From a virus, in IMG/VR virus record IMGVR_UViG_3300030737_000042, positions 1 to 25,677 of that record: a DNA stretch of 25,677 nucleotides; one strand, 5' to 3'. The position numbers were made by a program, and so were the translations under genes. A model generated the notes under the pieces. That model worked only from the letters and a program-made list of their open reading frames with translations, was not told the DNA's origin and ran no database searches. Shown one piece after another: positions 1 through 25,677 of the stretch (position 1 is the stretch's first letter; every line of letters starts with the position of its first letter).

Positions 1-411
1 AAGGAAGGCGAAGAAACCGGCCGCATCACGATCAACTTCAAGATGAAGGCGAGCGGCGTTAGCAAGAAGACCAACAAGCCGTGGACGCGCAAGCCCACGA
101 TCTTTGACAGCAAGGGCAAAGAGATCAAAGCGCCTCCGACAATCGGCGGCGGTTCAATCCTGCGTGTTGCCTGCGAGCTGGGCGGCGGCGGTGTGCCGAG
201 CGCCAAGAAGTTCTACCTGTCACCGAAACTGGTCGGCGTGAAGCTGATCGAGCTGGTGAGCTTCGGTAGCGTGACTGCAGCAGGCTGCGGCTTCGGTGAA
301 GACGAAGGCGGTTATGAAGCTGACGACGCACCGGCACCGAGCACGTTCGATGGCGAAGACGAAGCCGCCGGCAACGATGAGGGTACGAGTGGCGGCAGCG
401 GGGACTTCTAA
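1..411 (+). CDS. Single-stranded DNA-binding protein, gp2.5-like (3' part)
   Basis: The reading frame is open from the first base of the window, so the N-terminus is missing; 136 codons are visible, ending at TAA 409-411. The fragment has the mixed beta-strand look of an OB-fold core (ITINFKM, then TIFDSKGKEIKAPPTIGGGS, LVGVKLIELVSFG) and then a long acidic, Gly/Ala-rich tail that ends in Gly-Asp-Phe. A disordered acidic tail with a terminal Phe is the hallmark of T7 gp2.5, where it contacts the replisome. The position, just upstream of the resolvase, lysozyme homologue and primase-helicase, is the T7 position for gene 2.5. Identification rests on the tail and the context; the OB-fold call is inference. 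The ATG at 43 is internal, not the gene start. Confidence 0.82.
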   Translation, partial: KEGEETGRITINFKMKASGVSKKTNKPWTRKPTIFDSKGKEIKAPPTIGGGSILRVACELGGGGVPSAKKFYLSPKLVGVKLIELVSFGSVTAAGCGFGEDEGGYEADDAPAPSTFDGEDEAAGNDEGTSGGSGDF

Positions 412-427
412 GTTCCTGACACCGGGC

Positions 428-835
428 ATGAAGCCGGAAGCAGTGGTGGCGGGTCACATCGCCACCATCGTCATCCCACTCGAACCTCTACCCGCATCTC
501 GCCCCCGCGTCACCAAGTGGGGCACCTACATTGCCAAGCCGTACAAGCAGTGGATCGACGCTGCACTCGACGTAATCCCCGAGGGAAACCTCTGGCTCGA
601 CAAGAACCTCCCGCTCCTCGTTGTGACCACGGCCGTCTGCACGAAGGCCCGCACGTCCAAGCTGTTCTTCCCACGTATGGATGTCGATAACACCGCGAAG
701 GCGGCCCTCGACATCGTCACGAAAGTGGGTGGCTATTGGGCTGACGACAATCAGATTGTCCACCTGGTCACGACCAAGCGATTCGCCGCTCCAGGCGAAG
801 CCGCCTACACCTCCCTCAGCATTTATTCGCTGTGA
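428..835 (+). CDS. RusA-type Holliday junction resolvase
   Basis: A 135-residue protein from ATG 428. RusA enzymes are Mg-dependent dimeric nucleases that cut four-way junctions; in phages they resolve replication and recombination intermediates before packaging. The family signature is present: an early 'ASRPRVTK' basic strand, then RMDVDNTAKAALD (the DxDN..KaxlD acidic motif, about residues 77-89) and WADDNQIV (the second acidic site). These supply the expected aspartates. It lies between the SSB and the lysozyme homologue, where T7 carries the unrelated endonuclease I (gene 3), so it looks like a non-homologous replacement. The start is chosen because a longer frame (from 296) would run deep into the SSB gene; no strong Shine-Dalgarno is seen before 428. 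The stop overlaps the next GTG start as GTGA. Confidence 0.85.
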   Translation: MKPEAVVAGHIATIVIPLEPLPASRPRVTKWGTYIAKPYKQWIDAALDVIPEGNLWLDKNLPLLVVTTAVCTKARTSKLFFPRMDVDNTAKAALDIVTKVGGYWADDNQIVHLVTTKRFAAPGEAAYTSLSIYSL

Positions 836-1224
836 AGATCAAAGCCCTCGACACCATCGAGCGCATCTTCGTCACTTGTTCCATGACCGCTCCATCCGCT
901 GACATCGGCGTACTGGAACTGGCCGGCGCTCACCGCCGTCAGGGTTACTCCGAGATCGCCGTTCACTACGTCATTCGACGGGACGGCTGGATCGAGAAAG
1001 GTCGTGACGAAAGACTCCGTGGTGCTGTAGCGCCGACCCACGCATCCAGCTCGCTACAGGTCTGTCTCATCGGTGGACTGAACGAGCACTTGGAAACGAA
1101 GGGGCAATTCACACACGAGCAGATCAATGTGTTGAGACGGCTATCTACCAACTACGGCGCTCCGCTGGTGTTTGGTCACGAACCGCCACTTCTCTCACTC
1201 AAAGACCACTTCAAGGAACCCTGA
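832..1224 (+). CDS. T7-lysozyme (N-acetylmuramoyl-L-alanine amidase) homologue, probably inactive
   Basis: A 130-residue protein from GTG 832, in a GTGA overlap with the resolvase stop. It aligns along most of its length with T7 gp3.5: IFVTCSMTAPSADIGVLEL resembles IFVHCSATKPSQNVGVREI, then HYVIRRDGWIEKGRDE and VCLIGGLN match strongly. T7 lysozyme is a zinc amidase that also binds and inhibits the phage RNA polymerase. Here the first zinc ligand (T7 His17) is Thr15, the catalytic Tyr46 position is Val44, and the C-terminal stretch with Lys128 and Cys130 is shortened to GHEPPLLSLKDHF, with neither residue. His116 may or may not be the retained second ligand. Seen: loss of these residues. Inference: no amidase activity, perhaps only the regulatory role is kept. 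The T7 alignment is from memory. Confidence 0.82.
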   Translation: MKIKALDTIERIFVTCSMTAPSADIGVLELAGAHRRQGYSEIAVHYVIRRDGWIEKGRDERLRGAVAPTHASSSLQVCLIGGLNEHLETKGQFTHEQINVLRRLSTNYGAPLVFGHEPPLLSLKDHFKEP

Positions 1225-1577
1225 TGAATCTCTCCCCTCAATCGAAGACCGTGCTCGCGCACCTCCGTGCCGAAGCGCACATCACCTCATGGCAAGCCGA
1301 AGGCGTCTATCGCATCCGACGCCTCGCCTCACGCATCGACGAGATCGTTGCGGCGGGATACGAGGTCATCAAGAACGAGGCGCGTGACGCCACTGGTCAG
1401 CGTTACATCCGCTACTCCCTGAGCGCAACGCAGAAGCGTTACGCCGGCCCCATCCATCCGCCGCGCGCGAAGTGCCTGCGTCTGACCGTCGAGCACATCG
1501 AAGAAACGATGCACGAACTCGGCTACTGCCGCTGCGCTGTGGAAAAACTCATCAACCGCCTGAAGGAATCTGCATGA
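1224..1577 (+). CDS. Helix-turn-helix DNA-binding protein (HTH_39-like)
   Basis: A 117-residue protein starting at ATG 1224, overlapping the previous stop as TGATG, with AAGGA at 1213-1217 six bases upstream. Residues about 4-65 (SKTVLAHLRAE...ITSWQAEGVYRIRRLASRI..I...GYEVI...RDATGQRYIRYSL) have the form of the small winged helix-turn-helix family common in phages (Pfam HTH_39, from memory): a helix, a helix-turn-helix ending in an Arg-rich recognition helix (YRIRRLASRI), and a beta wing. The C-terminal half is His/Cys/Lys-rich with no family I recognise. It could regulate transcription or act on phage DNA; its target is unknown. It lies between the lysozyme homologue and primase-helicase, both replication/transcription-control genes. 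Confidence 0.7.
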   Translation: MNLSPQSKTVLAHLRAEAHITSWQAEGVYRIRRLASRIDEIVAAGYEVIKNEARDATGQRYIRYSLSATQKRYAGPIHPPRAKCLRLTVEHIEETMHELGYCRCAVEKLINRLKESA

Positions 1578-1735
1578 CCCCTACTGCAACCGCAATGCGT
1601 ATCGCATTTGAGAAGGCCGCTGCTGCACCCCTCGCGAATCGAATCAACCGTCTTCTGGTCACGTCCGCGCTGCGCCGCAAGTGCGGCCTGGTGACCCGCA
1701 AGACCATGTGGTCAATCCAGCGTGGAAACCGCTGA
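1574..1735 (+). CDS. Small basic protein of unknown function (53 aa)
   Basis: A short gene from ATG 1574, overlapping the HTH gene's stop as ATGA, with AAGGA at 1563-1567 exactly six bases upstream. That start signal is nearly identical to those before the genes at 1224 and 6083. The product is basic and helical in look, with MRIAFEKAAAAPLANRINRLL followed by RRKCGLVTRKTMWSIQRGNR. I recognise no family. Its stop (1733-1735) lies inside the primase-helicase start region, so it is coupled on both sides. The evidence is the overlap architecture and Shine-Dalgarno rather than homology. Confidence 0.55.
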   Translation: MTPTATAMRIAFEKAAAAPLANRINRLLVTSALRRKCGLVTRKTMWSIQRGNR

Positions 1736-3344
1736 GTCCGAGCTGGTCTCGAAAGGCTCTTGCGACGACTGCGGTTCCTCTGATGCGTGTGCCCTCTATT
1801 CCGATGGGCATACGCACTGCTTCTCCTGCGGCAAGACCCGCCAAGGCGACAGCACCCACACACCCAAACGGAGCAAGCGCATGTCCGATGAGTTTCTACA
1901 CGGACAGTCCCAGGCTCTAACGAAGCGTGGGCTGTCAGAGGATACCTGTGCCAAGTTCGGCTACACAGTCGGAGAGCACCACGGGAAGCCAGTACAGATC
2001 GCCAACTACATGCGCGATGGCGAAGTTGTTGCGCAAAAAGTCCGGTACACCGGCAAAGAGTTCAACGTGCGTGGCTCACTCAAGGGCGCTGGCCTGTACG
2101 GTCAACACCTATGGAGTCCGGGCCGCAAGATCGTCGTCACTGAAGGCGAGATCGACTGCCTGAGCGTCAGCCAGGTGCAAGAGAACAAGTGGCCTGTCGT
2201 GTCCGTCCCGAACGGCGCGCAGGGTGCAAGGAAGGCAATCGCCAGCGAACTCGAATGGCTGGAGAAGTTCGAGGAAGTGGTGCTGCTGTTCGACATGGAC
2301 GAAGTGGGCCAGGCCGCCGCACAGGAGTGCGCGCTGCTGTTCACACCAGGCAAGTGCAAGATCGCCCACCTCTCAATGAAAGACCCGAACGAGATGCTGC
2401 TGGCGGGCAAGGCCCGCGAGATCATCACGGCCATCTGGAACGCCAAGGTGTTTCGCCCCGATGGCATCGTGACCTTCGGGGACATCAAGGAGCGTGCGCT
2501 CGCCGCGATCACCCGTGGACTGCCGTGGTTCCTGCCGACCCTCACTGACGCCACGTATGGCCGTCGCTACGGTGAGGTCTATGCGTTCGGTGCCGGCACA
2601 GGCGTCGGTAAGACCGACCTGTTCACTCAAGAGATCGTCCATACCGCTGTGACCCTCAACGAGAAGTGCGGCCTGTTCTATCTGGAGCAGCCGCCTGTCG
2701 AGACCGGCAAGCGTGTGGCAGGCAAGCTGGCAGGCAAGCGGTTCCATGTGCCTGACGGCTCGTGGGAACAACAAGAACTGAATGACGCGTTCGAGCAGAT
2801 CGAAGCCAGCGGCAACGTCTTCATGTACGACTCATTCGGCAGTACCGAATGGGCCACCGTGCTCGCGAAGATGAAGTACCTGGCCGCTGCAGAGAACGTC
2901 AAACACTTCTGGCTAGATCACCTCACGGCCCTGGCGGCTGCTGAGGAGGACGAGCGCAAGGCCCTGGAGAAGATCATGGCCGACATCGCGGCGTTCGCTC
3001 AGGCCAACAACGTCTGCTTCTACCTCATCTCACATCTGGCTACGCCCGAGGGCAAGCCACACGAGGAAGGTGGTCGCGTGATGATCCGTCACTTCAAAGG
3101 CTCCCGCGCCATCGGATTCTGGAGTCACTTCATGTTTGGCCTGGAGCGAGACCAGCAGGCGGAAGACATCGCTGTCCGTCAGCACACCACGTTCCGCATC
3201 TTGAAGGATCGCTTCACCGGCCAAGCAACGGGCAAAACCATCGGCCTCGGCTACGACGTGGAGACCGGCCGGCTGTTCGAGCAGGAGCTTGAGGAAGCCC
3301 CGATGTTCCCTGATGAACCAGGGGAAGGCAGCAACGACTTTTGA
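1722..3344 (+). CDS. DNA primase-helicase, T7 gp4-like
   Basis: A 540-residue fused primase-helicase that synthesises RNA primers and unwinds the fork as a hexamer. The N-terminal zinc ribbon is intact (C14, C17, C33, C36, within CDDCGSSDACALYSDGHTHC, very close to T7). The TOPRIM primase core has VVTEGEID (E141) and LLFDMDEVG (D191, D193). The RecA-like helicase has Walker A GAGTGVGKT (K297), a Walker B-like strand FWLDH, and RILKDRFTG carrying the likely arginine finger. The protein ends in an acidic tail terminating in Asn-Asp-Phe, like the T7 helicase tail that docks on the polymerase. The start is GTG 1722, the only start that keeps the zinc ribbon; it overlaps the preceding small gene. 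An internal ATG at 1881 may give a short helicase-only form. Confidence 0.96.
   Translation: METAESELVSKGSCDDCGSSDACALYSDGHTHCFSCGKTRQGDSTHTPKRSKRMSDEFLHGQSQALTKRGLSEDTCAKFGYTVGEHHGKPVQIANYMRDGEVVAQKVRYTGKEFNVRGSLKGAGLYGQHLWSPGRKIVVTEGEIDCLSVSQVQENKWPVVSVPNGAQGARKAIASELEWLEKFEEVVLLFDMDEVGQAAAQECALLFTPGKCKIAHLSMKDPNEMLLAGKAREIITAIWNAKVFRPDGIVTFGDIKERALAAITRGLPWFLPTLTDATYGRRYGEVYAFGAGTGVGKTDLFTQEIVHTAVTLNEKCGLFYLEQPPVETGKRVAGKLAGKRFHVPDGSWEQQELNDAFEQIEASGNVFMYDSFGSTEWATVLAKMKYLAAAENVKHFWLDHLTALAAAEEDERKALEKIMADIAAFAQANNVCFYLISHLATPEGKPHEEGGRVMIRHFKGSRAIGFWSHFMFGLERDQQAEDIAVRQHTTFRILKDRFTGQATGKTIGLGYDVETGRLFEQELEEAPMFPDEPGEGSNDF
1870..1883 (+). promoter_or_regulatory. Internal ribosome binding site and start for a short helicase form
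   Basis: GGAG at 1870-1873 lies seven bases before an in-frame ATG at 1881 (Met54 of the primase-helicase). Starting here removes the zinc ribbon and leaves the TOPRIM and helicase domains, as T7 gene 4 does by its internal start for gp4B at Met64. The spacing is ideal and better than at the GTG start at 1722. The use of this site is inference. Confidence 0.5.
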
Positions 3345-3520
3345 TTGAGTCCGCAGTTGTCGAGCACGTTTTCTACATCCCCAAGGACGCCCCGCTACGC
3401 GCAGCCGCGTCCGCCTGTTTCCCCTACGCAACCCCACCAACGGCCACCGATGCCGCCTTGCGATTCCCGCAGGGTGGCCGACGTGTGCGCGTGACCATCA
3501 CTGTCGAGGAACTGCCATGA
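3341..3520 (+). CDS. Small protein of unknown function (59 aa, TTG start)
   Basis: An open frame of 60 codons that exactly fills the space between the primase-helicase and the next ATG gene. It begins with TTG at 3341, overlapping the helicase stop as TTGA, and ends at TGA 3518-3520, overlapping the next start as ATGA. A purine-rich stretch (GGGGAAGG, 3321-3328) lies upstream. The product reads LIESAVVEHVFYIPKDAPLR..., then an Ala/Pro-rich middle and a basic strand RRVRVTITVEELP. No family is recognised. Support comes from the double four-base overlap, the same pattern as at neighbouring genes, and from the absence of any other explanation for 170 bases in a packed operon. Confidence 0.55.
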   Translation: MIESAVVEHVFYIPKDAPLRAAASACFPYATPPTATDAALRFPQGGRRVRVTITVEELP

Positions 3521-3765
3521 ACCTGTTTTTCAAGAACCTGATCGCTGCTGTCGTTTCCGCTGTCTTGCCGGCCACCGTCGATGCAATCACCAACCGCTTC
3601 AACAAGGACGTGTCCAAGCTGGAGAAGCTGGCACTGGATCACCGCGCCGCTGCCGAGTCGCACACCGACCTGGCCCATGACTTCCTGGACATGGCCGACG
3701 CCGCGCACGACGAAGCCGACCGCGCCGAGCGCGTTGCTGCCCGCGTCAAAGCGCTGATCGACTGA
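3517..3765 (+). CDS. Small alpha-helical protein with hydrophobic N-terminus (82 aa)
   Basis: Starts at ATG 3517 in an ATGA overlap, with GAGGA at 3506-3510 six bases upstream. Residues about 4-24 (FFKNLIAAVVSAVLPATVDAI) are hydrophobic, either a membrane-facing or amphipathic helix. The rest (LEKLALDHRAAAESHTDLAHDFLDMADAAHDEADRAERVAARVKALI) is highly charged with Leu/Ala at heptad-like spacing and looks like a coiled coil. No family is recognised. It is next to the DNA polymerase gene. A membrane-associated role or a coiled-coil adaptor is conceivable, but neither is shown. Confidence 0.72.
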   Translation: MNLFFKNLIAAVVSAVLPATVDAITNRFNKDVSKLEKLALDHRAAAESHTDLAHDFLDMADAAHDEADRAERVAARVKALID

Positions 3766-3772
3766 GCACTCG

Positions 3773-5617
3773 ATGCTCATATTCGACTGCGAGACCAACG
3801 GCCTCCTCGCTGAGCTAGACACGATTCACTGCATTGCCATGCGGGACATCGTGAAGGGCATCACCTACCGGGCCAACGATCACGGATCGAAGCTGAGCAT
3901 TGAGGCTGCACTGCGCATCTTGATGGAAGCCCCGGACATCTGCGGGCACAACATCATCGGCTTCGACATCCCTGCGATCCAGAAGGTCTACCCATGGTTC
4001 AAGCCAAAAGGCCGTGTGTGGGACACGCTCATCATGTCCCAACTCATGTTCACCGACTTGTTCAACGATGACGTGAAGCGGATCAGGCAGCACGAGAAGG
4101 ATGCTGCAGCGGGCCGGCGGACTGCCGGCATCTACCCGAAGAAGCTCATGGGCAAGCACTCGCTCGAAGCGTGGGGCTGGCGTATGGGCGTCTGGAAGGG
4201 CGACTACTCCGACATGATGAAAGCCAAGGGCCTCGACCCTTGGGCGGAGTGGAATCAGGAGATGGACGACTACTGCGTCCAGGACATCCGCGTCACCGCC
4301 AAGCTGTACGACAGGCTGATGGCTCAGGGTTTCAGCGAGGACAGCATCCGCCTGGAACACGACATTGCCCCGATCCTTCGGCGACAAGAGGCTCACGGCT
4401 TCCTGTTCAACAAAGAGAAGGGAAAGGAGCTGGAGGCTACGCTCGTCGGCTTGCGTGCTGAGCTGGTCGAGAAGCTGCGTGCGGTGTTCCCGCCGTGGCA
4501 GGCGAAGGCCGGCATCATCATCCCGAAGCGTGCCAACAAGACGAAAGGCTACGAGGTCGGCGTCCCCTTCCAGAAGTGGAAGACCATCACCTTCAACCCT
4601 GGATCACGCGCGCATATCGCTGATCGCCTGACCGCGCTCTATGGCTGGAAGCCAATGGAGTTCACCGACGCCGGCACGGTCAAGATGGACGAGACCACGC
4701 TGGAGGGCCTGAAGTATCCCGAGGTGCCCCTGCTGATCGAGTACCTGACCGTTGAGAAACGCTTGGGCCAACTCAGTGAAGGCAAGCAGGCGTGGTTCAA
4801 GGCCGTGAAGGCGGACGGCCGTATCCACGGTCGAGTGAATCAGAACGGCGCAGTCACCGGCCGCATGACGCACTCCTCGCCCAACATGGCACAGGTGCCC
4901 TCCTCCGGTTCGCTGTATGGCCCTGAGTGCCGTGCGTTGTTCGGTGTGCCCAAGGGCAAGCTGCAAGTTGGCGCGGACGCCAGCGGCCTTGAGCTGCGGT
5001 GCCTCGCTCATTTCATGGGCCGATGGGATGGTGGCGCGTACGCGAAGGTGATCCTGGAAGGTGACGTACACACGACCAACCAGACCGCAGCCGGACTACT
5101 CACCCGCAACGAAGCCAAGACCTTCATCTACGCCTTCCTCTACGGAGCAGGTGACGCGAAGATCGGCTCGATTGTCGGCAAGGGTGCGAAGCGCGGCGCT
5201 GAGCTGAAGGCGCAATTCCTGAAAGGACTGCCTGCCCTGGACTCGCTCATCAAGGCGATCCAGCACACCGTTCGGAAACAGGGATACCTCAAGGGCCTGG
5301 ATGGCCGCCGTGTGCACGTCCGCAGTGCTCACGCTGCATTGAACACTCTGCTGCAGGGTGCCGGTGCCATCGTGATGAAGAAGGCTCTCGTGTTACTTGA
5401 TGAGCGTCTGCAAGAAAACGGCTTGATCCCCGGCTTTCACTACGAGTTCGTCGCCAACGTGCATGACGAGTTCCAGTTAGAGGTCGATGAGGAACTTGCC
5501 GAGACCGTAGGTGCCGCCGCTACCGATGCGATCTTCCGCGCCGGTCAGCATTACGGCTTTCGTTGTCCGCTGGCTGGTGAGTTCAAAGTCGGCAACAACT
5601 GGCACGACTGTCACTGA
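3773..5617 (+). CDS. DNA polymerase, family A, T7 gp5-like
   Basis: A 614-residue replicative polymerase with 3'-5' exonuclease. Exonuclease residues are visible as FDCET (D5, E7), HNIIGFD and the YCVQD motif. Polymerase motif A is DASGLELRCLAHF (D402), motif B AKTFIYAFLYGAG (K449, Y453, the position that accepts dideoxynucleotides in T7) and motif C VHDEFQ (D565). The C-terminus ends in Cys-His, as in T7. It is about 90 residues shorter than T7 gp5. About half the loss is in the thumb, where the thioredoxin-binding loop lies (about 31 residues between Trp242 and FNPGSR at 274, against about 69 in T7, recalled from memory). The palm insertion after the O helix region is also missing. The start is ATG 3773, just after the previous stop, without a clear Shine-Dalgarno. 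Confidence 0.97.
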   Translation: MLIFDCETNGLLAELDTIHCIAMRDIVKGITYRANDHGSKLSIEAALRILMEAPDICGHNIIGFDIPAIQKVYPWFKPKGRVWDTLIMSQLMFTDLFNDDVKRIRQHEKDAAAGRRTAGIYPKKLMGKHSLEAWGWRMGVWKGDYSDMMKAKGLDPWAEWNQEMDDYCVQDIRVTAKLYDRLMAQGFSEDSIRLEHDIAPILRRQEAHGFLFNKEKGKELEATLVGLRAELVEKLRAVFPPWQAKAGIIIPKRANKTKGYEVGVPFQKWKTITFNPGSRAHIADRLTALYGWKPMEFTDAGTVKMDETTLEGLKYPEVPLLIEYLTVEKRLGQLSEGKQAWFKAVKADGRIHGRVNQNGAVTGRMTHSSPNMAQVPSSGSLYGPECRALFGVPKGKLQVGADASGLELRCLAHFMGRWDGGAYAKVILEGDVHTTNQTAAGLLTRNEAKTFIYAFLYGAGDAKIGSIVGKGAKRGAELKAQFLKGLPALDSLIKAIQHTVRKQGYLKGLDGRRVHVRSAHAALNTLLQGAGAIVMKKALVLLDERLQENGLIPGFHYEFVANVHDEFQLEVDEELAETVGAAATDAIFRAGQHYGFRCPLAGEFKVGNNWHDCH

Positions 5618-5934
5618 GGCAGAGCGCCACTCCGGCAAGCCGTCTACTTGCACTGACGAAGCACCGGGCGAAGAAGCGGGGTATCCCTTTCAATCTCACG
5701 GTTGAAGACGTGGTGATCCCCGACTTCTGCCCGGTGCTGGGCTTACCGCTCTACCGCAACACCGGAGGACTGGCCCAAGGCCCGAACTCCCCATCCCTCG
5801 ACCGCAACGACCCACCCCTTGGTTACACAAAGGGGAACGTCACGGTCATCTCGTCCAAAGCCAACGCCATCAAAAGCAATGCAACTCCCGAGGAGCTGCT
5901 GCGCGTGGCCGCCTATTACCAGGAGCACAGGTGA
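5614..5934 (+). CDS. HNH-like endonuclease-related protein (probable CTG start)
   Basis: The recognisable core is CPVLGLPL, then SPSLDRNDPPLGYTKGNVTVISSKANAIKSNAT, a pattern I know from many small phage proteins annotated as HNH-like nucleases, in which the usual DH is DR. The family's basic N-terminus (KHRAKKRGIPFNLTVEDVVIPDF) is also encoded in frame, but no ATG, GTG or TTG precedes it. The only start that keeps it is a CTG (5599, 5608 or 5614). CTG 5614 overlaps the polymerase stop as CTGA, the same NTGA geometry as other junctions here, giving 106 residues. A start at GTG 5710 or 5713 would discard that conserved region. T7 also has an HNH gene (5.3) just after the polymerase. Nuclease activity is not shown. 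Confidence 0.68.
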   Translation: MRQSATPASRLLALTKHRAKKRGIPFNLTVEDVVIPDFCPVLGLPLYRNTGGLAQGPNSPSLDRNDPPLGYTKGNVTVISSKANAIKSNATPEELLRVAAYYQEHR

Positions 5935-6083
5935 ACAAGCTGATTCAGTTCGTCCTCGCCGGGATCGTCGAGACCGTCACACAGAAGCGGCTGCACAGGA
6001 GCCGCGAGCGAGCCGCGCGCCACAACTTGCAGCTCGCGAAGTACGCCGCTGCGATCCGTAAGACACAGACTAAGGAATCCTGA
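5931..6083 (+). CDS. Small basic protein of unknown function (50 aa)
   Basis: Begins with GTG 5931, overlapping the HNH-like stop as GTGA, and ends at TGA 6081-6083, overlapping the next start as TGATG. The product has a short hydrophobic helix (LIQFVLAGIVETV) and then a strongly basic helix (QKRLHRSRERAARHNLQLAKYAAAIRK). No family is recognised. Its layout (hydrophobic N-terminal helix, then a charged helix) resembles the 82-residue protein before the polymerase, but the sequences are not clearly related. The evidence is that it fills the gap with overlaps at both ends. Confidence 0.58.
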   Translation: MNKLIQFVLAGIVETVTQKRLHRSRERAARHNLQLAKYAAAIRKTQTKES

Positions 6084-6400
6084 TGCCCCCAAAGAACACC
6101 ACGAAAGCTGAGCTGCAGCGTCAGCTCGAAGCGATGAGCCACGCCGTAAGCAACATGAAGGAAGCGCAAGTTCTGAAGGTCGGCGCGGAGTCCGTCATTG
6201 ACCACATGAGCATGGTGAACTCACGCCTGGAGATGGATCGCCTCGATCACATCCGCGAGGCCACACGTCGTCGCTTCGCGCACGAGCTGGCCGACGCGCT
6301 GCTTCGGTCAGGCATGGTCAAGATGACCGAGTTCCTGGATGAAGACCCGCGCCGCTTCTGCCGCGTGCTCCGCATCGAAGGGTCGCTGTCGGTTTGCTGA
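6083..6400 (+). CDS. Helical protein of unknown function (105 aa)
   Basis: Starts at ATG 6083 in a TGATG overlap, with AAGGA at 6072-6076 six bases upstream. The sequence is predicted helical: KAELQRQLEAMSHAVSNMKEAQ, then ESVIDHMSMVNSRLEMDRLDHIREATRRRFAHELADALL, with heptad-like Leu/Met spacing. It ends with EDPRRFCRVLRIEGSLSVC. No family is recognised. It lies between HNH-like and exonuclease genes and its 3' end overlaps the exonuclease start, so it is part of the replication operon. Confidence 0.75.
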   Translation: MPPKNTTKAELQRQLEAMSHAVSNMKEAQVLKVGAESVIDHMSMVNSRLEMDRLDHIREATRRRFAHELADALLRSGMVKMTEFLDEDPRRFCRVLRIEGSLSVC

Positions 6401-7203
6401 CCCTCCTCATCGACGCTGACGTTCTCCGCTACCAACTGTCGTTCAAGAACACCAAGACAGTGAAGTGGGAAGACGAGGACGACGGCGCTGAGGTAGTAGT
6501 CGCAGAGGTCACCAACCCCGAGAAGGCGAAGGCCGACCTGGACGACTATATCGAGGAGCTGCTGGAGAAGTTCGGAACACGCGAGTTCCTCCTGCCCCTC
6601 TCGGTGTCCACCAACTTCCGCAAGGGAATCTTGCCGACCTACAAGGGCAACCGCACGAAGCCGAAGCCAGCCCTGTGGAACGCCGTGGATGGCTTCCTAC
6701 ACGAGCTGTACCCCGAGAAGATCATCACCCGCGAATATCTCGAAGGCGATGACATCCTGGGTCTGCTGGCAACCATGCCGAAACCCCGACTGGCACCCGG
6801 CAAACGAATCATCGTGTCCATCGACAAGGACATGCAGACGATCCCAGGCCGCCTGTTCAACCCCGGCAAGCCTGACATCGGCACCCGTACGATCAGCGAG
6901 CACGAAGCCAATCTGTTCTGGATGAAGCAAGTGCTCACCGGGGACACCGTAGACAACTACAAGGGCTGTCCCGGCATCGGCCCCAAGAAAGCTGACGAGT
7001 TCCTTATGCCCGTCCATGAGGCCCTGCTGGGTCTGACGGTAGAGGAGCACCTGGCCGCCCTGTGGGTGACCGTCACGATGGTCTATGAGTCCAAGGGCTT
7101 TACCGCCGAGGACGCACTGATCCAGGCCCGTTGCGCACGAATCCTGCGAGACGGCGATTACAACTTCAAGACCGAGGAGGTGAAACTTTGGACACCACAG
7201 TAA
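6394..7203 (+). CDS. 5'-3' exonuclease, FEN superfamily, T7 gp6-like
   Basis: A 269-residue flap/5'-exonuclease. Acidic metal ligands are seen in LLIDADVLRY (D7, D9), EGDD (E117, D119, D120), SIDKDM (D144, D146) and GDTVDNYKGCPGIGPKKA (D184, D187, leading into the helix-3-turn-helix DNA-binding element). YKGNRTKPKP is the expected basic arch region. In T7 gp6 removes RNA primers, degrades host DNA and recombines ends. The start is TTG 6394, which places the usual few residues before the first Asp strand; it overlaps the preceding gene's stop. A purine-rich GAAGGG lies about ten bases upstream. The stop at 7201-7203 overlaps the next gene. Confidence 0.93.
   Translation: MLTLLIDADVLRYQLSFKNTKTVKWEDEDDGAEVVVAEVTNPEKAKADLDDYIEELLEKFGTREFLLPLSVSTNFRKGILPTYKGNRTKPKPALWNAVDGFLHELYPEKIITREYLEGDDILGLLATMPKPRLAPGKRIIVSIDKDMQTIPGRLFNPGKPDIGTRTISEHEANLFWMKQVLTGDTVDNYKGCPGIGPKKADEFLMPVHEALLGLTVEEHLAALWVTVTMVYESKGFTAEDALIQARCARILRDGDYNFKTEEVKLWTPQ
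7175..7190 (+). promoter_or_regulatory. Strong Shine-Dalgarno fixing a TTG start
   Basis: AGGAGGTGA (7175-7183) is the best ribosome-binding sequence in the left half of the window and stands seven bases before TTG 7188. It fixes the start of the diphosphohydrolase-like gene at that TTG, inside the 3' end of the exonuclease gene, even though the frame is open further upstream. Confidence 0.8.
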
Positions 7204-7547
7204 AGACGGGAGTCAAGCATGATGCCGGCAAGGCACCGCTCAGTTTGATCCCTGCTGATGCCTTAACCGAGATCGCTAACGTCTTCGGTTTCGGCGCTCA
7301 GAAGTACGCCGCATTCAACTGGACAGGCGGATTCGACCATCGGCGTTTGTACGACGCGATGCTGCGCCATACGTTTGCCTCACTGGCCGGCGAAAACGTC
7401 GATTCCGAGAGCGGCCGTGATCATCTGGCACACGCTGGCTGCTGTATTTTGATGCTGCTATCACACCGCTTGCGCGGCCTCGGAACAGACGACCGTGGCC
7501 CCAACGAAAAGACGAATGGACTCACTCATCAAGCGGTCGAGCGTTAA
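7188..7547 (+). CDS. dATP/dGTP diphosphohydrolase-like protein (DUF5664 family)
   Basis: A 119-residue protein starting at TTG 7188. The pattern KHDAGKAPLSLIPADALTEIANVFGFGAQKYAAFNW..G....RLYDAMLRHTFASLAGENVDSESGRDHLAHAGCCILMLL matches, as I know it, the phage family called dATP/dGTP diphosphohydrolase N-terminal (DUF5664): K.DdGK..L.LIP, FGA.KY...NW, RH, G...D.ESG..HLAHA. The family is all-alpha with the conserved His/Asp/Glu likely to bind metal and nucleotide. A nucleotide-pool role fits its position after the replication genes. Enzymatic activity of this stand-alone domain is inference. The last 26 bases overlap the 3' end of the reverse-strand gene that follows. Confidence 0.75.
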   Translation: MDTTVKTGVKHDAGKAPLSLIPADALTEIANVFGFGAQKYAAFNWTGGFDHRRLYDAMLRHTFASLAGENVDSESGRDHLAHAGCCILMLLSHRLRGLGTDDRGPNEKTNGLTHQAVER

Positions 7548-8460
7548 CGTGTTCATTCAGCGCATTCGAATATTCGGACGACGCCTGCTTGATGGCATTG
7601 CGCACGTCTAATTCCAACACATTTTTGATGTTCGCCAGGTCCAGCCCCACGTTGTCTCTGTCCCAGCTGTATCTCAGGTTGGCGGTCAGCTTTTTAGTTC
7701 GATTCCACGCCGTTATCACTATTTGATCGGGCGTCACCGTGAAAACGAAATGATAATCAGAAAAGGCCTTCCGGCTATTTACATAGCTCGTGAGGTCGGC
7801 TTGGACGAACTGTTCTGCCACTAGGAGAACGCGGTTGGGCGTCAACTCAGGAGCCACGAAGGCGGTAGAACTAGTTCGCGACGAACGCTCAGTTACTACT
7901 CGCATTTCCGTTCTAAGGGCTGCAAGTTCTGCGAATAACATCGCCTGCATTTCTCCTGAACTGTCGTTCTGCTTGCCGAGCGTACGCATTAGGCCGGCGC
8001 GAACTATGGGATTTGAAGCTCCGGTATGCGTACCCGATGCAGAAATGGCGGCAGAAAGATCATCGCGCCACGCTTGGAGACCCATAACGGACGCGTCGTA
8101 AAAGATCGTATTGATGCCACCGATGTCAAACGGAAGTGCTTCACCGTTCTCTATCATTTGCACCAGCGGTTTGTCGGTTGCATGTCGAACAGCCACCTCA
8201 TACATGACGTTGGGGTTGTGGCCATGCAGGTCAACAATGACCAAATCAGCATCAATAATTTTATTTACGATGCCTTCGGTGACCATGCCGGGCGCTTTGT
8301 CTTCGTCGGCGCGCTCAACGACGTAGCCGAGCTTCTCGGCAACTGGACGAATCACCTCTCTGAGGAATCCATCGGAACGCCGCCGGGCTTCGGAATTGAT
8401 ACTTCCTATCGGACTGACAACGAAACACTTTTTCGCGGGTGCAACTGTGTCGTCCTTCAT
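7522..8460 (-). CDS. Nucleoside 2-deoxyribosyltransferase/TIR-like protein (moron)
   Basis: A 312-residue protein read leftward, the only convincing reverse-strand gene. Residues about 10-140 form a Rossmann-like domain: CFVVSPIGS at the first strand, RADEDKAPGMVTEGIV, ADLVIVDLHGHNPNVMYEVAVRHA, then KPLVQMIENGEALPFDIGG and TIFYD. D72, D77, N82, N84 and E88 fit the nucleotide-glycosidase site of the NDT/TIR superfamily, with E88 as candidate catalytic Glu. Residues about 170-312 (a helical segment, then strands around DYHFVFTVTPDQIVITAW) are unrecognised and may sense or oligomerise. The start ATG at 8458-8460 has AGGGGG just upstream. The gene is richer in A+T than its neighbours (about 40% G+C in 8221-8280, counted by eye). 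It is flanked by converging and diverging genes, as expected for an acquired moron. Function is inferred. Confidence 0.8.
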   Translation of the reverse strand: MKDDTVAPAKKCFVVSPIGSINSEARRRSDGFLREVIRPVAEKLGYVVERADEDKAPGMVTEGIVNKIIDADLVIVDLHGHNPNVMYEVAVRHATDKPLVQMIENGEALPFDIGGINTIFYDASVMGLQAWRDDLSAAISASGTHTGASNPIVRAGLMRTLGKQNDSSGEMQAMLFAELAALRTEMRVVTERSSRTSSTAFVAPELTPNRVLLVAEQFVQADLTSYVNSRKAFSDYHFVFTVTPDQIVITAWNRTKKLTANLRYSWDRDNVGLDLANIKNVLELDVRNAIKQASSEYSNALNEHVNARPLDE

Positions 8461-8627
8461 CTTTCCCCCTAATGACTCCCCTTCTCGATCGTCAGTCTAC
8501 TTGAATATCCATAGCCTCCGAAAAGAGCGCGCGCGGGTAAAACAACCAGCATAGGAGGAAACAACCGTTTCCCATCAAGGGTTCCGGTGGTTCTTGAAGA
8601 TCCCGTTCACGAATCACGGAGCCCCCT
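8461..8627. promoter_or_regulatory. Divergent intergenic region between moron and virion operon
   Basis: This 167-base gap separates the leftward moron start from the rightward virion genes and must hold any promoter for the moron. It contains an alternating GC run (8527-8537), AGGAGG at 8553-8558 with no start codon at a useful distance, and a perfect inverted repeat (8557-8572). I find no convincing -35/-10 pair on either strand and no T7-type promoter that I can recognise. It is the largest non-coding gap in the window. Confidence 0.5.
8557..8572. repeat. Perfect inverted repeat GGAAAC-AACC-GTTTCC
   Basis: Six-base arms GGAAAC (8557-8562) and GTTTCC (8567-8572) surround AACC. It lies in the divergent intergenic region and could be an operator half-site pair or a small hairpin. 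There is no T-run after it on either strand, so it is not an intrinsic terminator. The related string AAACAACC also occurs at 8540-8547, just upstream. No binding protein is known. Confidence 0.45.
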
Positions 8628-8807
8628 ATGTCCGAGAACATCCCCCTTCACGCCTACGACCTGATCGACGAGCTGGATAAGCGATACCCCGAGGTCATCT
8701 ACGACCCAAAAGGGGATCACAACGAGTTCCTTCTGAGATCAGGTGAACGTCGGCTGGTGTTGTCCCTCCTGCGAAAGCGTCAGCTCGAACAAGAGGAGCA
8801 GCACTGA
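8628..8807 (+). CDS. Small acidic protein of unknown function (59 aa)
   Basis: Starts at ATG 8628 with GGAG at 8618-8621, six bases upstream, and ends at TGA 8805-8807. The product (MSENIPLHAYDLIDELDKRYPEV..., then EFLLRSGERRLVLSLLRKRQLEQEEQH) has two charged helices and resembles the short conserved protein often found ahead of the portal in T7-like phages; I cannot name the family with confidence. It is the first gene of the rightward virion operon. Its good ribosome binding site and tight spacing to the next ATG (8811) support it. Confidence 0.72.
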   Translation: MSENIPLHAYDLIDELDKRYPEVIYDPKGDHNEFLLRSGERRLVLSLLRKRQLEQEEQH

Positions 8808-8810
8808 ACC

Positions 8811-8993
8811 ATGTGTACCAGTAAACCCAAGGCCCCCAAGCCCACCGAAGCGGAGAAGCCGGCCATCCTGCTGACCGCCCGTGATGGCCTGGGGGATCAG
8901 GAGAGTGCAACGACGGGTCGAAAGAATCTCCGCATCGACCTGAATAAGTCCACCTCCACCGCTTATGGAAGCAGTCTCGTTATCCCTACTTGA
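8811..8993 (+). CDS. Small virion/tail assembly protein, gp7.3-like
   Basis: A 60-residue protein from ATG 8811. It is Lys/Pro-rich at the N-terminus (MCTSKPKAPKPTEAEKP) and has the motif SATTGRKNLRIDLNKS near the end, close to the GR..LRIDL element in small proteins just upstream of the portal in many Autographiviridae. T7 gp7.3, in the same position, also ends with a GRKK..-type basic segment and is a virion protein needed for tail assembly and adsorption. The link to gp7.3 rests on position and motif. Its stop overlaps the portal start as TTGA. Confidence 0.68.
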   Translation: MCTSKPKAPKPTEAEKPAILLTARDGLGDQESATTGRKNLRIDLNKSTSTAYGSSLVIPT

Positions 8994-10561
8994 GCACGTC
9001 CGCACCGCAGACCGTCTCAGCAGAAGGCCGTTACTCTCAGCTCAAGTCTGATCGAAACAACGCCGAGTCCCGCGCAAAGCAATGCGCCACTCTCACACTG
9101 CCGACGCTTTACAAGGAAGTCTCGAAGGGCAAATCGAGTTCTTCCCGCACCACCCCGTACCAAGGCACCGGCGCGCGATGCGTTAACTCGCTGTCCGCCC
9201 GTCTGCTGTTGGCGCTGTTCCCTGCGAACGCCAACTTCTTCAAGTTATCTCCCGATGGCATGGACGCTAACCAGCTCGCAGAGCAGGCCGGCATCCAGCA
9301 GGGGGAGCTAGAGATGGGTCTCGCTGAGATCGAGCGTACCGTCATCAACGACATCGAAACGTCCGGCATGCGCGGACGCTTAGGCCTTGGCCTGAAACAT
9401 CTCGTGACGACCGGCAACGTACTGATGTACGTGCCCGACGAAGGCAACGCCAAGATGTACCCGCTGACCCGTTACGTCGTTGACCGCGACGGTATGGGTT
9501 CCGTCCTTGAAATCATCACCCTCGACAGCATCGCTCCGTCCACCTTGGGCAATGAGCTGAAAGCCTCGCTGGGTCTCGATGAGAAGAAGGGCGGCAAGAA
9601 CGATTCCGGCCCCGAGCAAGACGTTGAACTCTATACCCGCATCTACCGTGACGGTGAGCTGTGGCAGGTGTACCAGGAAGTGAACGGCAACATCGTTGCT
9701 GGCTCCCAAGGCACCTACCCCATCGACGCCTGCCCCTGGATTCCCCTGCGGATTCCCGAGGAAGACGGTGAGGACTACGGCGCGGGTCTGATCTACGACT
9801 ACTACGGCGACTTCGATGCACTGGAGAAACTGAGCAAGGCCATTCTCAAGGGAGCAGCAGCCGCCGCCAAGGTGCTGTGGGCACTCGATGAGAACGCCTC
9901 GATCCGCCCGAAGACCATCACTGAAGCCGAGTCTGGCGACGTGTTGCGCTTCAAGGCAGAACAGCTCAAGGCCGTATCGCAAGAGAAGTACGCCGATTTC
10001 AACTTCGTCGGTCAGCACATCGACAAACTGATTGCACGTCTGGAAATGGCGTTCGGTGTTCGCACCTCGATCCAGCGTCAGGGCGAGCGTGTCACTGCAG
10101 AGGAAATCCGTTACCTGGCTCAAGAGCTGGAGGATGTCCTCGGGGGCATCTACTCGATCCTCGCTGAAGACCTACTGCTTCCGTTGGTTCGTCGAATCAT
10201 GTATCGCCTCACGCGCACCCGCCGTCTTCCTGATCTGCCTCCTGGACTCATCAAGCCCCGCATCGTTGTCGGCGTCGCCGCCCTCGGTCGTGGTCAGGAC
10301 ATGCGCAAGATCATGGAATGGGCACAGGCAGCACAGCAGGTGCTCACGCCGCAGGTGTTCTCGTCTCGTGTCGATGCTGGCGAGTTAATGGCCCGTATGG
10401 GTGCAGCCTCCGATCTGACCATGAAGGGACTCATCAAGTCCGACGAGCAGATGGCGCAGGAACAGCAGGACGCCACCGCACACCAGGCAGCCATCCGCGC
10501 AGCCCCAACCATCGCAGGTGCCGCTATGGCACCACAAGGAGTTCCCAGTGGCGAAAGCTAA
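8990..10561 (+). CDS. Portal (head-tail connector) protein, gp8-like
   Basis: A 523-residue portal protein, the dodecameric ring through which DNA is packaged and ejected and on which the capsid assembles. The N-terminal pattern AEGRYSQLKSDRNNAESRAKQCATLTLPTL followed by YQGTGARCVNSLSARLLLALFPANANFFKL is typical of T7-like portals, as is the central IPLRIPEEDGEDYGAGLIYDYYGDF.LEKLSKAI stretch. Length agrees with T7 gp8 (536). The start is TTG 8990, in a TTGA overlap with the previous gene. The C-terminus (residues about 460-523) is Gln/Ala-rich and acidic-neutral, probably flexible. Confidence 0.95.
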   Translation: MSTSAPQTVSAEGRYSQLKSDRNNAESRAKQCATLTLPTLYKEVSKGKSSSSRTTPYQGTGARCVNSLSARLLLALFPANANFFKLSPDGMDANQLAEQAGIQQGELEMGLAEIERTVINDIETSGMRGRLGLGLKHLVTTGNVLMYVPDEGNAKMYPLTRYVVDRDGMGSVLEIITLDSIAPSTLGNELKASLGLDEKKGGKNDSGPEQDVELYTRIYRDGELWQVYQEVNGNIVAGSQGTYPIDACPWIPLRIPEEDGEDYGAGLIYDYYGDFDALEKLSKAILKGAAAAAKVLWALDENASIRPKTITEAESGDVLRFKAEQLKAVSQEKYADFNFVGQHIDKLIARLEMAFGVRTSIQRQGERVTAEEIRYLAQELEDVLGGIYSILAEDLLLPLVRRIMYRLTRTRRLPDLPPGLIKPRIVVGVAALGRGQDMRKIMEWAQAAQQVLTPQVFSSRVDAGELMARMGAASDLTMKGLIKSDEQMAQEQQDATAHQAAIRAAPTIAGAAMAPQGVPSGES

Positions 10562-10748
10562 CCCCGTGACCGACACGCCGGCTGATCCGGCAACAACCCC
10601 AACAGAAACCGTCACGGCTCCGGTCGTGACAGAAACAACCTCTGTGGTCACCCCGAAGGCGAAGACCGCCCCGGCCGATCCCCTTGAGAAGTTCAAGACC
10701 GTCGTGGACGGCCTGAGCATCTACAACTTCACCGAGACTGCCCTGTGA
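10548..10748 (+). CDS. Small Thr/Pro-rich protein between portal and scaffold (66 aa)
   Basis: Starts at GTG 10548, inside the portal gene's 3' end, with AAGGAG at 10535-10540 seven bases upstream. An in-frame ATG at 10518 has no such signal, so I prefer the GTG. The protein is low in complexity, with PADPATTPTETVTAPVVTETTSVVTPKAKTAPADP, ending with a more ordered helix-like LEKFKTVVDGLSIYNFTETAL. No family is recognised. Placed directly before the scaffold with a GTGA overlap, it may be an assembly or head-associated protein; this is inference from context. Confidence 0.68.
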   Translation: MAKANPVTDTPADPATTPTETVTAPVVTETTSVVTPKAKTAPADPLEKFKTVVDGLSIYNFTETAL

Positions 10749-11503
10749 CCGAAAAGACCGAGATCGTCCTCAACGTCGAACCTCCAGTGGAAACCGACCC
10801 GACATCCGAGGTCACCTATGGTGGCTTCAAGACTGTTGAAGAGCTGGTAACCGCTCATGCCGAGCTGACTGCTAAGCAGACCACGCCCACCAAGACCGCC
10901 GAGGAAATCGCGGCTGACGAAGCTGCTGCACTGGCGGTCGAGGAAGGCGACAAGCCGGCTCTGGAAATCCCTGCGGGGGACGACGAGGCTCAGAAGGTTG
11001 TCGAGGGTGCCGGCCTGGATTGGGACGCTCTCAATGCGGAGTACGCGAAGGACGGGAAGCTATCCGAAGAAACCTACGCGAACCTGGCGAAGTCCAGCAT
11101 CCCGCGTGACGCCGTTGATACCTACATCCAGGGCAAGCAGGCACAGGCCGATGCATACGACTCGGCCGTGTATGGCACCGCTGGCGGCCAGGAAGCTTAC
11201 GGCTCCCTCGTGTCGTGGGCGAAGTCCGCCCTGTCCGATTCCGAGAAGGTTGCCTTCAACGACGCCGTGACCTCCGGCGATGCTGCCCGCGCGAAGATGG
11301 CCGTGGAAGCGTTGACTGCCCGCCACGCCAAGACGCACGGCACACCGCCGCAAAACCTGCTGAATGGAAAAAAGGCCGCTACCGGCGTTGAACCTTTCAA
11401 GTCGCAGGCAGAAGTAACCGCCGCAATGAACTCGCGTGCATACAAGACCGACCCGGCGTTCCGCGCAACGGTTGTGGAGCGGCTGGCCCTCTCCGAGTTC
11501 TAA
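10745..11503 (+). CDS. Scaffolding (capsid assembly) protein, gp9-like
   Basis: A 252-residue acidic protein from GTG 10745, in a GTGA overlap. Residues about 50-85 are very rich in Ala/Glu/Asp. The segment AKSSIPRDAVDTYIQGKQAQADA, then GGQEAYGSLVSWAKSALSDSEKVAFNDAVTSGDAARAKMAVEALTARHAK is the recognisable T7 gp9-type core. The C-terminus has PFKSQAEVTAAMNSRAYKTDPAFRATVVERLALSEF, the part that contacts capsid subunits in this family. Scaffold directs prohead assembly and leaves before maturation. Position between portal and capsid is as in T7. Confidence 0.92.
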   Translation: MTEKTEIVLNVEPPVETDPTSEVTYGGFKTVEELVTAHAELTAKQTTPTKTAEEIAADEAAALAVEEGDKPALEIPAGDDEAQKVVEGAGLDWDALNAEYAKDGKLSEETYANLAKSSIPRDAVDTYIQGKQAQADAYDSAVYGTAGGQEAYGSLVSWAKSALSDSEKVAFNDAVTSGDAARAKMAVEALTARHAKTHGTPPQNLLNGKKAATGVEPFKSQAEVTAAMNSRAYKTDPAFRATVVERLALSEF

Positions 11504-11516
11504 GTTCTAAAGAGAA

Positions 11517-11547
11517 ACCCCGCGTTGTGCTTCGGCCCCTGCGGGGT
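11517..11547 (+). other. Hairpin upstream of the capsid gene
   Basis: Seven-base arms ACCCCGC (11517-11523) and GCGGGGT (11541-11547) flank a 17-base loop that contains GCTTCGGC, a small C(UUCG)G tetraloop hairpin. No T-run follows (CACCCCTCTCTC), so it is unlikely to be an efficient intrinsic terminator. In the mRNA leader before the most expressed gene it may protect or be processed. Confidence 0.5.
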
Positions 11548-11594
11548 CACCCCTCTCTCTCAACCCATCCAAAAGGAAAATACACAAGAACAAA

Positions 11595-12542
11595 ATGGCA
11601 AACGCTACTCCGAACCGCCTTGGTCAGATTCAGGGCGCTGGTGATGCACAGGCACTATTCCTCAAGCAGTACGGTGGAGAAGTGCTGGCTTCGTTCGTCG
11701 CCGAGTACGTCATGGCCGGTCATGTGACCGAGCGAAACATCATGCACGGCAAGTCGGCTTCGTTCCCGGCTATCGGCACCATCGGCTCCGAGTACCACGT
11801 GCCGGGCACCGAGATCACGGGCCTGAACGTGCAGCACAACGAAGTGATCGTGAACCTCGATCCCATGCTGATCTCGCATGTGTTCATCCCGAACATCGAC
11901 GAGGCCATGAATCACTACGATGTCCGCAGCGAGTACACCAAGCAGCAGGGCCTCGAACTGGCGAAGCAGCGTCAGCTCAACGAAATCCGTTGCGCGATTC
12001 TGGCTGCGCGTCAGACGACCGGCCCGGTCCCCGGTCAGCCGGGTGGCATGATCGTCAAGGCGGCGACGATGGCCACCGACGCAACGCTGGTCGCTGCGGC
12101 GATCCGTCAGATTCGTCAGAACTTCGACGAGAAGAACGTGCCCGATGAGGACGTAATCGCCACGCTGAAGCCGGCGATGTGGTACTTGCTGACGCAGGTG
12201 AAAGACCTGGTGGACCGTGACTACAACCCTGACGCCGGCTCTTCGCTGTCGCAGGCGGTCATCAACTCCATCGCGCGCATCAAACTGCTGAAGACCAACC
12301 ACTTCCCGAACCAGGACGACACGGCGAACGCCACCGTCGTTGCCTCGCGTCGGGCGGACTACAGCAAGTCGGTCTGCGCCGTGTTCCACAAGAGCGCGGT
12401 CGGTACGCTGAAGCTGATGGACTTGGCGCTGGAAAGCACCTACGACCCGCGCCGTCAGGGCACGCTGATGCTGAGCAAGTTCGCCTTGGGCCACGGCCCT
12501 CTGCGTGCTGCTGGCGCTGCTGAAATCGCCGTCGGCACCTAA
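11595..12542 (+). CDS. Major capsid protein, gp10A-like
   Basis: A 315-residue major capsid protein of the HK97 fold used by T7-like phages. Recognisable segments are ANRLGQIQG.GDA.ALFLKQYGGEVLASF, HGKSASFPAIGTIGSEYHVPGTEITG, NEVIVNLDPMLISHVFIPNIDEAMNHYDVRSEY, and, near the end, ADYSKSVCAVFHKSAVGTLKLMDLALESTYD. Length is somewhat below T7 gp10A (345). The ATG at 11595 has an AAGGA only 17 bases upstream (11573-11577), an unusually poor spacing for such a highly expressed gene; no better start is in frame. A terminator follows immediately. No frameshift extension like T7 gp10B is evident. Confidence 0.96.
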   Translation: MANATPNRLGQIQGAGDAQALFLKQYGGEVLASFVAEYVMAGHVTERNIMHGKSASFPAIGTIGSEYHVPGTEITGLNVQHNEVIVNLDPMLISHVFIPNIDEAMNHYDVRSEYTKQQGLELAKQRQLNEIRCAILAARQTTGPVPGQPGGMIVKAATMATDATLVAAAIRQIRQNFDEKNVPDEDVIATLKPAMWYLLTQVKDLVDRDYNPDAGSSLSQAVINSIARIKLLKTNHFPNQDDTANATVVASRRADYSKSVCAVFHKSAVGTLKLMDLALESTYDPRRQGTLMLSKFALGHGPLRAAGAAEIAVGT

Positions 12543-12554
12543 GCGACGCCCCCG

Positions 12555-12594
12555 AACCCGTCACGTCTCTCACCAGGCGTGGCGGGTTTTTTTT
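12555..12594 (+). terminator. Intrinsic terminator after the capsid gene
   Basis: An 11-base stem AACCCGTCACG (12555-12565) with CGTGGCGGGTT (12578-12588), one T-G wobble, a 12-base loop and then eight T residues (12587-12594). It is a textbook rho-independent terminator, located where T7 has T-phi between genes 10 and 11. It would reduce transcription of tail and internal protein genes relative to capsid. Confidence 0.92.
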
Positions 12595-12611
12595 GTTCCT
12601 ACCGGAGACTC

Positions 12612-13196
12612 ATGCAACTTTCCGCAACCACTGAGCTTGAGGCTGTCAATCAACTGCTGAAGGCAGTCGGTGAGAGTCCCGTCAACTCGCTAGATAACCT
12701 GGGCTTCACCGACGCATCCATTGCGCGTGACACGCTCCGCACCAAGGCACGCGAAATCCAGTCGAAGGGCTGGTACTTCAACCGTGACTACGATTTCTAC
12801 TTCACCCCGGCCAGCGATGGTCAGGTCGTTCTACCGGCGAACGTTATCTCAATTCGCCCGTCCACAGCCGAGACGCGCCGTGTTACGCCGCGCGCCGGCA
12901 AGCTCTACAACAACGACGACGCCACGTATGTGTTCGCTGCAGACAGCGGCCCTATCGTCGAGGTCGTGTGGATGTTCGACTTCGAGACGCTGCCTGAAGC
13001 AGCACGTCGCTACATCACCGTCACTGCAGCCACGCAGTATCAGGCGCAATTTCAGGGTAGCGAACAGTCCTATGGGTTCACCAAGGACGATGAGAAGTTC
13101 GCGCTGATGGCATTGCTGGACGAGGAGCGCAGCTACGAGCCGCGCGGCAACATGTTCAACGATGGCACCGATGTCTCCGAGATTTTCACTCGCTGA
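12612..13196 (+). CDS. Tail tubular protein A, gp11-like
   Basis: A 194-residue adaptor of the tail tube that bridges portal and nozzle. It begins MQLSATTELEAVNQLLKAVGESPVNSLDNLG, close to the T7 gp11 pattern [24 protein letters not shown], and continues with AREIQSKGWYFNRDYDF and the central P.AARRYITVTAATQYQAQFQGS stretch. Length equals the family norm (about 195). The ATG at 12612 has GGAG four bases upstream; an ATG further upstream in frame (12579) lies inside the terminator stem and is rejected. The stop overlaps the next start as TGATG. Confidence 0.95.
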   Translation: MQLSATTELEAVNQLLKAVGESPVNSLDNLGFTDASIARDTLRTKAREIQSKGWYFNRDYDFYFTPASDGQVVLPANVISIRPSTAETRRVTPRAGKLYNNDDATYVFAADSGPIVEVVWMFDFETLPEAARRYITVTAATQYQAQFQGSEQSYGFTKDDEKFALMALLDEERSYEPRGNMFNDGTDVSEIFTR

Positions 13197-15319
13197 TGCC
13201 GCTGACCTCTGGAACCATCCCGTCGATGATTGGCGGGATCTCTCAGCAGGACGCTTCGGTGCGCCTGCCCACGCAGATCGCCGATGCGGTTAATTGCGAT
13301 CTGAGTCCGGCGCGCGGTGCTGGCCCCCGGCCACCTGCGGAGTTCATCAACGTCCTGCGGTCCGACATCCCGGACAATGCGTTCTTCCACAGCATCGTGC
13401 GTGACAGTCGCGAGCGCTACATCGTCGCGATCTATCCTGACAACGTCCGCGTGTTCAACCACGAGACCGGCAAGGAGTACGTGGTCATCAAGGACGCTGC
13501 CTCGCTGGCGTATCTTACGACCCTCTCGGAACCCTGGCAGTCCTTCAGGGCCGTCACGGTGGACGATTACACCTTCATCGTGAACCGCGATAAGACCGTG
13601 GCGTTGTCCACGCAGAAGACCGCTGGCGTCCTGTCGGGTTCCGTACAGACCTTCCAAGATCTTCCGAAGACTGCCGCGTCCAACGCGATCTACGAGATTC
13701 GCGGCGACGGCTCCAACGCCTTCGATAACTACTTCGTGCAGTACCAGTCCTCACTGGTGTGGAAGGAAGTGAGCAAGCCCGGTGAGTTCGGTTACTTCGA
13801 CGCCGCCACGATGCCTCATGGTCTCAAGCGTGTCCCTGATGGCACCAACCCGGACGGCTTCTACTTCTCCTACGGCCCCCTGGTGTACGACACACGTTAC
13901 GCGGGCGACACCGCATCGAGTCCGCCCCCGTCCATCGTGGGGCAGCGCATCGGTGATGTGTTCTTCCACCGAGATCGCCTGGGTCTCATTGCGAGCGCCG
14001 GAAACATCGTCATGTCGGAGATCGGCCACTACTTCAACTTCTGGCGCACGACGGTGACCTCGCTGCTGGACAGTGATGTGATCGACGTGAACGCTCCGAC
14101 TGAAGGTGTCGCGGAGATGCTTCACTGCATCTCCTACCAGAAGGCACTGATGATCTTCGCCTCTGGCAAGACCTCGTTGTTCCAGCTCACCGGCACGCCG
14201 ACGTTGACACCCAAGACGGTCAAGATCGACCCGGTGACGACCTACGGCGTATCGCCCACGATCAAGCCTGTGCTGGCCGGCAGTAGCCTGTTCTTCCTCG
14301 ACGACAACCAGGCGAAGGCATGGAGCACCGTGCGGGAATACTTCGTGTCCGATGACACGGTGACGCCCGAGGCGGCCGATGTGACCGCGCACGTTCCCTC
14401 GTATGTAACGGGCAACACCCGCTGCATGGCGGAGGCCGGGGACGCGGACATGCTGTTCATCGCTCAGCGCAACGCTGCAGGCGGCGAGCTGTTCGTCCAT
14501 CAATACAAGTGGTCCGGCGATACCAAGCAGCAGTCCGCATGGAACCGCTGGCTCATTCAGGGCACCGGCTCAGTCCTGCATGTCCACGCTATCGGCACGA
14601 TGCTCTATGTGATGACGAAGGCTCCCTCGGGAGGCGTGGAGTTACTGCGCCTTGACCTGAGTTCGTCCCCGACGTACCCGCTGATCTCTGCCGAGCACGA
14701 CATCTACCTTGACCGCCGTGAGGCGGTGACTCCGGTATGGCAGCAGTTCGGTAACTACACCGACATCACTGTGCCGCTCACGTTACCGACCCTCACGGGC
14801 CTTGCTGTGCTCAAGACGACCGATTGGCCCTCACCGGGAACCACTGTCGATCTGCGCTTGGCAACGCTGGTCAATGGCGGTCAGACGATCCGCTTGCCGG
14901 GTCGCGTGGACACCGGCCGCGTCGTGGTGGGCTACCGATACAACCGACGCATCACGCTGAGTCAGCAGTTCATCCGCGATCAGAACAACGTGAGCAAGCT
15001 GATCGGCCGTCTGCAGATCAAGCGCATGACTGTCCGCTACAACGATGCGACGTACTTCAAGTGTCTCGTGACACCGAAGGGTCGCCCGCAAGCGATCGAC
15101 ACCATCGTGCCGCAGCTGGAGAGCACGTTCACCAACAGGACGACCGGGGACGCAGCGTTCCTCCTGAGCACCCCTACGACTCAATCGGGCACCTACACGT
15201 TCCTCGTGGCCTCGCGCTCCGATGCCGTCGATGTGTCCTTCACCAATGACTCACCGTTCCCCGCCTGGTTCCAGTCGGTGCAATGGGAAGGTCTCTACAC
15301 AGCCAAGGTCCAGCAATGA
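13196..15319 (+). CDS. Tail tubular protein B (nozzle), gp12-like
   Basis: A 707-residue tail nozzle protein, hexameric in T7 and the attachment point for fibres. The conserved N-terminal MIGGISQQDASVRLPTQIADAVNCDLSPARGAGPRPP matches the GGISQQ...R.P.Q....N.......G...RPP signature of gp12. Further matches are YTFIVNRDKT, VGQRIGDVFFHRDRLGLIASAGNIVMSEIGHYFNFW and TPTLTPKTVKIDPVTTYGVS. It is about 90 residues shorter than T7 gp12, mostly in the region between the N-terminal core and the nozzle beta-propeller blades. Coupled by TGATG to gp11-like and by ATGA to the next gene. Confidence 0.95.
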   Translation: MPLTSGTIPSMIGGISQQDASVRLPTQIADAVNCDLSPARGAGPRPPAEFINVLRSDIPDNAFFHSIVRDSRERYIVAIYPDNVRVFNHETGKEYVVIKDAASLAYLTTLSEPWQSFRAVTVDDYTFIVNRDKTVALSTQKTAGVLSGSVQTFQDLPKTAASNAIYEIRGDGSNAFDNYFVQYQSSLVWKEVSKPGEFGYFDAATMPHGLKRVPDGTNPDGFYFSYGPLVYDTRYAGDTASSPPPSIVGQRIGDVFFHRDRLGLIASAGNIVMSEIGHYFNFWRTTVTSLLDSDVIDVNAPTEGVAEMLHCISYQKALMIFASGKTSLFQLTGTPTLTPKTVKIDPVTTYGVSPTIKPVLAGSSLFFLDDNQAKAWSTVREYFVSDDTVTPEAADVTAHVPSYVTGNTRCMAEAGDADMLFIAQRNAAGGELFVHQYKWSGDTKQQSAWNRWLIQGTGSVLHVHAIGTMLYVMTKAPSGGVELLRLDLSSSPTYPLISAEHDIYLDRREAVTPVWQQFGNYTDITVPLTLPTLTGLAVLKTTDWPSPGTTVDLRLATLVNGGQTIRLPGRVDTGRVVVGYRYNRRITLSQQFIRDQNNVSKLIGRLQIKRMTVRYNDATYFKCLVTPKGRPQAIDTIVPQLESTFTNRTTGDAAFLLSTPTTQSGTYTFLVASRSDAVDVSFTNDSPFPAWFQSVQWEGLYTAKVQQ

Positions 15320-15774
15320 CAATCACCTTCCGCGAACCCACACGGGAATCGCTTGAGTACATCGCGGCTCACATGTGCGCGGAAGACTTGGACGAGCTAA
15401 CTGCCTGTGGCTGGGCATCACCGCTGCAGGCTCTCATCGAATCCGTAGAGAGCAGCAGAGAAGCCTCCGTGGCCTGGTGGGATGGATTCCCCCAGGCTGC
15501 GCACGGCGTTGCCGACTTCACCCTTGATCCAACCATCGGCGTCCCCTGGATGCTCAGCACCGGCCCGCGCGGACACATTGCGCGTGCGTTCGTCAAAGTC
15601 TCCGAGAAGTTCATCGCGGACATCACCCCGATGTACTCCGCCCTATTCAACCTCGTCGATGCCCGTCACGTTCGCGCGCAGCGATGGATGATCGCGCTCG
15701 GCTTCAAGCCGTACAAAGTCCACGACTGCAACGGCTTCCCTTTTATCGAGTTCGGATTATTCCCTAGTGTGTGA
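15316..15774 (+). CDS. Internal virion protein A, gp13-like (GNAT fold)
   Basis: A 152-residue protein from ATG 15316 in an ATGA overlap. It matches the T7 gp13 family: MTITFREPTRESLEYIAAHM..ED..EL.A.G, GVPWMLSTGPRGHIARAFVKVSEKFI, MYSALFNLVDARHVRAQRWMIALGFK, a GNAT-like acetyltransferase fold as recalled. In T7 gp13 is needed for infectious virions and is found in some particles. The acetyl-CoA binding loop of true acetyltransferases is not obvious, so enzymatic activity is doubtful. An upstream in-frame ATG (15283) would overlap the nozzle gene more deeply and is not preferred. Confidence 0.85.
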   Translation: MTITFREPTRESLEYIAAHMCAEDLDELTACGWASPLQALIESVESSREASVAWWDGFPQAAHGVADFTLDPTIGVPWMLSTGPRGHIARAFVKVSEKFIADITPMYSALFNLVDARHVRAQRWMIALGFKPYKVHDCNGFPFIEFGLFPSV

Positions 15775-16207
15775 ACCCGTGAGCATCACGGCGGGTGTGC
15801 TCGCCGTCGTCGGCGCAGCATCCGCCGTCTACAGCGCCAACCAGCAGCAGAAGGCGCTCAATCAGCAAGCACAGCTCCAGCAAACTCAGATCGATCAGCA
15901 GGCATCCGTCCAGACCGACGACCGCTTGAAGCAAGCGCGCGAACAGCGTGCCTCTGCCCGTGCAGCTTCCGCCGAGTCCGGCGCATCCGGCAACTCCACC
16001 GACGCGATCCTCAACGACCTGATGATGCAGTCAGGACGCGACGTGTCTCGCATCGAGAAGAACCGTGAGAACGGTCAGCTCGAAAGCCAGCAGGAAGTCC
16101 GTAGCAAGACAGGCGAGATCAACGGTCAGCTCGCGGCGGGCCTCGCAGGCTCCGCGAACTCTGGAGCGAATGCCTACAGCAATTACAAGATCAAAACCGG
16201 CCACTAA
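15767..16207 (+). CDS. Internal virion protein B, gp14-like
   Basis: A 146-residue protein starting at GTG 15767 (MCEPVSITAGVLAVVGAASAVYSANQQQKALNQQAQLQQTQ). The short hydrophobic N-terminal helix followed by Gln/Ala-rich helices is what gp14 looks like; even the leading Met-Cys is shared with T7 gp14. In T7 this ejected protein forms the outer-membrane part of the DNA-ejection channel. It is shorter than T7 gp14 (196). It overlaps the gp13-like stop by eight bases and is followed 18 bases later by the gp15-like gene. Confidence 0.86.
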   Translation: MCEPVSITAGVLAVVGAASAVYSANQQQKALNQQAQLQQTQIDQQASVQTDDRLKQAREQRASARAASAESGASGNSTDAILNDLMMQSGRDVSRIEKNRENGQLESQQEVRSKTGEINGQLAAGLAGSANSGANAYSNYKIKTGH

Positions 16208-16225
16208 CCAAACCAAGGGATCAAC

Positions 16226-18547
16226 ATGCCCCGCTTTGAAGCACAACGCATCACGCCCAAGCAGGCTGTCGATTCCTCGCAATCGGCGAACATCAATCTA
16301 CCTGTCCAGGCAAACCTCGAAGCCGCCAGCGGTGCCGGCAGTGCCATGTTCGTTATGGGTCGCGCCCTCAATGGCATCTCCAACGCTGTCGGCGAGTCCG
16401 GCGTGCAGGAAGGCCGCCAGAAGCTTGCGAAAGCGCAAGCCAAGAAGGAAGCCGACGACAAGCGCACAGGCGAAGCGAAAGCCGCCGAACACGATGTCAC
16501 TGGCGCCGATCAAACGGCGTGGCTCGATCAAGCCAGCCAGATGGCTCGCGACAGCTACATGGAGACGGACGGCATCAATGCCGTGGACAAGTACCAGTCT
16601 TCCATTCAGGCCGATCTGGCAAAGATGGAACCCGGTTCCGACATTGACGGGTTTATCAAGGACAGCGCCGAGAAGTTTATTGAGGAGAACAAGCTCGAAG
16701 GTCGCGCGCGTGACGCGTTCCTCATGGGTCTCGCCAAGACCCAGGATGGGATCAAGCAGAGCTACCTGAAGCAGTCCATCAAAGAATCGATGAAGCGCGA
16801 GGAGGAAGGTGCATCTGCCCTCCTGGTCAACGCGATCACGAAGGGTGGCCCGGACGTCGCCACGAACTACACGAACTGGCGCGCGATCAATGCCGACAAG
16901 GGCATGACCGATGACGAGCTGGATCACATCGCTGTGGACGCCGTGAAGGCGTCCATCGCTTCCGGCGACATGGACATCGCCAAGGGCATGTCGATCCTCC
17001 AGACCTCGACCGGCAACGGCCGCCCGGTACTGGCCGACATCCCTGAGCACAAAGAAGAACTGCAGCTCGCTGCCAAGCGAGGAGAGACGATTCAGAAGGA
17101 TCGTGCCGAGAAGGCCCGCTACGAACAGGAGGTTGCCGAGACGGTGCAGATCGACGCGCTGGCTGACAAGGGAATCCTGGGCAAGTCACGCGCGCTCGCA
17201 TGGGGTAAGGCAAACGACAAGTCCGCCGCTGAGGTCGCTGCGAAGATCAACGCGTCCCGCGAGGCCGGCGAACGGCTCGCGAAGGAAGCCGCGAAGGCAC
17301 AGGCTGAGCGCAACGCGGATCGCGCTTGGAGTAACTACGACGCCCTGGCGGCGAACGCTGCCGGCATCAAGCCGGACGACGTGGGCAAAGCCGGTGACCG
17401 TGCGTTCACTGCGGCTCTGCAGTCCGGCGATGACAAGCAGGTGCAGGCCATCCTCAACAAGTCGGCACTGTCCGGCGCACCCATCCCGGCCCTCAAGGGA
17501 ATCCTGTCGGGCAGCATCGACGAGAGCGACCCCACGCGGGCCACGCGCTACGTCAAAATCTTCGAGCAGATGCAGCGCATCTCTCCCGAGTGGGCCGCCC
17601 GTCAGGTGGACGATAAGACCCTTGCACGCATCACGCAGTACCAGACGGCGAAGCTGTTGGGTGCTGATGACACGCAAGCATGGTCGAAGGTCAAAATGGG
17701 CAGCACGCTCGACGCCGAGACGATCAACCACAACGTCACTGAAGCGATGAAGCTGGTCGCCAAGGATGCCCCCAAGAACTTCGGGGACGGTGGCTGGTTC
17801 AGCTCGAACACGCCGATCAGCAACACGTCCGAGATGGAGTCCGCTTACCGCCTGTCCGTCCGTGACATGGTGCAGGCCGGCGCATCTCCCGAGGTGGCCG
17901 CACAGGCTGCGTTGACCCGAGTGAAAGCATCCTTCATCCGCGTGAACGACCGCATGGTTCGCAACTACGGAACCGGCGACGGCATGGACGACGTGACCAG
18001 CAGCGCGATGACTGAAGCAAGCAACATGTGGAAGCAGAAGCTCGTGGACAGCAACGTGGTCGGCAAAGATGACCAGGTGCTATTCGCGCCTGTTCCCGGC
18101 GATGCAAACAAGTGGCGATTGAACTACATCGCTGCTGGCGGCACGCCGCTCCCCGTGACCCATGAGGTAACCCATAAGGGCACCGATGGTGTCGAGCGGA
18201 AGACCACCGAGTTCGTCGATGTGATCCCGTCTGCCACCCGCGCCAACTACTCGGCATGGAGCAAGCAGGAACAGGACAAGAAGGTTCGCAACGAGCAGAC
18301 GTTCAGGCAGCTCCAGCGCAATCCGACTGACCTCACTCCCGATAACGTCAAGAAGCTCAATGACCAGTACGCCCCGCTCCTGAAAGGCAAGCTCCAGCTC
18401 CCCGCAGGAAGCGATCCGACAACCGCCGAGTTCCAGCAGCGCCAATGGGACGCCTCCGTGGCTACCGCCCACAAGGTCACCGACTACGCCAACGATCCGG
18501 CCAATCACCTGCAGTCCTTCGCGGACTTCATCACCAGCAATCACTAA
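16226..18547 (+). CDS. Internal virion protein C, gp15-like
   Basis: A 773-residue, charged, Ala-rich helical protein. The N-terminal 120 residues include a KLAKAQAKKEADDKRTGEAKAAEHD helix; the middle is a series of amphipathic helices; the C-terminal 200 residues (MTEASNMWKQKLVDSNVVGKDDQVLFAPVPGDANKWRLNYIAAGGTPLP) form a more structured region like the end of T7 gp15. Length is close to T7 gp15 (747). In T7 it forms the periplasmic part of the ejection tunnel with gp16. AAGGGA lies six to eight bases before ATG 16226. I see no lysozyme or transglycosylase motif in it. Confidence 0.9.
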   Translation: MPRFEAQRITPKQAVDSSQSANINLPVQANLEAASGAGSAMFVMGRALNGISNAVGESGVQEGRQKLAKAQAKKEADDKRTGEAKAAEHDVTGADQTAWLDQASQMARDSYMETDGINAVDKYQSSIQADLAKMEPGSDIDGFIKDSAEKFIEENKLEGRARDAFLMGLAKTQDGIKQSYLKQSIKESMKREEEGASALLVNAITKGGPDVATNYTNWRAINADKGMTDDELDHIAVDAVKASIASGDMDIAKGMSILQTSTGNGRPVLADIPEHKEELQLAAKRGETIQKDRAEKARYEQEVAETVQIDALADKGILGKSRALAWGKANDKSAAEVAAKINASREAGERLAKEAAKAQAERNADRAWSNYDALAANAAGIKPDDVGKAGDRAFTAALQSGDDKQVQAILNKSALSGAPIPALKGILSGSIDESDPTRATRYVKIFEQMQRISPEWAARQVDDKTLARITQYQTAKLLGADDTQAWSKVKMGSTLDAETINHNVTEAMKLVAKDAPKNFGDGGWFSSNTPISNTSEMESAYRLSVRDMVQAGASPEVAAQAALTRVKASFIRVNDRMVRNYGTGDGMDDVTSSAMTEASNMWKQKLVDSNVVGKDDQVLFAPVPGDANKWRLNYIAAGGTPLPVTHEVTHKGTDGVERKTTEFVDVIPSATRANYSAWSKQEQDKKVRNEQTFRQLQRNPTDLTPDNVKKLNDQYAPLLKGKLQLPAGSDPTTAEFQQRQWDASVATAHKVTDYANDPANHLQSFADFITSNH

Positions 18548-18559
18548 CGAGGACCACCT

Positions 18560-21500
18560 GTGGATCAGCTACCGAGCATCTACGCTCAACCGAGGGATAA
18601 CGTCCCTCTAGTTCCGTCCGCAGGTGCCACCAAGCTGGACGCAAAGGCTCGCACGGATGCGGCGCAGGCACAGAAGGTCAAGGACAACACGACGTTCCAT
18701 GACCTCATCGGCGCAAAGATTGTCCAGGGGCCTATCGGATGGGCCGACCGGGCACTGCAGGAGAACGGCGTCGAGCGTGATGAGAACTTCTACGGCGACG
18801 CACTGAAGCCGGTGATCGACGACTGGCGCAAGGCCGGTCTCGAAGATCAGATGGAACTGCTGGAGCGCGCACAGTCTCCAGCGCACGCTGACCTCCTCAA
18901 AGGGTTTGCGATGCAGAACAAGATGGCTCAGGAGGACTCGGCACAGTTCGGTCTCCTGGGTAACGCAGCAGCGGGTCTACTCGATCCGTCCATGTTCGCT
19001 ATCGGTGCCGCCTCCGGTGGCCTGGGTTACTCCGCAACAGCGGGGCGACTGGCGAACGCTGTGCGCTCCGGCATTGTGGCCGGCGCAACCAACGTGGGCA
19101 GTGAAGCACTGTCCTCGCAATACGACCCTTCGATTGATACAGGCCATCTCGTCACCGCGGGGGCGTTCGGGTTCCTGATGGGTGGCGCGTTCGGCTTTCG
19201 TGGCCCTGAGCTGGCCGAGCTGGCGCATGGCACCAACAAGTTCACCAAGGCCGCATCGGCCGTCGATGGTTCCAAGCCGAACACGGCGGACTCGATGGGC
19301 GCTGCACGCGTCGATGGTTTGAACGTCCCGAAGATGGACGGCCCCGCCGTGGGTACGCCTGAGTGGCAGCAGGCGAAGCTCGACGATGCAGCGCAGAACG
19401 CGCCGATCCGTGGTGCCTTCCTGAAAGTCCGCCGGGACCTTGCAGCCCGCTTCGGCAACAGTAACTCCGCGCTGGTTCGCAATGAATCCCGTGGTCTCCT
19501 GCGTGACTCCGTGGGCAACACGGATCGTAACGTTGCCACCAAGTTCACTGCGGCCGAGGAATCGGAGCTGCTGGATCACACTATTCACGGTGCCTACCGC
19601 ACAGCGGTTGAACAGGAGTGGGCGAAGTATTCCGCCTCCACGGGTGTTCGCGGTGACGTGGCACGCCAGCAGTTCAACGAGTCGGTCGGCTATTACATCC
19701 GTGGCGTGGCAAAGGACATGGGGCCTGAAGTCGAGGCCACCGCTAAGCATGCTGCCGCCGCCTTCAAGACCATGACGGACGAGCTACGTGCCCGTGGCGT
19801 CCCAGGGTTCGAGAAGGAGATGACACCGGACGGCTACCTGCCCCGCGTGTTCTCTGCAAAAGGCTACACCGACCTCAATGCAACGAAGGGTCTCTCCTTC
19901 GAGAACCTGCAAGAGAACCTGGTGAAGCCCGCGATGCGCAGCGAGTGGGTGAAGAACCTGAAGCCAGGCGAGGAGCTAAACGAAGATCTCCTGCACGAAG
20001 TCAGTGGTGCATGGCTCAAACGTGGTTACGAGAAAGCGATGGGCGGCCCGAGCGATCTGCACGGCACCCTCGCTGCCGCTGACTCAGGCAGTGTGCGTGA
20101 GCTGCTGACCGAGGCCGGCGTTGACAAGGTGAAGGTGGATGCACTCGTGAGCAAGCTGGAACGCGAGGCCGCCGAGAAGGCGGTACACGCCCGCGCGAAG
20201 TCCCGCATTGATCTTGATGAATCCTTCGGTGCAACGCTGAAGGACGACCTGGGCAACGAGCACACGGTTCACCTGGCTGATCTGCTGGAGAACAACGTGG
20301 ACAACCTGGTGCCCGACTTCATCCGTGAGATGTCTGGATGGGCCGCACTGAAAAAGCACGTTGACGTGGGCACGCAAGCCGAGCTGGATCGCTACAAGGC
20401 GTTCCTGCTGAAGCACAGTAAGGAGGCCGGCGATACTGACCTCTCCCGCGCGCTCGACATCACGTTGAACTCTATCCTAGGCAAGTCCACCTCGGACGCT
20501 CCGAACTCTGCATGGACTCGCGGCTCCCGCTTGATTCGTTCGCAGAACTTCATGACCACGATGGGCCAGGTGGGCTACACGATGCTGGAAAGCGTCGGCG
20601 GGACGCTCGGCGCTGTGGGTTTTCGCAACGCGATCAAGGCGGCACCTGCTGCAGCCAACATGGTCAAGCAGATGCGTATGGGCAAGTTCGATCAAGTCGA
20701 GGCTCGCTGGCTCGCTGACGTGACCGGCCTGGGCACGGACTTCGTGCGCAACCAGCCGTACCTGCGTCTCGATGCAGTCGGTGAGTCGGTGTGGAATAAC
20801 GACAAGGCTGTCGGCCGTGCGCTCAACAAGCTCGACCGGGGGATGCAGTACGGCCAGCGTGCCATGAGTGTTGTCTCGGGCATCGCTCCGATGCAGCAGT
20901 TCCTTCAGGGCTTCGCAGGTGTCGGTATCGCCAGCCGCCTGGTGCAGATGGCCAACAAGGAAGGCGTCCCCGCGAGCATGGTTCGCCGGCTCCGCGCTGG
21001 CGGTCTTGATGCCAAGGATCAAGCGACGATCTTCGCCAAGCTCAAGGGCATGAACAGCGTCCATGACATCTCGAAGAACTGGAGCACCTGGACTCCCGAT
21101 GAGAAGCGCCTGCTGGCGTTGTTCGTTCAGCGCAATGCGAAGCGAACGCTCGGCGAAGGCGGCGTGGGAGATACGGTGCAGCTCATGCACTCGGCCACCG
21201 GCCGAATCTTCACGCAGTTCCGCACGTTCATGACCAACTCCTACGCGGCGGTACTGCTGCACGGCTTGCACATGCGTGACTGGCAAACGGCGCAGATGTG
21301 GATGGGTTCGACGCTGTTCGCCGGTATCGGCATGGCAGCTCGCAACTACATCAACACCATCGGCGACACGACCGACAAGCGGGAGAAGTTGATGACATGG
21401 GATTCGCTTGCCAAGCAGGCGTTCCAGCAGTCGAGCTATTCGTCGGTGATCCCGTTTATGACGGACACCATCGCGCACGACTTGGGCGTCAAGAAAGCCC

Positions 21501-21763
21501 TCGGTGGTGATGACACCCCTGTGTTCGCCTACGGGCGCTCCACGGGTCTCGACAGTGGCGTCCAAGGCATCCCCACCCTGGCGACCGGACGTGCTCTATG
21601 GGGTCTCCCAAGGCTCGCTGTGACGGCTCTCGATCCCCATGCGAACGTCACGCAGAAGCAAGCCAAAGATGCGATGTCGCTGCTGTGGTTTCAGAACGTC
21701 ACTGGCGTTCGCAATGGTCTCTCATGGATGGCTAACCAGCTCCCGAAAGACGATCCTCAATAA
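18560..21763 (+). CDS. Internal virion protein D, gp16-like, without transglycosylase domain
   Basis: A 1067-residue ejected protein. Start GTG 18560 has GAGG at 18549-18552 seven bases upstream. It begins with MDQLPSIYAQPRDNVPLVP, then soon reaches NAAAGLLDPSMFAIGAASGGLGYSATAGRLANAVRSGIVAGATNVGSEALSSQYDP and LVTAGAFGFLMGGAFGF, hydrophobic segments like those in the mid-N part of T7 gp16 that sit at the inner membrane. T7 gp16 is 1318 residues and starts with a lytic transglycosylase domain; no such domain or catalytic Glu motif is visible here. The C-terminal half (TTMGQVGYTMLESVGGTLGAVGFRNAIKAA..., TGRIFTQFRTFMTNSYAAVLLHGLHMRD) is typical of the family. It forms the inner-membrane end of the ejection channel. 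Confidence 0.92.
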   Translation: MDQLPSIYAQPRDNVPLVPSAGATKLDAKARTDAAQAQKVKDNTTFHDLIGAKIVQGPIGWADRALQENGVERDENFYGDALKPVIDDWRKAGLEDQMELLERAQSPAHADLLKGFAMQNKMAQEDSAQFGLLGNAAAGLLDPSMFAIGAASGGLGYSATAGRLANAVRSGIVAGATNVGSEALSSQYDPSIDTGHLVTAGAFGFLMGGAFGFRGPELAELAHGTNKFTKAASAVDGSKPNTADSMGAARVDGLNVPKMDGPAVGTPEWQQAKLDDAAQNAPIRGAFLKVRRDLAARFGNSNSALVRNESRGLLRDSVGNTDRNVATKFTAAEESELLDHTIHGAYRTAVEQEWAKYSASTGVRGDVARQQFNESVGYYIRGVAKDMGPEVEATAKHAAAAFKTMTDELRARGVPGFEKEMTPDGYLPRVFSAKGYTDLNATKGLSFENLQENLVKPAMRSEWVKNLKPGEELNEDLLHEVSGAWLKRGYEKAMGGPSDLHGTLAAADSGSVRELLTEAGVDKVKVDALVSKLEREAAEKAVHARAKSRIDLDESFGATLKDDLGNEHTVHLADLLENNVDNLVPDFIREMSGWAALKKHVDVGTQAELDRYKAFLLKHSKEAGDTDLSRALDITLNSILGKSTSDAPNSAWTRGSRLIRSQNFMTTMGQVGYTMLESVGGTLGAVGFRNAIKAAPAAANMVKQMRMGKFDQVEARWLADVTGLGTDFVRNQPYLRLDAVGESVWNNDKAVGRALNKLDRGMQYGQRAMSVVSGIAPMQQFLQGFAGVGIASRLVQMANKEGVPASMVRRLRAGGLDAKDQATIFAKLKGMNSVHDISKNWSTWTPDEKRLLALFVQRNAKRTLGEGGVGDTVQLMHSATGRIFTQFRTFMTNSYAAVLLHGLHMRDWQTAQMWMGSTLFAGIGMAARNYINTIGDTTDKREKLMTWDSLAKQAFQQSSYSSVIPFMTDTIAHDLGVKKALGGDDTPVFAYGRSTGLDSGVQGIPTLATGRALWGLPRLAVTALDPHANVTQKQAKDAMSLLWFQNVTGVRNGLSWMANQLPKDDPQ

Positions 21764-21777
21764 CCCTCTGGAGATAC

Positions 21778-23724
21778 ATGACGCCTCTCGCTCGTGGCTA
21801 CTCCTTCGTCATGTATCTGGCGGAGGATGCAGCCGCGTACACCATCCCCTTCCCCTCCCTACACAACGAAGACATCCGTGTGTTCGCAGGGGATGTGGGT
21901 GATGCTGTGGAACAGTCCTTTACCTGGGCTGGCCCTACCCAAATTCTATTGGCCGCCCCGGTGCCTCACGGCATCCTGGTGACCATCCGCAGGTTCACGC
22001 CGCGCGACCGCACACTCATTGAGGTGCAAGCCGGCACTCAGCTTCCTGCTGAGGACTTGAACACCAACGCAAAGCAACTCCTCTACATCCTGCAAGAGCA
22101 GATCGACTTCGGCGCCTATGGCGGAAGCGGTCTCCCTGGTGGCGGCTCCGGCTGGACTGGTCAAGACGGTGGTCCGCCCTCGCTGGCTATCCAGCAGATC
22201 ATCGACGCACTGATGGCATCGCCCGTCATGGGCATCCTGACGACCCGCTTGGATGACATCGACAACACCGCCGAGACGCTGCTGGAAGAACTCCTGCGCA
22301 GCGACCAGACCTTCGATGAGCGCCGCAAGACGGAAGGCCGACTTGCACTGGCTGAAAGCACGCTCACGACCATTGAAGACAACTCGCAGTCTGTGGCGAC
22401 GCAGATCACTGAGCTATTCGCCAAGTTCGACGACAGCGCCGCACAGTTCATCCAGGTCAACAAGGCCATCGCCACGGAGACCGAGGCGCGCGTAACGTCC
22501 GCCACGCAGCTCAGCGCGGCCATCAAAGATAGCCTTGCGCAGATCACGATTGTCCAACAAGCCGTCGCTACAGAAACCGAAGCACGCGCGCAGGCCATCA
22601 CGAAGGTCGCATCGGACTTCGCTGCGGGCGACAAGGCGATCACGCAGACCCTGCAGACCACCTACGCGACCAAGGATTACGCGCAGGCCATCGCGACCAC
22701 TCAGGTCGAAGCGTTCTCGAAGGGAACCTTTGCAAACCTCCAGCAACGGTTCGAGGCTCTGGTCGTGGGCGGCGCTGATCCCAGCGCAAACCCCGAGTGG
22801 CAGGCGAACTACACCGTGCGGATCAATGGCGGGAAGATCGATGGCGTGCCTGTCATCGCCGGCATCGGCCTCGGTGTGGATAGCAAGACCGGCAGCAGCT
22901 TTATCGTTATGGCTGATCGCTTCGGCTTCGTCTCCCCGACCTACACCAGCACGGGTGGTGTCCAGCAGATGAAGTACCCGTTCGTGATCGGCACGGTCGG
23001 CGGCGTGAGCACCGTGGGCATCCAAGGGCAGCTCATGGTCGATGGCTCGATCACTGCGGACAAGATCAGGACAAACACGCTGTCAGCCATCTCGGCCAAT
23101 ATGGGCGAAGTGAATGGCGGCACGTTCCGCACGTTCCAGCTCGACGGTAACGGGGCCATCATCAACCCGCAGGAGTTTCGCTGCGAGCTGACGAACAACC
23201 CTGGCGATACCTATCCCATGTGGATCGGCGGAGGGGTTAAGAACTACAACAACGCCGTCTTCTGTGTGGATCGAGCAGGCAATGCCAAGTTCGCCGGCAA
23301 GATCACGGCGCAGAACATGATCGGCACACTGCAGTCCAACGCAAACCAAGTGTGGACGGGCGACCTTATTGCTTCGAACAACGGTGTCGGCCCGATCATC
23401 ACGCTGCCCGCACCGGTCCTGCTGGGTGAAGTACATCTGCCACTGATCCACGTCGAAACGAAGATCAACAACCCGTCCGGCAGCGGAGCGACAGGGGGCA
23501 TCTACCTGGAGCGGCTATCAGGTAGTACGTGGGTCACCGTCAAAGTACACAACCACTACATCAATGGTGGCGCGACCGACTTCGATTCCATGCTGGCCTT
23601 CGACGCCCCCGTGTCGGGATCGGTGCAGTACCGCGTCCGCGTCGGCCCTGACCCCTACACGCAGAACAACTCCGGCAACTTCCATGGAACTGCCATCACC
23701 ATCTATGCCATCGGCATGAGGTAA
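21778..23724 (+). CDS. Tail fibre: T7-type N-terminus joined to a lambda J-type central domain
   Basis: A 648-residue fibre from ATG 21778 with GGAG in the right place. Residues 1 to about 110 (AAYTIPFPSLHNEDIRVFAGD, ILVTIRRFTPRDRTLIEVQAGTQLPAEDLNTNAKQLLYILQEQID) are the T7 gp17-type adaptor that docks on the nozzle. A Gly-rich linker (about 116-140) follows, then a coiled coil (about 165-318, LAESTLTTIEDNSQSVATQITELFAKFDDS...). Residues about 335-440 (YTVRINGG..., IAGIGLGVDSKTGSSFIVMADRFGFVSP, MVDGSITADKI) match the central tail-fibre domain of lambda J-type tip proteins (DUF1983). The C-terminal about 200 residues are beta-rich and presumably contact the receptor or next fibre. It is a chimera of podovirus and siphovirus modules. 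Confidence 0.88.
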   Translation: MTPLARGYSFVMYLAEDAAAYTIPFPSLHNEDIRVFAGDVGDAVEQSFTWAGPTQILLAAPVPHGILVTIRRFTPRDRTLIEVQAGTQLPAEDLNTNAKQLLYILQEQIDFGAYGGSGLPGGGSGWTGQDGGPPSLAIQQIIDALMASPVMGILTTRLDDIDNTAETLLEELLRSDQTFDERRKTEGRLALAESTLTTIEDNSQSVATQITELFAKFDDSAAQFIQVNKAIATETEARVTSATQLSAAIKDSLAQITIVQQAVATETEARAQAITKVASDFAAGDKAITQTLQTTYATKDYAQAIATTQVEAFSKGTFANLQQRFEALVVGGADPSANPEWQANYTVRINGGKIDGVPVIAGIGLGVDSKTGSSFIVMADRFGFVSPTYTSTGGVQQMKYPFVIGTVGGVSTVGIQGQLMVDGSITADKIRTNTLSAISANMGEVNGGTFRTFQLDGNGAIINPQEFRCELTNNPGDTYPMWIGGGVKNYNNAVFCVDRAGNAKFAGKITAQNMIGTLQSNANQVWTGDLIASNNGVGPIITLPAPVLLGEVHLPLIHVETKINNPSGSGATGGIYLERLSGSTWVTVKVHNHYINGGATDFDSMLAFDAPVSGSVQYRVRVGPDPYTQNNSGNFHGTAITIYAIGMR

Positions 23725-23753
23725 AGATCACTACCAACAATGAACCCGGCTAT

Positions 23754-25367
23754 GTGTCGAACTCGACATTAGCCGCTCGCATCTCCGCGCTCATCGACAA
23801 GTGGAACGGCTACAAGAACGCGCTACGTGATCTTCTGACCAAGAAAGATGGCACGGTGGATATGGAGGACGGCACGGGTGCCATCGTGACCCTACCTACC
23901 TTCCCGGCTCTGCAGAAGTCCGTGAACATCCTGACGGACTCTTTGAACGGCGCAGTGTCTCAAGCACAAGCCATCAACGCTCAGACCGTGATCTACATGA
24001 ACGCTGCGGATGTCTCGGCGAAAGCATCGGACACCGCACGGGCCGCTGCTGTTGTCGCGAAGGACGCCTCGGCGGCATCTGCCTCGGCATCGGCCGGCTC
24101 CGCCGCCAGCTCCGCCGCTCAGGTTCCTCTTGCCGCTGCGCAGGTGAAGCTCGCAACCGATCAGGTAACCCTCGCTAATACCGAGGTCACGAAGGCCACC
24201 ACGCAGGCTACGAATGCTGCAGATAGTGCAACGGCTGCGGCCAGCAGCGCGACCATAGCAGGCACCAAGGCAGACACCGCGACGACTCAGGCGGGTATCG
24301 CAACGAACCAAGCTACTGCCGCATCGTCCAGTGCTTCGGCTGCAAATACCTCGCAGACTCTCGCGCTCAACTACGCGAACGCTGCGGTAAACGTCGAGGT
24401 CACACCGGGGAACTACTCGGCTCGTCATTGGGCTGAGCAGGCCCGCTTGAACGTGCTGGGTTCCCTGGTGTTCAAGGGCCGCTTCGATGCCAGCAAGGGC
24501 GCGCTACCTGCCGCTCCGAACCTCGGTGACTTCTACCTCGTCAGCGTGGCCGGCACGATCAGCTCGGTGAAGTACGGCGTAGGTGACATGTTGTTCTACG
24601 ACGGCACCTCCTGGGACCGTATTGATAACCAGACGGTCGTGCAAAGTGTTGCTGGCCGAACGGGCAACGTGGTCGTCGGCATCTCCGATCTAGCTGGCTT
24701 ACAGGGGGCGCTCGATGCCAAGCAGAATCTTTTGGGCTTCACTCCTGTCCAGCAAGGTGGCGGTATCGGTCAGAGCACGAACAAGGTCTACATCGGCTGG
24801 GGAGGTTCGAAGCTCAAGGTCACTATCGACGCGACCGACATGGGCAACGTCGCGTTAGAAAGCTGGGTTAATCAGACGACGATCCTGCGCGGCGCGACAA
24901 ACAGCACGGCCGGAACGATTTTCTCATCCGGTGCGCCTCCACCCATCTCAGCCATCGACGGCTCAGGTAACAACCGCAATACCGCGCTTCAGATCAGCAA
25001 TGCTTCTAACACCAGCGCATCTGCCACGATGTCCTTCATCCGTGAGGGTCAATGCGGTGCCCACTTCGGTCTCGATACGGACAACGTGTTTCGGATCGGT
25101 GGCTGGTCGTTCGGCGCTTCTTACCGCGTGATTCACGAGGGCGTTTCGAACTGGGTGTGTCCCGGTAACTTCACCACCTCCGGTACCGCTGGCGCCTTTA
25201 TCTCAGGCAACGGCAGCGGTATACAGATGAACGGCACTTGGTATCAGTCGGGCACCATCAACTTCCTGTGGGCTAACAGCGCCGGTTGGTCGCGTATGCC
25301 GCGCACGTTCGTGCAGAGCAACGACCCAGGTGCAGGAGCCGGCGAAGGTGACCTGTGGATTTGGTGA
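23754..25367 (+). CDS. Second tail fibre, Ala-rich lambda Stf-like
   Basis: A 537-residue fibre. Residues about 82-215 are an Ala/Ser/Thr coiled shaft of short repeats (AAQVKLATDQVTLANTEVTKATTQATNAADSATAA...), as in lambda Stf and many prophage side fibres, ended by NYANAAVNVEVTPGNYSARHWAEQARLN, a common cap to such shafts. Next comes a small beta domain (LPAAPNLGDFYLVSVAGTIS...YGVGDMLFYDGTSWDRI) and a C-terminal region with NVFRIGGWSFGASYRVIHEG, seen in long side-fibre tips. The start is GTG 23754, without Shine-Dalgarno; the frame stays open upstream to the previous stop (ITTNNEPGYVSN), so the real start may be about 27 bases earlier at a non-standard codon. It is the likely receptor-binding part. 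Confidence 0.84.
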   Translation: MSNSTLAARISALIDKWNGYKNALRDLLTKKDGTVDMEDGTGAIVTLPTFPALQKSVNILTDSLNGAVSQAQAINAQTVIYMNAADVSAKASDTARAAAVVAKDASAASASASAGSAASSAAQVPLAAAQVKLATDQVTLANTEVTKATTQATNAADSATAAASSATIAGTKADTATTQAGIATNQATAASSSASAANTSQTLALNYANAAVNVEVTPGNYSARHWAEQARLNVLGSLVFKGRFDASKGALPAAPNLGDFYLVSVAGTISSVKYGVGDMLFYDGTSWDRIDNQTVVQSVAGRTGNVVVGISDLAGLQGALDAKQNLLGFTPVQQGGGIGQSTNKVYIGWGGSKLKVTIDATDMGNVALESWVNQTTILRGATNSTAGTIFSSGAPPPISAIDGSGNNRNTALQISNASNTSASATMSFIREGQCGAHFGLDTDNVFRIGGWSFGASYRVIHEGVSNWVCPGNFTTSGTAGAFISGNGSGIQMNGTWYQSGTINFLWANSAGWSRMPRTFVQSNDPGAGAGEGDLWIW

Positions 25368-25370
25368 CCC

Positions 25371-25677
25371 ATGACATTCGCTCGTAGGTCCGGTGGCGGA
25401 TGGGCAGCTCCCTCCACTGTTAAACGGATGTCTGGTGGGGCATGGGCGGATGTGCAGAACATCTATCGCCGCACTGGCGGTACGTGGGTTCTCGCATGGA
25501 AGAAGTACACGCCCGTCTCCGGAACGATTACTCCGGGACAGGCGAACGGTTCCCTTACGAGCGCATCGGGTGCCTCTGGTGTCCCGGTGTCCAACACGGT
25601 CACCGCGCAGGGTGCCAACGGCAACGGAAGCTACACGTACAACTGGCGGATTGGCAGCGTGAGTGATGGTGGAGCAC
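25371..25677 (+). CDS. Third fibre-region protein, Gly/Trp-rich (3' truncated by window)
   Basis: Opens at ATG 25371, three bases after the previous stop, and runs off the end of the window without a stop (102 codons). The product begins MTFARRSGGGWAAPSTVKRMSGGAWADVQNIYRRTGGTWVLAWKKYTPVSG, with repeated Arg-x-Gly-Gly-x-Trp units, then GTITPGQANGSLTSASGASGVPVSNTVTAQGANGNGSYTYNWRIGS, which looks like an Ig-like beta domain. Such proteins are common beside tail fibre genes in phages. It is probably a fibre tip, chaperone or decoration protein. Only its N-terminal part is seen, so the overall identity is open. Confidence 0.72.
   Translation, partial: MTFARRSGGGWAAPSTVKRMSGGAWADVQNIYRRTGGTWVLAWKKYTPVSGTITPGQANGSLTSASGASGVPVSNTVTAQGANGNGSYTYNWRIGSVSDGGA

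Follow-up and report, generated by a model that had tools for sequence, protein, structure and literature searches.

A reverse-strand TIR/NDT-like gene in an exchanged, defence-type cargo slot of temperate T7-like phages of Rhodanobacteraceae

A fragment of a T7-like podophage, a virus record of 25,677 bases (hereafter the window, meaning the whole stretch of DNA analysed), carries at positions 7522-8460 a reversed gene that close relatives have replaced with other genes at the same site. The gene probably encodes a prophage-borne, single-gene TIR/NDT-like anti-phage effector, most likely an NAD+ hydrolase, which is carried in a hotspot cassette and triggered via its C-terminal domain.

The gene, its slot and the phages that carry it

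Replication genes are located to the left of the gene, namely those for a helicase-primase, a family A DNA polymerase, an exonuclease and a dATP/dGTP diphosphohydrolase-like protein, and the genes for the head-tail connector, the capsid assembly protein, the major capsid protein and the nozzle protein are located to its right. The gene thus stands between the polymerase/exonuclease side and the connector/capsid side of the genome, that is, between the replication and virion modules, as the initial annotation had placed it. The features of this region, in window positions, are as follows:

7131-7547, plus strand: dATP/dGTP diphosphohydrolase-like gene (PF18909, E=9.5e-29), convergent with the 7522-8460 gene and overlapping it, with its end at the left slot border
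7510-8535, no strand assigned: exchanged cassette, set by blastn break points against L073, L017, L015 and L018 (relatives' flanks 86-98% identical)
7522-8460, minus strand: TIR/NDT-like candidate effector gene, 312 aa, ATG start
8536-8562, plus strand: conserved element GGTAAAACAACCAGCATAGGAGGAAAC at the right border of the slot, phage-promoter-like, putative
8629-8808, plus strand: conserved gene of 59 aa on the right side of the slot
8811-8993, plus strand: conserved gene of 60 aa on the right side of the slot
8990-10561, plus strand: head-tail connector (portal) gene, with which the large genes of the virion module begin (PF12236, E=4.8e-78)

The domain-matched genes of the window are all forward and 7522-8460 is the sole reverse gene found. 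Its GC content is 52.1%, against about 60% in both flanks, so that the earlier description of a lone reverse-strand gene, A+T-richer than its neighbours, proved accurate. A purine-rich sequence of the ribosome-binding type, AGGGGGAAAG, precedes the ATG. A sequence scan upstream of the gene detected no clear host-type promoter, and the same scan gave no convincing terminator. Two records besides the window have the gene, and the encoded proteins are identical.

Related loci were gathered with connector and dNTP-hydrolase queries (about 40), and a further four came from named genomes (Rhodanobacter sp. A1T4, ANJX3 and MP7CTX1, and Dyella silvatica). When the window is aligned by blastn to the A1T4 prophage (L073), the outer flank pieces are 95.6% and 96.0% identical and the piece beside the left border 90%; the alignment breaks off at 7509 and resumes at 8536. 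With L017, L015 and L018 the borders agree within about 10 bases. The exchanged block of about 1,026 bp holds the 7522-8460 gene alone, together with the last dozen codons of its left neighbour. In the A1T4 prophage, the same slot (L073:6464-7471) is occupied by a 335-aa DUF4238 gene (Pfam 2.1e-42, PADLOC 2.6e-64), and a single-gene DUF4238 system of the P2 hotspot provides strong resistance to T7 (PMC9122126). Comparative genomics thus supports the reading of the gene as a moron: it is not collinear in relatives, it is precisely replaced by other genes at the same site and its composition differs, as is the case for a cargo cassette.

The 22 filled slots hold 12 sequence clusters of cargo, all on the reverse strand and all with a GC content below that of the window's flanks. 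In particular, one cargo gene (L018:654-1544) encodes a second TIR/NDT-like protein (PADLOC 3.5e-9, Pfam NDT 4.8e-4), with an N-terminal half lacking an assignment and the TIR/NDT-like domain at the C-terminus. Others are a reversed gene for a four-TM protein with a CyanoTRADDas_TM domain (L015:607-1455, Pfam E=1.5e-11), a reversed gene for a peptidase C13/caspase-like protein with HLSAHG and SSCQG motifs (L020:3690-4394, Pfam 5.3e-4) and the genes for DUF4145/HEPN-like proteins in L032 and L033. Two-TM proteins (one of them in ANJX3), one-TM proteins and proteins without a family match make up other cargo, most of it weakly assigned in family searches, and in four loci (L014, L016, L027, L043) the slot lacks any noteworthy reverse gene. 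In temperate T7-like phages of Rhodanobacteraceae, this slot is a hotspot for defence-type cargo. The notion of a phage-carried defence effector is supported indirectly, by slot mates that include DUF4238, a family one member of which is validated against T7, and other defence-type proteins, and by the temperate nature of the phages.

Relatives also differ in the forward gene on the left side of the slot, which is exchanged for various hydrolase-like genes or a kinase-like gene, identified by eye (L014:5123-5530, L022:3224-3784, L020:3064-3693). Window positions 8536-8600, at the right border, read TAAAA-N7-CATAGGAGGAAAC and then a hairpin (GGAAAC/GTTTCC), and relatives show this arrangement at the same border. 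The GGTAAAACAACCAGCATAGGAGGAAAC element is present once in the window, zero times in shuffles and in 8/8 relatives scanned, with essentially one sense copy per genome; it may be a T7-like promoter or another signal.

A tyrosine integrase is encoded by 9/9 near-complete connector relatives tested (at least 33 kb), a count from which L004 was left out as only a TIR relative, and a T7-type RNA polymerase by 7/7 relatives tested. In A1T4, where the prophage lies in the chromosome, the element spans about 44 kb of the 543-kb contig C3 and is bracketed by the integrase at about 77 kb and the RNA polymerase at about 119-121 kb. Tyrosine integrases are also found in 28 of 40 IMG/VR records with homologues of the N-terminal domain. 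Since the window is a fragment that itself holds neither the integrase nor the T7-type RNA polymerase gene, we infer the temperate nature of its phage from the closely related prophage; temperate T7-like phages are documented (PMC10134795).

Two further observations concern the relatives. In the related prophage genome, an ArdA-like antirestriction protein was recognised by eye near the end that carries the integrase (L158:275-910, G001:C1:40274-40909), and its A1T4 homologue is 68% identical. On an IMG/VR contig, a TIR/NDT-like gene with an N-terminal extension (L004:5344-6528) lies in the vicinity of an ORF resembling a type I restriction-modification methylase.

Fold, active site and predicted substrate of the N-terminal domain

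Sixty full-length homologues were aligned and the alignment was used as the AlphaFold2 input. The parts of the protein distinguished in the model are the following:

8035-8436, minus strand: NDT/TIR-fold N-terminal domain, residues 9-142 (AlphaFold2, Foldseek, conservation)
8197-8199, minus strand: codon for Glu88, the predicted catalytic residue (E of NPNVMYE), aligned with the Glu that is catalytic in DNPH1 and NDT
7879-8010, minus strand: helical (stalk-like) linker, residues 151-194 (AlphaFold2 helices 151-164 and 170-194)
7525-7839, minus strand: alpha-beta-beta-beta-alpha C-terminal domain, residues 208-312, candidate sensor (AlphaFold2)

Residues 9-142 are modelled mostly at pLDDT >90, with alternating strands and helices. 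Among the 31 PDB structures that Foldseek matched with an E no higher than 0.001 are NDTs, the CMP N-glycosidase BcmB, DNPH1 and the SARM1 TIR, these with E values of 1.8e-5 to 1e-3. The hallmark of the fold, a Rossmann-like parallel sheet with a catalytic Glu following strand 3, is present. Structure prediction and fold search hence recover, in the N-terminal domain, the NDT/TIR fold that had been suspected, and the model assigns residues 9-142 to the NDT/DNPH1/TIR superfamily. This superfamily includes enzymes of nucleotide metabolism as well.

At the level of sequence, the N-terminal part is matched by PHROG 3634 (E=3.8e-46) and PHROG 10872 (E=1.4e-39), both without an assigned function, and by the PADLOC TIR effector model of CBASS/Pycsar (PDLC00733, E=1.3e-8), which also matches 60/60 homologues. 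The 312-aa protein matches no Pfam family at E<=1, PF05014 included, and no NCBIfam model; PF05014 matches 15 of the 60 homologues weakly (best 1.2e-5). A PDB sequence search with the protein gave no match, and one with the 60-sequence profile gave sub-threshold matches only, the relevant one being Rcl/DNPH1. The domain is widely distributed: tblastn found it in 56 deposited phage records, chiefly of Streptococcus, Staphylococcus and Klebsiella phages, and in 78 plasmids, and a scan with a degenerate pattern found it in 333 IMG/VR stretches. The idea that homologues always run opposite to their neighbours was dropped, as the signal in crude gene calls is weak (19/75 homologues against 109/697) and is therefore not used as evidence.

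The active-site motif VIVDLHGHNPNVMYEVAVRHA corresponds to residues 74-94 and contains Glu88. Phe13, Pro17, Leu78, Asn82, Asn84, Tyr87, Glu88, Pro110-Phe111-Asp112 and Pro151 are invariant in 60/60 homologues. In a joint MAFFT alignment of the family with DNPH1 and with bacterial NDTs of the host order, Glu88 falls on the catalytic Glu of DNPH1 and NDT, in support of the conserved NDT/TIR-type site and of the candidate residue named by the initial annotation. Two other positions differ from the nucleotide enzymes. Phe13, which is Phe in 60/60 homologues, occupies the column of the strand-1 Tyr of NDT and DNPH1, an assignment made by MAFFT only, profile-profile comparisons missing strand 1. Ile64 occupies the column of the general-acid Asp of DNPH1 (D80 in human, D69 in rat) and is V/I/L in 60/60. 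Both the deoxy-specific NDT/DNPH1 type and identity with DNPH1 (Rcl) were tried as assignments and rejected, the former on the Phe at the Tyr position, the latter on the aliphatic residue at the acid position.

According to a study on Thoeris TIR proteins, the position occupied by Tyr in deoxy-specific NDTs and DNPH1 is usually Phe or Ala in NADase TIRs (PMC11204291). The combination of Phe or Ala at this position with the catalytic Glu, typical of TIR NADases, is present here. Because Phe replaces Tyr and the DNPH1 acid is absent, a ribo-substrate would be favoured over deoxynucleotides, and NAD+ would be the simplest candidate. These two residue changes make the preference for NAD+ over deoxynucleotides a directly testable, sequence-based prediction. 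They also weaken the nucleotide half of the earlier suggestion that the protein acts on nucleotides or NAD.

A role in nucleotide metabolism is an unlikely reading, albeit the best placed of the alternatives. On this view the protein, an N-glycosidase of (deoxy)nucleosides or nucleotides, would reshape the pool during infection together with the product of the neighbouring dNTP diphosphohydrolase-like gene. The best fold matches in the PDB (NDT, BcmB, DNPH1), the dNTP hydrolase-like PF18909 gene beside the slot and the kinase-like or other nucleotide-type genes that relatives have to the left of their slots are all in line with it. However, besides the substitution of the deoxy-specific Tyr and the loss of the DNPH1 acid, the gene is reversed and is swapped, in near-identical phages, for unrelated membrane, DUF4238, protease-like and HEPN-like genes, its homologues carry varying added C-terminal domains and the family is found mostly in temperate phages.

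The C-terminal domain and the proposed mode of action

The initial annotation had described an unrecognised C-terminal domain of about 140 residues. The domain is indeed unrecognised, but the AlphaFold2 model does not favour a single unit and is better described as a helical stretch (about 151-194) followed by a compact domain (208-307). The latter is mostly at pLDDT 68-81 in the full-length model, and the same alpha-beta3-alpha topology is obtained when it is folded alone (pLDDT 76.7). It has no significant relative in phages and no relative in 399 genomes of the host order. In the PDB, Foldseek retrieved at best a non-significant match (E=0.14), the nearest folds being of the dsRBD/HPF type, seen in dsRNA-binding proteins and ribosome hibernation factors. 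As inspection by eye revealed no dsRBD signature residues and the E value is non-significant, dsRNA sensing is only a lead. Among the homologues, the N-terminal domain is conserved and the C-terminal part differs, a layout to be expected where an effector has interchangeable sensors; the C-terminal domain may accordingly be regarded as the candidate sensor.

By analogy with Swarozyc and SpbK, the proposed anti-phage effector would most likely work as follows. The protein would consist of an N-terminal N-glycosidase of TIR/NDT fold, with Glu88 as the nucleophile, joined through a helical stalk to a C-terminal domain specific to the lineage. During lysogeny, a host-type promoter belonging to the reversed gene would drive its expression, uncoupled from rightward lytic transcription. 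Upon infection by a competing phage, the C-terminal domain would contact a phage product, and this contact would lead the enzyme heads to cluster. The clustered heads would then hydrolyse NAD+ at Glu88, and the resulting NAD+ depletion would abort the infection.

TIR folds can also signal, and ThsB of Thoeris is a TIR protein (PMC11204291). Like ThsB, the protein might activate a second protein by producing a messenger of the cyclic ADP-ribose type, with no direct depletion of NAD+. We regard this as improbable, given that the cassette consists of one gene and has no adjoining ThsA-like partner. Still less probable is a catalytically silent NDT/TIR fold that serves as a binding module in superinfection exclusion or in the maintenance of lysogeny: small membrane proteins of the exclusion type do occur in the slot, but the catalytic Glu and the surrounding polar residues are invariant in 60 divergent homologues, which argues for catalysis. 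Variable phage slots can carry anti-defence as well as defence genes, and a phage-borne gene could remove a host signal, such as an NAD-derived or nucleotide messenger, during lytic infection; such counter-defence is equally improbable for a gene that runs reverse to the lytic transcription units and whose assigned slot mates belong to defence-type families.

Known systems and the place of the slot among them

Single-gene defence of the TIR/NDT NADase type on a mobile element is already known in kind. The closest parallel in layout is Swarozyc, a DUF4062 TIR-like NADase whose C-terminal domain binds the phage portal (PMC13174449). Both are single genes that combine an N-terminal TIR/NDT-like domain and its catalytic Glu with a helical stalk and a C-terminal auxiliary domain; the C-terminal domain is a different one here, the trigger of Swarozyc is the portal, and Pfam DUF4062 matches neither the 312-aa protein nor the 60 homologues. 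SpbK of ICEBs1, a TIR NADase triggered by the SPbeta portal (PMC11984713), is likewise a single-gene TIR protein on a mobile element, with NADase activity and abortive infection as features of SpbK itself. Its TIR domain is C-terminal, however, and the likeness is one of kind, not of demonstrated sequence similarity. Retron type II (Eco1) also uses an NDT-like effector domain in phage defence, as mentioned in PMC12405507, but the present cassette contains no reverse transcriptase or msDNA. In contrast to CBASS/Pycsar, no cyclase lies beside the effector; the cassette has one gene, and its neighbours are phage replication and head genes.

As for the slot, the hotspots of P2 and P4 (PMC9122126) are likewise defined sites, located in a temperate phage or a satellite, at which defence genes, TIR and DUF4238 among them, can be exchanged. 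The slot described here differs in belonging to a T7-like phage with an integrase, in lying between the replication and head modules and in holding one reversed gene at a time. Phages of the LUZ100 type share the T7-like gene order with a tyrosine integrase, and the available text of PMC10134795 notes no cargo slot for them. A defence hotspot in temperate T7-like phages was not found described in the literature searched, outside of which most subscription literature lies.

We therefore advance, as a tentative possibility, that temperate T7-like phages of Rhodanobacteraceae maintain, immediately upstream of their head module, a slot dedicated to a single defence gene, that the PHROG 3634/10872 TIR/NDT family with its exchangeable C-terminal sensors constitutes an uncharacterised, widespread prophage NADase defence, and that the sensor of the 312-aa protein, whose alpha-beta3-alpha topology resembles that of a dsRBD, may recognise a nucleic acid or some other product of infection that is not known as a TIR trigger. 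If so, T7-like phages, long regarded as strictly lytic, would include temperate lineages with a fixed slot for single-gene anti-phage weapons, and the slot would be a compact place for the discovery of new defence genes.

Relatives by sequence include the PHROG 3634/10872 proteins of Streptococcus, Staphylococcus and Enterococcus phages (such as SM1 gp11), which have a homologous N-terminal domain (about 33-44% identity) and unrelated C-terminal parts; in SM1, Javan306 and Mh1 the gene runs against its immediate neighbours, as in the window. Since this N-terminal family is widespread and its C-terminal parts vary, a single assay design could serve for many variants of the sensor.
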